Assembly: GCF_023973145.1 (NCBI RefSeq)
Contig: NZ_CP099546.1
Location: 3,596,001-3,660,000, forward strand
From: Natronosalvus vescus
Lineage (GTDB): Archaea; Halobacteriota; Halobacteria; Halobacteriales; Natrialbaceae
Length of the DNA stretch: 64,000 bases
Reading direction: 5' to 3'
Shown: piece by piece, positions 1-64,000 of the stretch
How the letters are laid out: each line of letters opens with the position of its first letter
Position numbering within the stretch: the first letter of the stretch is position 1
Translations under genes and position numbers: made by a program
Notes under the pieces: generated by a model
Told to the model about the DNA's origin: nothing
What the model saw: the letters and a program-made list of their open reading frames with translations, nothing else
The model's database searches: none

Positions 1-581
1 CGTCTCATCGGATTCAGGGTCGTGGTCACCATCGTCATCAGTATCGTCGAGAACGACGTCGCCGTAGGCGTGTTCGAATACCACCGCCCCGTCGGGGGAT
101 ACGAGCGTCACAATATCGCCGTCGGCAGACCAGATATTCACGCCGTACTCCCAGTACAGATCGCTGTTGGTTGCGTCTCCGTCCCCCGTCCACACCGTCA
201 CTGAACTACCCGGTTCCAGGACGAAGTTCGGTGGGAACACAAATGGTCTGAGGCCGCCATCGACCTGCCCGCCTTCGCGATCACGAAGTTTGAACCCCGA
301 GAGTCGACCGCTGCTTCACCCGTGTTTGTAAGGGTAACGTACTCCGCATCGGGAGAAACGCGTTCGACCTGTCGGTCGGTCACCTCGATCGACTCTCCAA
401 TTGCGTCTGGATCGTCGACTGGGTCGGTCGACTCATCGTCACGATCAGCGTCAGTTCTGTCGCTAGTTAGCGTTTCTTCGCTGTCGGCGTCGTCAGATCC
501 AAGGGCGTCAGTAGTTCCACCCGCACAGCCCGCACAGACGACCATGAGTGCCACGACGACCACGAGTAGCGCTCGCTTCAT
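1..581 (-). pseudogene. Lamin-tail-domain lipoprotein, frameshifted and cut by the window edge
   Basis: The gene reads leftwards from 581. Residues 1-19 are a lipoprotein signal (Lys-Arg, hydrophobic core, then C-A-G-C with Cys19 as the lipid site), followed by an Asp/Glu/Thr-rich linker to about residue 68. The folded part begins EYVTLTNTGEAAVD, the opening of a lamin-tail (LTD) beta-sandwich. After Asp93 (codon 303-305) the frame breaks and stops at 198. Reading on in the frame that starts SGFKLRDREGG gives the rest of an LTD domain (FVLEPGSSVTVWTG, then an NSDLYWEYG segment and VTLVSPDGAVVFEH) with no stop to the window edge. One missing base just after the GTCGAC codons, where the family has V-D-L-S-G-F, explains the break. 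Either a recent pseudogene or a sequencing error. Confidence 0.75.
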
Positions 582-643
582 CTGTAACTCGTTCCGCCGA
601 GGGAATTGTGTTTGCGTGTGTGTTAGGAGCGGGGTAACATCTC

Positions 644-997
644 TCAGAACTGCTCCCGAACTTTGTCGATTTTACATTTGACACACAGGTCATCAGCGAA
701 GCACGCGATATTGTCGTACGGACAGTCGTACTCTTCGACCGTAACCGAAAGGCTCCGTTTCGCGTGCTTCCACTCGACAGCCCAGTCTTCGATCCGCATA
801 TCGACGGAACTGAACACCACGTCGCCGTCTCGGTCGATGATTTTGGCTGCCGTGACGGTGTACTGGTGTTCTTTCACGATGTCGATTGCGTCGTGATACG
901 ACGAACACTGGAACTCCTCCGTCGCCGCACTATCGTCTAGCAGCCGGACTCTGATGGATCCATCGTACTCCTCAGTCGGTTCCAATCCACCACTCAT
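644..997 (-). CDS. Small conserved haloarchaeal protein with C-terminal Cys cluster
   Basis: A 117-residue acidic protein that I do not recognise. The start is the ATG at 995-997 (MSGGLEPTEEY); an upstream in-frame start at 1039 would add 14 residues of unlikely composition. The body is a mixed alpha/beta domain with no membrane segment or signal. Near the C-terminus four cysteines are spaced C-x7-C-x5-C-x2-C (CPYDNIACFADDLCVKC), which could bind a metal, probably zinc. It stands alone between the lipoprotein gene and the aldo/keto reductase, with its own 138-base upstream spacer. Function unknown. Confidence 0.6.
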   Translation of the reverse strand: MSGGLEPTEEYDGSIRVRLLDDSAATEEFQCSSYHDAIDIVKEHQYTVTAAKIIDRDGDVVFSSVDMRIEDWAVEWKHAKRSLSVTVEEYDCPYDNIACFADDLCVKCKIDKVREQF

Positions 998-1135
998 ACT
1001 GTCGTTGTCGGTTCGGTGTGGTAAAAGCCTACACCCCATCCGTTTGTTTTCCGGAAAGTATCGATTCGGGAAACGACATACAACTACGCTACCTTGGCCG
1101 GTGTTTACGCGTACTGTCCTTCGTCAATCGAGGCA

Positions 1136-2146
1136 CTACAACCCGTCGTAGGGCCCCTCTTTTGCAGTCGTCAACCGTTCGACTTGCGCCGTTGAGAGGT
1201 CGATGGCAGCCGCGGCGAGGTTCTCTTCTAATTGCTCGACCGTTCTCGCTCCAACGATCGGTGCGGTGACGCCGTCACGATGCATGAGCCACGCCAGGGC
1301 GACCTGTGCCGGCGAAGCGTCGACTTCCTCGGCAACCGCATCCAGTTCGTCGTGGAGATCGAAATTCGCCTCGGTGAGATACGACTCTCTGAACCGACTC
1401 GAGTCAGCGACTTTCGAATCGTCCGGAAGATCTGCATCACGCGAATACTTGCCAGTCAGGAACCCCTGTCCGAGCGGACTCCACGGACAGACTGCCAGTC
1501 CTCGTTGCCGAGCGAACTCGAGGTAATCGCCCTCGATTTCACGATCGACGAGATTATACCGTGGTTGCAGGACGGTAAACGGCTCCCAGCCGTGAGCGTC
1601 GGCGATCGCATTCGCACGGGCTACCTTCCACGCATTTGGTCGCATAGTCGAGGCACCGAGATAGTGCACTTTGCCAGATTCGACGAGTGCGTTCAGCGTT
1701 TTCATCAATTCGCGTGTCGGCGTCGCATCGTCCCACCGGTGAATGTACAGAACGTCGAGGTAGTCGGTGTCGAGTCGCTCGAGAATTGCGTCGATGCGAT
1801 GGCGAACGTTCTTTCGGTTCGTTCCCTTGCTATTTGGGTCGCCATCCCGAATCTGCCAGTACAGTTTGGAAGCGATTGTGTACCGTTCTCGATCACGGTC
1901 GGCAAGCCAGTCACCGATCCAGCGCTCGCTATCCCCGCCACCGTAGACGTCTGCAGTGTCTATGTAGCGACCGCCAGCGTCGGCGTAACCGTCGAGCAGT
2001 TCGTGAGCACAATCCTCTGCAATCTCGAGATCGCCGTTCTCGGTGGTTCGGCCGAACCGCCACGTCCCAAACTGCAGTTCGCTCGTGTAAATACCGGTAC
2101 GGCCAAGTTGGACGAATTCGAGATCGACCTGGGTTTGATCGGTCAT
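1136..2146 (-). CDS. Aldo/keto reductase (YajO/Kv-beta-like subfamily)
   Basis: A 336-residue cytoplasmic NAD(P)H-dependent carbonyl reductase with a TIM-barrel fold. The catalytic tetrad is visible: Asp63 and Tyr68 in IDTADVYGGG, Lys94 in ASKLYW and His136 in YIHRWD. The C-terminal cofactor segment (PIVGARTVEQLEENL) is present and the length is normal for the family. The substrate cannot be told. A T-rich TATA-like element (revcomp of 2171-2178) lies about 28 bases before the ATG, so the mRNA is probably leaderless. It is divergent from the ABC operon that starts at 2409. Confidence 0.9.
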   Translation of the reverse strand: MTDQTQVDLEFVQLGRTGIYTSELQFGTWRFGRTTENGDLEIAEDCAHELLDGYADAGGRYIDTADVYGGGDSERWIGDWLADRDRERYTIASKLYWQIRDGDPNSKGTNRKNVRHRIDAILERLDTDYLDVLYIHRWDDATPTRELMKTLNALVESGKVHYLGASTMRPNAWKVARANAIADAHGWEPFTVLQPRYNLVDREIEGDYLEFARQRGLAVCPWSPLGQGFLTGKYSRDADLPDDSKVADSSRFRESYLTEANFDLHDELDAVAEEVDASPAQVALAWLMHRDGVTAPIVGARTVEQLEENLAAAAIDLSTAQVERLTTAKEGPYDGL

Positions 2147-2317
2147 CAGACGGTACTACACGTGAACGGGTCAAAAAGGGTGCAGGAAGCGGCGAATCGC
2201 TCGCGTGATAGTTGGTGTTCCAGTCCGACCAATCCCGCAGCCCACGAGATGAACCGAGAAAGACGTCAACATCGGTACTGATGGTGTTTAATTTGCTCTC
2301 CGTCGAGTATCATCATG

Positions 2318-2328
2318 GTTAAATTAAC
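2318..2328. repeat. Short inverted repeat GTTAAATTAAC
   Basis: A perfect 5-bp-arm palindrome around a single A, in the 262-base spacer between the divergent aldo/keto reductase and the binding-protein gene. It lies about 50 bases upstream of the TATA box at 2376. It could be an operator for the peptide-transport operon, but only its position suggests this. Confidence 0.3.
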
Positions 2329-2375
2329 GATGGCCGTTCACACGGGGCGAATGACGGTCGGTACCAAAGGCAAAA

Positions 2376-2381
2376 TTTATA
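2376..2381 (+). promoter_or_regulatory. TATA box of the permuted binding-protein gene
   Basis: TTTATA within an A/T-rich run. Its centre is about 30 bases before the ATG at 2409, so transcription should begin within a few bases of the start codon (leaderless or nearly so). Confidence 0.55.
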
Positions 2382-2408
2382 CAACTCGAGAGTTTTTTAC
2401 CAGTTGAG

Positions 2409-4229
2409 ATGCCAGACAACTCAGGTGTATCCCGACGATCATTCCTCAAAGCAACCAGCGCCGGTGCAGCCACGGCAGCAGTGGCAGGGTGCTTCGGTGG
2501 CGATGGGGACGACGATGGAAACGGTAACGGCAACGGTAACGGTAACGGCAATGGTAATGGCGACGATGAGATCTCGAACGTCCAAAAAGCCCAGGATGCC
2601 TGGGATCGGATCGTAGATAACCCCGGACCGGAAGACGAAGATCTGCGTAACGAGGCCTACGTCGAGATGGAAGAGGCCGTACGCGACGACATGATCCTCA
2701 TGCCGTTGTACCACAACCTCAACGAGCGGTTCTGGTACGACCACGTGGACGTCGAACCAACCGGTGCTCTCGGTGGCCACCGCCAGCAACACAACCACAC
2801 CTCGCTCGATGACGGTTCCACTGAGCTGAATCTCATCAACTCGACGGTGTCATCGCTGGACCCCATTCAGTCGACGGACACAGCGTCTGCCGTCATCATC
2901 AACCAGGTGTACGAGAACTTGGTCGACTACCCCGACGGGATTGCCGAACTCGAGAACCAGCTGGTCGAAGAGGTCGATATCTCCGACGACCTCCTGACGT
3001 ACACGTTCACTATCAAAGAGGCCACCTATCACGGTGGCGAAGAGCTGACCGCTGACGACTTCAAATACGCCTGGCGGCGCCTTGCAGAGTCGCCGAACAG
3101 CCAGCGTGCTAACTTCATCCTTGGCTCCGGCTTCCTCGGTATCGACCACGAGACCGACGAGGATGGCGCAGTCGTCCCAGACTCCATCGGTGTGGAGGTC
3201 ATCGACGACCGCACGTTCGAGATGACGCTCGCAGAAGTCGAAGCTGCGGCTCTCGACATCCTCACGTACGACTCCTTCGGTCCAGTTCCTGAAGGCTTCG
3301 TAGACGACATCGAGGGCTACGATGGCGAAGTCACCCAGGAAGAGTTCGCTACCGAAGTGATGAACGGAACCGGTCCGTTCGAGTTCGACGTCTGGGATCC
3401 AGGGACGGAAGCCCGTGTTACCCGCTTCGAGGACTACCACGAGGAACCAGCGAACCTCGAGTCCATCCACTGGCAGATCATCGAAGACGACGAGCCAATC
3501 TGGACGTACATCAACGAGCGAAACGCCGACATCTTCGGCATTCCGACCTCGTACTACGAACAGGATAACATCGACGCCGACGAGGACGATCTCAACCGTG
3601 ACGTTGGGACGTACGGACCGCTCGAGAACGGTGACACGGTCAACTACCTCGGTGTCGCCGAACTCAGTACGTTCTACGTTGCGTTCAACGCAAGCAATGC
3701 ACCACGGGCTGTGCGGCAGGCAGTCGCTTACGTGACCGACCACGAAGAACTCATTAACCTCGTCTTCCAGGGCCGCGGTGAAGAGGCGTGGAGTTTCACC
3801 CCGCCCGGAATCTGGCCCACGGGTGCCGATGCGTATCAGGAGTTTGCAGAATCGTGGCCGTACTCGCCAAACCAGACCGACACGGGTGCAGCACAAGAAG
3901 TGCTCGCTGAAGCCGGCTACACCGAGGACGATCCGTTCGAAATCACGCTGACCACGTATGCGGACGACACCTTCCAGGAGTTCGCTCGCCTTACGCGTGA
4001 CAAGCTCGACGGCACTGGCATCGATCTATCGATCGACGAAGCGGAGTTCAGCACGCTGATCAGCCGTGGCGAAGACGGTGACCTTGCCATGTACACGTTG
4101 GGCTGGATCTGGAGCTGGGCCGACCCCGCATACGGACTGTTCGGCTTCGAACCCGCGAACACCAACACGGATCTGATTCCCGAAGAGGCAGACGGGTACT
4201 ACCTCGACTGGGAAGCTGAAGACGAATAA
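2409..4229 (+). CDS. Peptide-type ABC substrate-binding lipoprotein (SBP_bac_5), apparently circularly permuted
   Basis: A 606-residue extracellular solute-binding lipoprotein. It has a Tat signal (SRRSFLKA, residues 8-15) and a lipobox AVAGC with Cys28, followed by an Asn-Gly repeat linker to about 52. Residues 54-137 then look like the normal C-terminal end of this family: a helix pair, a DDMILMPLYHNLNERFW strand and a GGHRQQHNHTSLDDGS tail. Residues 138 onwards begin like a normal mature N-terminus (TELNLINSTVSSLDPIQSTD) and continue through the SBP_5 core (FTIKEATYHGGEELTADDF). The protein ends at DWEAEDE, just where the C-terminal helix pair would be expected. The paralogue at 36033-37706 keeps the usual order. 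It is the first gene of a five-gene operon; its ligand is probably an oligopeptide or similar. Confidence 0.9.
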   Translation: MPDNSGVSRRSFLKATSAGAATAAVAGCFGGDGDDDGNGNGNGNGNGNGNGDDEISNVQKAQDAWDRIVDNPGPEDEDLRNEAYVEMEEAVRDDMILMPLYHNLNERFWYDHVDVEPTGALGGHRQQHNHTSLDDGSTELNLINSTVSSLDPIQSTDTASAVIINQVYENLVDYPDGIAELENQLVEEVDISDDLLTYTFTIKEATYHGGEELTADDFKYAWRRLAESPNSQRANFILGSGFLGIDHETDEDGAVVPDSIGVEVIDDRTFEMTLAEVEAAALDILTYDSFGPVPEGFVDDIEGYDGEVTQEEFATEVMNGTGPFEFDVWDPGTEARVTRFEDYHEEPANLESIHWQIIEDDEPIWTYINERNADIFGIPTSYYEQDNIDADEDDLNRDVGTYGPLENGDTVNYLGVAELSTFYVAFNASNAPRAVRQAVAYVTDHEELINLVFQGRGEEAWSFTPPGIWPTGADAYQEFAESWPYSPNQTDTGAAQEVLAEAGYTEDDPFEITLTTYADDTFQEFARLTRDKLDGTGIDLSIDEAEFSTLISRGEDGDLAMYTLGWIWSWADPAYGLFGFEPANTNTDLIPEEADGYYLDWEAEDE

Positions 4230-4237
4230 CACCGGAC

Positions 4238-4280
4238 TCACGGCCGCGTGACGGGTCGGCTTTTCCGTCAGTATTTTTAA
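4238..4280 (+). terminator. Hairpin plus T-rich tract after the binding-protein gene
   Basis: TCACG-GCCG-CGTGA (4238-4251) followed by T-rich sequence (CTTTT, then ATTTTT to about 4278). Placed between the binding-protein gene and the first permease gene, it would partly end transcription and let the binding protein be made in excess. Confidence 0.4.
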
Positions 4281-4389
4281 CGGTACCCAATATCGCCGGA
4301 TCCGGAAATCATGACACCTATTACCCTCGAATGCATACCGAGAATTTAGTAATACACATGTTTACCGCGTGGGGCACACGTGATGCGTT

Positions 4390-5460
4390 ATGAGCCGCTG
4401 GCGATACTTCTTCCAGCGAGTGCTGCTATCGATTCCGATTCTGTTCTTGGTGATGACGCTCATCTTCGTCATCCTCAGAATGGGACCGCTCGATCCGGTT
4501 GCAGCGATGCTTGGACCTGAAGCCAGTGGTGTACAGGCAGAACAAATACGAGAGAATCTCGGATTAAACGAACCGCTGTGGCGTCAGTATATCAACTACA
4601 TGGTTGATCTGATTACGTTCAACTTTGGCCAATCGTACGTCATCCAGTCAGGCAGAAGTGTGAACGCGCTCATCGCCATTTTCGCGCCACGAACGATCTG
4701 GCTGGGATTCTGGGCAGTGTTGCTGCCGCTGTTTATCGGAATCCCACTTGGATTTTATGCCGGACTCAACCCGAATAGCTGGGGGGACTACGTTGCATCG
4801 TTTTCCGGCATCGTCTGGCTTGCCATGCCAAACTTCTGGCTGGCGATTATGATGCTCGCCGTCTTGCGACGAACGCAGGGTGGGGGCTTCCTCGGCTTCG
4901 ATTGGTACACGATCGGACCAGAGGTAAGGAGCCTCATTGGCACGCCACCACTGGATTTCATTGGGTTCGAAGAGTGGCAATCGCTCGGGATGATCCCGAT
5001 GCCGAGTGGATTCTATTTCGACGGCGGGACGCTTGCCGTCGCAATTAAAATGATCCTGCCGGCAGCAATCGTTCTGGGATCAGCGTCGATGGCGACCGAA
5101 CTACGTATTGGGCGCACCGCAATCCTTGAGACGATCAACTCGAATTACGTCGAGACGGCTAGAGCAAAGGGGCTCCCCGGACGGGTGATTCTCTGGAAGC
5201 ACGTCTTCCGAAACGCCTTGATCCCACTGGTTCCAATTATCACGAACGAGGCGTTGTTGTTGCTCGGTGGATCAGTCATTGTCGAGGTCATTTTCGGTAT
5301 TAATGGCCTTGGTCGGCTGTTCTTCCTCTCAGCAACGCAGGGCGACCTGCCACTGGCAGGGGCACTCATCTTTATCTTCACACTGATAACGATCTCGTTG
5401 AACATTCTACAGGACTTCCTGTATACGGTACTCGATCCACGTGTGGGGTATGAACAATGA
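4390..5460 (+). CDS. ABC transporter permease, DppB/OppB type
   Basis: A 356-residue inner-membrane permease of the peptide/nickel ABC class. It has an N-terminal membrane helix (LLSIPILFLVMTLIFVILRM) and five further helices. The cytoplasmic EAA loop is ETARAKGLPGRVILWKH (about residues 254-270), which contacts the ATPase. An insert around residues 155-205 makes it slightly longer than the usual 310-340 residues. It lies 160 bases downstream of the binding-protein gene and its stop overlaps the next start in ATGA. Confidence 0.92.
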   Translation: MSRWRYFFQRVLLSIPILFLVMTLIFVILRMGPLDPVAAMLGPEASGVQAEQIRENLGLNEPLWRQYINYMVDLITFNFGQSYVIQSGRSVNALIAIFAPRTIWLGFWAVLLPLFIGIPLGFYAGLNPNSWGDYVASFSGIVWLAMPNFWLAIMMLAVLRRTQGGGFLGFDWYTIGPEVRSLIGTPPLDFIGFEEWQSLGMIPMPSGFYFDGGTLAVAIKMILPAAIVLGSASMATELRIGRTAILETINSNYVETARAKGLPGRVILWKHVFRNALIPLVPIITNEALLLLGGSVIVEVIFGINGLGRLFFLSATQGDLPLAGALIFIFTLITISLNILQDFLYTVLDPRVGYEQ

Positions 5461-7223
5461 GCATGTCATCTGATGAGACAGACACTGTCTTAACGCTTCG
5501 AGAGCGGATTGCAGCAAATCCACGACCCGCACTCATCTGGGTGGCTGGACTCGCGCTGCTAATCCTCCTCGAGCTTGGTCGAATCGTCGGCTGGATAATT
5601 GCCGCTGGCGGGGCCATTCGAATGGTTCTCGGGTTCGTTCCATCAGTTCCGTGGTGGGTTGGGAACAACGTCGCCGACGGATTAGGTGACGTTGTCGGCG
5701 GTCTGAGCCAGGTCGGTGCAGCCATCGGTTTTGCCGTGACGGCGACACTGCTGTTGCTCGTCGCCGCCTTCTTCATCAAACCGCTGTTCGTTCCGTTTTC
5801 GGTCTCGAAGAAAATCGGGATCGATGCCGAACAGACCGGCCCGGATGCGCTCAGCGAAACCCTGCTCGAGCATATCGTCATCGCTGCCGGAATCGGTGTT
5901 GGCGCTGCCCTGATACTGCTCACGCCACTTAGTGGCGTGCTCGACGTCATTATTGCCAGCGTGACGAACGGACTTGAGTGGATTGCAAACGGTTGGACGC
6001 TCACTGATCGTGAACTGATCTCGAACGAAGGCCATCGGACACCTGACGGCGGATGGGAAGGTACGTTCCTCGGCCTCTCGCCAGCGATTGCCTGGGCTAT
6101 TCGTGTGTTCGTCGTGTACACGTACGCGTTCGCTGCCCTGGTCTGGGTATGGAAGGGGTATACAACCTACCGAAATCACTACCGCGAAGCTGACTGGACA
6201 CCTCGTGACGACTGGGTCAACCGGTTCCGATCCCACTACTGGGGGATTTTCGGACTGATCGTCGTCTTTGGATTCGTCGTACTCGCGCTGTGGGCGCCCG
6301 CACTCGGTGCGGCAAGCGCGGAGGCAAACCTCTACAGTCCATATCAACACGAATTCGAGTACCTGACTGACGATGGTGACGTAGAAACCGTTACCCACGG
6401 GACGGCGAACATCCAGAGTCGATCCCAGGGTGGTGACAGCACCGTCGGACTCATGAGCTACGACGATTACGATCGATGGGCACCGTTAGGGACGAATCCG
6501 GATGGAAAGGATCTGTTTACGTTCCTCGCATATGGCGCACAAACCTCGCTCGTGATCGGACTAGTCGGCATCGGCATTGCGACTTCGATTGCACTGGCGA
6601 TGTCGCTGATCACCGCGTACTACAAAGGAGCCATCGATATCGTCACGATTGTCGTGAGTGATACGTTGATCTCGGTTCCAGTGTTCCTGATGGTGTTGCT
6701 CTTATCAGTAGTCTTCCAGCAGGGCAATCACCCACTGGCCGATATTTATAGCGGGGGATTACTTCTCGCGTTAATTTTCGGAGCCCTCTACTGGCCGGGG
6801 CTCTGGCGATCGATACGTGGGCCCTCGCTGCAGGTTGCCGAACAGGAATGGGTCGATGCAGCCAAAAGCTACGGCCAGACGCCGATGATGACGATGCGGA
6901 AACACATGGCTCCGTACATCCTCAGCTACATCATGATCTACGCATCACTGTTGCTCGGTGGTGTGATTATCGTGACTGCTGCCCTGTCGTTCCTCGGTCT
7001 GGGGATCAACCCACCGACACCTGAATGGGGACGGATGGTGAGCGACGGACGGGCGTACGTTTCGACGACCTCGTGGCACATCGCGACGGTTCCAGGTCTC
7101 ATGATCGTTCTCGTCGTCACTGGATTCAACGCGCTCGGTGACGGCATCCGCGACGCGATGGATCCGGAAAGCGAAAGCAGCGATGCCGGAGCAACGGCTG
7201 CGGCTACAGGAGGTGGTGGGTGA
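5457..7223 (+). CDS. ABC transporter permease, DppC/OppC type, with large N-terminal membrane extension
   Basis: At 588 residues this is about twice the usual length of a DppC permease (around 290-300). The canonical part starts near residue 255 with the helix region HYWGIFGLIVVFGFVVL. It has an extracytoplasmic insert with a Ser/Asp-rich stretch before WAPLGTNPDGKDLF, then the EAA loop EWVDAAKSYGQTPMMTMRKH and the family signature SFLGLGINPPTPEWG. The first roughly 250 residues add several hydrophobic helices (for example LIWVAGLALLILLELGRIV, FAVTATLLLLVAAFF) that DppC proteins normally lack. The second permease operon in this window (34089-34988) has the ordinary 299-residue form. Translationally coupled to DppB. 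Confidence 0.88.
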   Translation: MSMSSDETDTVLTLRERIAANPRPALIWVAGLALLILLELGRIVGWIIAAGGAIRMVLGFVPSVPWWVGNNVADGLGDVVGGLSQVGAAIGFAVTATLLLLVAAFFIKPLFVPFSVSKKIGIDAEQTGPDALSETLLEHIVIAAGIGVGAALILLTPLSGVLDVIIASVTNGLEWIANGWTLTDRELISNEGHRTPDGGWEGTFLGLSPAIAWAIRVFVVYTYAFAALVWVWKGYTTYRNHYREADWTPRDDWVNRFRSHYWGIFGLIVVFGFVVLALWAPALGAASAEANLYSPYQHEFEYLTDDGDVETVTHGTANIQSRSQGGDSTVGLMSYDDYDRWAPLGTNPDGKDLFTFLAYGAQTSLVIGLVGIGIATSIALAMSLITAYYKGAIDIVTIVVSDTLISVPVFLMVLLLSVVFQQGNHPLADIYSGGLLLALIFGALYWPGLWRSIRGPSLQVAEQEWVDAAKSYGQTPMMTMRKHMAPYILSYIMIYASLLLGGVIIVTAALSFLGLGINPPTPEWGRMVSDGRAYVSTTSWHIATVPGLMIVLVVTGFNALGDGIRDAMDPESESSDAGATAAATGGGG

Positions 7224-8569
7224 TGTCGATGGAATCAACACCACAGGCGGCTCACGCCGACACCGACCCGATCGTCGAGGTTCGGAACCTCCAGACGGCG
7301 TTCTACACCGACAAGGAGGTCATTCGCGCCGTCGATGGCGTCTCGTTCGACCTGACGCCCGGTGAAACCGTTGGTATCGTTGGTGAGAGTGGATCTGGGA
7401 AAAGCGTGACCGCTCGCTCGATCATGGGGCTGATCGACAACCCAGGTCGCGTCTTGCCTGGCAGCAGTATTCGCTTTACCCACCTCGAGACGGTGCGAGA
7501 ATTCGCGAAGAAGTTCTCGAAGCGGACGGTCGACGTGAGCCAACTCGAGGCGGAATACGACGTCCGCTCGTTGCTCGATCGACCAAATATCGACGTCAGC
7601 CCAGCCCAGATGGGCTATGAGTCAGTCGACTCGATAACCGTTGCCGACCTGCTTGCCGCGGGGTACGGTGACCAGCTTGGATTGACGGATACCGACGACT
7701 GTGTGTTTATCACCGAGCAATCGGGCGGCGATATCGTCGACGGGTTCATCGAAATCACTCGACTCGAGGGAGAACCCCAGCGAGCCATGCGCGGTAGTAA
7801 AATCGCGATGGTGTTCCAGGATCCGTTGACGAGCCTCAACCCGGTCTATACGGTTGGCAATCAGATCAAAGAGGCACTTCGACTCCACCAGGGACTCCGT
7901 GGACAGGCCGCCACGAAGGAAGCGGTCTCACTGCTGGAGGCCGTTGGCATACCAGACTCGCGACGACGAGTCGCTGAGTATCCTCACCAGTTCTCCGGGG
8001 GGATGCGCCAGCGTGCGGTCATCGCGATGGCACTAGCTTGTGATCCGGAAGTGTTGATCTGTGACGAGCCAACGACGGCACTCGACGTCACGATTCAAGC
8101 ACAGATCCTCGAGTTACTCGATGAGCTGCAGGAAGAACGTGATCTGGCGATCATGTTCATCACCCACGATATGGGCGTTATCGCCGAAGTTGCAGACCGA
8201 GTGAACGTGATGTACGCCGGCGAGACGGTCGAAACGGCTGACGTGCACACACTGTTTGCAAATCCGAAGCACCCCTACACCGAGGGACTGTTACAGTCGA
8301 TTCCTGGCCGACAGGAAGGTGAGCGACTGCAAACTATCGAAGGCAACGTGCCGACGCCGAACGAACCAGCGACGTTCTGTCGGTTTGCACCACGATGTCC
8401 GAAGGCCTTCGAATCGTGTGAGTCCGTTCACCCGGTGTCGGTTCCCGTCGAACTGGGTGCGGACGATCATACGGCAGCGTGTCTATTATATCCTGAAGAG
8501 CTGTCAGAAGTTGACCGAATCGAACGCCATTCCGAAACGAATGAGCAATCGACGGAGGGTGAGCACTGA
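7223..8569 (+). CDS. ABC transporter ATP-binding protein, DppD/OppD type, with inserted domain
   Basis: A 448-residue cytoplasmic ATPase. Walker A is GESGSGKS (54-61), the Q-loop is [11 protein letters not shown] (Gln199), the signature is [16 protein letters not shown], Walker B is [12 protein letters not shown], and the C-terminal peptide-transporter Cys motif is [14 protein letters not shown]. The spacing between Walker A and Q-loop is about 140 residues instead of about 45: residues 82-185 form an acidic, mostly helical insert not seen in OppD proteins such as the 396-residue one at 32782-33972. The ATG at 7223 overlaps the upstream TGA by one base; a GTG one codon earlier is possible. 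Confidence 0.9.
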
Positions 8570-9906
8570 TGAGCCAACGAACGTTACAGTACGAAAATGA
8601 GACGATGGACGAACGAGACGACGTGATGGTCGAAGTGTCTGAACTCCGAACCTACTACGACGAAGGAAAACTATTCGGTGGAAACCCGGTTAAAGCAGTC
8701 GACGGCGTGTCATTCGAAATTAAACGCGGTGAGACGCTCGGCCTGGTCGGTGAATCCGGCTGTGGGAAGACGACGCTCGGCCGAACGCTCGTCCAACTCG
8801 AGGAGGCGACTTCCGGGAAAATTCACTTCGACGGAACCGACGTGACGACACTGAGTGGCACAGAACTCAAAGCCTGGCGGCGCGATGCACAAATCGTCTT
8901 TCAGGATCCCGATTCGAGTCTCAACGATCGAATGACAGTCGGTGAGATTGTTCGCGAGCCCCTCGATGTCCACGACTGGAAGACGCCCAGAGAGCGCCAA
9001 CAGCGAGTGCGTGAACTACTCGAGAAAGTCGGACTCCAGCGTGAACACTACTACCGATATCCACACCAGTTCTCCGGTGGGCAACGCCAACGAATCGGCA
9101 TCGCTCGGACACTGACGCTCGAACCGGAATTTATCGTCCTCGACGAACCGGTGAGCGCACTGGACGTGTCGGTGCAAGCAGAAGTTATCAACTTGCTCGA
9201 AGATCTACAAGACGAGTTCGGCCTGACGTACCTGTTCATTGCGCACGACCTTTCGGTGGTGCGTCATATCTGTGATCGCGTCGCCGTGATGTATCTCGGT
9301 AACATCATGGAGATTGGGCCGACTGAAGAGCTGTTCACGAACCCGGCAAACCCGTACACACACGCATTGTTGTCGGCGATCCCTGAACCGGATCCAACGG
9401 CGTACAAGGATCGGATCACGCTCCAGGGAACGCCACCGAACCCACGGGATCCACCGAGTGGCTGTCCGTTCAGTACACGGTGTCCGGCCCGGATCCGCCC
9501 GGAGGAGTACGAAACCCTCGACAATGCCCTCTGGACGCAACTCGACCTCCTTCGAGAGATCATCCGAGAGCGTAAGCGGGCTGAACGAGGCATTAGCGAT
9601 CGCCTCAAGTCACTTCTCGGTCGCGAGAGTCGCTTCGGTACGATCGAAGAGATTTACGACGAACTGTTCGATGCGGTCGACGTACCGGAATCGATCCAAC
9701 CGGTGCTCGATCAGGTTGCTGAGGACGTTCAAGCCAATGACGAGAGAAGTGCACTCGAGTTACTCAACGAGGAGTTCGGGAGCAGTTGTGACGCGGATAT
9801 TCCGGACTACCATCCCGTGGGTGATGAGGGTCGGGTCAGCCTCTGCCACCGCCACGAGTCAGGATACGAAACGCCCGGCACCGTCATCGATCGGCGTCAT
9901 CGATAA
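8569..9906 (+). CDS. ABC transporter ATP-binding protein, DppF/OppF type, with insert in the C-terminal Cys motif
   Basis: A 445-residue second ATPase of the heterodimer. Walker A is [12 protein letters not shown], the Q-loop is [12 protein letters not shown], the signature is [15 protein letters not shown] and Walker B is [12 protein letters not shown]. The C-terminal oligopeptide-transporter domain normally reads GCxFxxRCxxA, then Cys and CHxH in close succession. Here [12 protein letters not shown] is separated from [17 protein letters not shown] and LCHRH by about 85 charged helical residues ([20 protein letters not shown] onwards). The last gene of the operon; its ATG overlaps the DppD stop by one base. 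Confidence 0.9.
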
Positions 9907-9924
9907 CGTTCCGTCCGAACCGGC

Positions 9925-10386
9925 ATGACATCATATTCTTCGCCGCGACTCGCCCGAATCCGTGTCGCAGTACTCGTCTGTGCGGATACGCTCGCGTACA
10001 TCACTGGTGTCGTGTTAATTTCGACGATTATCGCTACCGCAGTGAGCTTAGCTGTCGGGGGCGGTTTCGAAGGAGCGAAAGTCGGTCTATTCCTGCTTGG
10101 GTTCGCGTTGATGGCGTTTGCGACAATTCGTCTCTGGCCGTCCTCTCCGGAGGAACTCGAGCGGACACAATCGGGGACGGTCGGCACCGAAGCGGGTCGT
10201 GCGATCGGGGCCAAACCAGATCAAACGACATTCCAGCGCTTCGTTCGGGCGCTTCCGCCGTTTCGGTGGGTGACACCACCTCCCCCGAGGTACGCTATCT
10301 CACCACCGGGGAAGCTCTTCTGGAGCAGTCTCGGCGTGCTTCTGGTCTCGTTCGTACTCGAAGCCGTGTTCGGGGTCGGGGTTTGA
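9925..10386 (+). CDS. Haloarchaeal membrane protein of unknown function
   Basis: A 153-residue protein with two hydrophobic helices near the N-terminus (YITGVVLISTIIATAVSLAV and VGLFLLGFALMAFATIRLW), a polar middle section of about 50 residues, a Pro-rich stretch (WVTPPPPRYAI) and a last helix (FWSSLGVLLVSFVLEAVFG). I do not recognise a catalytic motif. It follows the DppF gene by 18 bases and may be read through from the transporter operon, but nothing ties it to transport functionally. Confidence 0.7.
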   Translation: MTSYSSPRLARIRVAVLVCADTLAYITGVVLISTIIATAVSLAVGGGFEGAKVGLFLLGFALMAFATIRLWPSSPEELERTQSGTVGTEAGRAIGAKPDQTTFQRFVRALPPFRWVTPPPPRYAISPPGKLFWSSLGVLLVSFVLEAVFGVGV

Positions 10387-10607
10387 TAGTCGCTGGCAAC
10401 GACGTTTTCCGATGATTGCAATCAGATCACAATCACCGTCCTGCGTTGGGTGGGGGAGACTCTCAATTGGATCCGCGTGTTCCCCGGACGCGAGAGACTC
10501 GTAAGTTATTTGGACAGTGCTTCATCCTGAGCACGGTATTCCAAAAATATGGCGTGACAAGTGATGCACTCGAAACCATTATCCGAGTCCCTGCGTGACT
10601 ATGGTAT

Positions 10608-11147
10608 ATGTCCAAACGCGATGACGATTCCGTCGGGCTTCGTGCCCGAACACCGGCAGTGAAAGAGGCCTGGAAGCGGACGAATCAGGATATGGAGGCC
10701 ATTGCCGACGAGCGTCGCGAAGACGGCTGGGAAGTCATCACGATGCCAGCGGTGCACACGTCTGCGGTCGGTCGAGACGACAACGAGGATTATTACGGAC
10801 TCGTCCACATCATTCCCGACAACCACGCCGACGCGTTTAGCGACACGTTCGAGTCGGGATCGTTCCCTCGATGGGAGGCCTACCGCAACGACGTCGACGG
10901 CTTCGTCTTTCTGGTCACGGAGTTGATGGATCCCGAGACGAAAACTGCGATTCTCGTTGCCGGTCAGTACAACATGCAACTCGCCAAAGGAATGGTAACG
11001 ACGGCCATCAGAACGGGTGCCCTCTACAGCCACTTCAAGACGATCAACGGCACCGAACTGGGGTCAGTACGATACGAAGAAATCGACCCGTTCATACCAA
11101 ACGTCGAGGGTTTCATCGACCGCTTCGATATTGACCCAAACGCGTAA
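10608..11147 (+). CDS. Conserved haloarchaeal protein of unknown function
   Basis: A 179-residue soluble acidic protein. The N-terminus is helical (VKEAWKRTNQDMEAIADER) and is followed by an alpha/beta part (GWEVITMPAVHTSAVG, GLVHIIPDN, FVFLVTELMDP). No signal, membrane helix or known motif. It is a single gene, convergent with pccA (25 bases between stops), with a 221-base upstream spacer. Confidence 0.7.
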   Translation: MSKRDDDSVGLRARTPAVKEAWKRTNQDMEAIADERREDGWEVITMPAVHTSAVGRDDNEDYYGLVHIIPDNHADAFSDTFESGSFPRWEAYRNDVDGFVFLVTELMDPETKTAILVAGQYNMQLAKGMVTTAIRTGALYSHFKTINGTELGSVRYEEIDPFIPNVEGFIDRFDIDPNA

Positions 11148-11172
11148 TCCGCAGACGATATTCGTCGAACAG

Positions 11173-12999
11173 TTACTCGAGAACCACCAGCGTATCGCCC
11201 ATGTCGACGCTTTGGCCTTCCTCGACGGCGACCTGAGCGACCGTTCCGCCCGTGGAGGCGACGATGTCGTTTTCCATCTTCATGGCCTCGAGGACGACGA
11301 CGACGTCACCGGCGGCGACCTCGTCCCCCTCACCGACGTCGACGGAGAGGATCGTTCCCTGCATTTCGGCATCGACCACTTCGCCGTCACCCTGAATATC
11401 GACGTCTTCCGAGGAGCTGCCGCCAGCGGGTTCGGGCGCACTCGCGGCCGGTTTGTTCCCACCGGATCCGCTGGCTGGGAAGGCGCCACCGCGATCCTCG
11501 AGGTTGACGTCGAACCGTTTACCGTTGACCTCGACGGTGAACTCGCGTTCGACGACCTCGGCGTCGTCACCAGCGCCAGAATCGGACGACCCCCACTGTT
11601 CCTGGGCCTGTTCGAACCGACTGCGGTCGATCTCTTCGTCCAGATACTTCGTGGTGTGCGTACCCGCGACGAAGCGCTCGTCGGTCAACATGAGGCGGTG
11701 GAACGGGACGATGGTCGTGATCCCCTCGATTTCGTACTCCTTGAGCGCGCGCAACGACCGCTCGATACACTCCTCGCGATCTTCGCCCCAGACGATGAGT
11801 TTCGCGATCATCGAATCGTAGTCGGTGACGAGTTCGTCTCCCTGTGAGAGTGCGTCGTCCAGGCGGACGCCGACGCCGCCCGGCGGGTTGTACGTGGTGA
11901 GCGTGCCGCCGGTTGCCGGCTGGAAGTCCTTCGCCGCGTTCTCGGCGTTGATCCTGAACTCGATCGCGTGGCCGTCGATGTCGACGTCGTCCTGTGCGAA
12001 GTCGAGTTCTTCACCCGCGGCGACCCGGATCTGGCGTTTGACGATGTCGATGCCAGTGATCTCTTCGGTCACGCAGTGTTCGACCTGGATACGGGTGTTG
12101 ACCTCGAGGAAGTAGAAGTTCGCATCCGGGCCGAGAACGCCGTCGCGTCCGGGCTCTTCCTCGACGAGGAACTCGACGGTGCCGGCGTTCACGTAATCGG
12201 CAGCGGCCACCCCGCGTCGGGCAGCGTCGCCGATCCGTTCCCGGAGTTCGTCGGACAGTGCTGGCGACGGTCCTTCCTCGATCACTTTCTGATGGCGCCG
12301 CTGGAGCGAGCAGTCGCGCTCACCGAGGTGACGGACGTTGCCGTGTTCGTCGGCGATGATCTGCACTTCGATGTGGCGGGGCTTCTCGAGGTAGCGCTCG
12401 AGGTACACCGAGTCGTTGCCGAAGTAGGCTTCGCCCTCGCGTTGGGCACTCTCTAGTTTGTCCTCGACCTCGCTCTCGGCTTCGACGACTTTCATCCCTC
12501 GACCACCGCCGCCACCTTCGGCTTTGATCGCGATGGGGTAGCCGTGCTCTTCGCCGAACACGCGTACCTCGTCAGGATCGGTGACGGGATCAGTCGTCCC
12601 GGGAACGATGGGCACCTCGGCGTCGCTCATTATTTTTCGAGCTTTCGTCTTCTCACCGAGAGACTCCATGGCGTCGCTCGAGGAACCAATCCAGGTGATA
12701 CCCTCTGCTTCCTCGACTTTCCCGGCGAACTCGGCGTTCTCCGCGAGGAAACCGTAACCGGGGTGGATCGCGTCGGCGTCGGCCTTGCGAGCCGCCTCGA
12801 GGACGGCCTCGTGATCGAGGTACGAGTCGGCGGCCCGTGCCGGCCCGACGTTGTAGGCTTCGTCTGCGTACCGGACGTGGCCACCGCGTTTGTCCGCATC
12901 GGAGTAGACGGCGACCGTGCTCACGTTCAATTCCTCGCACGCTCGCATCACTCTGACGGCGATTTCGCCTCGGTTGGCCACCAGAACCTTCCTGAACAT
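11173..12999 (-). CDS. pccA: Acyl-CoA (propionyl/acetyl-CoA) carboxylase alpha subunit: biotin carboxylase plus biotin carrier
   Basis: A 608-residue subunit that carboxylates its own biotin with ATP and bicarbonate. The N-terminal biotin-carboxylase fold starts [20 protein letters not shown]. The Gly-rich ATP-grasp loop is [14 protein letters not shown] (about 159-172) and the biotin-carboxylase signature [12 protein letters not shown] is present. After an acidic, Ser/Gly/Ala-rich linker (about 450-530) comes a biotinyl domain with EAMKMEN; Lys574 is the biotinylation site. Fused BC-BCCP alpha subunits of this size are typical of haloarchaeal propionyl-CoA carboxylase. The partner genes pccB and pccX are on the same strand upstream, separated by a divergent Nudix gene, so pccA has its own promoter. 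Confidence 0.93.
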
Positions 13000-13277
13000 T
13001 CGTGTATGGACAGTCGAAAAGGGAGTACCTTACTTTTTCGCAACTGTTTCGGTTGCTCGGTTGTCAGGTGAATGCTGTCAGAACCGTGTCGTCGGGTGGG
13101 TACACAGGTTCGATCGACAGCGTCTCAACGAGCAAGTGCTGGACTGCAGTCGATACACCAACCCGTTCGGTGATACCGGAAAGCCATTAAACCGGATTGG
13201 ACACACCGGTAACGAGACGGCGGTTAGCACACTCCACTACCACCTATGCTTTTCTCGTTTCGCTCGAGTGTCGACGC

Positions 13278-13784
13278 ATGGAACGTGTCGACCCGCGTGA
13301 TCGATTCCCGGATCTCATCGAAACACGGGAGGAAGGATCCGTCGACCCGGAGACGTTCGATTCGCTGGGGGACGTCGAACCGTTCTCCACCGGGTGGGCT
13401 GTGGCGGCCGTCATCCTCGACTCGGTCGAGCGCGTTCTCCTCGCGTACCATCGAGGCGACGAGTCCTGGCTGCTTCCCGGTGGCAGCGTCCAGCCCGACG
13501 AATCGCTGCGCGAGGCCGTCGTCAGGGAGGTTTCGGAAGAAACCGGCGTACACGTCGAACCAATGCGTCCACACGCAATCGTTGAGAACGTCGTCGAAAA
13601 CGACGGCCGAACGCATTCGTTTGCCGTCGTCTTCTTCTCAGCAGACCCAACATCCACGGCGATTGGAACCGATCTGGGAGCGCCTGGCGAACCAATCGAG
13701 CGAGCGGACTGGTTCGACGAGCTTCCCGAGGACGTGTACGATCGAGCGCTCACGAAACGAGTGCTCGAGCGCGTTCGATCGTAA
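13278..13784 (+). CDS. NUDIX hydrolase
   Basis: A 168-residue cytoplasmic hydrolase of nucleoside-diphosphate-linked compounds. The complete Nudix box is visible: GGSVQPDESLREAVVREV followed by SEETGV, matching Gx5Ex7REUxEExGU, so the Mg-binding Glu residues are intact. I chose the ATG at 13278 (MERVDPRDRF) over one 27 codons upstream because the added residues look non-coding. It sits between pccX and pccA on the opposite strand, which splits the carboxylase gene cluster. The substrate cannot be predicted. Confidence 0.88.
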   Translation: MERVDPRDRFPDLIETREEGSVDPETFDSLGDVEPFSTGWAVAAVILDSVERVLLAYHRGDESWLLPGGSVQPDESLREAVVREVSEETGVHVEPMRPHAIVENVVENDGRTHSFAVVFFSADPTSTAIGTDLGAPGEPIERADWFDELPEDVYDRALTKRVLERVRS

Positions 13785-13832
13785 CGGAAATCGGTCGCCA
13801 GCCGGGTTCGGCGAGACTCGGGGGAGAGCAGC

Positions 13833-14210
13833 TCAGAACCGATCGGCTCGACTCGCCGCCGCCCACGGGTTCGTCGGCGCTCGAGTCGGTACGCGTACCG
13901 TTCGTCCCTGGTGGGCGTCGAGACGTCCGGCAAACGACCAGCGCTTGCCCTCCCACGTGTCTGCCCCGTCGCCCTGGGCGGCCGCCCGCTCGAGATCCTG
14001 GAGGTGCGCGCCGATGGCGGCGACGATGGCCGCTGCTTCTTCGGTCGTCGCGTCGTCCGGGAGCGTGACGGAGACGTCTTCGACGAGGACGAAAGTGTCC
14101 GTTGGTACGTCGCCGACAGTATCAGGCTCCTCGAGCGAGTTGGTCTGAGCACTGTCGGCAGCGTCGAAGTCGGGATCGGTGTCGTGCGCTTCGGAATCGT
14201 TCGTCGTCAT
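13833..14210 (-). CDS. pccX: Small third subunit of propionyl-CoA carboxylase, PccX-like
   Basis: A 125-residue acidic protein 10 bases downstream of pccB. The first 40 residues are a low-complexity acidic leader. Then come a [20 protein letters not shown] segment, a helix and a conserved-looking tail with a Trp and several basic residues ([13 protein letters not shown], then [12 protein letters not shown]). This resembles the epsilon-type small subunit of acyl-CoA carboxylases; in Haloferax mediterranei the propionyl-CoA carboxylase is encoded by pccBXA with a small PccX needed for activity. The assignment rests on size, tail motif and gene order. Confidence 0.75.
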
Positions 14211-14220
14211 AACGGCGTCA

Positions 14221-15771
14221 TTAGAGGGGGATGTTTCCGTGTTTCTTCGACGGCGTGTCCTCGCGTTTGGTCTCGAGCATCTCGAGGTCGTTGATGAGCC
14301 GCGGCCGGGTCTCTGTCGGGCGGATCACGTCGTCGAGGAAGCCCTTATCAGTCGCCGTGTAGGGATTGGCGAACTCCTCGCGGTACTCCTCGATCAGTTC
14401 CTCTCGGAGCGCGTCGGGGTCGTCGGCCTCCTCGAGTTCGTTCCGGTAGAGGATGTTCACGGCACCTTTCGGCCCCATGACGGCGATTTCTGCCGTCGGC
14501 CAGGCGTAGTTGACGTCGGCACCGAGGTTCTTCGAGGCCATCACGCAGTACGCACCGCCGTAGGCTTTTCGCGTGATGACGGTCAGCAGCGGCACCGAGG
14601 CTTCGGAGTAGGCGTACAGGAGTTTGGCACCGTGACGGATGATGCCCCGATGTTCCTGGTCGGTTCCGGGCATGTAGCCGGGGACGTCGACGAACGTGAC
14701 GATTGGAATGTTGAACGAGTCACAGAAACGGACGAAGCGCGATCCCTTCATCGACGCGTCGACGGTGAGCGTCCCGGCGTTGACCCGCGGCTGGTTGGCA
14801 ACGACGCCGACCGACCGGCCGTCGAGGCGGGAGAAGCCGACGACGATGTTCTTCGCGTAGTTTTCGGCCACCTCGAAGAACGAACCCTCGTCCATCACCG
14901 ACTCGATGACATCTGTCATGTCGTACGGTTTCTGTGGATTGTCGGGGACGATGGACTCGAGCGCGTCGTCACGCCGGTCGGGGTCGTCCCACGGCTCGAC
15001 ACGCGGGGGATCCTCGACGTTGTTCTGTGGAAGATACGAGAGGAGGCGACGAACGTCGTCGAGAGCCTGTTCTTCCGAGTCACAGGCGAACTGGGCTACC
15101 CCGGTGTTGTTCGCGTGCGTGAGCGCCCCGCCGAGTTCCTCGTGGGTGACGTCTTCACCCGTTACCGTCTTCGTAACACCTGGACCGGTGATGTACATGT
15201 GGCTCGTGTCCTTCACCATAAAAATGAAATCCGTGATCGACGGCGAGTAGACTGCCCCGCCGGCACAGGGCCCCATGATCGCCGAGATCTGGGGGACGAC
15301 GCCGCTCGCTTCCTGGTTTCGTCGGAAGATTTCGGTGAACCCGGCCAGGCTCTTGACCCCTTCCTGGATGCGAGCTCCCGCCGAATCGTTGAGGCCAACG
15401 ATGGGAGCTCCGACTTCCGTCGCCATGTCCATCACCTTGGTTATCTTCTCCGCGAATACCTCACCGAGCGAGCCACCGAAAACGGTAAAATCGTGTGCGA
15501 AGACGAATACTTTCCGCCCGTTCACGTCGCCGTAGCCAGTCACGACACCGTCGCCCAGAATCTTGCGTTCTTCCATCCCGAAATTCTGCTCCTGGTGGGT
15601 ACGAAGCTGATCGAACTCGGTGAACGTATCGTCGTCGAGGAAGTACTCGACGCGCTCTCTGGCGGTCATCTTGCCCTTCTCGTGTTGACGTTCGATACGG
15701 GCCTCCCCGCCGCCCAGTAGCGCTTCGTTACGGAGTTCCTTGAGTTCCTCGATGCGGTCTTCCATCGTCAT
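14221..15771 (-). CDS. pccB: Acyl-CoA carboxylase beta (carboxyltransferase) subunit
   Basis: A 516-residue crotonase-fold carboxyltransferase that moves CO2 from biotin to propionyl- or acetyl-CoA. Family motifs include [18 protein letters not shown] near the N-terminus, the oxyanion-hole glycines in [10 protein letters not shown] and ACVVPQ-like [20 protein letters not shown], and the C-terminal [19 protein letters not shown] and [13 protein letters not shown]. The ATG at 15771 is preceded by a good ribosome site (GGGAGG, 8-9 bases before), which rules out the longer reading from 15822. It is the first gene of a pccB-pccX unit. Confidence 0.93.
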
Positions 15772-15924
15772 AGCACGTTCCTCCCGGTTCGGCTCATTGC
15801 CGGAGGGAACGGCCAGGGGCACAAAAAGCGTTCTGGGATGGCGTGTTCGCTCCCAGTATCGCTCACTGCTATGGAATTCGACGACGTAAATGTTTGGTAC
15901 TGATCAAATACACGCATAAAGTCT

Positions 15925-15931
15925 TTGTATA
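15925..15931 (+). promoter_or_regulatory. TATA-like box for the branched-chain binding protein
   Basis: TTGTATA, with its centre about 23 bases before the ATG at 15951. The spacing suggests a leaderless transcript. Confidence 0.4.
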
Positions 15932-15950
15932 CCCCGGGTTATCTCTACAC

Positions 15951-17282
15951 ATGGTACGGAAGTTACCACGACGCAAGGTGCTCGCAGGAATCGGTGCAAC
16001 CGGTGTACTCGGAGTCGCAGGGTGTCTCGACGGGGACACTGACGACGACGATGGCAACGGTGATGGAACGGACAACGGTAATGGAAACGGCAATGGCAAT
16101 GGAAACGGCAACGGCAATGGTGACGCCGACGTCGATATCGATTACGGAGGAACGGTTCGATATGGGGTGTTGATGCCAGAAACTGGGGATCTCGGGAGCC
16201 TCGGACCAGCAATTCGAGACGGTGCCCTTCTCGTCGAACGGCAGTTGGGCGACGCGCTCGAGTTCGAGGTTCAGACGGGTGACACGGAGACCGAACCCTC
16301 CGCAGGGAACTCCTCCGCACAGAACCTCGTCGACGCCGGTATGCCTGCTGTCGTCGGGGCAGCCGCTTCGAACGTCACCCTGCAGGTAACCAGGCAGGTG
16401 TTCATCCCAAACCAGGTCGTCGGCATGTCCCCCGCTTCGACGTCCCCGGCTGTGACGGATCTCGACGACGACGGCTACATATTCCGAACGGCGCCCAGTG
16501 ACGCGTTGCAAGGGCCAGTCATGGCCGAAGTCGTCATGGACGAAATCGGTGGAAGTTCGACCGGGACGCTGTACCTCAACGACGACTACGGACAGGCACT
16601 CGAGGAATCCTACGTGAACGCGTTCGAGGACGCCGGTGGTGAAGTGCAAAACCGCGTCTCCTTCGAGCCCGAACAGGCGTCCTACACCTCCCAGATCGGT
16701 GACGCACTCGCTGACGACCCCGACATTCTGATGGTCGTCGGTTTCCCGCAGTCGGGGATCACCCTCTTCCGGGACTACTACGGCAACTACGCCGACGACT
16801 GGGATGGAGAAGTCATCGTCCCGGACGGTCTCATCGACGGTGACCTCCCCGGTGAGGTCGGTAACGACATGAACGACGTCTGGGGAACCGCGCCGAGTGC
16901 GGCCGGTCCAGGTGCTGACTTCTTCGCCGAACTATACGAAGATGAGTACGGAACCGCCCCCGCCGTCTTCAACAGTCACGCGTACGACGCCGCTGCCGTC
17001 ATCACTCTCGCGACGATCGCCGCCGGCGGCGACGAAGCCGACGGGACGGCGATTCGGGACAACATCCCCGAGGTCGCCAATCCAAACGGAACCGAGTACG
17101 ATCCGAGCGAACTCGCGGAAGCCGCCGCCGCCGTCGCCGATGGCGAAGATGTGAACTACCAGGGTGCCTCCTCGGCCGTTGACTTCGACGAGAACGGCGA
17201 CATGCAGGCCGTCGCCTACGACATCATGCGGTACCAGGACGGCTCGATCGAGACCCAGGACACCATCGAGTTCGAAAACTGA
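15951..17282 (+). CDS. Branched-chain amino acid ABC transporter substrate-binding lipoprotein
   Basis: A 443-residue type-I periplasmic-binding-fold lipoprotein (Leu/Ile/Val family). It has a Tat-like signal (LPRRKVLAGIGATG) with lipobox GVAGC (Cys25), then a (Gly-Asn)n linker up to about residue 60. The core begins VRYGVLMPETGDLGSLG and contains the expected AQNLVDAGMPAVVGAAAS and GTLYLNDDYGQALEE segments. The ATG at 15951 is preferred to 15843 because it places the signal at the N-terminus. It converges on the LivFGMH-type genes (17548-21624), so the binding protein and its transporter are separate transcription units. Confidence 0.92.
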   Translation: MVRKLPRRKVLAGIGATGVLGVAGCLDGDTDDDDGNGDGTDNGNGNGNGNGNGNGNGDADVDIDYGGTVRYGVLMPETGDLGSLGPAIRDGALLVERQLGDALEFEVQTGDTETEPSAGNSSAQNLVDAGMPAVVGAAASNVTLQVTRQVFIPNQVVGMSPASTSPAVTDLDDDGYIFRTAPSDALQGPVMAEVVMDEIGGSSTGTLYLNDDYGQALEESYVNAFEDAGGEVQNRVSFEPEQASYTSQIGDALADDPDILMVVGFPQSGITLFRDYYGNYADDWDGEVIVPDGLIDGDLPGEVGNDMNDVWGTAPSAAGPGADFFAELYEDEYGTAPAVFNSHAYDAAAVITLATIAAGGDEADGTAIRDNIPEVANPNGTEYDPSELAEAAAAVADGEDVNYQGASSAVDFDENGDMQAVAYDIMRYQDGSIETQDTIEFEN

Positions 17283-17547
17283 TCGAACGACGCTCGAGAC
17301 CCGAATATTTCGAGGTGGCACGTCGAACGGCTCGATACGACTCGAGTCCTCTTTTGTGATCGTATGATGCCTCGAGGACGCTCATTTTTGATCGAGTGAT
17401 CTCCCGAGATAACGCAACTGCTGGTAACGACTGTCACGAACTGATCGTCAGGTGATACCACCGACACGAAAACTGAGTATTTAGAACTGTCGCTGCCAGA
17501 TAACGCGTCGTTCAAAAACCGTATATCGTCGAACCCGGGGCACTGGA

Positions 17548-18348
17548 TTATCCGCCGAGGAACTGCCGGCGAACTTCCTCGTCGGCCAGCAACCGGTCGC
17601 CGGTGTCGGTGTAGCTGTTTTCACCCTGGGCCAGCACGTAGCCGCGGTCACACCGCCTGAGGGCCGTTTTGGCGTTTTGTTCGACCATCAAGATTGCCGT
17701 GCCGTCGTCGTTGATGTCGTCTATCCGGTTGAACATGTCTTGCACCAGATCCGGGGCGAGCCCGGCCGAGGGTTCGTCGAGCAACAACAGATCCGGATCG
17801 AGCATCAGTGCCCTCCCCATTGCCACCATCTGTCGCTGCCCGCCGGACATCGTCCCGGCTTTTTGCTTTCGCCGTTCGCGAAGCACCGGGAACCGGTCGT
17901 AAACGGCCTCGAGGCGATCCTCCGGAACATCGTCGAGGATGTACGCGCCCATCTCGAGGTTCTCCTCGACCGAGAGGGAGCCGAAGATGTTCTCGTTCTG
18001 TGGGACGTAACTAATCCCCTCGTGGATGATCTCCTCGGGCGCGAGCGGATGGATTTCCTCGCCCTGGAAGGTTATTGTGCCACCCATGTGTGCCGTCAGC
18101 CCGAACACGGACTTCATCAGGGTGGACTTGCCGGCGCCGTTCGGTCCAACGATGGTGACGTACTCGCCCTCGCCTACGTCGAGGTCGACGTCTGTGAGTA
18201 TCTGTAAGTCGCCGTACCCTGCATCGAGCCCACGGACGGTGAGTATCGTCTCCTCGGGGACGATCGCCCGCGGATCACGTCGAGCGGTGACTACTTCCTC
18301 GTCGGTCGTCGCGTCTCCCTTCCCCGGTTCGGACACCGACTCGCTCAT
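17548..18348 (-). CDS. livF: Branched-chain amino acid ABC transporter ATP-binding protein, LivF type
   Basis: A 266-residue ATPase. Walker A is GPNGAGKST, the signature is MSGGQRQMVAMGRALM, Walker B is LLLLDEPSAG and the H-switch region follows (ILMVEQNAKTAL). An N-terminal extension of about 30 residues (Glu/Asp/Thr-rich) precedes the normal LTVRGLDAGYGD start. Its start overlaps the LivG stop by 4 bases, so the two ATPases are coupled. The last gene of the four-gene livHMGF unit. Confidence 0.92.
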   Translation of the reverse strand: MSESVSEPGKGDATTDEEVVTARRDPRAIVPEETILTVRGLDAGYGDLQILTDVDLDVGEGEYVTIVGPNGAGKSTLMKSVFGLTAHMGGTITFQGEEIHPLAPEEIIHEGISYVPQNENIFGSLSVEENLEMGAYILDDVPEDRLEAVYDRFPVLRERRKQKAGTMSGGQRQMVAMGRALMLDPDLLLLDEPSAGLAPDLVQDMFNRIDDINDDGTAILMVEQNAKTALRRCDRGYVLAQGENSYTDTGDRLLADEEVRRQFLGG

Positions 18349-19184
18349 ACGTCGATCTCCCCCAGGTAGGCCTCGATAACGCGTTCGTTACGCTGTACCA
18401 TCTCGGGTTCGCCTTCAGCGAGCACTGCACCCTGGTGCATGACGATCACGTGTTCACAGTTTTCCATAATAACGTCCATATCGTGTTCGACGAGCAGGAA
18501 CGTGTACCCCTGCTCACGCAGTTCGTGGATTCGCTCGAGCAACTTCTCTTCGAGCGTCGGGTTGACGCCCGCAAGCGGTTCGTCAAGCAACAGCATCTCC
18601 GGGTCGGTCATCATCGCTCGCGCCATCTCGAGTAGCTTTCGCTGGCCGCCAGAGAGGGTTCCAGCCTGGGTGTGGGCGATGTGATCGATCTCGAAGAAGT
18701 CGACGACTTCCCAGACGCGGTCGCGAATATCCATCTCCTGATCGATGACATCGTTTCGAACGATCGGCGTCACCGACCGCCACAACGATTCACCGAGTTG
18801 ATTTTGTGGGGCGAGCATCAGGTTTTCGAGGACGGTCATCTCCTCGAGTTCGCGTGCAATCTGGAACGTTCGTACCAGCCCCTTGTTGGCGACCTGATCC
18901 GGGCGGAGGCCGGTGATGTCCTCGCCCTGGAAGGTAACGCTCCCCGAATCTGGCGTGTGTGCACCGGTGATGCAGTTGAACGTCGTCGATTTGCCGGCAC
19001 CGTTCGGGCCGATGAGGCCGGTCAAGGATCCGGCTTCGACGTCGAACGACGCCTCGTCGACGGCGACGATCCCACCGAAGGTTTTGCGCAGATTGTCGAC
19101 GCGGAGCGGCGGCGTATCCTGCGTCCGCGTCCGTTTTTCCGTCTCGGCATCGGTTTGCGTATTCGGATTCGCAACGTCACTCAT
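18345..19184 (-). CDS. livG: Branched-chain amino acid ABC transporter ATP-binding protein, LivG type
   Basis: A 279-residue ATPase. It begins RVDNLRKTFGGIVAVDEASF, with Walker A GPNGAGKST, signature LSGGQRKLLEMARAMM, Walker B MLLLDEPLAGVNP and H-loop LLVEHDMDVIM. The GI-type insert before the signature (ITGLRPDQVANKGLVRTFQ) is typical of LivG. Overlaps livM by 4 bases and livF by 4 bases. Confidence 0.92.
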   Translation of the reverse strand: MSDVANPNTQTDAETEKRTRTQDTPPLRVDNLRKTFGGIVAVDEASFDVEAGSLTGLIGPNGAGKSTTFNCITGAHTPDSGSVTFQGEDITGLRPDQVANKGLVRTFQIARELEEMTVLENLMLAPQNQLGESLWRSVTPIVRNDVIDQEMDIRDRVWEVVDFFEIDHIAHTQAGTLSGGQRKLLEMARAMMTDPEMLLLDEPLAGVNPTLEEKLLERIHELREQGYTFLLVEHDMDVIMENCEHVIVMHQGAVLAEGEPEMVQRNERVIEAYLGEIDV

Positions 19185-20497
19185 TTGTGTTCACCTCCAG
19201 TGTCGCTGTGCTGTGGTCGATCGAGCGGAACAGCCGCCGCTGACTCGGTTCTGTGGCCGAGAACGCCCTGTGGTCGCCGTTGCATGAGGACGATCAGGAC
19301 GATACCCAGCAGGATGAACCGGAACGAGGATATGTTGTCGAAGAGGTACGCGAGCAACGGTGCGAAGTTGAACACCAGCAGTGGTTCAACCGCGCCCGCA
19401 AACGTCGCGGGGGCGCTCCCGAGATCAGCCACGTTGGAAACGATGTTCCCGAACGTCCGGGGACCTTCGAACAGCAGTCCGACGAAGAGAATCGATCCCA
19501 CGATACTCCCCGTATTCGACCCCGAACCGCCGATGATGAGGGCGATGAACACGTAAAACGTGATGATCGGTCTGAACGAATCGGGGCTGACGTAGCCCTG
19601 TGAACCCTGCCAGAGGATTCCACCGAGCCCCATCAACGCACACCCGAGCATGAAGACCTTGATTTTGAACCATCGGGTATCCTTCCCAAGTGACTGGGCG
19701 ACGAGTTCGTCTTCACGAATAGCCTTCAACACGCGGCCGAACGGCGAGTTCCCGACCCGAGTGACCAGCCAGTAGACGGCGATAAGGAAGCCGACCATGA
19801 CGAGTACCCAGGCCAAGCGCCTGATATGGATGAGTGGAATTATTGGCTCTAACACGTTGACGAGCACCTGATCCTGGTGAAAAAGGGCGTTGGTCGGTCT
19901 CGTTGGGAGGTCGATACCACTGCCACCGCCGGTACCGAATCCAAACACCGACATCGTCCAGTTCGAGAGCCCGTTAGCGTTGGCAGTGAGTCGGATAATC
20001 TCCGAAAGACCGAGCGTGACGATAGCGAGATAGTCCGCCCGAAGCTTGAGTGCGGGTACGGCCGCGATCAAGCCAACCAGGGAAGCAGCGATCATCCCGC
20101 CAACGACGCCGACGATCAACGGCAGACCCAGCCCCATTCCCGAGATGGCATCAGTGGGCGTCGAAAGCAGTGCCATCGTGTAGACACCGACGGCCATGAA
20201 CCCCGCGACACCGATGTTGAACAGTCCCGTGTAGCCCCAGTGGAGGTTCAACCCCAACGTCAACACGGCGTACGCCGCAAAGAGAAACGTGAGGCTTATC
20301 CAGGTAGATCTGAGTGCGCCAAAACCACCACCCCCCGCGAACGTGAACACGGCGAAGAGGGCGTACATTGCCAGGAGCGTGGCCATGACGATTCGGAAGT
20401 CGGTAGCCGCGATTCCATCGAGCAGGTAGGCCTTGAGGTCTGCAGGGCCATCAGCACCCGACCCTGATTCGGGAGGGGCTTCGGTTTCGGTGCTCAT
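19181..20497 (-). CDS. livM: Branched-chain amino acid ABC transporter permease, LivM type
   Basis: A 438-residue permease with about ten hydrophobic helices. It has an extra-long acidic N-terminus (TETEAPPESGSGADGPADL), the characteristic NLHWGYTGLFNIGVAGFMA segment, the GRVLKAIREDELVAQSLGKD cytoplasmic loop that contacts LivG/LivF, and GGSGSNTGSIVGSILF near the end. Its C-terminal tail is polar. Coupled by 4-base overlaps to livH upstream and livG downstream. Confidence 0.92.
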   Translation of the reverse strand: MSTETEAPPESGSGADGPADLKAYLLDGIAATDFRIVMATLLAMYALFAVFTFAGGGGFGALRSTWISLTFLFAAYAVLTLGLNLHWGYTGLFNIGVAGFMAVGVYTMALLSTPTDAISGMGLGLPLIVGVVGGMIAASLVGLIAAVPALKLRADYLAIVTLGLSEIIRLTANANGLSNWTMSVFGFGTGGGSGIDLPTRPTNALFHQDQVLVNVLEPIIPLIHIRRLAWVLVMVGFLIAVYWLVTRVGNSPFGRVLKAIREDELVAQSLGKDTRWFKIKVFMLGCALMGLGGILWQGSQGYVSPDSFRPIITFYVFIALIIGGSGSNTGSIVGSILFVGLLFEGPRTFGNIVSNVADLGSAPATFAGAVEPLLVFNFAPLLAYLFDNISSFRFILLGIVLIVLMQRRPQGVLGHRTESAAAVPLDRPQHSDTGGEHK

Positions 20498-21624
20498 GCG
20501 GTTTCCACCCCGCTGAAGATACCCTGGGGACGGTACAGCAAGACGAGGATCATGATGACGAACGCCGCCGCGGCGTTGAAGTCAGACGAGATCCAGATCA
20601 ACGACACCTCGTGGACGAGTCCGATGACGAATCCACCGGCAATCGCGCCGTAAATCGAACCGATGCCGCCGAGGATTACGGCCGCGAAGATGAAAAGCAA
20701 CAGGAACCAGCCCAGGTTGAACTCGATCGTGCCCCGCTCGAGGACGTAGAGGTAGCCGGCGATTCCAGCGAGTGCACCGCCGATGACCCAGGTGGCTGTG
20801 ACGACTCGTTCGGTCGGAATCCCCGTTACGAGCGCGAGATCCTTGTTGTCTGCCATCGCCCGCATTGCCTTCCCGAGTTTTGTTCGCTGGAGCATGAAGT
20901 GCATCCCGAGCATTAGTCCAACGGCGATGACAACCAGTGAAAGTTCGTGAAGATCGACCGACATTCCGAGAATATTCGTGCTGGTACCCTCTGTTGCCGT
21001 CACGCCACGGGTTGGGCTCCCGTACACGAGCTGGATCACGTATCGGAGCGCAAGTGCTGCACCGATACTGGCGATCAATAGTGGAATACCTCCGCGACCC
21101 CGCATCGGCTTGTAGACGAGCCGATCGATGGCGACGGTCACGAGGATCGTCGCGATTGCAGCGACGATCACCCCGAGCAGGATTCCGACCGGTGCGTGCA
21201 TGATCGAGGCGCCAATTTCGTTGGTGCTGGCACCACTAACGGGGCGAACGAGCAGGAGGTACCCCGTGTCAGCAACACCCCAGCCAGCGATCAATAGTGT
21301 CACACCCCAGCCGGTGAACGCGCCTGTCGTCACCAGATCGCCGTGTGAAAAGTTTGCGAAGTTCAAAATGCTGTATGTCATCGAGAGGCCGATTCCGGCG
21401 AGGCCGAAAATGAGGCCGACGACGATACCGTTCCAGACGAGCCCCCCGAAGCGCCCCACAGAGAGCGATCCGCCGAACGACTGGCCACCGGCCAGCGCAA
21501 TTTCGACCCCTGCTAACCGCGCGATCAGATCGAGCACCAGTGCCACGGCCACAACCACCGCCACGAACAAGAACGGTTGCTCGCGTATGCGGGTTCCCCA
21601 TGCGATTGCGTCTGATTGTCCCAT
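20494..21624 (-). CDS. livH: Branched-chain amino acid ABC transporter permease, LivH type
   Basis: A 376-residue permease and the first gene of the livHMGF unit. It contains the LivH landmarks GLAGIGLSMTYSILNFANFSHGDL and, towards the end, LGGIGSIYGAIAGGFVIG. The start is taken as the ATG at 21624 (MGQSDAIAWG); a reading from 21705 would run through the promoter region. TATAAATA at 21659-21666 lies where a transcript with an 11-base leader would be initiated. Confidence 0.9.
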   Translation of the reverse strand: MGQSDAIAWGTRIREQPFLFVAVVVAVALVLDLIARLAGVEIALAGGQSFGGSLSVGRFGGLVWNGIVVGLIFGLAGIGLSMTYSILNFANFSHGDLVTTGAFTGWGVTLLIAGWGVADTGYLLLVRPVSGASTNEIGASIMHAPVGILLGVIVAAIATILVTVAIDRLVYKPMRGRGGIPLLIASIGAALALRYVIQLVYGSPTRGVTATEGTSTNILGMSVDLHELSLVVIAVGLMLGMHFMLQRTKLGKAMRAMADNKDLALVTGIPTERVVTATWVIGGALAGIAGYLYVLERGTIEFNLGWFLLLFIFAAVILGGIGSIYGAIAGGFVIGLVHEVSLIWISSDFNAAAAFVIMILVLLYRPQGIFSGVETA

Positions 21625-21968
21625 GTGTGAAGCTATCACGTAACCAAGCGCGTGCTGGTATAAATAACTCTTCGGTCTCAGACGGATGAACAAACCCGGA
21701 ACCACCAGATGTCGGTCGGTTTGCTATCAATTCAGTAAGAGAATTAAGCCAAGTGATCTCGCTGTGTCGGTGCAATCGACGACGGATCTGGCACCGATAG
21801 GCGATAGGTGCGTAGAGTGACAGATCGTGTCTCCCTCGAGTGCATTCGTTCGATTGCGTAGCACGAGTCCTCACGGGCCGGGCCATTCGATGAATGCAAT
21901 TTCAAGGGGATGAAGATTCTCGCCGCTGACGGCTCGAACGTGCCGAATTAGGCTTCCCCGTACGTAGC
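21625..21968. other. Gene-free spacer between livH and the short-chain dehydrogenase
   Basis: 344 bases. The left end holds the livH promoter (TATAAATA at 21659-21666). The right end has a near-copy of the last codons of the dehydrogenase (21943-21960). I see no gene or RNA in the middle; reading frames there lack haloarchaeal codon bias. Confidence 0.5.
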
Positions 21969-22682
21969 CTATGCCTCACCGTACACCGGGACGGCTGCAC
22001 CGCTCGTCACGCTTGCACCGCCACTACACAGGAAAGCCATTACGTCCGCGATGTCGGCCGGATCGACCCACGAGTCTTGGTCGGCGTCGGGCATCATCTC
22101 CCGGTTCATCGGCGTGTCGATCACGCTCGGCATCACACAGTTGGCTCGAACAGTCCCCAGATTTTCCTCGGCCAACGTCTCCGTTAGGATTCGGATTCCG
22201 GCTTTCGTGATCCGGTACGGGCCGTCGCCGGTACCTCCTTCGAGCCCAGAACGAGCGCTGACGCTCACGATTGCGCCCTCGGTCTCCTGGAGGTGCGGAA
22301 TAACGTGTTTCGACGTCAGAAATGCCGTCTTGAGGTTGACGTCGAGTAGAAAATCGAACTCCTCGAGGTCGGTGTCCTCGACGTGACTGCCGCCGCGCCA
22401 CGTGCCGGCGATGTTCAGCAGGTGGTCGATGCGACCGTGATCGTCGACGATGGACTCGACGAGGTCCTCGACGGCGGACTCTTCGGTCAGATCGGCCTGG
22501 TAGAAGTGGGAAGGTGGTTCGGACTCGAGTTGGGTCTCGTCCTCCTCGGGGGTGCGAACGTCGACGGCGCAGACGGTTGCACCAGTCTCGTGAAAGCGGT
22601 CGACGGCGGCAGCACCCAGCGCGCCGCTCGCACCGGTTACGACGGCGACGGTTCCCTCGAAATCGATCGTTGGGGCGGACAT
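21969..22682 (-). CDS. Short-chain dehydrogenase/reductase
   Basis: A 237-residue NAD(P)-dependent Rossmann oxidoreductase. The cofactor loop is TGASGALG (16-23), with Asp41 after the second strand (AVDV), which suggests NAD preference. NIAG is at 90-93, the catalytic Ser is probably Ser142 in SVSARSG, and Tyr156 and Lys160 are in YRITK. The C-terminus is GAAVPVYGEA. The ATG at 22682 fits the family start; the same frame is open further upstream but in sequence antisense to the glycerophosphodiesterase. The substrate is unknown. Confidence 0.88.
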   Translation of the reverse strand: MSAPTIDFEGTVAVVTGASGALGAAAVDRFHETGATVCAVDVRTPEEDETQLESEPPSHFYQADLTEESAVEDLVESIVDDHGRIDHLLNIAGTWRGGSHVEDTDLEEFDFLLDVNLKTAFLTSKHVIPHLQETEGAIVSVSARSGLEGGTGDGPYRITKAGIRILTETLAEENLGTVRANCVMPSVIDTPMNREMMPDADQDSWVDPADIADVMAFLCSGGASVTSGAAVPVYGEA

Positions 22683-22894
22683 GGGTGGATACTCATCGTC
22701 CAGGGGAATCAAATTGCGGGTCTCTGGTCGGCTGGTCTCGTCGTTTCGACGTTGCGTGAGGAGTGACGTAACCCACTCGAGCGACGGGAACCGTCGGTGT
22801 CGCCGTAATAAGTCATCCGATTCGAACGGAAAGGCGGCACTACTACGGCGCGCTCCCCGTCGCCAGGTTCTCGAAACCGGGCGATCGGACAAGC

Positions 22895-22901
22895 TTTCAA
22901 G
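22895..22901 (+). promoter_or_regulatory. TTTCAAG promoter element
   Basis: TTTCAAG with its centre 29 bases before the ATG at 22927. Related elements sit at the same distance before the mutase gene (50406) and the second aldo/keto reductase (52214). Probably a degenerate TATA box for a leaderless mRNA. Confidence 0.4.
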
Positions 22902-22926
22902 CCACCTCGCGGTGTACCCCCGACGA

Positions 22927-23592
22927 ATGCGACTGATCGCCCACCGCGGATTCGCCGCCACGGCTCCCGAAAACACGATCGGTGCTCTCAAGGCGGCTGC
23001 CGAGTACGCCGACGCTGTCGAGTTCGACGTCCGTCGCTGTGGCTCCGGCGAACTGGTCGTCTTCCACGACGAAACACTCGAGCGAGTCACCGATGGGACT
23101 GGTGCCATCGCCGACACGCCGCTCGAGGAACTCCAGCAACTGACAGTCCTCGACTCAGGAGAGCCGATTCCGACGCTGGAGGCCGTCCTCGAGGCGCTCC
23201 CGCTGTCGGTCGAGGTAAACCTCGAGATGAAAGCCCTCGGTATTGCCGAGGACGTTCTCGAGGCGCTCGAAGCGACTGGGATCGAAAACCGTGTGGTGAC
23301 CACGTCGTTTCTGACGCCGGAACTCCGCCGTCTTCGTGAACTCGAACCGAGCCAGCCCACGGGACTGTTGGTCAGCCGGCGGCTCGTCCACCCGGTGACG
23401 ACCGCGGTCGAACTCAACTGCGACGTGATCGGCGCGAACTACTGGCGGTGTCTGAGTACGACGCTGGTGGCACGAGCGAAAACCGTCGACCTCGAGGTAC
23501 ACGCGTGGTCGATCGAACGGCCGATCGTCGCACGCTTACTGGGCTATCGCGGCGTCGACTGTATCTCGGCGGATCGGCCGTTGTCAGTGTGA
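22927..23592 (+). CDS. Glycerophosphodiester phosphodiesterase
   Basis: A 221-residue TIM-barrel hydrolase that releases glycerol-phosphate from glycerophosphodiesters. Family residues are visible: His6-Arg7 and Glu in AHRGFAATAPENT, the Glu/Asp pair in AVEFDVRRC, His in VFHDETLERVTDGTG and Glu in VNLEMK. No signal sequence, so cytoplasmic. The ATG at 22927 opens exactly at the family N-terminus. The 3' end overlaps the convergent HEAT-like gene by 9 bases. Confidence 0.92.
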   Translation: MRLIAHRGFAATAPENTIGALKAAAEYADAVEFDVRRCGSGELVVFHDETLERVTDGTGAIADTPLEELQQLTVLDSGEPIPTLEAVLEALPLSVEVNLEMKALGIAEDVLEALEATGIENRVVTTSFLTPELRRLRELEPSQPTGLLVSRRLVHPVTTAVELNCDVIGANYWRCLSTTLVARAKTVDLEVHAWSIERPIVARLLGYRGVDCISADRPLSV

Positions 23593-24120
23593 GGTCGATT
23601 CGGAAACGGCGTCAGTCGCCGGTCGCTGTTCCCCTTCTTCTCCAGTGTCGTCCGTGAGGGGCCACCGTTGCTCGGTCGTAGTCTCGATATCGGCCTCCTG
23701 CAGCGTCTCGAGGTGTTCAGCGACGACCCTGGGACGATGATCGGAGACCCGTTCCAGACACATCAGCAACGAGTCGGTCGTCTCCGTGGTGGATGTCGAT
23801 TCGGTTGCCAGATACGAGACGATGGCCGGCACCGAGGGTGCAACGTCACCGGCCGATTCGGTGGCCAGTCGCTCGAGGCAGTAGGCGACGTCCGTTTGCA
23901 CGTCTGTACTCGATGCGGGGTCCGTCAGAATTGCCCGTAACTTCGGCACCGTCGGGAGACACCGCTTGGGGTGTTCGTCGACCGTTTGTCGGATCGTCTC
24001 GACGGCCCCCGTCCGTGCCGCCTCATCCTCGCCGTTCAATCCGGCTAGCGCCCGACCGAGATCGAACGCTGGTGATTCATCTGTGCGTTCCCCGGTTGCG
24101 TGTCCTCCCTCCCCCTCCAT
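23584..24120 (-). CDS. HEAT-repeat-like helical protein
   Basis: A 178-residue acidic protein. Residues 25-140 form about three helical pairs of HEAT/armadillo character (ALAGLNGEDEAARTGAVETI, HPKRCLPTVPKLRAIL, VQTDVAYCLERLATES). Both ends are low-complexity and polar. Such small haloarchaeal HEAT proteins are usually of unknown function and may mediate protein contacts. It is a single gene, convergent with the glycerophosphodiesterase. Confidence 0.65.
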   Translation of the reverse strand: MEGEGGHATGERTDESPAFDLGRALAGLNGEDEAARTGAVETIRQTVDEHPKRCLPTVPKLRAILTDPASSTDVQTDVAYCLERLATESAGDVAPSVPAIVSYLATESTSTTETTDSLLMCLERVSDHRPRVVAEHLETLQEADIETTTEQRWPLTDDTGEEGEQRPATDAVSESTSH

Positions 24121-24304
24121 ACACGACTGTAGGTTCTAGAACGAGGGCATAAGCATTGTGGCCAGGCGCGGCTCTTATCATCCCGTTTGCTGGTTGTGGC
24201 CGCCAGCACCACACACAGGGAAAGCGCCGAAAATGAGTCACTCGAGGGGTGATCACACGGGTGGTGATCGTGATCGAGACTGAGTTGCAGCCGCAGTCAC
24301 AGTT

Positions 24305-25969
24305 TCAGTCAGCGGCCGGACTGACACGTTCCACACTATCCGCCGGAATCGTGCCGTCGTCGTTCCAGCCACGGGCGTCGTAGTACTCCTGGACGGCCTG
24401 TTCGAGATCCGGCAGTTCGTAGGGCGTCCAGTCGTCCTCGACGTCGAAGCCTCGCTCGTTGTTGAAGTGACGTTCGCGTTCGACGGTCGCCGCGCCGACC
24501 GCCAGCAAGTCGTCGAAGTCGGCATCGAAAAGTTCCTCGAGGCGCTCGTCAGTGACGTAGTCCCCGCCGAACGCACAGACCACACCGGAGTCTCGGAACC
24601 CGTTTCGGTTTTCCTGTTCGACGAGCGTCTCCGCTTTGCCGAGGGTACCCTCGGGGTCGAGTTCGCCGCTGTACTCGAGGCCGAGCATCCCGGCGTACAT
24701 GTGATCGGCACCGCGGTTGGCGACTGCGTAGGACAGCCCCTGCCCGTGGAGCACCCGGCCGTCGTGGGCGGCGAACTCCATCCCCTTGACGGTGTAGTCC
24801 TCGACGCCGAGGGCGTCGTGACAGCGGTGAACCCCCTCGGCGAGCGTGTCACCGATGCCGTCGCGGTAGGCGATTTGCTCGGTTACCTCGTGGGCGAGAT
24901 CAGCGTCACCGAACGCGTCCTCGCTCTTGAGGTAGGCCGCGACGGTGACGCCGCCCGAGATGGTGTCCATCCCCAGCGTGTCACACAGTTCATTGCTTTG
25001 CATCACGTCGACGATATTGCCAACGCCCTGCATGGAGCCACAGGCGTAAACGGTCTCGAATTCCGGCCCTTCAGTCTCGAGACCCGTCTCCTCGTCTCGA
25101 GTGGGGAGTTTGCACGCGTACGCGCAGGCCGAACAGGCTCCGCGTTTGTACTTCTTCTCCTCGACGGCGTTGCCCCCGATGTCGGCGGCGTGTTCGAACT
25201 CGTAGTCCTCGAAGTACCGCGTCGGCAGGGAGAAGTTGTCGTTGATGAACTCCGTGCCGCCGGTCGTCCCCTGGCGTTTCATCCGGTCGTCGGATTCGGC
25301 GGCCTCCTGGTGGACGTCCATCTGGACGGCCGGAAACTCCACAGTAGGTGCCGATTCGCCCTCGAACGTGACGCACTTGACGTTCTTCGAGCCGAGGACA
25401 GCACCTAACCCGCCACGGCCGAATGCCCGCGAGTCGAAGGTCATCACCGATGCAAAGCGTACGAGATTCTCGCCGGCCGGCCCGATCGCGATACAGTTCT
25501 CTGGGCCGAGATCACGCGTGCGCTCCATATAGTCGGACACCTCGGGAACGAGGGCGTTCTCGAGTTCCGGTACGGCTTCGAACTCGACGCCCGAATCGGT
25601 GACGTGGATGGCGAGCAACTCGTCGCTCTCGCCGACGACCTCGAGGACGCTAATCCCGGTTTCGGCAAAGTTTCGCGAGAGGTAGCCGCCGGCGTTGGTC
25701 GAAACCAGACCGTCGGTCAACGGCGAGAGTCCAGTCATGTTCATCCGTCCGGTGAATGACATCTGGCTCTGCTGGAGCGGTCCCGTCGAGAGGTACGCCC
25801 GGTTCTCCGGGCCAAAGGGGTCGGCGTCGAACGGAATTCGATCGTGGGCGAGGGCGGTGGCCGTTGCCCGCCCGCCGACGGTCGCCTCGAGAACGTCGTC
25901 GATGTCGATCCGGCTGGCGCTTCGGTCGCTCACGTCAACCGAAAGGAGTGGGCCCTGTGCGTGGCGCAT
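24305..25969 (-). CDS. Aldehyde ferredoxin oxidoreductase family protein (tungsten/molybdopterin)
   Basis: A 554-residue enzyme of the AOR family, which oxidises aldehydes to acids with ferredoxin using a tungsto- or molybdopterin. Landmarks: LSVDVSDRS at the N-terminus, LSTGPLQQSQMSFTGRMNM, a GRGGLGAVLGSKNVK loop and the iron-sulfur Cys run CSACAYACKLP, with the fourth Cys probably in SGVVCAFGGDY. I use the ATG at 25969 because it aligns with the normal AOR start; an upstream GTG at 26011 would add 14 residues. It lies 124 bases downstream of the AtoE transporter on the same strand, so aldehyde/acid metabolism is a plausible shared role. No ferredoxin gene is adjacent. Confidence 0.88.
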   Translation of the reverse strand: MRHAQGPLLSVDVSDRSASRIDIDDVLEATVGGRATATALAHDRIPFDADPFGPENRAYLSTGPLQQSQMSFTGRMNMTGLSPLTDGLVSTNAGGYLSRNFAETGISVLEVVGESDELLAIHVTDSGVEFEAVPELENALVPEVSDYMERTRDLGPENCIAIGPAGENLVRFASVMTFDSRAFGRGGLGAVLGSKNVKCVTFEGESAPTVEFPAVQMDVHQEAAESDDRMKRQGTTGGTEFINDNFSLPTRYFEDYEFEHAADIGGNAVEEKKYKRGACSACAYACKLPTRDEETGLETEGPEFETVYACGSMQGVGNIVDVMQSNELCDTLGMDTISGGVTVAAYLKSEDAFGDADLAHEVTEQIAYRDGIGDTLAEGVHRCHDALGVEDYTVKGMEFAAHDGRVLHGQGLSYAVANRGADHMYAGMLGLEYSGELDPEGTLGKAETLVEQENRNGFRDSGVVCAFGGDYVTDERLEELFDADFDDLLAVGAATVERERHFNNERGFDVEDDWTPYELPDLEQAVQEYYDARGWNDDGTIPADSVERVSPAAD

Positions 25970-26093
25970 ATCTGTGGGGTCGGACTCGAGTCTTCTTACT
26001 CTATCGGTCACGGAAGTTGCGAACTCGAGTGAACTGTCGTCTCGGATCAGCGCGGATCGAAAATGAATTGTCGATCAGTTCGGTGCCAGACCC

Positions 26094-27533
26094 TCAGTAC
26101 GGGATCAACACGAGAGCGAGCGCCAGGAACGGCGTGAGCAGGATCAACATCGCGATCGCGTACCCGAACATCTCACGCGCCTTGATTCCCGTTATGGCCA
26201 GCAATGGGAGCGCCCAGAACGGGTTGAGCAAGTTCGTGTGTGCGTCACCGACTGCGTAGGCGATGGTCGCCTGGCCGATTGGGACGCCGTGTCCATCGGC
26301 CGCTTCGATAACCGATGGGCCGAGGACGATCCACTCGCCACCACCGGAGGGAACGAACATGTTGACGATGCCGCCAGCCACCCACGCGATGATCGGGAAC
26401 GTTTCAGGCGTCGAAATTGCGAACAGCCCCTCGGCAATTGTCGACGAGAGGCCCGACGCATTCATCATCCCTTGGATACCCGCGAAGAACGGGAACAGGA
26501 GGATGATGCCCGCGGCAGCTTTTGCGGCTTCGCCGAATTTCTCGCGATAGTAGGCTGGGCGCATGAACACCAACAGTCCGGCGAACAGGAACGCGAAGTT
26601 CACGAGGTTCAGATTCCACGCGTCGAGGCCGTCATTGACGAGCAAGTAGACGACCATAGCGACGCCCGTCAATGCGATGAGGCCGCCGAGTATGCGGCTG
26701 TTGTCGATTTTTTCGGCCGGCGTATCGAAGGTCTCAGACCCGCCGTCGGGAACAGCCTCGCTGCCAGATCCGTCCTCGAACAGGTTCTCCTCGTCGACGA
26801 ACTCAGTAATCGGCCGCGTTCGGCCAGCCGTCGGTGCAAGCAGGTACAGGAAGATCGCCGCCACGACGATTGACGTGAGGGTCAACAGGATGGCGTAGCT
26901 ACTGAAGATCGTCTCGCTAGCAGGGATAACCCCGTCGACGACGCCTGCCTCGATGAACTCGTTCCCGGGTGTGTTGAGCATCAGGGGTGCGGACGCCGAC
27001 AGCCCCCAGTGCCAGGTCAGTCCCAGTCCCATGTAGCCCGCGACACACAACAGCGGGTAGTGCGCCGAAATACCGTTTCTATAGGCCGTCTTCCCCATCT
27101 CGCGGGCGAAGATCGCACCCAGGATTAGGCTGAATCCCCAGTGAATCCAGGCGACGGCCATCGAGAAGACGCCGACGAGGACGATCGCCTGCTTGCCGTC
27201 GTTCGGAAGCTCCGTCAATCGTTTGAGCAGGCCGTTTATTCGGGGATGGTACGCGAGGACGAACCCGGTCATCAGAATAAGCGTCATTTGCATTGCGAAC
27301 GCCAGGAACAGCCAGAAGCCGTCGAACCAGTACGTGGTCATCTCGACCGGCCCAGACCCCTCGAAGACGATCCCCGCGACGAACACGATGTACGAGAGGA
27401 TGATCGCGAACAGGAACGGACTCGGCATCCATCGTTCGACGACGTCGGCCAACCCCTTTCCGGCTCGTTCGAATATGCCCGGTGAGGGCACTTCGTTTCC
27501 TCCTCCACTGACGGCATTGTCTTGTGGTGCCAT
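26094..27533 (-). CDS. atoE: Short-chain fatty acid transporter, AtoE family
   Basis: A 479-residue membrane carrier with about 10-12 helices. Family features: the N-terminal VERWMPSPFLFAIILSYIVF, the AWIHWGFSLILGAIFARE segment, GLTWHWGLSASAPLMLNTPG and FVPSGGGEWIVLGPSV near the end. Homologues take up acetoacetate/short-chain fatty acids. The ATG at 27533 lies 28 bases from an outward-facing TATA-like box (27558-27564), so the message is probably leaderless. Neighbours (AOR, an acyl-CoA synthetase and an MFS carrier) fit organic-acid metabolism. Confidence 0.9.
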   Translation of the reverse strand: MAPQDNAVSGGGNEVPSPGIFERAGKGLADVVERWMPSPFLFAIILSYIVFVAGIVFEGSGPVEMTTYWFDGFWLFLAFAMQMTLILMTGFVLAYHPRINGLLKRLTELPNDGKQAIVLVGVFSMAVAWIHWGFSLILGAIFAREMGKTAYRNGISAHYPLLCVAGYMGLGLTWHWGLSASAPLMLNTPGNEFIEAGVVDGVIPASETIFSSYAILLTLTSIVVAAIFLYLLAPTAGRTRPITEFVDEENLFEDGSGSEAVPDGGSETFDTPAEKIDNSRILGGLIALTGVAMVVYLLVNDGLDAWNLNLVNFAFLFAGLLVFMRPAYYREKFGEAAKAAAGIILLFPFFAGIQGMMNASGLSSTIAEGLFAISTPETFPIIAWVAGGIVNMFVPSGGGEWIVLGPSVIEAADGHGVPIGQATIAYAVGDAHTNLLNPFWALPLLAITGIKAREMFGYAIAMLILLTPFLALALVLIPY

Positions 27534-27557
27534 ACCCCGTGGTATCGCCTAACTCTC

Positions 27558-27570
27558 TTAAATATTTATA
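27558..27570. promoter_or_regulatory. Overlapping back-to-back TATA boxes for atoE and the MFS gene
   Basis: CTTAAATATTTAT(A) spans 27558-27570. Read leftwards, ATTTAAG is centred 28 bases from the atoE ATG (27533). Read rightwards, TTTATA is centred 27-28 bases from the MFS GTG (27595). Both genes would then be leaderless and driven from a 13-base core. Confidence 0.6.
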
Positions 27571-27594
27571 TGAGTTCGTGAACAATCCATTTTA

Positions 27595-28830
27595 GTGACA
27601 ACGCAGCCAGTGGACGACGGCATCTATTACGGCTGGTTCGTGACAGCTGCCTGTTTCCTCGGTACGTTCGTCATCTTCGGTATCTCTTACTCATTTGGCG
27701 TGTTCTTCGAACCACTCGCCACCGATTTCGACCTCTCTCGAGGCGCGACGTCGCTCGTCTTCTCCGTTCAGACGCTCACCATCTACGTGGGCGCGGCACT
27801 CTTCGGCGGCCTCGCGGATCGCTACGGCGTCACGCGACTCATGGCCGTCGGCGTATTTTTGCTGGCTGGCGGCTTGCTGTGGACGAGCGTAGCCAATTCG
27901 GTGACCGCACTCGGGATAGCGTACGGCGTCGTCACGGCACTGGGCATGGGTCTGATCTACGTCGTCTCGTATGCGACCGTCCCTCGCTGGTTCGAGCGTC
28001 GGCGTGGTTTCGCAAGCGGCGTGGCATCCGCCGGGCTGGGCGTCGGCATGGTCGCCGTCGCTCCCGTTGCAGCGGTTCTGATCGCCAGATATGGCTGGCG
28101 GGAGGCCTATCTCGTGCTCGTGGCCGGACTGATTGCTTTGCTCGTCGTCGCCACCGTGATGATCGAGGACGACCCCCGGAACCGTGACGTCGTTTCTGCG
28201 CGCGAGTTTCCCGACGGCTATCCGGCGACCCGAAACCAGCGCAGAAGCTGGCTCGAGCAAGCTCGAGACGTCGTCGGCGTCGCGACGTCTCGTCGATTCA
28301 CGCTGGTCTTTCTCGGCTGGGTACTGATCTATGGGTCGCTGTACGTGACGCTCGTTCACCTCGTCGCCCACGTGACCGACCTCGGGATGGACGCCCGTAT
28401 CGGCGCACTCGCACTGTCGGTTATCGGGGCGACGACCGCCACAGCACGCTTTGGAATTGGGTTCGCATCGGATCACCTCGGACGAAGCCGGACGTTCGTC
28501 GGCTGTTCGATCGTGATGGCCGGTTCGATGCTCGCGTTGCCCGTGCTCACCTCTCCAGCCGGTATCCTCTCGTTCGCCATCGTGTTTGGCACCGCCTACG
28601 GCGGAAACGGCGCGTTGCTGTCGCCGCTCACGGTCGACCTGTTCGGCCCTGACGACGCCAACGCGCTGTTCGGTGTCATCTCGCTCTCGTTCGCGGTTTC
28701 CGGACTGCTCGCACCTCCACTCGCCGGACTAAGCTACGATCTGCTCGGGAGCTACACGCCCGCGTTCGTGATAGCTGGGGTCACCGGTCTGGCAGGTGCT
28801 GCGCTGACAGCGCTGGCAACACGAGAATAA
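27595..28830 (+). CDS. MFS transporter (OFA/monocarboxylate-like)
   Basis: A 411-residue secondary carrier with 12 predicted helices. The N-terminus is YYGWFVTAACFLGTFVIFGISYSFGVFF, typical of OFA/monocarboxylate-type MFS proteins. The loop between helices 2 and 3 is GGLADRYGVTRLMAVG, and the matching one in the second half is FASDHLGRSRTFVG. The GTG at 27595 is the start, supported by the TATA position. Divergent from atoE; likely carries a carboxylate but the substrate is not certain. Confidence 0.88.
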   Translation: MTTQPVDDGIYYGWFVTAACFLGTFVIFGISYSFGVFFEPLATDFDLSRGATSLVFSVQTLTIYVGAALFGGLADRYGVTRLMAVGVFLLAGGLLWTSVANSVTALGIAYGVVTALGMGLIYVVSYATVPRWFERRRGFASGVASAGLGVGMVAVAPVAAVLIARYGWREAYLVLVAGLIALLVVATVMIEDDPRNRDVVSAREFPDGYPATRNQRRSWLEQARDVVGVATSRRFTLVFLGWVLIYGSLYVTLVHLVAHVTDLGMDARIGALALSVIGATTATARFGIGFASDHLGRSRTFVGCSIVMAGSMLALPVLTSPAGILSFAIVFGTAYGGNGALLSPLTVDLFGPDDANALFGVISLSFAVSGLLAPPLAGLSYDLLGSYTPAFVIAGVTGLAGAALTALATRE

Positions 28831-28848
28831 CGTGAGAAACCGCTCGGC

Positions 28849-28906
28849 CGATATCTCGATTAGGTGGCTCCTCGAGTCGATATCTCGATCAGCGGGCGTC
28901 CTCGAG
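28849..28906. repeat. Imperfect tandem repeat over the 3' end of the acyl-CoA synthetase gene
   Basis: Two units of 28-29 bases, each running from CGATATCTCGAT to CCTCGAG: 28849-28876 and 28878-28906. The second includes the stop codon and last codons of the synthetase gene (read leftwards); the first lies just beyond the stop. Confidence 0.6.
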
Positions 28907-30943
28907 TTCCTCGAGAGCTCCTGGATTCTCGAGACTCGAGAGGTCGCCCAGATCTTCGCCGGTGTAAGCCGCCTGGACGGCTCGCCGAATAATTTTCCCC
29001 GACTGGGTCTTGGGGAAGGCGTCGACGAAGAGGATCTCCCGGGGACGGAACGGCTTCCCGAGTTCCTCACCGACCTGTTCACGCAGTTCAGCACGGAGCT
29101 CGTCGCCCTCGTCGACGCCCTGCTCGAGGATGACGTAGGCGACGACGGCGGTACCGGTGGTGTCGTCGGGGGCCCCGACGGCGGCCGCCTGGTTGACGGC
29201 GTCGTGATCGATCAGCGCACCTTCGACTTCTGCGGGGCCGACTTTCCGACCGGCCACGTTTAGCGCGTCGTCCGCCCGTCCGTGGAGGAACCAGAAGCCA
29301 TCCTCGTCCTGCTGGGCCCAGTCGCCGTGATCCCACAGGTCCTCGAACGTCGACCAGTACTCCTCGAGGTAGCGCTCGTCGCCGCTCCAGAGCGATTTCG
29401 TCATCGATGGGCAGGAGTCCCGGGCGACGAGGTACCCGCGCTCGTGATCGTCTTTGACCGACTCGCCGGTGGCGTCGACGATGTCGATGTCCATGCCGAG
29501 GCCCGGTCCGCCGAGGGTACAGGGTTTGAGCGACTGGATCGGCATCGGCATCAGGAAACAGCCACAGATCTCGGTGCCCCCGGAGATGTTGATGATGGGG
29601 GCCTCGCCGCCACCGACGTGCTCGTAGAACCAGCGCCAGGACTCCGGATCCCAGGGCTCCCCCGTCGATCCCAGGAGGCGAAGCGACGAGAGATCGTGGC
29701 CCCCGAGCCACTCGTCTTCTCCGGCTTCACTGGATCCGGATGGCTCGTCAGACGTAGTCTGACGCCCGCCGTGTTTGCGGAGTGCGCGAATGGCCGTCGG
29801 TGAGATACCGAACTGCGTCAGTCGATGGCGGTCGATCATCTCCCAGAACCGGTCGGGGTTCGGGTGGTCTGGCGCGCCCTCGTACATGAAGACGGTGCCG
29901 CCGAACGTGTGGACGCCGATGAGCGTCCAGGGCCCCATCATCCAGCCGATGTCGCTCACCCAGAAGAAGCGGTCGGCGGGTTTGAGGTCGAAGCCGAAGT
30001 ACAGTTCTTTCGCACACTGGGTTTGCACACCCGCGTGCGTGTGAACGATCCCCTTTGGTTTTCCCGTGGTGCCAGAGGAGTAGAGGAGCATCGACTCCTG
30101 GCTCGAGGGCAGGGACTTGCTCTCGTACGCGTCGTCCTGGGACTCCACGGCGTCGGCCCACCACTCGTCACGGTCGTCATCCCAGGGGATCTCGTGAGGG
30201 GTGTCTGGATCGCTCGAACCTAACCGGTCGAAGACGATCGTGTGTTCGACGTGACCGGCTTCCTCGATGGCTTCATCCCCCGACTCCTTGAGGAAGATAG
30301 GGCTGCCGCGGCGGTAAAATCCGTCTCCGGTGAACAGCACTGAACAGTCGGCGTCCTCGAGGCGAGTGGCGACGGCGTCGACGCCGAAGCCGGAGAAGAT
30401 GGGTACCGCGATGGCACCGACCTTGAAACAGCCGTACAGAATCGAGACGACCTCGGGTACCATCGGCATGTACAGCCCGACCGTATCGCCCGTCTCGACG
30501 CCCCGGTCCTCGAGCGCGTTCGCCACTTTGTTCGCCTGGCGGTGGAGTTCGTGGTAGGTGATCTCGCGAACCTCGCCGTCTTCGCCCTCCCAGATCGTCG
30601 CTACCTTGTTTCGGGTTTCTGCCTCGAGAGCGGCGTGCCGGTCGAGCGTGTTGTGCGCGATGTTGAGTTCGCCGCCGGGGTACCAGTCGGTGAACTGCGG
30701 CGCATCGGTATCGTCTCGAACCCGATCGTACGGTTCGTAAAAGTCCAGTTCGAGGTAGTCGACAAGTTCGTCCCAGAACCACTCGACGCCGCTTTCACCG
30801 TCACCTCGATCGGTCGTCGTTCGGTCGATGAGGTCTTCGTAGTCTTCGATGCCGTGCTCCTGCATGAACGCCCAGACGTTCGTGGATTCGACGAATTCCC
30901 GCGACGGTTCGTGAACCACCTCGTCAATTAGCTCCCCGTCCAT
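28889..30943 (-). CDS. AMP-forming acyl-CoA synthetase (acetyl/propionyl-CoA synthetase-like)
   Basis: A 684-residue cytoplasmic enzyme that activates a carboxylic acid with ATP and CoA. The adenylation core shows LLYSSGTTGKPKGIVHTH (P-loop-like motif), the Acs-type DIGWMMGPWTLIG, the ISGGTEICGCF motif and the hinge/C-terminal LHGRADDALNVAGRKVGPAE. The acylation-regulated Lys lies in PKTQSGKIIRR. The N-terminal domain with FTDWYPGGELNIAHNTLDRH is that of acetyl-CoA-synthetase relatives. I prefer the ATG at 30943 to one 10 codons upstream. Divergent from the Lrp-type regulator; with AtoE nearby, it may activate short-chain acids. Confidence 0.9.
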   Translation of the reverse strand: MDGELIDEVVHEPSREFVESTNVWAFMQEHGIEDYEDLIDRTTTDRGDGESGVEWFWDELVDYLELDFYEPYDRVRDDTDAPQFTDWYPGGELNIAHNTLDRHAALEAETRNKVATIWEGEDGEVREITYHELHRQANKVANALEDRGVETGDTVGLYMPMVPEVVSILYGCFKVGAIAVPIFSGFGVDAVATRLEDADCSVLFTGDGFYRRGSPIFLKESGDEAIEEAGHVEHTIVFDRLGSSDPDTPHEIPWDDDRDEWWADAVESQDDAYESKSLPSSQESMLLYSSGTTGKPKGIVHTHAGVQTQCAKELYFGFDLKPADRFFWVSDIGWMMGPWTLIGVHTFGGTVFMYEGAPDHPNPDRFWEMIDRHRLTQFGISPTAIRALRKHGGRQTTSDEPSGSSEAGEDEWLGGHDLSSLRLLGSTGEPWDPESWRWFYEHVGGGEAPIINISGGTEICGCFLMPMPIQSLKPCTLGGPGLGMDIDIVDATGESVKDDHERGYLVARDSCPSMTKSLWSGDERYLEEYWSTFEDLWDHGDWAQQDEDGFWFLHGRADDALNVAGRKVGPAEVEGALIDHDAVNQAAAVGAPDDTTGTAVVAYVILEQGVDEGDELRAELREQVGEELGKPFRPREILFVDAFPKTQSGKIIRRAVQAAYTGEDLGDLSSLENPGALEELEDAR

Positions 30944-31081
30944 CTCACTGCCACGGTTTGCTTCCCCGTGCAATGAACGTTACCGTTGCCTGTTTTTGTC
31001 CGGCGTTCAAACCCACTTTCTGACGATTTGTAATCTCGTGGAAACACTACGTTCAAGGTACACCTGTTGGTACTAGGGGTT

Positions 31082-31618
31082 ATGTCAGATACATCACGGA
31101 GCCAGATGGATACAGGGGAACTCGAGCTCGAGGAAACCATTGAACAACTCGTCACCGAGAATCTGGATGAAGTAGACTACAAGATCTATCGCATTCTCAA
31201 TGAGAACGGACGAATATCGGACACCGATCTTGGGGATCGTGTTGGCCTCTCGAGAACAGCCGTCCGACGCCGGCGGAAGAACCTTCAAGACAACAACATC
31301 ATCAAGATCATCGGCGTCCTGGTTCTGCAGGAGGTGGATCTCGAGTACGCCGACGTGCAGGTTTCCATCCAGCCGGACGCGACGAACGAGGAACTGCACG
31401 AGTTTATCGAGTACCTGGTCGATCAGGAACTGGTCTACGAAGTCGACGAATATCTCGGCCAATCTGATCTGTTGATCCGAGTCTGGCACGCATCGCTCCG
31501 TGACGTCAAAGAGTACGTCAACGAGTTGATCCAGCACGTAGACATCGTCGAGGACTACGAGGTCGTTCCAGTCATCAGAACCCACAAAGCCTGGCACAGC
31601 AAAATCGAGAACGCCTGA
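31082..31618 (+). CDS. Lrp/AsnC-family transcriptional regulator
   Basis: A 178-residue DNA-binding regulator. After an acidic N-terminus comes a winged-helix DNA-binding domain (about 25-75) with DYKIYRILNENGRISDTDLG and the recognition helix region GLSRTAVRRRRKNLQDN. It is followed by the RAM/AsnC ligand domain (VLQEVDLEYADVQVSIQPDA to the end). The ATG at 31082 fits; an upstream TTG adds five residues. It faces away from the acyl-CoA synthetase across a 138-base spacer, so that gene is its most likely target, and it converges on the peptide-type ABC operon. Confidence 0.88.
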   Translation: MSDTSRSQMDTGELELEETIEQLVTENLDEVDYKIYRILNENGRISDTDLGDRVGLSRTAVRRRRKNLQDNNIIKIIGVLVLQEVDLEYADVQVSIQPDATNEELHEFIEYLVDQELVYEVDEYLGQSDLLIRVWHASLRDVKEYVNELIQHVDIVEDYEVVPVIRTHKAWHSKIENA

Positions 31619-31687
31619 CAGAATCCCGTTACCGCTTTGCATTAGTCGTTGTGCAGAGACCTCACGTGATAGTCGTGCAACCCTCGT

Positions 31688-32785
31688 TCACGTGCCACTC
31701 GAGTTCCCATCGTCTTCGGTGTGTAACAAACACCGGCTGTCGTGATCGGTGCCAACGTCGACGAGCGACGGCTCCTCGCTCGAGCAGGCGTCTATCGCAC
31801 GATGACAGCGCGGATGGAACGAACAGCCCGATGGCGGATCTGATGGATCGGGAGTCTCTCCACGAATTTGTATCTTCTCGGGTTTGAGTTCGGCCTCGGA
31901 CTGTTCGACGATCGGAATTGCCGAAAGTAGCTGCTCCGTGTATGGATTCTGTGGTGACCGAAAGAGGTTCTCTGCACTGGCTCGTTCCATGAACTTCCCG
32001 AGGTACATCACGCCGATACGGTCTGCGATGTTCTTCGTCAGGCTCAGGTCGTGGGTAATCAGCAGATACGAGAGGTTCAGATCCCGTTGCAGTTCCTCGA
32101 GTAAGGCGATGACCTTCGCCTGGACACTCACGTCGAGCGCGCTCGTCGGCTCGTCGAGCACGAGCAACGTCGGGTTCAGTGTGAGCGCTCGAGCGATAGC
32201 GACCCGCTGTTTTTGCCCTCCGGATAGCTCGTTGGGGTACCGATAGAGGAAGTCCTCGGGGAGGTCAACTCGTTTGAGCAGCGATTTGACGCGCTCGCGG
32301 CGCTCGGCTTTCGAGCCGATGTCGTGGACGATCAGCGGTTCGGCGACGATGTCTTTGATCCGTTTTCGCGGGTTCAACGACGACGTCGGATCCTGGTAGA
32401 CGACCTGTATCTCGCGTCTAATCGGCTTCAATTCGCGTTCGCCGAGACTCGAGATGTCGGTTCCGTTGAACTCGATGGTGCCGGACGTGGGCGCGTGCAA
32501 TCGAGCAACCGTTTTTCCGAGCGTCGTTTTCCCACAGCCGGATTCCCCGACGATTGCATACGTTTCCCCGCGGCGAACGTCGAACGAGACGCCGTCGACG
32601 GCTTTCACCTCCCCGACTTTCGTTTTCAGGAGGCCACCGGTGATGGGATAGTATTTTTTGAGGGCTCGAACTTTGAGCACTGGTTCATCCTCGAGGGGAG
32701 AATTCACTGCCTGCTCGGCGGTTTTCGTCTCACCCGACGAGGGTGCTGGGCTGGAACTCGTGGTGTCCGTATTCGGTGTACTCAT
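31688..32785 (-). CDS. Peptide-type ABC transporter ATP-binding protein, DppF/OppF type
   Basis: A 365-residue ATPase. Walker A is [12 protein letters not shown], the Q-loop is VVYQDPTSSLNPR, the signature is LSGGQKQRVAIARAL, Walker B is LLVLDEPTSALD, and the intact C-terminal Cys motif is GCSFHPRCHRAIDAC. A 40-residue Ser/Thr/Pro/Glu-rich leader precedes the domain. Unlike the homologue at 8569-9906, it has no insert. Last gene of the operon; its start overlaps the OppD stop by 4 bases. Confidence 0.92.
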   Translation of the reverse strand: MSTPNTDTTSSSPAPSSGETKTAEQAVNSPLEDEPVLKVRALKKYYPITGGLLKTKVGEVKAVDGVSFDVRRGETYAIVGESGCGKTTLGKTVARLHAPTSGTIEFNGTDISSLGERELKPIRREIQVVYQDPTSSLNPRKRIKDIVAEPLIVHDIGSKAERRERVKSLLKRVDLPEDFLYRYPNELSGGQKQRVAIARALTLNPTLLVLDEPTSALDVSVQAKVIALLEELQRDLNLSYLLITHDLSLTKNIADRIGVMYLGKFMERASAENLFRSPQNPYTEQLLSAIPIVEQSEAELKPEKIQIRGETPDPSDPPSGCSFHPRCHRAIDACSSEEPSLVDVGTDHDSRCLLHTEDDGNSSGT

Positions 32786-33972
32786 TGGCTACCACCGTCC
32801 GTCCGTTTGGATGGTGGCTCAGTCATCTGGTTTCGCTCCGATAGTTCGGCTGTCGTTTCGCTCTCGAGTGACGACGACACCTCGGGACGATCCCGAGTAC
32901 CACCTTCGAAGTCGATTTCGGTCTGTGCGATCTCGAGTGCCTCTTCCGCGGTCGTATCGTCGTCGTACAGATAACAGGCGACCTCGTGCCCGTCGGCCGG
33001 TTCGTACAGCGGCGGTTTTTCGCCGTCACAAACGCCATCCATGGCGGCCGGACAGCGGGGATGGAAACGACAGCCCTGTGGTGGATCGGTATAATCGGGG
33101 AGCAATCCGTCGATGCCTTCACGCTGGAACGCGGTCAGTTTGGGGACGCTGTCGATCAGTCCACGACTGTACGGATGCAGTGGCTCGTCGAGAATCTCGT
33201 CTCGGGTGCCGACTTCCGCAATTTCGCCTGCGTACATGACGTAGATACGGTCTGCGATCCGGCGAGCAACCCCGAGATTGTGCGTAATATAGAGCATCGA
33301 GAGCCCCTCGCGATCGATCTGTTCACGCAATAACTCGATTAACTGATCCTGAACGGTAACGTCGAGGGCAGTCGTGGGCTCGTCTGCGATGAGAAACTCC
33401 GGTTCGCTCAGCAGAGCCATCGCGATGAGAACCCGCTGGCGCATTCCGCCGGAGAGTTCGATCGGATACCGGTCGAGGACGCCTTCGGGATCGGGAATCT
33501 GTAATCTGTCGAGGAGTTCGATGCTTCGTTCACGCATCGCTTCCTCGTCCCCACCGCGACGGCCCAGGATACTCTTGCCTAACTCGAGCCAGCCGACCTC
33601 CGTCTTGCCGGTGTACGTCAACACGTCGCGCATCATCTCACCAACGGTGAAGACGGGCGAGAGGCTGGTCATGGGATCCTGAAATATCATCCCCATACAC
33701 TCGGCTTTGACACGTTTGTGGGCTGCCGGATCGTTCAGGAGTTCTTCGCCCCGATAGCGGAGTGTTCCGCCGGTAACCTCTCCCGGTGGCTGGGGCAACA
33801 TGCTCATAATCGTCTCGGCCGTGACGCTTTTCCCACAGCCGGATTCACCGACGATAGCGACCGTTTCGCCTTCGTCGACGTACAGGTCGACGCCGTTGAT
33901 CACTTTCGACCGACCGTCGTAGGTGTTGAAATCGACGTGTAGATCCGAAACCTCGAGGAGGGGGTCGCTCAT
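32782..33972 (-). CDS. Peptide-type ABC transporter ATP-binding protein, DppD/OppD type
   Basis: A 396-residue ATPase. Walker A is GESGCGKSVTAE, the Q-loop is MIFQDPMTSLSP at the normal spacing from Walker A, the signature is LSGGMRQRVLIAMALL, Walker B is [12 protein letters not shown] and the Cys motif is GCRFHPRCPAAMDGVC. A polar C-terminal tail of about 60 residues follows. It lies 116 bases after the permease gene and is coupled to OppF. Confidence 0.92.
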   Translation of the reverse strand: MSDPLLEVSDLHVDFNTYDGRSKVINGVDLYVDEGETVAIVGESGCGKSVTAETIMSMLPQPPGEVTGGTLRYRGEELLNDPAAHKRVKAECMGMIFQDPMTSLSPVFTVGEMMRDVLTYTGKTEVGWLELGKSILGRRGGDEEAMRERSIELLDRLQIPDPEGVLDRYPIELSGGMRQRVLIAMALLSEPEFLIADEPTTALDVTVQDQLIELLREQIDREGLSMLYITHNLGVARRIADRIYVMYAGEIAEVGTRDEILDEPLHPYSRGLIDSVPKLTAFQREGIDGLLPDYTDPPQGCRFHPRCPAAMDGVCDGEKPPLYEPADGHEVACYLYDDDTTAEEALEIAQTEIDFEGGTRDRPEVSSSLESETTAELSERNQMTEPPSKRTDGGSQ

Positions 33973-34088
33973 CTCGAGTCACCTCCTGTGATCGCTCGTG
34001 GTTCGTCACGTTCGAACGTGGTAACCGTGCCAATAGCGAGCGGCAGAATCGACCCCCACGTCGACACATGAGGAAGTACTCGCCCCAT

Positions 34089-34988
34089 CTACTTCACCTC
34101 CACGTCGAAGACGTCCCGGAGGCCATCTCCGAGTAAGTTGAATCCGAGAACGGCAATGAAAATCGCCAGGCCGGGGAACGTCGAGTACCACCACTGGGCG
34201 GGGAGGTAGACTCGCCCTTCACTGATCATAGTTCCCCACTCGGGCGTCGGGGGCTGGGCTCCCAGGCCGAGGAAGCCGAGTCCGGCGCCGATCAAGATGG
34301 CGTACCCCATGTCGAGGCTGAATTTGACAGTAATTGGTGCTAGGATATTCGGCAGGATTTCGCGGAACATAATTCGGATTCGGTTCGCTCCGATACCGCG
34401 GCTGGCTTCGACGAACTGTTCTTCCCGAACGGAAACTACCTCGCCATAGACCAGCCTGGCGTACCAGGGCCACCAGACGATGGCGATGGCAATCATCGCG
34501 TTTCGTAAACTCGGCTGTAGCGGGACGGCCACGGCAAGCGCGAGGACGAGCGGTGGAACTGAGAGGAAGACGTCCGTAATGCGCATCAGAACGGTTCCGA
34601 GCGCACCACCGATGTATCCGGCCACGAGGCCGACAGGGACGCCGATACCGATGGCGAACGTGAGGACGAAGATGCCGAGAACCAGTGAGTAACGGGTTCC
34701 GAATATGACCCTCGAGAGGATGTCACGGCCAGCCTGATCCGTCCCGAACGGGTGTTCCCAACTCGGTTCGGCAAACCGGTTCGCGAAGTCGACTGCGGGT
34801 TCGCCCATGTAGCCGGCATCCTGTGGATGGCGGGCGATGTACGGTGCGAAGATAGCGATGAATACCAGCCCCAGGATGATGCCGAGCCCAACCAGCGAAA
34901 GCGGATTCTGTCGGAAGCGATACGCGATTCGCTTCGCGCTTTCGATCCGGTTTTCCATCGCTTCGGAGTCCGCTGAGAGCGTACTCAT
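34089..34988 (-). CDS. Peptide-type ABC transporter permease, DppC/OppC type
   Basis: A 299-residue permease of ordinary length with six helices. It has an N-terminal cytoplasmic segment, NPLSLVGLGIILGLVFIAIF as first helix, HPFGTDQAGRDILSRVIFGT (family motif), the EAA loop FVEASRGIGANRIRIMFREI and GFLGLGAQPPTPEWGTM. Overlaps the DppB gene by 4 bases. Confidence 0.92.
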   Translation of the reverse strand: MSTLSADSEAMENRIESAKRIAYRFRQNPLSLVGLGIILGLVFIAIFAPYIARHPQDAGYMGEPAVDFANRFAEPSWEHPFGTDQAGRDILSRVIFGTRYSLVLGIFVLTFAIGIGVPVGLVAGYIGGALGTVLMRITDVFLSVPPLVLALAVAVPLQPSLRNAMIAIAIVWWPWYARLVYGEVVSVREEQFVEASRGIGANRIRIMFREILPNILAPITVKFSLDMGYAILIGAGLGFLGLGAQPPTPEWGTMISEGRVYLPAQWWYSTFPGLAIFIAVLGFNLLGDGLRDVFDVEVK

Positions 34989-36001
34989 TCCTCATCACCC
35001 CCGTAGCGAACGCGTGGGTCGAAGTAGCCGTACATGATGTCGACAACCATATTCGCGATGATGTAGACCAGGCCAACGACCAGAGTCACACCGACGATAG
35101 CGTTGATGTCGTTCTCGAGAATCGCAGTGACACCGTAGCGGGCCATGCCCGGCCAGGCAAAGACGATCTCGATGAGAAACGCCGACCCGATCAGGAAGCC
35201 ATAGTCCAGGGCGATAATCGTCAGCGTCGCCGCGAACGAGGACTTCAGGACGTACTTGTAGGCGATGAGTTTTGCCGGGATCCCCGACGTTTCGAGGGCG
35301 TGGACGTAGTCTTTGTTGAACTCTTCGATGAAACTCGATCGGGTCATGCGTGCGATGTCGGCCATAGGTGCAAGTGCGAGGGTGAATGCGGGGAGTGCAA
35401 GGTGAGCGAGGGCGCTACGAAACGCAGCGAAGTCGGTGGCGATGAGGCTATCGACGAGCATGAGTCCGGTGATGCGGGGTGGTGCCGATGCTATGCGGCC
35501 CGTTGCCGGCAGCCAACCCATGTAGAACGCGAACACGAGTTGGAGCAAGATAGCGACCCAGAACGCAGGCATCGAAACGCCAAAGAAGGCGAACAGTCGG
35601 CCAACGTTGTCCTCGAACCGGTCTTTGTTTTGTCCAGCAATAATCCCGAGCGGGACGCCAAAGAGGACGGCGATAGCCATTCCAACGGTAATCAGTTCGA
35701 ACGTCGCCGGGAAGAAATAGACCAGATCCGCCGCAACGTTCCGATTCGTCGTCAGCGAGATGCCCATATCTCCCTGAAAGAGACCGGCCATGTAATTGAG
35801 GTACTGCACGACAACCGGATCGTTCAATCCCATCTGATCCCGAAGCGATTGAACCGCTTCGTCCGAAGCACGCGGCCCGAGTGCCAGCCGAGCGGGATCA
35901 CCTGGCAGGACTCGCGCAAGGAAAAATATCAGCATCGAGAGGCCGATGAAGACCGGCACTCCCGAGAGGATTCGCCTGAGTACGTAGCTTTGAAAACCCA
36001 T
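34985..36001 (-). CDS. Peptide-type ABC transporter permease, DppB/OppB type
   Basis: A 338-residue permease starting SYVLRRILSGVPVFIGLSML, with the typical FFLARVLPGDPARLALG periplasmic start, an EAA loop YVHALETSGIPAKLIAYKYV and six helices. It follows the binding-protein gene by 31 bases on the same strand and is coupled to DppC. Confidence 0.92.
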   Translation of the reverse strand: MGFQSYVLRRILSGVPVFIGLSMLIFFLARVLPGDPARLALGPRASDEAVQSLRDQMGLNDPVVVQYLNYMAGLFQGDMGISLTTNRNVAADLVYFFPATFELITVGMAIAVLFGVPLGIIAGQNKDRFEDNVGRLFAFFGVSMPAFWVAILLQLVFAFYMGWLPATGRIASAPPRITGLMLVDSLIATDFAAFRSALAHLALPAFTLALAPMADIARMTRSSFIEEFNKDYVHALETSGIPAKLIAYKYVLKSSFAATLTIIALDYGFLIGSAFLIEIVFAWPGMARYGVTAILENDINAIVGVTLVVGLVYIIANMVVDIMYGYFDPRVRYGGDEE

Positions 36002-36032
36002 TTATCAGTATAGTGGTCGGTAAATCGACTCG

Positions 36033-37706
36033 TTACCCCTGGTTGTACAGCCGCCAGAACGCTTTCGCGTATCCAACGAGACCGTTATCGACGTAGCCGC
36101 CGACCCGGTTATTGATGCCGTACAGTTCGGCTTCGTTGACGACGAACAGTGCTGGTACATCCTCGGACATCAGCTCTTGTACTTCTTCGTACATCCCGAT
36201 CCGGGCGTCCTGATCGATTTCCGTCCGGGCGTCATCGAGGAGTTGGTCGACTTGCTCGTTGTGATACCACGAGGCGCTTTCCCAGCTGCCGTGAGAATCG
36301 GAGTGCCAGGCAGGATAGAGGAACGTGTCCGGGTCGACGTACGAGAACGACAGGTAAATTGCGTGCATGTCGGACGTCGATTCCGGATCGGTGACCATAT
36401 CCGTAATACGGGTCCACGGGGCACCCTCGAGTTCGAGGGTGATCCCCAGTTCTGCCAGGTTCGTCTGCATCAGAAGGCCGATGTTTTCGGTCACCGTGAG
36501 TCCGCTGACGTACGTGTAAGTCAGTTCGATGTCCTCGCCATCGTAGGGGGATTCATCGAGATATGCCTGGGCCTGCTCGAGATCCCGCTCGTAGAGTGTC
36601 ACGTCGCTGTTGTGTCCCCACATCGCGTCCGGGAGTGGCCCCTGCAGCCGTTCGGCGTTGCCCTCGAGGATATCGTCGACGATGGTGTCGTAGTCGACAG
36701 CGTAGGAAATCGCTTTTCGGACGTTCACGTCGTCGAGTGGTTCCCGCTGATTGTGCATGAATACGTACAGCGGGGAGAAGGTGACTTCGTCGCTGACCCA
36801 CGCGTGATCCATCGAATCGATTTCTTGGTAGGTCTGCAGAGAGAGCCACTCGTCGGTGACATCGGCTTCCTCACTTCCCATCATTCCGTTAATCGTCCCC
36901 TCCTCGGGAACGATTTCCATGACGACTTCGTCAAACGGCTCGCCACCGTCGGGCCACTCTCCCCACCAGTCCTCGTTTCGCTCGAGCACGACCCGTTCGT
37001 TCCGGTCGTGCTCGACGAGTTGATAGGGGCCGCTCCCGGCATCGTTGTCCTGAAGCCACTCTTCGTCGTTGGCTTCGACTTCTGCCTCGTTGACGATCGG
37101 GAGGTACGGCAAGGTGAAAACGAACGGAGCGAACGTACGGTCGGTTTCGATCTCCACCGTCGTATCGTCGACCGCACTGACACCCTCGGGTGACAGCGTA
37201 CCAGCCCACATCCAGGACATCCCCATTTGCATTTCCATCATGCGAGTGATGGAGTAGACCACGTCGTCGGCGGTCACCGGATCGCCGTTGTGGAACGTGG
37301 CATCGTCACGTAACGTGAACTCGTAGGTCTGGTCGTCGTCGGCGACCTCCCAGTCGGTGGCGAGCCCATCGACAAGTTCTGGAGACTCGTCATCGGAGTA
37401 CATCATGAGCGAGTCGTACACGTTGACCGCGTAGATATTCTCGAAGTTGTCGGACACCTGCATCGGGTCGATGGTGCTCGGTGCAATCGTCGTCGCGTAC
37501 ACGAGTGACGAGTCGGCTTCGGTTTCGTCACCGTTCCCGTTCCCGTTTCCGGTACCGTCAGTGTCGTCGTCATCCAGCCCCTCCTCCGGTTCCTCGCCTG
37601 CACACCCGGAAAGCGTGACGGCGAGTCCGGTCGCACCCGCGTATGTGAGCATCTTCCGTCTGGTGACTCCGTCCTCCACCCCTGGAGATTCGTTAGTACG
37701 CCTCAT
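36033..37706 (-). CDS. Peptide-type ABC substrate-binding lipoprotein (SBP_bac_5)
   Basis: A 557-residue extracellular binding lipoprotein with a Tat-type signal (VTRRKMLTYAG, Arg16-Arg17) and lipobox LSGC (Cys35), followed by an acidic Gly/Asn linker. The core has the normal order: LVYATTIAPSTIDPMQVSDN at the mature N-terminus, FTLRDDATFHNGDPVTADDV, and at the C-terminus the helix pair EQVDQLLDDARTEI plus VPALFVVNEAELYG. This is the in-window control for the permuted homologue at 2409. It heads the 37706-31688 operon; context suggests cyclic amides or related amino-acid derivatives as ligand. Confidence 0.92.
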   Translation of the reverse strand: MRRTNESPGVEDGVTRRKMLTYAGATGLAVTLSGCAGEEPEEGLDDDDTDGTGNGNGNGDETEADSSLVYATTIAPSTIDPMQVSDNFENIYAVNVYDSLMMYSDDESPELVDGLATDWEVADDDQTYEFTLRDDATFHNGDPVTADDVVYSITRMMEMQMGMSWMWAGTLSPEGVSAVDDTTVEIETDRTFAPFVFTLPYLPIVNEAEVEANDEEWLQDNDAGSGPYQLVEHDRNERVVLERNEDWWGEWPDGGEPFDEVVMEIVPEEGTINGMMGSEEADVTDEWLSLQTYQEIDSMDHAWVSDEVTFSPLYVFMHNQREPLDDVNVRKAISYAVDYDTIVDDILEGNAERLQGPLPDAMWGHNSDVTLYERDLEQAQAYLDESPYDGEDIELTYTYVSGLTVTENIGLLMQTNLAELGITLELEGAPWTRITDMVTDPESTSDMHAIYLSFSYVDPDTFLYPAWHSDSHGSWESASWYHNEQVDQLLDDARTEIDQDARIGMYEEVQELMSEDVPALFVVNEAELYGINNRVGGYVDNGLVGYAKAFWRLYNQG

Positions 37707-37731
37707 GTTATTCTATACCGCACACAAAACG

Positions 37732-37737
37732 TTTATA
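37732..37737 (-). promoter_or_regulatory. TATA box of the second binding-protein gene
   Basis: TATAAA on the minus strand, centred 28-29 bases from the ATG at 37706, so a leaderless or near-leaderless mRNA is expected. Confidence 0.5.
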
Positions 37738-37821
37738 GCTTACGGCGATTCGTTCACGCTAAAGCCAACTGATAGATATTCTGTTGGACATGGATTACGA
37801 TATGGGCCATTTGATCGCAAT

Positions 37822-37989
37822 TCATCGAATGATGCGGGCGCCGGTAGTGACGAATCGTTCGGCCACCTCCCTGCACAGAGACGGGATGAGTAACACGGGC
37901 TGCACCAAACCCGGTTCAGTTACGATCAGTGGTTCGTCGAACCCGAATGTCGTACCCGTGCCGATGACCGTCGTCCGCTCGGCTTCCAC
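37822..37989 (-). CDS. Possible small protein or gene remnant downstream of the racemase-family gene
   Basis: A GTG-initiated frame of 55 residues, too short for ordinary ORF cut-offs. It encodes VEAERTTVIGTGTTFGF, then DEPLIVTEPGLVQPVLLIPS and a helical end EVAERFVTTGARIIR. Third positions are G/C rich as in neighbouring genes and the frame is open back to 38004. It begins 24 bases after the racemase-family stop on the same strand. I recognise no family; it may be a genuine small gene or the remaining end of a deleted one. Confidence 0.3.
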   Translation of the reverse strand: MEAERTTVIGTGTTFGFDEPLIVTEPGLVQPVLLIPSLCREVAERFVTTGARIIR

Positions 37990-38013
37990 GACGAGGATTG
38001 ACGGCCCAGTCGG

Positions 38014-38796
38014 TCATTCTTTCCAGACGTTTCGAGTCTGGTAGTCGTCGCCAATTCCCCACGCCTCGATTTCTTCGAGCCGTGGTGATTCGTAGCCGCC
38101 GACCTTACTGTGTGACCAGCCCAGATCAACGAGGTCAGCCTGTAGTTCGGCGAATTTGAACGGTGCGGTGACGGCATCAAGGACGGGGACACCGAGTTCC
38201 GCCTGAAGCGTTTCGTGGAAGCCGTACTCGGCAGTACACCCGAGGATGACGACTTCGGCGTGGTCTTCTTCGATAGCCGCTCGAGCGGCCTCGGTGAGTC
38301 GGTCTCTGGTACACTCGGGGTCGGCCTGGAAATCCAGTACGCCGAGGTCAACGGGTCGAAACGATGCGAGGCGGTCGCCGAGCCCATAGCGTTCGATGGT
38401 GGTTCGCATCTGTGGAATCCACTTGCGACGGCCGACGATGACGGAGAACGTATCGCCCATCGTCGATGCCAGATGGGTCGTCGCCTGTGCAGGCCCCATC
38501 ACGGGCATCGAATCGGACACTTCGCGCGCTTCCTCGAGTCCGAGGTCGTAGAAACAGCCGATTACGGTGGCATCGACGCCGTCGTTTTCGGCCTGTTTGA
38601 CCAGATGCAACACGTCCGTCAGGACGAGCGACTCGTAGTAGTGGTACTCGACGTGGTGCGGGCCTCGATCGAGGCTCACGGTTTCGACGGTCGTGGAGTC
38701 GCGTTTCACGTCGTTCAACAGGGCCTCGATGTCACCGCTAAAGTCATCGTGTCCGACGGGATCTATCCATCTAATTCTGGTTTCGTTTGTACTCAT
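38014..38796 (-). CDS. Aspartate/glutamate/hydantoin racemase family protein
   Basis: A 260-residue cytoplasmic protein of the Asp/Glu racemase fold. The two catalytic Cys of the family are visible: Cys81 in VIGCFYDLGLEEA and Cys187 in VVILGCTAEYG. It would invert configuration at the alpha carbon of a hydantoin, an amino acid or a related compound. It starts 6 bases after the end of hyuB and is the last gene of a hyuA-hyuB-racemase unit, which favours a hydantoin-type substrate. Confidence 0.85.
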   Translation of the reverse strand: MSTNETRIRWIDPVGHDDFSGDIEALLNDVKRDSTTVETVSLDRGPHHVEYHYYESLVLTDVLHLVKQAENDGVDATVIGCFYDLGLEEAREVSDSMPVMGPAQATTHLASTMGDTFSVIVGRRKWIPQMRTTIERYGLGDRLASFRPVDLGVLDFQADPECTRDRLTEAARAAIEEDHAEVVILGCTAEYGFHETLQAELGVPVLDAVTAPFKFAELQADLVDLGWSHSKVGGYESPRLEEIEAWGIGDDYQTRNVWKE

Positions 38797-38802
38797 GGTT
38801 TC

Positions 38803-40584
38803 TCACGCACCAGTCTCGGTTCTTTTTTCCGCTCGCAAGCGTTCGGTTGCCACTTCGTCTAGTTCCCCTGATTCGGTCACGACGACACCGTAGACGTCTC
38901 GAGCGATATCGAGGGTGATGTACTCGTCACGACAGTCCTCGAGAACGCGTTCGGGATCACGCTCCAGCGGTTCGCCCCAGCCACCGCCCGAACTGGTCAC
39001 CAGTCTGGCGGTTTCGCCGTCCGCGAGGGGCTCGTTGGTCAGCTTCGACGTCCGTTCGACGGAGCCGTCGTTTCGCAACAGTTCGATGTAGTTTCCGTCC
39101 CCCTCGTGTCCGCCTTCGACACCCCACGGTGGATACTCTGATCGGCCGAACGACGCGGTGATGAAGCCGCCGCTTTCGTTGTACATCGTGTAGTCTTGCA
39201 CCAGTCCAGTTCCCGCTCTGAAGCAGCCGTGTCCAGCCTCCTGTGGGGTATCGAGTGCAAACTGGCCGAATAACAGCGGGAACCGCGTCTCCATAATTTC
39301 GACGGGCATCTCGAGCGTGTCGCCGTCGCCGGCACAGACGAGGACGTCGGCCCCGTCACGGTCGGCACAGGCACCCCAGCCACCGGGCTGAGGCTCGATG
39401 ACGAGGAAATCGTCGCCCGTGCGCTCGTCCGTGCCACCGACGATAGTCGCACAGACGCTCGTGAAGTGCCCTGCCGAGAGTTTGTCCGGCAGAGATGGGG
39501 CGAGCGCTTTCCAGGGTAGTTCGGCGGCCATCGCTGAAGACTCCCAGTCGGTTCCGATAGGAGCAGGTTTGGTCGCGTTGAGCACGGTTCCCTCGGGGAT
39601 GATCACCTCGAGCGGCTCGAAAAAGCCCTCGTTGGTCGGCGCACTCGGCAGCGTAATAGCCTGGAAGAACGACCTGACGTCGCTGATGCTCGCTGCGTAC
39701 GGTGAGTTGATCGGCCCCTCAGTTTCCGGGTCGGTGCCGGTGTAATCGAGGGTGACCGTCTCGTCGGTGATCGTCACTTCACACTCGACGTGGATTGGTT
39801 CGTCGGTAATGCCATCGTCGTCGAGATAATCCTGGGCGTGATAGGTGCCATTTGGGAGTTCCTCGACGGCGTCCCGAACAAGGTCGTGTCCGTACTCGAG
39901 CCAGGCGTCGACGGCCGCCTCGAGGGTGTCCCACCCGTACTCACGGGCGATCTCCTGGACGCGCTCGACACCGACGTCGAGTGAGGCCTTCTGGGCTTGC
40001 ATGTCGCCGAGGGTCATCTCGGGCATGCGGGTGTTCGCCGCGACGATGTCGGCGACGGCTTCGTTTTCGACGCCTGCCTCGTAGAGTTTGACCATCGGAT
40101 ACTGGATCCCTTCCTGAAAGATGCTGGTCGCGTCGGTCGTCCACGAACCGGGATCTTTGCCACCGATATCAGTCCAGTGTGCCTTCGACGCGAGGAACAT
40201 GACCGGTTCGTCACGCCCGTCATCCTCGAGGAAGACCGGGGCGACCATCGCGACGTCGTTCAGGTGGGTCCCGCCGTGGTAATCGTTGAGCATGACGACG
40301 TCGCCGGGATCGAACCCATCGCGGCCGAACTTCTCGACGGTGTCCGAGACGCAGAACTTCAACGTACCGAGAAACCCCGGGACGCCGTTGGCCTGTGCGA
40401 CGACGTTCCCGTCGATATCGACGATTCCCGTGGCGTAGTCGAGCGTCTCGTAGATGACGCTCGATTTGGCGGTACGGCCGAGGTTGATAAACGACTCCTC
40501 GGCGGCGCTCTGTAACGCGTTCGTGATGACCTCTCGAGTGAACGGGTCGAGGTCCGCTGTCGGTTTGTTTGTCTGGTGGTTCAT
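38803..40584 (-). CDS. hyuB: Hydantoinase B / oxoprolinase family subunit
   Basis: A 593-residue HyuB-type subunit. N-terminal signature: DPFTREVITNALQSAAEESF, followed by GDVVMLNDYHGGTHLNDVAM and AHWTDIGGKDPGSW. The C-terminal part has the Gly-rich GGWGEPLERDPERVLEDCRD end typical of the family. With HyuA it opens cyclic amides such as N-methylhydantoin or 5-oxoproline using ATP. The ATG at 40584 has a GGAGGAG ribosome site just before it and overlaps the hyuA stop by 4 bases, so a longer reading from 40662 is rejected. Confidence 0.88.
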   Translation of the reverse strand: MNHQTNKPTADLDPFTREVITNALQSAAEESFINLGRTAKSSVIYETLDYATGIVDIDGNVVAQANGVPGFLGTLKFCVSDTVEKFGRDGFDPGDVVMLNDYHGGTHLNDVAMVAPVFLEDDGRDEPVMFLASKAHWTDIGGKDPGSWTTDATSIFQEGIQYPMVKLYEAGVENEAVADIVAANTRMPEMTLGDMQAQKASLDVGVERVQEIAREYGWDTLEAAVDAWLEYGHDLVRDAVEELPNGTYHAQDYLDDDGITDEPIHVECEVTITDETVTLDYTGTDPETEGPINSPYAASISDVRSFFQAITLPSAPTNEGFFEPLEVIIPEGTVLNATKPAPIGTDWESSAMAAELPWKALAPSLPDKLSAGHFTSVCATIVGGTDERTGDDFLVIEPQPGGWGACADRDGADVLVCAGDGDTLEMPVEIMETRFPLLFGQFALDTPQEAGHGCFRAGTGLVQDYTMYNESGGFITASFGRSEYPPWGVEGGHEGDGNYIELLRNDGSVERTSKLTNEPLADGETARLVTSSGGGWGEPLERDPERVLEDCRDEYITLDIARDVYGVVVTESGELDEVATERLRAEKRTETGA

Positions 40585-42683
40585 CGAGTCTCCTCCGTGA
40601 TGCGGACGTTCGCGTACTCGTCGAGGCGGAACTCCTGTTCGGGATGGACGAGCGTGGTACACGCCGGTTCTTCGATAATGGCTGGACCAGCGACCACCTC
40701 GTCGATCGGAATCGAGTCGCGTTCGTACACTGGGGTCTCGTGCGTTCCCTCGCGGTCGAAATCGACCGCACGACTGCCTTTGGTCGCGTCTTCGATTGTC
40801 CCGTTTCGCGATACCGGTTCGATCGTTGGCTTGGCCGCTTCGGCCGTCGCCGTCAGGCGGACGTTGACCAGTTCGACCGAATCCTCGAGCGAGAAGGTGT
40901 ACGCTTGTTCGTGGCGGTCGTGGAATCGTGCTATTGTGGTTGCAATTGCATCTGGGGTGACGAGCGTTTCGCTCGAGGCAGCCGTAATCGTGCTACCGGT
41001 GTCTTCGTCACCAACGGGAATCGGCGTCTGAACGGTGTGTTCCTGCCCCGTGTATCGCAGGTCGACGCTCAATTCGAGGGAGATGTCCTCGGGAAGAATT
41101 CCTTCGTCACCAAATTCGGTAATAGCACGGTCGGCCAGTTCGGCGAATCGCTCGTTCACCGCGGAGGCCCCGTCCCGGTCGAACGGCCGAACCCAGGTTC
41201 GCACGTAATCTCGGCGAAGATCAGTCAACAACATCCCCCAGGCAGAGAACTGGCCGGGTGCTCGCGGGATAATGACTTCTTTGACCCCGAGGTCACGCCC
41301 CAGTGCGGCGGCGTGGAGCCCACCAGCCCCGCCGCTGGCGACCATCGCGAACCGACGCGGGTCGTAGCCACGCTGGAGGCTGACTTGCTTCAACGCATTT
41401 GCCATGTTCGAGTTGACGACCCGAAGGACGCCGTGGGCCGTCTCCCGAACCGAGGTGCCAAATTCGTCGGCTACGGGCTCGAGTGCTGCTTCAGCCTGTT
41501 CGACGTCGAGATCCATTTCGCCGCCGAGGAAGTACGCCGGGTTCAGTCGGCCAGTCAGCAGGTTGACATCGGTGACCGTCGGTTTCGTTCCGCCGTGGCC
41601 GTAGCAGGCCGGCCCCGGATCGGCACCCGCACTTTCCGGGCCGACGTTGATCGAGCCTCCCTGGTCGATCCAGGCGATGGAGCCACCGCCAGCACCGATT
41701 TCGACGATGTCGACGACTGGAATCTGGAGCGGGTAGCCTTCGTGGTGGCGCGAGCTCTCGAGCCAGTACTCGGTACCGATGTCGACGTCGCCGTCTTCGA
41801 TGAGCGAGGTTTTCGCCGTCGTCCCGCCCATATCGAAACTGATGATGTTGGGTTCGTCGATATTGGTTCCCACGCGAGCAGCACCGAAGACACCGCCGAC
41901 GGGGCCGCTTTCGACCATTTCGATGGGGCTTTGCCGGGCCTGTTCGAAGCTACTCGTCCCCGCGTTCGATTTCATCACGTAGCGGTTCCCCTCGACGCCG
42001 TTCGCATCGAGGTGTGACTCGAGCGTGGTCAGATACTCGTCGGCGATGGGTCGAACGTAGGAGTTGAGCACGGCCGTGTTCGTCCGTTCGTACTCGCGAT
42101 ACTCACCCGTGAGTTCGTGTGAAAGCGTGACGTACGCTTCCGGGAACTCCTCGGCAATGATTTCTCGTGTCCGTCGTTCGTGATCTGGGTTTGCGTATGC
42201 GTGCAGATATGCGACGGCAACGGTGTCGATTCCGCGATCACGAATCTCCTCGACAGCCGCCCTGACGTCCGATTCTGACAGCGGCGTCAGTACGGTTCCG
42301 GCCTGGTCAACGCGTTCGGCGACCTCGAATCGGTCACGTCGGGGGACGAACGGTTCTGGCTTCTCATACCGGAAGTTGAACATATCGGGCCGATTTGCTC
42401 GCGTAATGTCGAGGACATCTCGGAACCCGTCGGTGGTAATGAGCGCACAGCGTTCGCCGTTGCGCTCAGTCACGGCATTGATCACGACCGTCGTCCCGTG
42501 CACGAACTGATCGATAGCAGACTGTGGCAACGAACTCTTCTCGAGGGTCGCAATGACACCGTTCGCGAAGTTGTCCGGTGTCGTGGAGGCCTTCTCGAGG
42601 GACAGAGATCCGTCAGAAACGGCGACGAAGTCGGTGAATGTTCCGCCGATGTCGACCGCGACACGGGTGTTGTTCTCTCTCAC
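40581..42683 (-). CDS. hyuA: Hydantoinase A / oxoprolinase family subunit
   Basis: A 700-residue ATP-binding subunit of the actin-like ATPase fold. It has RVAVDIGGTFTDFVAV near the N-terminus, SFDMGGTTAKTSLI in the middle, EIGAGGGSIAWIDQGG and SAGADPGPACYGHGG. The start is probably the GTG at 42683: a TATA box (42708-42714) lies 28 bases from it, which would make the mRNA leaderless. A GTG 7 codons upstream would lie between the TATA box and its expected start site. First gene of the hyuA-hyuB-racemase unit. Confidence 0.88.
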   Translation of the reverse strand: MRENNTRVAVDIGGTFTDFVAVSDGSLSLEKASTTPDNFANGVIATLEKSSLPQSAIDQFVHGTTVVINAVTERNGERCALITTDGFRDVLDITRANRPDMFNFRYEKPEPFVPRRDRFEVAERVDQAGTVLTPLSESDVRAAVEEIRDRGIDTVAVAYLHAYANPDHERRTREIIAEEFPEAYVTLSHELTGEYREYERTNTAVLNSYVRPIADEYLTTLESHLDANGVEGNRYVMKSNAGTSSFEQARQSPIEMVESGPVGGVFGAARVGTNIDEPNIISFDMGGTTAKTSLIEDGDVDIGTEYWLESSRHHEGYPLQIPVVDIVEIGAGGGSIAWIDQGGSINVGPESAGADPGPACYGHGGTKPTVTDVNLLTGRLNPAYFLGGEMDLDVEQAEAALEPVADEFGTSVRETAHGVLRVVNSNMANALKQVSLQRGYDPRRFAMVASGGAGGLHAAALGRDLGVKEVIIPRAPGQFSAWGMLLTDLRRDYVRTWVRPFDRDGASAVNERFAELADRAITEFGDEGILPEDISLELSVDLRYTGQEHTVQTPIPVGDEDTGSTITAASSETLVTPDAIATTIARFHDRHEQAYTFSLEDSVELVNVRLTATAEAAKPTIEPVSRNGTIEDATKGSRAVDFDREGTHETPVYERDSIPIDEVVAGPAIIEEPACTTLVHPEQEFRLDEYANVRITEETR

Positions 42684-42707
42684 ACCAGGTACACAATACG
42701 GCACCTC

Positions 42708-42714
42708 TATTTAA
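42708..42714 (-). promoter_or_regulatory. TATA box of hyuA (first cluster)
   Basis: TTAAATA on the minus strand, centred 28 bases upstream of the GTG at 42683. Confidence 0.55.
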
Positions 42715-42915
42715 CTTTTTGTTCACAATACACCCAGTTTCACTTTATACTACCACATGAGATTGTGCAATTATGCAAAATTGGCAGGGGGAGGATACAT
42801 CAACGAACCTGTGAGTCAGCTTATTTAGCTGTAGGAACGCCCCGACCTCCGCCACAGAGAAACACTGACACGACTGACTACGGTGTAATGCACCCGTGCA
42901 ACGACTCGATCCAGC

Positions 42916-42977
42916 AACGAGTTGATCACACCCGATGTGTATCTCCGGTAACGAATTAATCACACCCGATATGCATC
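42916..42977. repeat. Two 28-base direct repeats downstream of the cupin gene
   Basis: Unit 1 is 42916-42943 and unit 2 is 42950-42977, both of the form AACGARTTRATCACACCCGA followed by TRTRYATC, with four differences. The period is 34 bases. Each carries the core ATCACACCCGAT. Placed between the cupin stop and the hyuA promoter. Confidence 0.65.
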
Positions 42978-43001
42978 GCCTCGAGTGGCGGCCAACCCCG
43001 C

Positions 43002-43343
43002 TCAGAGATCACCAAGAACAGTGTAGACGAGCCGACACGGTTCGTCACCCGCATTGACGCTGTAGTGAGGAGTGCCAGCGTGGATAACCGAGAGGGTGCC
43101 GGGCCCGGCGGTATACTTTTCTCCGTCTGCGACGAGTTCGACTTCACCCTCGAGGATTACCGAAATCTCGTCGCCCTCGTGACTGGTCGTTCCGGTTTCG
43201 GGAACACGCTCACCGGGCTCGATGACGTAACTACCAGTCTGGACGCTCGGTTCCGACGATTCGTACAGCGCCAGCGGTTCGTCGACACTGTCTCCCCACA
43301 CCGAGTCGAGTTGATGCACGGTAACTTGATCCATACCCACCAT
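43002..43343 (-). CDS. Cupin-domain protein
   Basis: A 113-residue single-domain beta-barrel protein. The cupin motifs are partly visible: EPGERVPETGTTSHEGDEI (motif 1, with His and Glu metal ligands) and AGTPHYSVNAGDEPC (motif 2, with His). It may bind a metal and a small ligand, as an isomerase, an oxygenase-like enzyme or a sensor. ATGs at 43343 and 43334 are both possible; the longer form is used. It is divergent from the second hyuA and lies between the two Hyu clusters, which suggests a shared substrate. Confidence 0.82.
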   Translation of the reverse strand: MVGMDQVTVHQLDSVWGDSVDEPLALYESSEPSVQTGSYVIEPGERVPETGTTSHEGDEISVILEGEVELVADGEKYTAGPGTLSVIHAGTPHYSVNAGDEPCRLVYTVLGDL

Positions 43344-43471
43344 ACGGACGAGAGTCGAGTAAACTCTTCGGGTATTCTCTCGAACTATCAGAATACGATA
43401 TCGGCTTATGACGAACACATCGTATGTGGTTGGTGTCGTTATGTGGTCAAAACCCCCTATTTGTGCATAAA

Positions 43472-43479
43472 TTATATAT
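43472..43479 (+). promoter_or_regulatory. TATA box of the second hyuA
   Basis: TTATATAT. Initiation about 27 bases on, near 43502, leaves a leader of about 20 bases that contains the ribosome site at 43507. Confidence 0.55.
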
Positions 43480-43506
43480 CCCGCCTCGTCCAGAGCTAAG
43501 GTATTG

Positions 43507-43513
43507 GGAGGAG
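43507..43513 (+). promoter_or_regulatory. Strong ribosome binding site of the second hyuA
   Basis: GGAGGAG, seven bases before the GTG at 43521. This fixes the start and contrasts with the leaderless start of the first hyuA. Confidence 0.65.
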
Positions 43514-43520
43514 ATAACAC

Positions 43521-45560
43521 GTGACAGAACGACTTGCAGTAGACATTGGCGGGACATTCGTCGATGCAATCAGTTTCGATCGAAACGATCGAGACATCAG
43601 CGTAGAAAAAGCATCGACGACGCCGGAGGAACCGGAATCGGGGGTGCTGGCATCGATCGACAAAGTCGGCGTCGACCTGGAGTCGACAGAAGCGTTCGTC
43701 CACGGGACGACACTCGGGTTGAACGCCGTCCTCGAACGCGAAGGAGCGACTACCGGCATCATCACGAACGAGGGGTTTCGCGACGTGTACGAAATCGGAC
43801 GAACGAACGTCGAGCGGCATGCGATGTACGACATTCGCTACGAGAAGCCCGAATCACTCGTTCCACGGCGTCGACGGGTGGGCGTCCCCGGACGCCTCGA
43901 TGCAAACGGCGAGGAAGTCGAACCGCTCGAGGCCGATGCGGTTCGCGACGCGGCCGAACGCTTGATCGACGACCAGGGTGTCGATACCATCGCCATCTGC
44001 TTCTTGCACTCGTATCGAAACCCGATCCACGAACGTCAGGCCGCAAACATCGTTCACGAAGCCTACCCGGGGACGAGCGTTTCGATCTCGAGTGACATCA
44101 CGCGCGAATACCGCGAGTACGAGCGCACGAGTACGGCTGTGATGGATGCCTATATCAAACCCATTTTCGGCAGCTACGTCGATGACCTGGAGGGTGAACT
44201 CACCGAACATGGCTTCGACAGTCCGTTTTTCATCACGCGCTCGGGCGGCGGGACGCTGACTGCCGAGAGCGCTACGGAAGCGCCGGTACACACGATTCTC
44301 TCGGGACCGGCAGGGGGTCTCATCGGCGCGGCTCACGTCGGCCGGGAAACCAACAGGGAGGATCTCATCACCGTTGACATGGGTGGAACGAGCCTCGACG
44401 CCTGTGTGATCGAAGACGGAACACCCGCCGTCAAGTACGACTCCCGGCTCGAGCATCAGCCGCTGATGATCCCGGTGTACGACATTCGAACCATCGGGGC
44501 TGGCGGCGGGTCGATCGCCTGGCTCGATGGCGAACTTCTGAAAGTCGGCCCCGAGAGTGCAGGTGCGGAACCAGGCCCTGTCTGTTACGGCCAGGGCGGT
44601 ACCGAACCGACGGTCACCGACGCTGCCGTGGCGCTCGGCTACATCGACCCCGAGGACTTCCTCGGCGGCGAGATGGAACTCGACGCGGCCGGCGCACGTG
44701 AGGCGATCCAAACCGTACTCGCCGACCCACTCGACGCCACCGTTACGGACGTCTCCCGTGGCGTTTTCGACGTCACGCTCGCGAATACCGTCGGCGCAAT
44801 CCGGGAGATCACGATCGAAAAGGGGCTGGATCCGCGGGAATTCTCGATGATGGGGTTCGGCGGGGCTGGCGGCATGTTCGTTCCGCTGCTCGGCCGCGAA
44901 ATGAACGTCGGGGAAATCGTCATCCCGAACGCACCGTCGGTGTTTTCGGCCTGGGGCATGCTGATGGCCGACGTCGTCTACGACTTCGCCCGAACAAATA
45001 TCGAGGCGCTTGCGGACCTCGAACTCGAGAACATCGAAACGGTGTTCGACGAACTCGACGAGCAAGCAGTCGAAACTCTCGAGAGCGAAGGCTTCACCGG
45101 CGAGGAGATCACGCTCAATCACACCCTCGAGATGCGCTACCTCGGCCAGGAACACACCGTCGAAGTGGATGCAAACGGTATCGAGTCGACCGACGAAATC
45201 AAAGACCGATTCGAACGCAAACACGCCGACCGCTACGGCCACGAGATGGCTGATCCGGCCGAAGTCGTTCACCAGCGGGTTCGTGCGGCCGGCCACAACG
45301 ACAAGCCGCCACTCGAGACGAACGAAATGAACGCGGATGCGTCGCCCGAACCAGTCGGGACGCGCGAGGCGTTCTGTTTCGCCGATCTCGAGGTCGTCGA
45401 CTTCGCGGTGTACGATCGGGGCGACCTGGTTTCGGGAACCGAAATTGCGGGCCCAGCCATCGTGCGCGAACCGACGACGACTATCGTCTTCCACTCGGAT
45501 CAGACGGCGAGCGTCGACGAATATGGCCAGTTGCTGATCACCGGAGGTGAGAAACGATGA
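43521..45560 (+). CDS. hyuA: Hydantoinase A / oxoprolinase family subunit (second copy)
   Basis: A 679-residue paralogue of the subunit at 40581-42683. It starts RLAVDIGGTFVDAISFDRN and has DMGGTSLDACVIED, TIGAGGGSIAWLDGELLKVG and ESAGAEPGPVCYGQGG. The GTG start is supported by a GGAGGAG site. The stop overlaps hyuB in ATGA. It is too divergent from the first HyuA to be a recent duplicate, so the two pairs may act on different substrates. Confidence 0.88.
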   Translation: MTERLAVDIGGTFVDAISFDRNDRDISVEKASTTPEEPESGVLASIDKVGVDLESTEAFVHGTTLGLNAVLEREGATTGIITNEGFRDVYEIGRTNVERHAMYDIRYEKPESLVPRRRRVGVPGRLDANGEEVEPLEADAVRDAAERLIDDQGVDTIAICFLHSYRNPIHERQAANIVHEAYPGTSVSISSDITREYREYERTSTAVMDAYIKPIFGSYVDDLEGELTEHGFDSPFFITRSGGGTLTAESATEAPVHTILSGPAGGLIGAAHVGRETNREDLITVDMGGTSLDACVIEDGTPAVKYDSRLEHQPLMIPVYDIRTIGAGGGSIAWLDGELLKVGPESAGAEPGPVCYGQGGTEPTVTDAAVALGYIDPEDFLGGEMELDAAGAREAIQTVLADPLDATVTDVSRGVFDVTLANTVGAIREITIEKGLDPREFSMMGFGGAGGMFVPLLGREMNVGEIVIPNAPSVFSAWGMLMADVVYDFARTNIEALADLELENIETVFDELDEQAVETLESEGFTGEEITLNHTLEMRYLGQEHTVEVDANGIESTDEIKDRFERKHADRYGHEMADPAEVVHQRVRAAGHNDKPPLETNEMNADASPEPVGTREAFCFADLEVVDFAVYDRGDLVSGTEIAGPAIVREPTTTIVFHSDQTASVDEYGQLLITGGEKR

Positions 45561-47359
45561 GTACTACTCCACCGAACGAACCGGACGCTGCGACCGTCGA
45601 GGTCGTCAGGAACTACCTCACCTCTGCGGCGACGGAGATGCAACGCACCCTGATCAGAACCGCCTACAATACGATCATCTACGAGATTCTCGACTTCGGC
45701 ATCTCGCTGTACGACCGGGATCGAAACCTGATCGCGGACTCACCCGGACTCGCCCTGTTCCTCGGTGCGAACGACTTCGCCCTCGAGAAACTGATCGAGC
45801 ACGTCGGCGAAGAGAACATGGAACCCGGCGACGTGTTCATCATGAACTACCCCTACTGGAGTTCGACCCACACGCTCGACGTCGGGGTGTTCGCTCCCAT
45901 CTTCCGGGAGGGAGCTGACGCTGACGCCGACGACAACGAACTGATCGGCTACGCAGCCACGCGAGCCCACTGGCTCGACCTCGGTGCCAAAGACGCGGGG
46001 TACGTACTCGACTCGACGGACGTCCATCAGGAAGGGGTCATCTTCCCCGGCACGAAGGTGTACAAAGCCGGCGAACCCGACGAGGAAGTGCTCGACCTCA
46101 TCAGATTCAACTCTCGTATCCCGGACAAGGTCATCGGCGACCTCAACGCCCAGATTGCAGCGATTCGAACGGGTAAACGCCGCCTTCGGGAGCTTTACGA
46201 CAAATACGGCTCCAGCACTGTCGACGAGTGTATCGACCGTATCCACGACCACGGCGAGCGGACGGCACGAGATGCCGTTCGCGATCTCCCTGACGGAACG
46301 TGGTCGGCGGTCGACTACGCCGACGGGTCGACTGGTGAGCTGATTCGAATCGAGGTTGAGGTGACCATCGATGGCGAGGAGTTCAGCGTCGACTTCAGCG
46401 GCTCGTCCGACCAGGTCGAGGGGCCGCTCAACATCCCGCTGGGAATGACCGAGACAGTCTGTAAACTCTGTTTCAAGTCGATTACCACCCCGACGGAGGT
46501 GTCTAATGCAGGCCAGTACGCACCGCTGTCGGTGCATGCCCCCGAGGGTAATCTGTTCAACGCGAGCTATCCAGCACCCACGTTTACCATCTGGACCGGC
46601 ATCGTCAGCATCGACGTGGTCTACAAGGCGCTCGCGAAGGCGCTTCCCGAGACGATTCCGGCGAGTTCGGGTGGAGACCTCAACGACATTATGTTGTACG
46701 GAGAGGATCCCGAAACCGGCCGCCAGTTCGTCGAGGCCAACAACGACGCCGTCGGCTGGGGAGCGACGAACGACCACGACGGAGCGAACGCAGTCATGCA
46801 CATCAGTGAGACGATGGTGCAGAACATTCCCGTCGAGGTCTTCGAGAACAAAGCCCCCATCTCGTTCGACGAACTGTCCCTGCGAACCGATTCAGGCGGT
46901 GCGGGCGAGTATCGTGGAGGACTCGGGTTGCGTCGTGACTTCCGCATCGATCACCCGGTCGGCGCGCTCTCGATCATCCAAAAAACCAAGAAACCGGGCT
47001 GGGGGATCGATGGGGGCAAGCCCGGCGCGAAAAACGGCATCGTGCTAGACCTGGATGAAGACGCCGACGAGCGCGTTCAGATACTCGTCGACAACACCGA
47101 CCTGTACGACGACGGCAACACATGGGCCGGGTTCTTCCGGGGGAACTTCGTCCCCGGTGAGGTCATCTCGAATCGTACTGGCGGCGGTGGCGGCTACGGT
47201 GAGCCGTTCGACCGAGAGCCTGAAGCAGTCCTCGAGGACGTCAGAGACGGCTACGTCTCTCGAGGCGCCGCCGAAGACGAGTACGGAGTGGTCATCACGG
47301 ACGAACTCGAGATCGACGCCGACGCGACTCGAGCGCGACGCTCGGATAGTACCAACTGA
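45557..47359 (+). CDS. hyuB: Hydantoinase B / oxoprolinase family subunit (second copy)
   Basis: A 600-residue HyuB paralogue: PDAATVEVVRNYLTSAATEM at the N-terminus, GDVFIMNYPYWSSTHTLDV, RAHWLDLGAKDAGY, and a Gly-rich end RTGGGGGYGEPFDREPEAV. Translationally coupled to the HyuA upstream. The metal/substrate region differs from the first HyuB (NYPYWSSTHT against NDYHGGTHLN), again pointing to a different substrate. Confidence 0.88.
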   Translation: MSTTPPNEPDAATVEVVRNYLTSAATEMQRTLIRTAYNTIIYEILDFGISLYDRDRNLIADSPGLALFLGANDFALEKLIEHVGEENMEPGDVFIMNYPYWSSTHTLDVGVFAPIFREGADADADDNELIGYAATRAHWLDLGAKDAGYVLDSTDVHQEGVIFPGTKVYKAGEPDEEVLDLIRFNSRIPDKVIGDLNAQIAAIRTGKRRLRELYDKYGSSTVDECIDRIHDHGERTARDAVRDLPDGTWSAVDYADGSTGELIRIEVEVTIDGEEFSVDFSGSSDQVEGPLNIPLGMTETVCKLCFKSITTPTEVSNAGQYAPLSVHAPEGNLFNASYPAPTFTIWTGIVSIDVVYKALAKALPETIPASSGGDLNDIMLYGEDPETGRQFVEANNDAVGWGATNDHDGANAVMHISETMVQNIPVEVFENKAPISFDELSLRTDSGGAGEYRGGLGLRRDFRIDHPVGALSIIQKTKKPGWGIDGGKPGAKNGIVLDLDEDADERVQILVDNTDLYDDGNTWAGFFRGNFVPGEVISNRTGGGGGYGEPFDREPEAVLEDVRDGYVSRGAAEDEYGVVITDELEIDADATRARRSDSTN

Positions 47360-47864
47360 AACGATGCACACACCGATCGCAGACCTGACTTTCGATCGGA
47401 TGTGCAGTGACGTTCAGTCGCTACGAAGCTGTCAGTAAACACTGCTCGAGAGACCGTCTGTTGCGCATCGACGAATCGTCGACGGCCGTTTCGGTCGTCT
47501 TCGTGGGGTGATCGGCAGCAACCAACCACCAAACCTACCACCACCACCACCAGGCTGCCAACTCATCGTGCCAGGTTCCCGGTGTCGCAACTCCACCCAT
47601 ATTTCACTTTCCTCGTTCGGAGTGGGCACGCCGAACGTATCGGCTGTCTCGAGTACCGAGCACCGACGGTCGAGAGGCCATTCCTCACATCGGGGCCTCG
47701 AGTACCTGCAGTAGTTCAAAGACCGTGACCGAGGTACGAGGTACGCTGTCGTGGTTGTGGGATCAGAACGGGCAAAACAGGTTGGAACAGAATGGCGGCG
47801 TCCCCACGTGCGGCACGGACAAATCCCACAAACGCTTTTGGCCGCGGCGGTCATATCTCCACCT
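47360..47864. other. Gene-free region between hyuB and the GNAT gene
   Basis: 505 bases. It has a short CCA-rich run (47528-47551) and the GNAT promoter region near 47835. Longer open frames on the minus strand here are low-complexity (Gly/Arg/Pro) or antisense and lack halophile amino-acid bias, so I call no gene. Confidence 0.5.
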
Positions 47865-48455
47865 ATGTACGTGCGGGACGCGAAAAACCGGGAAGAGGTC
47901 TGGCTTCTCGACCATATCGAGGCGATGGGACTCGACGACACGGCGTTCCGCTCACGTGATTACGTCGTCGCCATCGACGAAGTCTCCGGGGAAAAAGCCG
48001 GGTTCGGACGCATTCGGATCCACAAACCCGACGACGGTGACGACGTGTGTGAGCTCACGAGTATCGGCGTCCTCGAGGAGTGGCGCGGGCAAGGCGTCGG
48101 CGCACACGTGATCGAACGGCTGATCGAGTACGCCGGTGACGAGGGGTTCGTAACGGTCTACACGCTCACCGGTGACGGTGCGTATCTCGCCCGTTTCGGC
48201 TTCAGCCGAATCGACGAGTCCGCCCTACCAGCGGTCTTACAGGATCGACTGGCAGCCAAGCGGGAGGGAGTCGACCCCGACGCGGTTCCCCTCGCCATCG
48301 ACGCGGCGGAATTTCAGATGCCCTCACACCTCCGGGACGCATTCAAGCAGGCGACTGCGTCCGCGGGTAGCGACACTGCTGACGAGGATTCACCGGAAGA
48401 CTTCGGCATCGATCCCGAAAAAGCGACGTACAAGTACGACACGGGTCGACGCTAA
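47865..48455 (+). CDS. GNAT-family N-acetyltransferase
   Basis: A 196-residue acyltransferase. The acetyl-CoA loop motif is LEEWRGQGVGAHVIERLIEY (about residues 73-92), preceded by the ELTSIGV strand and followed by the GFVTVYTLTGDGAYLARFGF strand-helix region. A C-terminal tail of about 60 residues is acidic and extends beyond the domain. The ATG at 47865 is chosen because a CTTTTGG TATA-like element lies 27 bases before it. The acceptor is unknown. Confidence 0.88.
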   Translation: MYVRDAKNREEVWLLDHIEAMGLDDTAFRSRDYVVAIDEVSGEKAGFGRIRIHKPDDGDDVCELTSIGVLEEWRGQGVGAHVIERLIEYAGDEGFVTVYTLTGDGAYLARFGFSRIDESALPAVLQDRLAAKREGVDPDAVPLAIDAAEFQMPSHLRDAFKQATASAGSDTADEDSPEDFGIDPEKATYKYDTGRR

Positions 48456-49233
48456 CGAAGGATACGTGGCGATACTGAGGTCTCGAGCGCACAGTGGCCG
48501 ACTCGAACGCAAACTGACGCCACTCGAAACGAGACCGACCGTTTGCGCCACCTCGTGCACTGTGAACTCGGTAATGGAGCGTGAGCACCAGAACGCTACG
48601 GTCATGCTCGAGTCCACACAGGGGGTAGAGTTGCAGTCTGGCAGATACGGGGTCGGTATTCAGACAGGATTACAAGAACATTGATTCGATGAGCGACGAT
48701 CCTGACTCCGGACGCGTGGACACCGAAGATGACGACATTCGCGTTCGGTTCCGCGGTCCAGACCGATTCGTCGAAATCCGCACACCTGACTGGGCGATAT
48801 AGCCGGCGGTGTCGGTGTCGCAGGGGAGTGAGGTTCGACCGGCAGACTCGAGGATAGCAACAGCTGGGAGGTGACGGGCGTGTTGATCAAGATATCCGTC
48901 GGGGAGGACAAAGCCGAAGACCAGGCGCGTGAGATCGTCGAAAAATCGAATCATAGCGTCACCGTCGTGCTCAGTAGCGATCAGCTGATTGGAGGGTATG
49001 GCTGCTCTGGTTTCGAAATTTCACGACGTACTACAGTGACCAAACGCACTGTTACTGGTCAGTATCATCGTGTCCTGTGTCGACAATGGGTATTTACCAG
49101 GTCGAAGCCCCCGATATTTACGTTATTACCACAGTCCGGTAGTGCCCAACACGTCACTACCACAATTTAGTCGGGCACATAACAGATATCTATCGGGAGA
49201 ACCTATGGGTATCGGTCTGGTAGGCTGCGTACG
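48456..49233. other. Intergenic stretch with a decayed gene
   Basis: 778 bases without an intact gene. 48689-48952 is a broken small gene (separate entry). 49039-49063 contains TGACCA and TGGTCA in inverted order. The rest shows no gene or RNA I can support. Confidence 0.5.
48689..48952 (+). pseudogene. Decayed small haloarchaeal acidic protein gene
   Basis: The frame opens with ATG at 48689 and encodes SDDPDSGRVDTEDDD, then VRFRGPDRFVEIRTPDWA, and hits TAG at 48800. Past the stop the same frame gives PAVSVSQGSEVR. From about 48838 the sense continues one frame over with GRLEDSNSWEVTGVLIKISV, then GEDKAEDQAREIVEKSN. Joined, these make a plausible protein of about 88 residues. So there is one nonsense change and one single-base loss; the original stop is also gone, because the last frame runs on to 49170. 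Confidence 0.6.
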
Positions 49234-49599
49234 ATGGACGAGCATCGACTCGATATCGATCTCGACACGCTCCAATCCCTCGAGCGTCGCCTCCCGCTAG
49301 ACGACATCTTCGACGTGCTGTCGGACGACTGTGCTCGGTACACCCTGTACTGCCTGGACGATCAGCCAACGATAGCGCTCGAGCAACTCGCGGACGTCGT
49401 CGCAGGGATGCGTGCAACGGCAACGGACACCGTCACGACGCCGAGCGAGCACGAGCGCATTCGTATTCGGCTCTATCACGTCTCTCTTCCCAAACTCGAG
49501 TCGCTCGAGTTTATCGAGTACGACGTCGACACACGGATGGTCACCAGAGCGAACGTTCCCCCGGACGTCTACGAACTCTTAGATATCGACCAGTCCTAG
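49234..49599 (+). CDS. DUF7344-like winged-helix protein
   Basis: A 121-residue haloarchaeal protein. The pattern LPLDDIFDVLSDDCARYTLY, a short loop, TIALEQLADVVA and then IRLYHVSLPKLESLEFIEYD is that of a DUF7344-type domain, a winged-helix-like fold common in haloarchaeal signalling or regulatory proteins. There is no membrane segment. It lies 44 bases upstream of the DICT gene on the same strand, so the two may form a small regulatory unit. Confidence 0.75.
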   Translation: MDEHRLDIDLDTLQSLERRLPLDDIFDVLSDDCARYTLYCLDDQPTIALEQLADVVAGMRATATDTVTTPSEHERIRIRLYHVSLPKLESLEFIEYDVDTRMVTRANVPPDVYELLDIDQS

Positions 49600-49642
49600 C
49601 ACCCACACCAACAGAACCCAGAACGATCAACCACCCACGCTC

Positions 49643-50374
49643 ATGGATACACTTACCGATGCGTTCGAGCGCGTCGAACGCCGACGAAAAACGCTCGAGG
49701 TGTATGCAGTCGACGACTCGGTTCGCTCGGAACTCGAGAGGCAGTTTTCGACGCAGAACGTCCGAATCGTCCACCACGCGTTCCCGTCGAAGACGGATCT
49801 CGGATTCGTCGTCATCCGGGATTCGAACGGGGAGTTTCGCGCCGCGTTGGGCCTCGAGAAACTGCAGGCGATCATCTCCCCGGAGATTCAACCACCGTGG
49901 GAACTTTCGGATCTCGATTCGACAGACGTATTCGACTTTCTCGAGAACACCATCTTTACGGCGTACGATCGTCGCCAGATGCTGGCGGCGACTCGCGAGA
50001 TCGAAGAGCGCGCCTGGCGAACTGACAGCGGAACCCTGCACACCGGCTTCCAGACGTCGACTGCGTTCGCCAAACAGGCGCCGATCTACGATCGGTTCGC
50101 TCACGACAGCAGCGTATCGGTACGGGTTTTCTTCGATGGGGATCCAGCGGTCACGAACGACAGCGATTCCAGCCTCGAGGTCACCCCTGATGCGGGGGCC
50201 GAAATCGGCGAGCACTGGTTCGTGCTGTTCGACGGTGGGCCAACCGACAGAAACGCCTCCGGGTTGCTCGCCAGGGAACGCGAACCCGGCCGATACTACG
50301 GCTTCTGGACGTACGATCCCGGATTCGTCGAGGAGATCATGTCCTACGTTCGGACGGCCGTCGACAGCCACTAA
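49643..50374 (+). CDS. DICT sensory domain protein
   Basis: A 243-residue cytoplasmic protein. The C-terminal half looks like a DICT domain (TSTAFAKQAPIYDRFAHDSS, VRVFFDG, EHWFVLFDGG), and residues 1-110 form an alpha/beta domain (TLEVYAVDDSVRSELE, DLGFVVIRDSNGEFRAALG). DICT domains occur with light or redox sensing and transcription regulators in haloarchaea and cyanobacteria. Paired with the DUF7344-like gene upstream. Confidence 0.78.
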   Translation: MDTLTDAFERVERRRKTLEVYAVDDSVRSELERQFSTQNVRIVHHAFPSKTDLGFVVIRDSNGEFRAALGLEKLQAIISPEIQPPWELSDLDSTDVFDFLENTIFTAYDRRQMLAATREIEERAWRTDSGTLHTGFQTSTAFAKQAPIYDRFAHDSSVSVRVFFDGDPAVTNDSDSSLEVTPDAGAEIGEHWFVLFDGGPTDRNASGLLAREREPGRYYGFWTYDPGFVEEIMSYVRTAVDSH

Positions 50375-50405
50375 CCGCGCCAGGGACGTCGGTCGGTTTG
50401 TCAAC

Positions 50406-50412
50406 CTTCAAG
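50406..50412 (+). promoter_or_regulatory. CTTCAAG promoter element of the mutase gene
   Basis: CTTCAAG centred 29 bases before the ATG at 50438, matching the elements at 22895 and 52214. Confidence 0.4.
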
Positions 50413-50437
50413 CCGGAGGAAACCGTCGTCAACGATA

Positions 50438-52120
50438 ATGTTCGACTCCGACGATCTCGAGGCCATCAGGGAGGGGGAAGCGAGCTGGCACGCAGACCAG
50501 GTCGAACCAGTGCTCGAGCGCTTTGGCGAGCGAAACGAGACGTTCACCACGGACACCGGTGGACAGGAAGTCGACCGCCTGTACACGCCGGCTGACGTCG
50601 CCGACCGCGACTACGACGAGGATCTCGGGTTCCCTGGCGAACCACCGTACACGCGAGGCGTGTACTCGACGGGGTATCGTGGACGGCTGTGGACGATGCG
50701 TCAGTACGCCGGCTTCTCGACGCCCGAAGACACTAACGAGCGCTTCCACTACCTGCTCGATCAGGGTCAGACCGGGCTCTCGATGGCGTTCGACCTGCCG
50801 ACCCAGATGGGCTACGACTCCGACGCCGAGATGTCCGCCGGCGAGGTCGGCAAAGCCGGCGTGGCGATCGACTCCCTCGAGGACATGGAGACCGTCTTCG
50901 ACGGGATTCCGCTGGACGACGTCTCGACGAGCATGACGATCAACGCGCCCGCCTCGGTGTTGCTCGCGATGTACATCGCCGTCGGCGACCGCCAGGGGGT
51001 CGACCGTTCCGCTCTGCGGGGAACCATTCAGAACGACCTTCTGAAGGAGTACATCGCGCGCAACACCTATATCTACCCGCCCGAGCCGTCGATGCGGATC
51101 ATCACGGACATCTTCGAGTTCTGTGCCGAGGAGGTGCCGAAGTTCAACACCATCTCCATTTCGGGCTATCACATCCGCGAGGCCGGATCGACCGCCGCCC
51201 AGGAACTTGCCTTTACGCTGGGCAACGGCCTCGAGTACGTCGAATCGGCGATCGACGCGGGTCTCGATGTCGACGACTTCGCCCCGCAGCTCTCGTTTTT
51301 CTTCAACGGTCACAACAACATCTTCGAGGAGGTCGCGAAGTTCCGGGCGGCCCGACGGATGTGGCACGACCTGATGGACGAGCGCTTCGACGCGCAGAAC
51401 CCCAAGTCAAAGCAACTCAAGTTCCACACCCAGACGGCCGGGTCGATGCTCACCGCCCAGCAAATCGAGAACAACGTCGTCCGCGTCGCCTACCAGGCGC
51501 TCGCGGCCGTCCTCGGTGGCACCCAGAGCCTCCACACCAACGGGAAGGACGAGGCGCTCGCCCTGCCGACCGAGAAGTCGGTTCGAACCGCACTGCGAAC
51601 CCAGCAGATTCTCGCCCACGAATCCGGCGCGGCGGACACGGTCGACCCTCTCGCCGGAAGTTACTACGTCGAGAGCCTCACCGACGAGGTCGAAGCCGAC
51701 GCTTACGAAATCCTCGAGGAGGTAGACGGACGCGGCGGGATGCGTCGAGCGATCGAACAACAGTGGGTGCAGCGCCAGATCCAGGATACGGCGTTCGAAC
51801 GACAGCACGAAATCGAAAAGCGAGAGCGAATCATCGTCGGCGTCAACGAGTTCGAGGTCGACGAAGAACCCGAGATGGACGTCCAGGAGGTCACCGAGGA
51901 GGACGAGCGCCGTCAGATTCGTCGCCTCGAGTCCGTTCAGAGCGACCGGGACGAGGAAGCCGTCGAGGCGACACTCGAAGCCCTCCGCGAGGCCGCACGC
52001 GGCGAGGACAACCTGATGCCGTACATCATCGACGCCGTCAAAGCGTACGCGACCGTGGGTGAGGTCTGTAACGTCCTGCGAGATGAGTTCGGCGAGTACA
52101 CGCCTGGCAGCGCGGTCTGA
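50438..52120 (+). CDS. Methylmalonyl-CoA mutase large (catalytic) subunit
   Basis: A 560-residue catalytic TIM-barrel subunit that, with a cobalamin-binding partner, converts methylmalonyl-CoA to succinyl-CoA. Family motifs: [57 protein letters not shown] and [20 protein letters not shown]. The C-terminal B12-binding domain (DxHxxG) is absent, as expected for the two-subunit archaeal type; no small-subunit gene is in this window. The epimerase at 53702 and the carboxylase at 11-15.8 kb supply the preceding steps. Confidence 0.93.
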
Positions 52121-52213
52121 CTACCCTCGAGGATCCGTACTGTGCCCCGGAACACGGGCCATCTTGTGGCGACGACCCGCGCGGAGCTCTCGCCGCGTCG
52201 TTTACGTGGTCAG

Positions 52214-52220
52214 TTTCAAG
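52214..52220 (+). promoter_or_regulatory. TTTCAAG promoter element of the second aldo/keto reductase
   Basis: TTTCAAG centred 28 bases before the ATG at 52245. Confidence 0.4.
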
Positions 52221-52244
52221 GGCACCGACGATGACGGGACAGCC

Positions 52245-53060
52245 ATGACTGACCTGACGATCGAATCGACAGTCGACATCGACGACGCGTCGATCCCCGC
52301 CCTCGGGTTCGGCACCGCATCAATGACGGGATCGGACTGTGCGGATGCCGTCGACTGGGCGCTCGAGGCCGGCTATAGACACCTCGATACGGCCACGATG
52401 TACGACAACGAGGAGGCCGTCGGGGACGGACTCACGGCGGCGGACGTGTCCCGGGACGAAGTATTCGTGGTCACGAAGGTACACCCCGACGATGCCGCGT
52501 ACGACGACGTTCTCGAGTCGGCGAACGGGAGCTGTGACCGGCTCGGCATCGAGACGATCGACCTGCTGTTGCTCCATGCCCCGAGCGAGGAGTATCCCCT
52601 CGAGATCACGCTGGACGCGATGAACCACCTCCAGGACGAGGCGGTCGTCGATCACATCGGCGTCAGCAACTTCTCGGTGAGTCAACTCGAGGAGGCCGTC
52701 GAGATTTCAGAGACGCCGATCGTCACGAACCAGGTGAAGTATCACCCGTATAATCGCCAGGACGCCCTGCTCGAGTACTGCATCGAGGAAGATATCGCGC
52801 TGACGGCGTACTCGCCGCTCGCGAAAGGCGACGTCGTCGGCGAGGATCGGCTCGTAGAGATCGGTGACCAGTACGGCAAATCCGCCGCCCAGATCGCGTT
52901 ACGGTGGTTACTCCAGCAGCCACAGGTCGTGGCGATTCCGAAAGCCTCGAGTCGAGAGCACGTCGAGGCCAATGCCGACGTGTTCGATTTCGAGTTATCG
53001 GCCGAGGAGATGCACACAACCTTCGAACTGAGTGGCGAAGTTCCACCGTTCGCCCGGTAA
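52245..53060 (+). CDS. Aldo/keto reductase (2,5-diketogluconate-reductase-like)
   Basis: A 271-residue TIM-barrel carbonyl reductase. Catalytic residues Asp48 and Tyr53 (HLDTATMYDNEEAVG), Lys78 (VVTKVH) and His111 (LLLHAP) are in place. The cofactor segment is VAIPKASSREHVEANADVFDF. Shorter than and distinct from the enzyme at 1136-2146. I take the ATG at 52245 because a TTTCAAG element lies 28 bases upstream; the frame is open further back, but overlapping the mutase gene. Confidence 0.9.
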   Translation: MTDLTIESTVDIDDASIPALGFGTASMTGSDCADAVDWALEAGYRHLDTATMYDNEEAVGDGLTAADVSRDEVFVVTKVHPDDAAYDDVLESANGSCDRLGIETIDLLLLHAPSEEYPLEITLDAMNHLQDEAVVDHIGVSNFSVSQLEEAVEISETPIVTNQVKYHPYNRQDALLEYCIEEDIALTAYSPLAKGDVVGEDRLVEIGDQYGKSAAQIALRWLLQQPQVVAIPKASSREHVEANADVFDFELSAEEMHTTFELSGEVPPFAR

Positions 53061-53065
53061 GCATC

Positions 53066-53103
53066 TCGGATCCGTTCGGTCACTCGTATCGGATCCGTTC
53101 GGT
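53066..53103. repeat. 15-base direct repeat after the aldo/keto reductase gene
   Basis: TCGGATCCGTTCGGT occurs at 53066-53080 and 53089-53103 (period 23). The CCGTTCG...GGTAA pattern also resembles the last codons of the gene itself (53047-53060). Confidence 0.6.
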
Positions 53104-53240
53104 AATGAGCCGTTCGAGAGGACGACTCGAGGAGAGATTCGTGGCATTCAGGGAGGAAACTCGAGGGGGTCTGCACGGCCACCTGGAAGGCGACTCGAGG
53201 CGGCTTGCTCCTTCGCTTTCAACTTATTACTCGTCGGTGC

Positions 53241-53555
53241 CTACCGAAGCCGGACGGCCGTTCCGTAGGCCATCACTTCCGATCCGCCATCGGTGATCTG
53301 GGAGGTCTCGAGGCGGACGTTGATGACGGCGTCGGCTCCCATCGATTCGGCGTCGGCTTCCATCCGCGTGATCGCTTCGTCGCGGGCTTTGGTGAGCAGA
53401 TCGGAGTAGGCCTTGAGTTCGCCGCCGAAGACGTTCCGAATGCCCTGGGTGATGTCCCGGCCGACGTTTCGCGCCTCGACGGTGTTTCCGCGTGCGACGC
53501 CAAGGATTTCGACGACTTCGCTATCGGGAACCGTTTCAGTAGTGGTGAGTAACAT
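53241..53555 (-). CDS. YbjQ/UPF0145 family protein
   Basis: A 104-residue small protein of the YbjQ family (putative heavy-metal-binding or oligomeric beta protein). Family segments: VVEILGVARGNTVEARNVGR, the helix KARDEAITRMEADAESMGAD and VINVRLETSQI. Full length for the family. It has a 20-base inverted repeat 14 bases in front of its start codon. Biochemical role unknown. Confidence 0.85.
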   Translation of the reverse strand: MLLTTTETVPDSEVVEILGVARGNTVEARNVGRDITQGIRNVFGGELKAYSDLLTKARDEAITRMEADAESMGADAVINVRLETSQITDGGSEVMAYGTAVRLR

Positions 53556-53569
53556 CCGCTCGAGACAAT

Positions 53570-53589
53570 GGTGTTATCGTACTAACACC
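53570..53589. repeat. Inverted repeat before the YbjQ gene
   Basis: GGTGTTA-TCGTAC-TAACACC, a perfect 7-base-arm repeat spanning the position where RNA polymerase or TBP/TFB would bind for the gene starting at 53555. A likely operator. Confidence 0.5.
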
Positions 53590-53701
53590 TTTGGGTTCGC
53601 TTCGACGTGCGCCGGTTGTATTCCAGCAGTCGGAACACCCCACAGGATCGTCCGGAACAGAACACTGACGGTACTACTCATCACACAGTCGAACACAGAC
53701 A

Positions 53702-54085
53702 ATGCGTTACGATCACGCCGGAATCGCAACCGACGACGCCAACGAGCTGGCCTCGCTGTACGCAGACCTCTTCGACGTCGAGGTCGTTCACGAGGAAACG
53801 TTCAACGGGATGACCGTCGTCTTTCTGGACTTCGGAAACGGGTACTTCGAATTGCTCGAGCCCCAAGAAGACGGCACCATCGCGACCTACCTCGAGCGCC
53901 ACGGGCCCGGCATTCACCACCTCGCGCTCGAGACCGACGACATCGAGAGTGCGCTCGATCGAGCGCGGGAACTCGGGATCGAGTGTATCGACGAGGAGCC
54001 ACGACCGGGCGCGTGGGGTCACGACGTCGCATTCCTGCACCCGCGGGATACCGGTGGTATCTTACTCGAGTTCGTCGAGCACTGA
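53702..54085 (+). CDS. mce: Methylmalonyl-CoA epimerase
   Basis: A 127-residue VOC-fold enzyme that interconverts the (S)- and (R)-methylmalonyl-CoA epimers. It starts MRYDHAGIATDDANELASLY (metal ligand His5), with ETFNGMTVVFLDFGNGYFEL, GPGIHHLALETDD (His ligand and Glu) and GILLEFVEH (Glu ligand). Length is normal for the family. It links the carboxylase product (S-isomer) to the mutase substrate (R-isomer). Confidence 0.92.
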   Translation: MRYDHAGIATDDANELASLYADLFDVEVVHEETFNGMTVVFLDFGNGYFELLEPQEDGTIATYLERHGPGIHHLALETDDIESALDRARELGIECIDEEPRPGAWGHDVAFLHPRDTGGILLEFVEH

Positions 54086-54195
54086 CCGTCCGACCCTGAT
54101 CGTCGTCGGCACTCCTCTCGTACACAGTACCATCGACTGCTCGGCGCGTCAGTGAGTGTTCGAACGGTTCACGTGTCAGCGGTGATCGAACGTCC

Positions 54196-54756
54196 TCAGG
54201 GCCACTCGAGGACGAACACGGTCGACGGCTCGTCGAAAGCGTCGTGTACGAGTCGGACGCTATCGGGTCGCTTCTCGAGATCCGGGATGGTGAGTGCGAG
54301 GTCGTAGTGTACGGCACCGATACACTGGACGCACGCGTCCACCGATGGCTCGGTCGGTGTAATCGGTAGCACGAGTTCATCACCGGGTTCGTCAGATCCG
54401 TTCCCGTCGTTGGCTCCCACGTGGATTCCGTCGTCGGTACGGTCGCGGACGACCGCCGACTCGATCGCTACCTCGTGACAGGGCGTCGGTGCTTCGATCG
54501 TTGCCCGAATCCGGAGGCCATCCTCGTGGACGCGAATCGTCGGATACACCGGCGTCTCGTCGCTCAGACACTCCCCGTCGATGCGCTCGAGATCGATCTC
54601 GACCCCTTCTGGAAGGTGCTCGTCGAATTCGGATCGTTCCCGATCGACAACCGCGTCGACCTGAGTGATCGTAGTGTCGCTTCTGTCGACATTGGTACCC
54701 GCCCCCAGGACAATTCCAGCGCCACCGATCCGCGAGAGAACCTGCCGTCGTTCCAT
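54196..54756 (-). CDS. Predicted exported protein of unknown function
   Basis: A 186-residue acidic protein. The N-terminus MERRQVLSRIGGAGIVLGAG looks like a short Tat-type signal (Arg-Arg plus a Gly/Ala/Leu core) without a lipobox Cys. The rest is predicted beta-rich (DGLRIRATIEAPTPCHEVAI, VHYDLALTIPDLE, STVFVLEW) with four Cys. Conserved-looking but unrecognised. Confidence 0.7.
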   Translation of the reverse strand: MERRQVLSRIGGAGIVLGAGTNVDRSDTTITQVDAVVDRERSEFDEHLPEGVEIDLERIDGECLSDETPVYPTIRVHEDGLRIRATIEAPTPCHEVAIESAVVRDRTDDGIHVGANDGNGSDEPGDELVLPITPTEPSVDACVQCIGAVHYDLALTIPDLEKRPDSVRLVHDAFDEPSTVFVLEWP

Positions 54757-54828
54757 ACCACACGTTACGCCATCTGGAGCAAAAACCGCTTGTTCAGCTC
54801 GGTGAGACCGTTCGTCTCGAGAGACCGA

Positions 54829-56115
54829 TCAGTTGAGCCGCGCGAGGTGATTCAGTGCGTAGACCGTCCGCAACACGTCGACGCTCTTCCCGCGATCGAA
54901 GACGAGTTCGTCGGAGGTGAGCACGTGATCCAGGGTGTCCCGCGAGGCGTGCTCCGGCGCAGCGGCGATTCCAGCGTCGTTCTCCGCAACCCACTCCATC
55001 ACGCGGAGATCGCTCTTGGAGTCGCCCATCACGAGGGCGAACGGCTCCGCGACGTCGAGCACCGACAGCGCGTGTTCGACGCCGGCCACCTTGTTGAGTT
55101 CGAGACTACCGATCTCGGCGGCGTCGGCCTCGTAGTAGGCCACGTCGATTCGCTCGAACAGGCTCGCGATCGCGTCGGGGACGGCAGCGACGCCGATGTC
55201 GGGATAGGCCCCCTGTTGCTCGAGGACGGCTCTGATCTCTGGATCGGCATCGGCGTAGAAGGCGCGGGTGGCGGCGATAGTGGGATCGACGCCGAGATCC
55301 GCTGCCGTTTCGTCATCGAGTGAAATCGCTTCCTCACCCTCGAGTGCGCCCGAGACGGCCCGACCCAACTGGTCGATCATGTGGACGAGGGCCTCGTCGA
55401 TGATCTCGCGAGCTCGGTTCGAGCCGGTCTCGTAGTTGGGTTTCATCGTAACGTTGAACTCGTTGCCCTGGAGGTGACACCCACGGCGGAGGGATTCGGG
55501 CGCTTCGGGGAGCATCCGCGCCCGAAGGGTGTCGAAGATGTCGCGAATCTCCGGGTCGAGATCCGCGTACAGCAGTTGCTTGGTGTCCGCGCCGTGACCC
55601 GGCGTGAAGACCCCGTTCCCCGCCTCGTAGACGATAGAAAGCGTGCCGGAGTGGACGATTTCGCTGCCCAATCCCTGAATGGCGAACCCTTTGACGTTCT
55701 CGAGCGTCTGGCCGGTACAGATGACGATCGGGACGCCGGCCTCGTGAAACTCCGTGAGGACGTGCAGGGTGTCTCGTGGGATCTCGTTGTCCGTCCCCCC
55801 GGCCGAGCGAAGGGTTTCGTCCACGTCAAGCACGAGGACGTTCACCGCACGACCGTACTTCGCCTCGAGGTCGAGCGCGGTAAAGGCCTGATCGCGCGTG
55901 GCTCGTGAGGCGATTTCGGCGAACGTTTCACCGGCGGCGAAAGTCGAGCGAATTTCGTCTTTGCGGCCTTCGAGTTCGTCGCTGGCGTCCTGCCAGTGCT
56001 CGAGGGCGACCCGCGAGTCGATCGGCGGAAAGACGTCGACGAACTCCTGGTACTCCTGGAGGGTCTTCGTGTCAAACTCGTCGTAGAGGCGGTAGACGAG
56101 GTCGTAACGTTCCAT
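54829..56115 (-). CDS. HAD-superfamily hydrolase-like protein
   Basis: A 428-residue protein. The N-terminal helical region (1-90) precedes a HAD motif I (LVLDVDETL, with the DxDxT-type nucleophile), motif II in IVICTGQTLENVKG and motif III/IV in LVMGDSKSDLRVMEW. A large cap insert (about 190-330) includes acidic and Cys/His-poor helices. The ATG at 56115 is preferred over 56211. Probably a phosphatase of unknown substrate. Confidence 0.78.
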   Translation of the reverse strand: MERYDLVYRLYDEFDTKTLQEYQEFVDVFPPIDSRVALEHWQDASDELEGRKDEIRSTFAAGETFAEIASRATRDQAFTALDLEAKYGRAVNVLVLDVDETLRSAGGTDNEIPRDTLHVLTEFHEAGVPIVICTGQTLENVKGFAIQGLGSEIVHSGTLSIVYEAGNGVFTPGHGADTKQLLYADLDPEIRDIFDTLRARMLPEAPESLRRGCHLQGNEFNVTMKPNYETGSNRAREIIDEALVHMIDQLGRAVSGALEGEEAISLDDETAADLGVDPTIAATRAFYADADPEIRAVLEQQGAYPDIGVAAVPDAIASLFERIDVAYYEADAAEIGSLELNKVAGVEHALSVLDVAEPFALVMGDSKSDLRVMEWVAENDAGIAAAPEHASRDTLDHVLTSDELVFDRGKSVDVLRTVYALNHLARLN

Positions 56116-56220
56116 GTCACCGCATGTGTGGGGCTGCCGGATAATCGTTTCCGACGGTGCGACGGTTGCCAGGGTCGGTCGGGTGCACGCCTGCCGGCGC
56201 GACGGCGGCACCTCCCACGC

Positions 56221-57066
56221 TCAGTCGCGCAATAGAAACGGCCGGACTTCGAGACCGACGACCCGACCTGGGTCACACCACCGGTAGGGAAGGGAAAACG
56301 TGTGCGTCTCGCCGGGCTCGAGTTTCGGACTGGCGTACTCGTGGTGAGTCTGTGCGGTGGTGCCGTTCTCGTACAGCGACCGGGCGTAGACGAGTGCGTT
56401 ACGGGGCTTTTGGCCCGCTGGGTGTTCGCCGGAGACGTTCTCGACGGTCACCAGACCGCCGTAGACCGATTCTCCGTCTGCTTCGCCGATGATTCCCCAC
56501 GCCGTCTCGCGTACCTCGAGGCCATCGTTGATCTCCGGGCCGGGGCCACTGTCGTCGCCATCCGGAGGAATCAATCGATAGCCGTCGATCCGATCCGGAT
56601 TCCCGTCGCCGGTAATCGTAAAGATGGCGTCCTCGCTGGGGCGAAACAGGGTTCGACTCGCTCGCTCGAGTACCGTCGAGCCCTCGAGAAACTCGACCCT
56701 GATCGTGGGCGTGCTGAGCGCACGCTCGAACTGGATGCGGCCACGAACCCCGTAGCGGCCGGTGTCGGGATCGTGAAAGAAGCCGTGGTCAGCGATGTTG
56801 ACGTCTGCGATGGTCTCGGCGTCACCCGCAATCTCGCTTCGCTCGGCGCAGATAGGCAATGCAGAACGCTCGAACGTCCTGTCTGCAACCGTGTCGTCAG
56901 GCCAATCGGAATCGGGGAATAGCGGAACCGAGTCGGTACCTGACTCTCGGTCACCGATTTCACGACGCGAGAGACAGCCGGCGAGGAAGACGGTACCGAG
57001 GCCGGCACACGCGACGCCACCGACGCTGGCGAGATACGGTCGCCGCCCGTGCAATCTGTCACGCAT
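56221..57066 (-). CDS. Predicted lipoprotein of unknown function
   Basis: A 281-residue protein with a Tat-like or Sec signal and lipobox FLAGC at about residue 31. The body is beta-rich (GVRGRIQFERALSTPTIRVE, ESVYGGLVTVENVSGEHPAG, THTFSLPYRWCDPGRVVGLE) and resembles extracellular immunoglobulin-like domains. An ATG at 57066 is used; a GTG at 57078 is possible. Divergent from glucose dehydrogenase. Confidence 0.72.
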   Translation of the reverse strand: MRDRLHGRRPYLASVGGVACAGLGTVFLAGCLSRREIGDRESGTDSVPLFPDSDWPDDTVADRTFERSALPICAERSEIAGDAETIADVNIADHGFFHDPDTGRYGVRGRIQFERALSTPTIRVEFLEGSTVLERASRTLFRPSEDAIFTITGDGNPDRIDGYRLIPPDGDDSGPGPEINDGLEVRETAWGIIGEADGESVYGGLVTVENVSGEHPAGQKPRNALVYARSLYENGTTAQTHHEYASPKLEPGETHTFSLPYRWCDPGRVVGLEVRPFLLRD

Positions 57067-57166
57067 GGCAATAGGCACTCATCTCGAGGGGCGGGTATAG
57101 CGCTTTGGTACGGTACAATCGGTCTTTCACCCAACCCCCGAGCATGTTTACTCGAGATAGAATAAA

Positions 57167-57173
57167 CTTTTAG
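57167..57173 (+). promoter_or_regulatory. TATA-like box of glucose dehydrogenase
   Basis: CTTTTAG, centred 27 bases before the ATG at 57197. It follows a second A/T-rich run (AATAAAC) that could serve as an activator or BRE region. Confidence 0.45.
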
Positions 57174-57196
57174 CACCCGGGCGAGAATGGTTGGGT

Positions 57197-58264
57197 ATGA
57201 AAACGATCGCAGTCGAACCCGGGGCGGGCAAACCCACTATTCTCGAGAAGCCGGTGCCCGAACCCAGAGCGGGTGAAGCGCTGGTACGCACCCTCCGCGT
57301 CGGCGTCGACGGCACCGACCACGAGGTCATTTCGGGCGGCCACGGGGGAATCCCCGACGGTGACGACCACCTCGTGCTCGGCCACGAAGCCGTCGGGATC
57401 GTGGAAGATCCGAACGGAACCGGCCTCGAGGCGGGTGAAATCGTCGTCCCCACGGTTCGTCGACCTCCGAACGGCACCAACCACTATTTCGAGAGTGGCT
57501 ATCCGGATATGGCTCCAGAGGGAGAGTACGTCGAGCGGGGCATCGTCGGCGGCCACGGCTTCATGGCCAAGTACTTCACGAGTCCGGCGGAATATCTCGT
57601 CCCAATTCCCGAGGAACTGGCCCCGCTCGGGTTTCTCGTCGAACCGATCAGCATCTCCGAGAAGGCACTCGAGCACGCCTATGCCAGTCGATCAGCGTTC
57701 GACTGGCGACCCGAATCCGCGATGGTGCTCGGCAACGGCTCGCTCGGGCTCGTGACCGTCGCGATGTTGCTCGAAACCCGTGACTTCGAGCGGCTCTACT
57801 GTCTGGGCCGCCGGGATCGCCCCGACCCGACCATCGACATCATCGAGAAACTGGGGGCGACTTACGTCGACTCCCGTGAGACGCCGGTTTCGAAGGTACC
57901 GGAGGCCCACGAGGGGATGGACTTCATCTACGAGGCGACCGGCTACGCCCCCCACGCGTTCGAGACGATCGAGGCGCTCGCCCCGAACGGCGTCGGCGCA
58001 CTGCTCGGCGTTCCCTCGAGCTGGCAGTTCGACATCGACGGCGGGGCACTCCACAGGGAGTTCGTTCTCCACAACAAGGCCCTGGTCGGCAGCGTCAACT
58101 CCCACCGCGGCCACTTCGAGGCGGCCATCGACACCCTCTCGCAGCTACCCGAGTGGTTCACCGACGATCTCGTCACCGGCGTCTACGACCTCGACGCATT
58201 CGAGGCGGCATTCGACGACGACGATACGACTATAAAAACCGCGGTTCAATTCGAATCTATATGA
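57197..58264 (+). CDS. gdh: Glucose 1-dehydrogenase (haloarchaeal medium-chain type)
   Basis: A 355-residue zinc-dependent NAD(P)-linked enzyme that oxidises glucose to gluconolactone, the first step of the semi-phosphorylative Entner-Doudoroff pathway. Metal-site residues match those of halophilic glucose dehydrogenase: Asp38 (GVDGTDHE), His63-Glu64 (LGHEAVG) and a Glu at 149 in FLVEPISISEKA. The Rossmann loop is LGNGSLGLVTVAML. The ATG at 57197 is favoured over a TTG at 57191. Its stop overlaps gfcR in ATGA. Confidence 0.92.
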   Translation: MKTIAVEPGAGKPTILEKPVPEPRAGEALVRTLRVGVDGTDHEVISGGHGGIPDGDDHLVLGHEAVGIVEDPNGTGLEAGEIVVPTVRRPPNGTNHYFESGYPDMAPEGEYVERGIVGGHGFMAKYFTSPAEYLVPIPEELAPLGFLVEPISISEKALEHAYASRSAFDWRPESAMVLGNGSLGLVTVAMLLETRDFERLYCLGRRDRPDPTIDIIEKLGATYVDSRETPVSKVPEAHEGMDFIYEATGYAPHAFETIEALAPNGVGALLGVPSSWQFDIDGGALHREFVLHNKALVGSVNSHRGHFEAAIDTLSQLPEWFTDDLVTGVYDLDAFEAAFDDDDTTIKTAVQFESI

Positions 58265-58905
58265 AAAACGTCGACGACCTTATCGAGAGCGCGTCAGACC
58301 TCGCCGAGCGAGGCCTCTCGAAAGGTGAGATTGCAGACGAGCTCAACGTCTCCCGCGAGACTGCGAGCTGGCTCGTCGAACGGAGCGGTACCGCAACCCA
58401 GCCATCGAAATCCACCACCTCGTCGGACACCAGCCGTTCCGCCGACATCCACGTCGACTGGTCGGCGATCGGCCGCGACTCACAGCGGATGGGCTACGTC
58501 GCCAGTGCGATGGCCGACCTGCTCGCAAAACACGGCGAAGACGTCGATCTGACGATCGGGATCGAGAAGGCTGGTGGCCCCATCGCCGCCCTCGTCGCCC
58601 ACGAACTCGAGACCGACCTCGGCACCTACACCCCGGCGAAACACCAGTGGGAGGAAGGCGACATCGACAAACTCGGCGGAACCTTTTCACGGAATTTCGC
58701 GACGATTCGCGGCCGCGAGTGTTACATCGTCGACGACACGATCACGAGCGGAACGACGATGAAAGAGACCATCGACGCCATCCGAAAAGAGGGTGGGGAG
58801 CCACTCGCGTGTGTCGTTCTCGCGGACAAGCAGGGCGTCGACGAACTCGAGGGCGTGCCCGTGTACTCCCTGTTACAGGTCATCAGCGTCGGTACCGAGG
58901 AGTAG
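58261..58905 (+). CDS. gfcR: GfcR-type transcriptional regulator with phosphoribosyltransferase fold
   Basis: A 214-residue regulator: an N-terminal winged-helix or HTH (about 1-42: ERGLSKGEIADELNVSRETA) joined to a PRTase-like domain with the PRPP-loop motif YIVDDTITSGTTMK (about 155-170). GfcR was described in Haloferax volcanii as a regulator of sugar catabolism genes; these proteins were earlier annotated as orotate phosphoribosyltransferase-like. The start codon overlaps the stop of glucose dehydrogenase, so the regulator is made together with an ED-pathway enzyme. Confidence 0.88.
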   Translation: MKNVDDLIESASDLAERGLSKGEIADELNVSRETASWLVERSGTATQPSKSTTSSDTSRSADIHVDWSAIGRDSQRMGYVASAMADLLAKHGEDVDLTIGIEKAGGPIAALVAHELETDLGTYTPAKHQWEEGDIDKLGGTFSRNFATIRGRECYIVDDTITSGTTMKETIDAIRKEGGEPLACVVLADKQGVDELEGVPVYSLLQVISVGTEE

Positions 58906-59264
58906 CCGTACCCGGCTCGAGCACCCTGTTTTTGTCTCCAGCTTCTCTTCCTGGCGACATACGGTGTTCAGTTTAGCCGGGTAGCCTCAATCCGTTCCGA
59001 CGCTGGCCACCGTGACTCGATGGTTCCTCGGAGCGCTCGATATCGTTCTCGGTCAATTTGATCTCGGGTGCGTCGACGTACTCGAGGCAGTCTATTGAGC
59101 CGGGCCGATAAACGGGGCGTCCACGTCGAAGATATAGATATTGTAGTGGATTAGTATTAATACTGTAGTGATAATAGGTGTTTTAGCGGGTCGAGCTCGA
59201 GCGGAACCACCTACCAACGGCCGATGGCGCAAATGCTTTCCACGTGACCCCCCAACAGGCAGCT
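58906..59264. other. AT-richer spacer between gfcR and the glutaredoxin gene
   Basis: 359 bases. The middle portion is A/T-rich around 59140-59185 and contains a 12-base palindrome (59153-59164) flanked by TGTAGTG repeats. No open frame with coding bias is present. Confidence 0.5.
59153..59164. repeat. 12-base palindrome AGTATTAATACT
   Basis: A perfect palindrome with TGTAGTG on each side (about 59142 and 59164). Possible operator or site-specific DNA-binding target, about 100 bases ahead of the glutaredoxin start. Confidence 0.45.
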
Positions 59265-59609
59265 ATGACGTTCCAGCCAGACAGCAGTCTCGAGCAGGAT
59301 GAGGTCAACGACATCGTCGACCAGGCGATCGAATCCAACGACGTCGTTCTCTTCATGAAGGGGAACGAACTGATGCCCCAGTGTGGCTACTCCCAGCGCG
59401 CCCTCGAGTTGATCCGTCAACACCGCACCGACCTGGAAACGGTGGATACCCTCGAGTCGCTACCGGAGTTCCGCGAGGCCCTCTCCGAACACAGCGGCTG
59501 GGAAACCGTTCCACAGACGTTCGTCGACGGCGAGTTCGTCGGTGGCTCGGACGTCCTCGCCGAACTCGACGAGCGGGGCGAACTCGAAGCGACACTGCAG
59601 TCGGCCTGA
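59265..59609 (+). CDS. Monothiol glutaredoxin-like protein (CGYS motif)
   Basis: A 114-residue thioredoxin-fold protein of the monothiol (Grx4) family, which carries Fe-S clusters. The start VNDIVDQAIESNDVVLFMKG and the active motif MPQCGYSQRALELI (Cys40) are followed by the conserved WETVPQTFVDGEFVGGSDVL (TVP and GG[C/S]D motifs). The usual CGFS motif reads CGYS here. The ATG at 59265 is used; one at 59244 would add seven residues. Confidence 0.85.
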   Translation: MTFQPDSSLEQDEVNDIVDQAIESNDVVLFMKGNELMPQCGYSQRALELIRQHRTDLETVDTLESLPEFREALSEHSGWETVPQTFVDGEFVGGSDVLAELDERGELEATLQSA

Positions 59610-59821
59610 GCCGTCCGTTTTCAACCGGCGTGCTACTCGTCGCCGATACGTCTCGTTTCCACCCACCATCTATTGAATTTCGTGTGATCACATCACACAG
59701 AAAAACCTGTACTGGCACTAACTTGTTTGGATTCGAACCAGTAATGAGGGGATATAATAGCAGGTCATATATGGGGAGGTACCGTACTAGGAGCCAGACG
59801 ACTATCGCCTACCCTTCCACA

Positions 59822-60403
59822 ATGTCAACTGAGGATTCCAGACACGTGTATCGGTTGCATTCCACACTTGAACTCCCCCTCGAAGACCTCGAGGAGCACC
59901 TCGAGACCGCAACGTATCCAGAGGGGGTTACCGACGTCGAACTCACCCGCCGCAACAATACGCTGATCCTCAAAGCCGTCTCGAACGACGACACCGTCAG
60001 CAAGTACACCCCGACGGCACAGTTGAAAGCCAGCGTCACCGAAAACCGGGTCTACGAGGAAGACCCCGACGAGCGACGCAACTCCTTCCGGTGGGACGAA
60101 GAGGACGAAGAGGAGATCGAATCCGAACTGGTAGAGTTTGCGGCGTTCAAAGGCGACCGCGAGACGGTGCTCCAGAACTCCCTGCTCCAGTACGAGATGT
60201 TCCAGGTACTCTGTGATATCGCCCTCCAGACCGAGAAGGGGACGCTGACGGCGATTTCCGAGCAGGATGGCGACCTCGAGGCGACCCGGATCGTCGACGG
60301 CGAAGCCCGCCCGGCGGACGTCGAGGTCGTCGAAGGGCCACGCGAGCGCAAGGGCAAATCGAGTGGGGTCAACTGGCGGGATAACAAGTTTATCAGCGAC
60401 TGA
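59822..60403 (+). CDS. Conserved haloarchaeal protein of unknown function
   Basis: A 193-residue acidic soluble protein. The N-terminal half (HVYRLHSTLELPLEDLEEHL, then VTDVELTRRNNTLILKAVS) is alpha/beta; a Glu-rich segment EEDEEEIESELVEF follows, then a compact end DIALQTEKGTLTAISEQDG. I do not recognise a named family with certainty. TATA-like GATATAATAG (59753-59762) gives it a leader of about 35 bases. No paralogue in the window. Confidence 0.7.
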   Translation: MSTEDSRHVYRLHSTLELPLEDLEEHLETATYPEGVTDVELTRRNNTLILKAVSNDDTVSKYTPTAQLKASVTENRVYEEDPDERRNSFRWDEEDEEEIESELVEFAAFKGDRETVLQNSLLQYEMFQVLCDIALQTEKGTLTAISEQDGDLEATRIVDGEARPADVEVVEGPRERKGKSSGVNWRDNKFISD

Positions 60404-60492
60404 TTGGGACGAGGCGGGGTTTTCTGCCTAGAGTGCGTGGAGAGAATAGCTCAGAGGCAGATTAAACGATAGCTGAGATCAACAGCAAGCGT

Positions 60493-61941
60493 TCACTTAT
60501 TGTTGATCTCGATCTCCTGTTCGACGATATTGAGGTGTATGAGCTGGGGTGCAGGTTCGTAGCCCTCTGGAATGACGTCGATATCCGAATTATCAATTGG
60601 CTTTAAATCGACGTTGTTGGCTGGGTTCTGGAAATATATCGAGTGAGCAATAATTGCGCCTTCAATATCGACGCTACCAGCACCCGTGATTTCCACCTGG
60701 TAATCCGTCATCGGGATCAAATTTATTACTAGCAACATAGATCAGACCCCGGAATTCGCTACTCGAATCGTGGAACCGAACAGTAGAGGTGTCTGTTCCA
60801 TAGAGTTGGATAGTACTAATATCACAGTCTTCCGGTGATGTCACGTCATCAGATAGGTCAAAATCACCTTTCGCATAAATCTGGAGCGAGTGTTCTCCAT
60901 CTGAACAGTTTGACACTGTAATTTTATCAGTGTCAACGCTCCCGTTTACGACAACGGTTGCGTCGCCATCGGAGAGATCGAAGTTATAGGTGCCCGTCAT
61001 TCCCTCTGTGAAGAATTCCCCATGAGATTCCGCAGACTGAGGCTCACTCTTATTCTTAAAATCTTCAGCCATAGCGGCTATCGTGTGGTTGAGAGGTGGG
61101 AATTCGTTCTCATCAACTTCGATGGAATCTGAATTACCTTTCCCCTCCGATGTTCTGAGGTTGTCAGAATCCGGCAGCGCCAGGCCGGAGGAAAACGCGT
61201 TTTCAGCTTCATCGTATCCGAGTCGAGCTTTTAGCGTACCGTCCTCGTTGTCTCCCTCGTAGCACGGCTCTTCAACGACCGAACTTCCTGCGTGTGTGGA
61301 AAGAGCCTGTTCCCAACCGAGGCAGTATTCGCTCTCGATTTGCACATACAGGCGGTCGTTCTGGATGTACCGTAAATCACCAGTATACACGTTGGAGCGA
61401 CGAATATCGATACCTCCCGAGTCAATGGTCTTCCCCTCGTCAAGACTTACAGCCGAGAATTGAAACGTCGACGTCTCTCGGTCGTAAAATACCGGAGGCA
61501 TGGAGAGGATTCGTATTTCTACACCCGTTTCGCGAAACACGGCCCCACCCTCATAGGCAACCCTCGTTCCATCGTCGCTTTCATATTCAATCGTCCCGAG
61601 CGTTCCATCTCCGAGATCAATTCGGTTCCCGTCGTTATCTTCAGACCAGATTTCATAACTCGCAGCGTCATGGCGGGCTATCGCTCCATGTTCGCCCGCA
61701 TCTATACTCGTATGATGAGAAACGTCGGTCTGGAGCGTAGACGTAGAGATACTCTGGCTAAGTTGAACAAAGGATTGTTCGATACGTTCCTGCTCTGCTG
61801 CCCGTTCTACCTCGTTTATACTGTCTGTAGCAACCACAAAGAGGCCAAGGCTCCCGATTGCGACGATACCGATTAACAACACCACCCCAATTACCGCTGA
61901 TTGCGCTCGAGGAGGATAGGATTCCGAGTTTTGATCCCCAT
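60493..61941 (-). pseudogene. Pilin-like or extracellular protein gene with one or two frame breaks
   Basis: On the minus strand a frame (61885-60674) encodes a membrane-anchored protein starting VVLLIGIVAIGSLGLFVVAT, followed by heptad-like helices and a large domain rich in Asp/Asn/Gly. Upstream of its first usable codon the same frame reads QNSESYPPRAQSAVIGV, a typical archaeal pilin-like prepeptide, but no start codon exists in that frame. The frame of ATG 61939-61941 (MGIKT...) would join if one G were added to the GGGG run. At the other end, after RGLIYVASNKF the sense continues in the +1 frame as PMTDYQVEITGAG to a stop at 60493, as if one C were extra in GATCCC. The gene is probably inactive. 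Confidence 0.6.
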
Positions 61942-62002
61942 CCTGGACAGTATATTACTGTGAACATGGGATTCGAAGTATAAACCTGCTAGCCAACAAG
62001 AA

Positions 62003-62008
62003 TATATA
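62003..62008 (-). promoter_or_regulatory. TATA box upstream of the broken pilin-like gene
   Basis: TATATA within TTATATATTC on the minus strand. Expected initiation is near 61980, about 40 bases before the ATG at 61939-61941. Confidence 0.4.
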
Positions 62009-62180
62009 AGCCAACCACATCGAACTGTCGCTCAAATCTCATTCCGACCTCTACTGTCCCTCGAGACTTCGCCAGGTGCATACGAAGCGGTTGATCACGG
62101 GACTGTCCTCCCTCGACGAGTGAGAGCAAACGACGAGCGATAGTCTCGAGCTGCAATCCACCCGAAAAGACGTTCGCGAC

Positions 62181-62540
62181 TCACGCGTTTAGTGCCGCGA
62201 ACGTCGGACTCTCGTCGGTGACGTTCAGCCACCCGTTCCGAGCGACCTCGAGAGATCGCACTTCATCGAATGTTCCGTCGTCATCGATCCAGGATCGCAG
62301 TCTCGAGCAGGGAAGAGCCACGCGCTGCCAGTCGCTCCGGATTTGGCGTCGTGTGTACTCGCGTATCGGGTGGCCTCGCGGGACTGTTAGACGGCTTCCC
62401 TGGCGTCGAGGTCACCGCCGGCGTGGAAGGCGCGCGCGAGTTCCCGACCGGTGACGAACACGCGATTTTCAGTGGAAGGTGCAGCTGCGGCAGTGGCTAC
62501 CACGATTTGGGTTTCCGGCGACGATTTCGGAAATCGATAA
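62181..62540 (-). pseudogene. Decayed gene of unknown function
   Basis: Minus-strand sense can be followed through QIVVATAAAAPSTENRVFVT, then GRELARAFHAGGDLDAREAV, then a TAA at 62387-62389, then QSREATRYASTHDAKSGATG. Near 62310 it changes frame to RLRSWIDDDGTFDEVR, SLEVARNGWLNVTDES and PTFAALNA, ending at TGA 62181. Together this looks like one acidic protein of about 115 residues that has picked up a stop and a frameshift. No family recognised. The upstream limit is approximate. Confidence 0.4.
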
Positions 62541-62812
62541 ACGTGGTGGCTTCAAGGCACCGCTGTAGGGCTTCTATGGGTGGCTGATTATCAGTTTTGA
62601 AAGTTATTCAGTTGTGGTGACAGTCATTTCTTTAGACCTGGCCACAGCCTTTATTATACAGGCTTGAGGTTCGACTATCAGCATCCGATGTGAGCGTGAG
62701 AAACTGACGGTGGAGGTTGATGCGGTAGCATCCCCCGACCCCATCCGTCATCTCGAGCATTCGGCAGTCGCTCAATAAAGGTTCTCATCGCTCACAGGTG
62801 CTGTGAAATACT

Positions 62813-63217
62813 ATGCGTATGGAAAGCAAATTCGAAACCGAAGACGAATCGTCCAGCCGGGCGGTATCGCCGGTTATTGGGGTTATCCTAATGGTCGCTA
62901 TTACCGTGATTCTGGCTGCAGTGATTGCGGCGTTTGTGCTGGATCTCGGTCAGAGTTCAGGAGCTAACCCGTCAGCAGGATATTCAATTGATGGAAATGG
63001 TGAAGACATGTCCGTTCAGTTGTCTAATATCGACCGTTTAGACTCTTGGGCAGCATACTGTGATGATCGACCCGATAATCTAGACTTTGAAGATGCCAAT
63101 GTGGGAGAGAGGTTTGATGTTAACGATTTCAGCAGTGACGATAATTGTGACCCAGACTCAACCTCTGATGACGTGACAATCATTGGCGAATACAACGGTA
63201 ATGAAGCTACGCTGTGA
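62813..63217 (+). CDS. Archaeal type IV pilin (first of a tandem pair)
   Basis: A 134-residue prepilin with the Pilin_N/DUF1628 type III signal: charged leader, then [17 protein letters not shown] and a continuous hydrophobic helix ending FVLDLGQ. Prepilin peptidase PibD would cut between A and V or next to it. The head is acidic with two Cys that could pair. It ends [16 protein letters not shown], almost the same as its neighbour. An internal ATG at codon 3 is also possible. Surface adhesion pilus subunit. Confidence 0.88.
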
Positions 63218-63224
63218 TAATAAC

Positions 63225-63635
63225 ATGAATGTGAAATCCAAAATAGACGAAAGTGGAGAAAAGGAGAAAAGAGCAGTATCACCAGTGATTGGAGTTATAC
63301 TTATGGTTGCAATTACTGTAATTCTAGCGGCAGTGATTGCTGCCTTTGTACTTGACCTTGGTCAAAGTTCAGGTGCAAACCCATCAGCAGGATTCTCATA
63401 TGATCAATCGGATAATGAAACAACTATTCAACTGAACACGGTTGACCGTTTAGATTCGGTTACTTTCAACGTCCATGGCGACTGTAACGACATTGCTACA
63501 GATGTTGGTCACGATGCAGACCCTAGTGTTGGTGACTCATGGACTTTCCCACCAAATGACTCCACCACCCAATCGTGCGAACCAGATGATATTACTATCG
63601 TAGGCGAGTACGACGGGAACGAAGCCACACTGTAA
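63225..63635 (+). CDS. Archaeal type IV pilin (second of a tandem pair)
   Basis: A 136-residue prepilin, paralogue of the gene just upstream and 7 bases after its stop. Residues 17-60 (RAVSPVIGV to [10 protein letters not shown]) are nearly identical in protein to the first copy, yet many codons differ. The Cys pair and the DITIVGEYDGNEATL ending are also shared. The gene is clearly A/T-richer than the chromosome (many AAT, ACA, GTA codons), suggesting transfer or relaxed codon choice. The ATG at 63225 is preferred over 63183. Confidence 0.88.
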   Translation: MNVKSKIDESGEKEKRAVSPVIGVILMVAITVILAAVIAAFVLDLGQSSGANPSAGFSYDQSDNETTIQLNTVDRLDSVTFNVHGDCNDIATDVGHDADPSVGDSWTFPPNDSTTQSCEPDDITIVGEYDGNEATL

Positions 63636-63712
63636 CCTACATATCTCTTTGTCGTGAAATTGTCTTTTAAACATAGGTTGAGCGCGCATATGCTGGAATG
63701 TAGCATGAATAG

Positions 63713-64000
63713 CCGTCAGATATCGTCTATATCTCGGACGTAAACCGGCCCGATCGGGCCGGTCATCGCACCATAACACTCACTATCTACCGGGTTGCCG
63801 TCCGCCTTACTCGCAACCCGGACAAGAACCTCCAGCAACATCGCAACCGCGACGACATGAACGTCTGGCTCAGTCAGACGACTGGCGAGCTGCACCAGGC
63901 GACCGGCGACGACGGCTGGCTGTATCTCGGGATGCACGATCTCCGGCGTACATGGGCGACCTCGCTCGCGAGCAACGACGTCGACCCGCTCCTGGTGATC
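63713..64000 (+). CDS. C-terminal part of a tyrosine recombinase (integrase), runs off the window
   Basis: The open frame from 63713 ends in a phage-integrase catalytic block: DDGWLYLGMHDLRRTWATSL and SNDVDPLLVI at the edge. The HxxR motif is seen (His at 63935-63937, Arg at 63944-63946). The catalytic first Arg, expected about 100 residues earlier, is not found and the frame starts only about 74 residues before, so the gene is N-terminally truncated or the 5' part lies in another frame. An ATG at 63857 gives a shorter reading. Marks mobile DNA. Confidence 0.65.
63744..63763. repeat. 20-base perfect palindrome beside the integrase
   Basis: ACCGGCCCGATCGGGCCGGT reads the same on both strands. 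It lies within the open frame ahead of the recombinase core. It could be a hairpin or a recombination/binding site for the integrase. Confidence 0.6.

Follow-up and report, generated by a model that had tools for sequence, protein, structure and literature searches.

Sequence evidence for a circularly permuted SBP_bac_5 binding lipoprotein in the haloarchaeon Natronosalvus vescus

A binding-protein gene of Natronosalvus vescus, lying in the 64,000-nucleotide stretch of DNA analysed here (the window), raises the question of whether a peptide-type solute-binding protein (SBP) can carry its closing segment at the front of its chain, and of what this order would mean for the point at which the protein is tethered. 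The original prediction had proposed a circular permutation, with the C-terminal helix pair placed directly behind the signal peptide and linker. The encoded protein belongs to the SBP_bac_5 family by its match to PF00496 (204.6 bits against a cut-off of 32.4), which covers residues 180-580 and profile positions 1-360 of 368; the Pfam scan placed no domain over residues 57-137, and none of the NCBIfam equivalog cut-offs was reached. A Dpp/Opp-type ABC importer of four genes (4390-9906), conserved in relatives, adjoins the gene. The features of the locus, and the further permuted proteins considered below, are collected in Table 1.

Table 1. Features of the window SBP and its operon, with the paralogues and plasmid-borne proteins used for comparison.
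Feature	Position	Strand	Basis or remark
Window SBP ORF	2409-4229	+	606 aa TAT lipoprotein; ORF and translation as first described
TAT signal peptide with lipobox, residues 1-28 (SRRSFLK...AVAGC)	2409..2492	+	Cys28 is the predicted lipid anchor
Asp/Asn/Gly linker, disordered, residues 29-56	2493..2576	+	Sequence; pLDDT < 50 over residues 1-53
Moved segment C2, residues 57-137	2577..2819	+	Corresponds to the helix pair and long strand closing the ordinary protein
Joint of old C-terminus (...HNHTSLDDG) and old mature N-terminus (STELNLINS...), residues ~132-141	2802..2831	+	Class A alignment against ordinary termini
Segment N, residues 138-479	2820..3845	+	Mature-protein start in the ordinary order; segment searches
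Segment C1, residues 480-606	3846..4226	+	Closes at the new C-terminus GYYLDWEAEDE
DppB-type permease, same operon	4390..5460	+	ORF; homologues directly 3' of class A and ordinary SBP genes
DppC-type permease, 588 aa	5457..7223	+	ORF, homologues in relatives
DppD-type ATPase, 449 aa	7220..8569	+	ORF, homologues in relatives
DppF-type ATPase, 445 aa	8569..9906	+	ORF, homologues in relatives
In-window SBP_bac_5 paralogue L002, ordinary-order control	36033..37706	-	bN then bC
L008	G000:C1:621615-623276		B2-permuted; first gene of a full permease-ATPase operon
L011	G000:C1 ~647.6-649.5 kb		B2-permuted
L012	G000:C1 ~1548.1-1550.1 kb		B2-permuted
L163, L164, L165, L166	Plasmids of Nitratireductor, Maritalea, Roseomonas, Ketogulonicigenium		B2-permuted, Alphaproteobacteria

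The window protein was divided into segments C2 (57-137), N (138-479) and C1 (480-600 or 480-606), and its relatives were taken as the top matches from 244 haloarchaeal genomes. Segment searches give the order C2-N-C1 (with C1 as 480-600) in the window protein and N-C1-C2 in ordinary relatives. Segment C2 aligns with the last ~79 residues of the ordinary proteins at 47-68% identity (E 1e-22 to 1e-36), while N and C1 match them at 57-69% and 53-67% identity, respectively. The helix-pair segment thus sits where the original prediction had put it, except that it starts at about residue 57 rather than 54; residue 138 as a mature-type N-terminus and the stop after DWEAEDE were both borne out by the ORF translation. 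Segment hidden Markov models (HMMs) applied to the fetched ORFs that hold all three segments found 55 in the ordinary order N-C1-C2, 45 in the order C2-N-C1 (class A) and 9 in the order C1-C2-N (B1). An assembly error is excluded because dozens of independent genomes have kept the C2-first order, and on these comparisons its occurrence lies far beyond chance.

The break itself can be read from the ordinary relative L021, which is uninterrupted (GYYLDWQAADSENVQKAQDAW) at the place where the window protein has its end (GYYLDWEAEDE) and C2 its start (ISNVQKAQDAW). Alignment over the break sets L021 (GYYLDWQAADSENVQKAQDAWERFENNPDP) against this end and against the front of the window protein (DDEISNVQKAQDAWDRIVDNPGP), and comparison with L021 (DWQAADSENVQKAQDAW) and other ordinary relatives makes the breakpoint exact to a few residues, in keeping with the simple permutation breakpoint proposed at the outset. 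At the joint, the window protein continues after its linker as QKAQDAWDRI...NERFWYDHVDVEPTGALGGHRQQHNHTSLDDG and then passes directly into STELNLINSTVSSLDPIQ... before reaching its end in ...GYYLDWEAEDE. Ordinary C-termini read ...QKYNQTSLDN or ...QQRFNNVTLDK (in their final residues, NQTSLDN or NNVTLDK) followed by the stop, and ordinary mature N-termini read ...ENELNLINSTITTLDPIQ (ENELNLINS). In class A these old ends are fused with 0-6 residues between them, a textbook permutation joint. The open frame of L021 is long (854 aa), but its upstream part is a mere open stretch, and the protein starts at MANETEI. Another ORF, L123 (frame from 4968), encodes 459 aa and holds just one of the three segments, N, divided into two stretches, with C1 and C2 absent; it is a truncated or decayed SBP.

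More distant comparisons place the segments in the same way. In a phmmer alignment with OppA (1b05), residues 419-575 of the window protein correspond to 270-425 and residues 61-108 to 442-490, the second stretch being weak on its own. Profile comparison of the class A alignment with distant paralogues from the same genome places C2 residues 76-105 on 489-519 at a probability of 8%; as this match is weak, it was avoided as proof, which rests on the closer ordinary relatives.

An AlphaFold2 model of the window protein, built with 35 class A sequences, reached a mean pLDDT of 82.3 and a pTM of 0.78. In this model C2 forms two helices (57-70 and 74-94) and a strand (97-109) with a mean pLDDT of ~86. 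Foldseek matched the model to OppA, MppA, YliB, DppA and NikA (E ~1e-20 to 1e-24, probability 1.00) with query TM-scores of 0.44-0.57, values from an alignment that follows sequence order and is not permutation-aware. When C2 was deleted from the AlphaFold run, the pTM fell to 0.60 and the mean pLDDT of residues 138-606 from ~88 to 78; losses of 12-32 pLDDT units extended over residues 358-427, and the strand at 411-426 broke in two, with up to 32 units lost around it. This loss of confidence is what would be expected if C2 belongs to the fold, and is indirect support for it; homology suggests that C2 takes the place in the fold that its counterpart holds in the ordinary proteins.

These data bear on whether the front segment could instead be an extra domain, or a partial duplicate of C2, attached to a protein already complete in residues 138-606. 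The domain scan taken alone does convey completeness, with PF00496 matched nearly end to end; the Pfam model, however, leaves out the final segment, and every ordinary relative closes with C2, the ~79 residues that 138-606 lacks. The window protein holds one copy of C2, at its front, and the model deteriorates when that copy is removed, and we regard an added domain as highly improbable. Neither of the two outcomes named with the original prediction as speaking against it was observed. We therefore take the window SBP to be a functional, circularly permuted binding lipoprotein of the SBP_bac_5 family (cluster C, peptide-type), at a probability of roughly 0.93. In the proposed arrangement, the old C-terminus would have been joined almost without a linker to the old mature N-terminus, and the chain opened in the loop preceding the last helix pair of lobe 2, so that the export signal, lipid-bearing cysteine and flexible linker now feed into the new opening. 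The folded product would be the same two-lobed flytrap, with a predicted ligand that is peptide-like or of another SBP_5 type, and would hand this ligand to the DppB/DppC/DppD/DppF-type importer whose genes follow directly.

The search for the same order in other proteomes, suggested with the original prediction, found C2-N-C1 in several haloarchaeal genera. Class A comprises 34 non-redundant members in haloarchaea, in genera that include Natronosalvus, Natronoglomus, Natronorubrum, Natronococcus, Natrinema, Halopiger, Halorubrum and Halovenus; none was seen outside Halobacteria in plasmid records. Their signal peptides share invariant or nearly invariant R9, R10, A26, G27 and C28. The window protein, with the lipobox VAGC ending at Cys28, matches TIGR01409 above the cut-off and PF10518 (TAT_signal) slightly below it (E 3e-4). 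Segment C2 is under purifying selection, with dN/dS of ~0.06-0.17 against three orthologues, and a Dpp-type operon lies 3' of the class A SBP genes wherever the contig reaches far enough. One class A protein, L162 (G165:C1:2519000-2531000, frame from nt 1364), is preceded in its frame by a protein-kinase-like domain (DVYGLGAITYYALTGEPPF) and a TAT/TM-like segment, as if a membrane kinase employed a permuted SBP for outside sensing.

In the tree of the SBP N region, the class A rows group together, and three ordinary-order rows (L021, L062 and L065) fall within their set. A single class A clade is not rejected by the N region (p-AU 0.175), is borderline rejected by the joined segments (p-AU 0.048) and is favoured by the DppB tree (p-AU 0.82). 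A single origin is the simplest reading of these results, with reversion or exchange possibly affecting L021 and L062/L065. The position of L021 and L154 (G013), L062 and L065, which have the ordinary order yet fall inside the class A set, may also reflect an early branch. The permuted order would most likely have arisen once, at the base of class A, through an intragenic duplication or fusion from which the outer pieces were later lost.

The source genome encodes 13 SBP_bac_5 proteins (14 matches, one protein being split in two), and four of the 13 are permuted. With a common HMM pair, bN and bC, seven paralogues from this genome read bN then bC, while L008, L011 and L012 read bC then bN. The seven include the in-window paralogue that the original prediction had used as its ordinary-order comparison; the order was as described, while its location had to be corrected to the minus strand, since the plus-strand frame contains stops. 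Residues 224-547 of L008 align with 13-329 of structure 8EFZ and residues 53-181 with 338-457. This second order, B2, opens after the helix ending ...AGY and moves ~170 residues, compared with ~80 in class A. Neither L011 nor L012 was found to have a permease homologue next to it. Matches to B2 occur in 70 of 195 Halobacteria genomes, and most of the matches listed are colinear over almost their full length; B2 is widespread in Halobacteria, with a much wider distribution than class A. In the phylum's other classes, the matches of this search extend over the N part only. The alphaproteobacterial B2 proteins carry signals without a lipobox and are annotated 'ABC transporter substrate-binding protein'. 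Tandem B2-type SBP genes occur at G004:C2:224162-228525 and G005:C1:777967-782365, an arrangement that could feed permutation by fusion. The B1 order occurs in the window SBP's own family and opens before the ...AGY helix, after which B2 opens, so that the two probably arose in separate events. By segment order, SBP_bac_5 proteins are permuted in at least three cyclic ways, namely class A, B1 and B2.

The consequence for the tether can be considered against the published domain boundaries of AliD, in which domain I (residues 29-63, 191-296 and 583-617) and domain II (64-190) together make up lobe 1, domain III (297-582) makes up lobe 2, and both natural termini lie within lobe 1 (PMC11192437). 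Since residues 61-108 of the window protein correspond to OppA 442-490, its new ends fall within the domain III region, and the anchor should therefore sit on lobe 2 instead of lobe 1. The anchor shift to the C-lobe that was originally suggested is thus supported by homology, and the expected difference from ordinary relatives would be a membrane tether on lobe 2. In the E. coli DppABCDF system, the DppB scoop motif contacts both lobes (PMC12136057). No matching permease change was found between class A and its ordinary close relatives; their permeases are co-orthologous and similar in length and identity, and likeness between the classes is about that within them. As the permeases of the two orders are alike, there is no sign of the changed docking that the original prediction had also raised. 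The window DppC and DppD (5457-8569) exceed their counterparts in more distant haloarchaeal operons by up to ~100 and ~80 residues, respectively, and in those operons often only DppC from ~181 and DppD from ~178 align; the longer form is common to the window operon and its close relatives.

Whether the new order serves a purpose is a separate matter. In one account, the rotated order adapts the protein to lipid tethering: an anchor on lobe 2 frees lobe 1 or the hinge, or offers the cleft to the permease more favourably, and the independent, repeated permutations reflect selection. The openings of A, B1 and B2 do all fall in the region homologous to domain III (domain limits from PMC11192437), the haloarchaeal members carry lipobox signals, and the authors of TpMglB-2 raised the tethering idea for another permuted SBP (PMC4990184). 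However, domain III accounts for 286 of the 589 residues of AliD, or ~49% of its chain, so that three openings out of three would fall there by chance with a probability of ~0.11; the alphaproteobacterial B2 signals lack a lipobox and the permeases show no matching change. We consider this account unlikely, and somewhat more doubtful still the specific proposal that permutation, repeated at no fewer than three breakpoints, each time shifted the N-terminal attachment from lobe 1 to lobe 2 on account of a benefit of lobe-2 anchoring to lipid-anchored transport. A general tie between permutation and lipid anchoring, also considered, is weakened by the soluble-type alphaproteobacterial B2 proteins.

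The account that we find probable is a neutral rearrangement by duplication and fusion, with no functional consequence, tolerated as the old ends adjoin and the long low-complexity linker leaves the fold independent of the signal. It fits the few residues between the joined ends, the operon and permease type shared by both orders and the existence of soluble-type B2 proteins. Against it, no duplicated or residual C2, as a duplication intermediate would show, was found among the ORFs examined with the segment HMMs; the long conservation of order in class A and B2 fails to separate neutral from selected change. Ordinary function with a relocated tether is the most likely description of the window protein.

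The window SBP shares its family, its Foldseek matches and a Dpp-type permease and ATPase operon with the cluster C proteins OppA, DppA and NikA (PF00496), and differs from them in order, with the final helix pair and strand placed first, behind the lipid anchor. A naturally permuted binding protein has already been described, TpMglB-2 (Tp0684) of Treponema pallidum, a glucose-binding lipoprotein proposed as 'Type Ic / Cluster Bc', in which the permutation adds a fourth inter-lobe crossover (PMC4990184). TpMglB-2 resembles the window protein in being a tethered ABC binding protein with members in several taxa, but is bacterial and has a cluster B sugar-binding fold and another breakpoint (PMC4990184). 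The window SBP falls outside Cluster Bc, being placed with cluster C proteins by both PF00496 and Foldseek. The B2 proteins (L008, L011, L012 and those of Nitratireductor, Maritalea, Roseomonas and Ketogulonicigenium) are closer, as permuted members of the same family that also open in the lobe 2 region; they differ in their opening, larger moved part, wider spread and, in some, absence of a lipobox. A literature search for permuted peptide- or solute-binding proteins returned only TpMglB-2 and engineered biosensors, with no account of SBP_bac_5; permutants of this family are apparently unreported, although their absence from the open literature searched is no proof of novelty.

Few natural permutants have been described among ABC binding proteins, and TpMglB-2 has another fold. 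Here three cyclic orders coexist in a large, well-annotated family, among close relatives that use similar permeases. Domain scans and automatic annotation overlook chain order in SBP_bac_5, and order-dependent alignments and structure comparisons of the permuted proteins go wrong at one end. Permuted scaffolds are useful for biosensor design, and the coexisting orders provide a natural experiment on whether delivery depends on where a binding protein is tethered.
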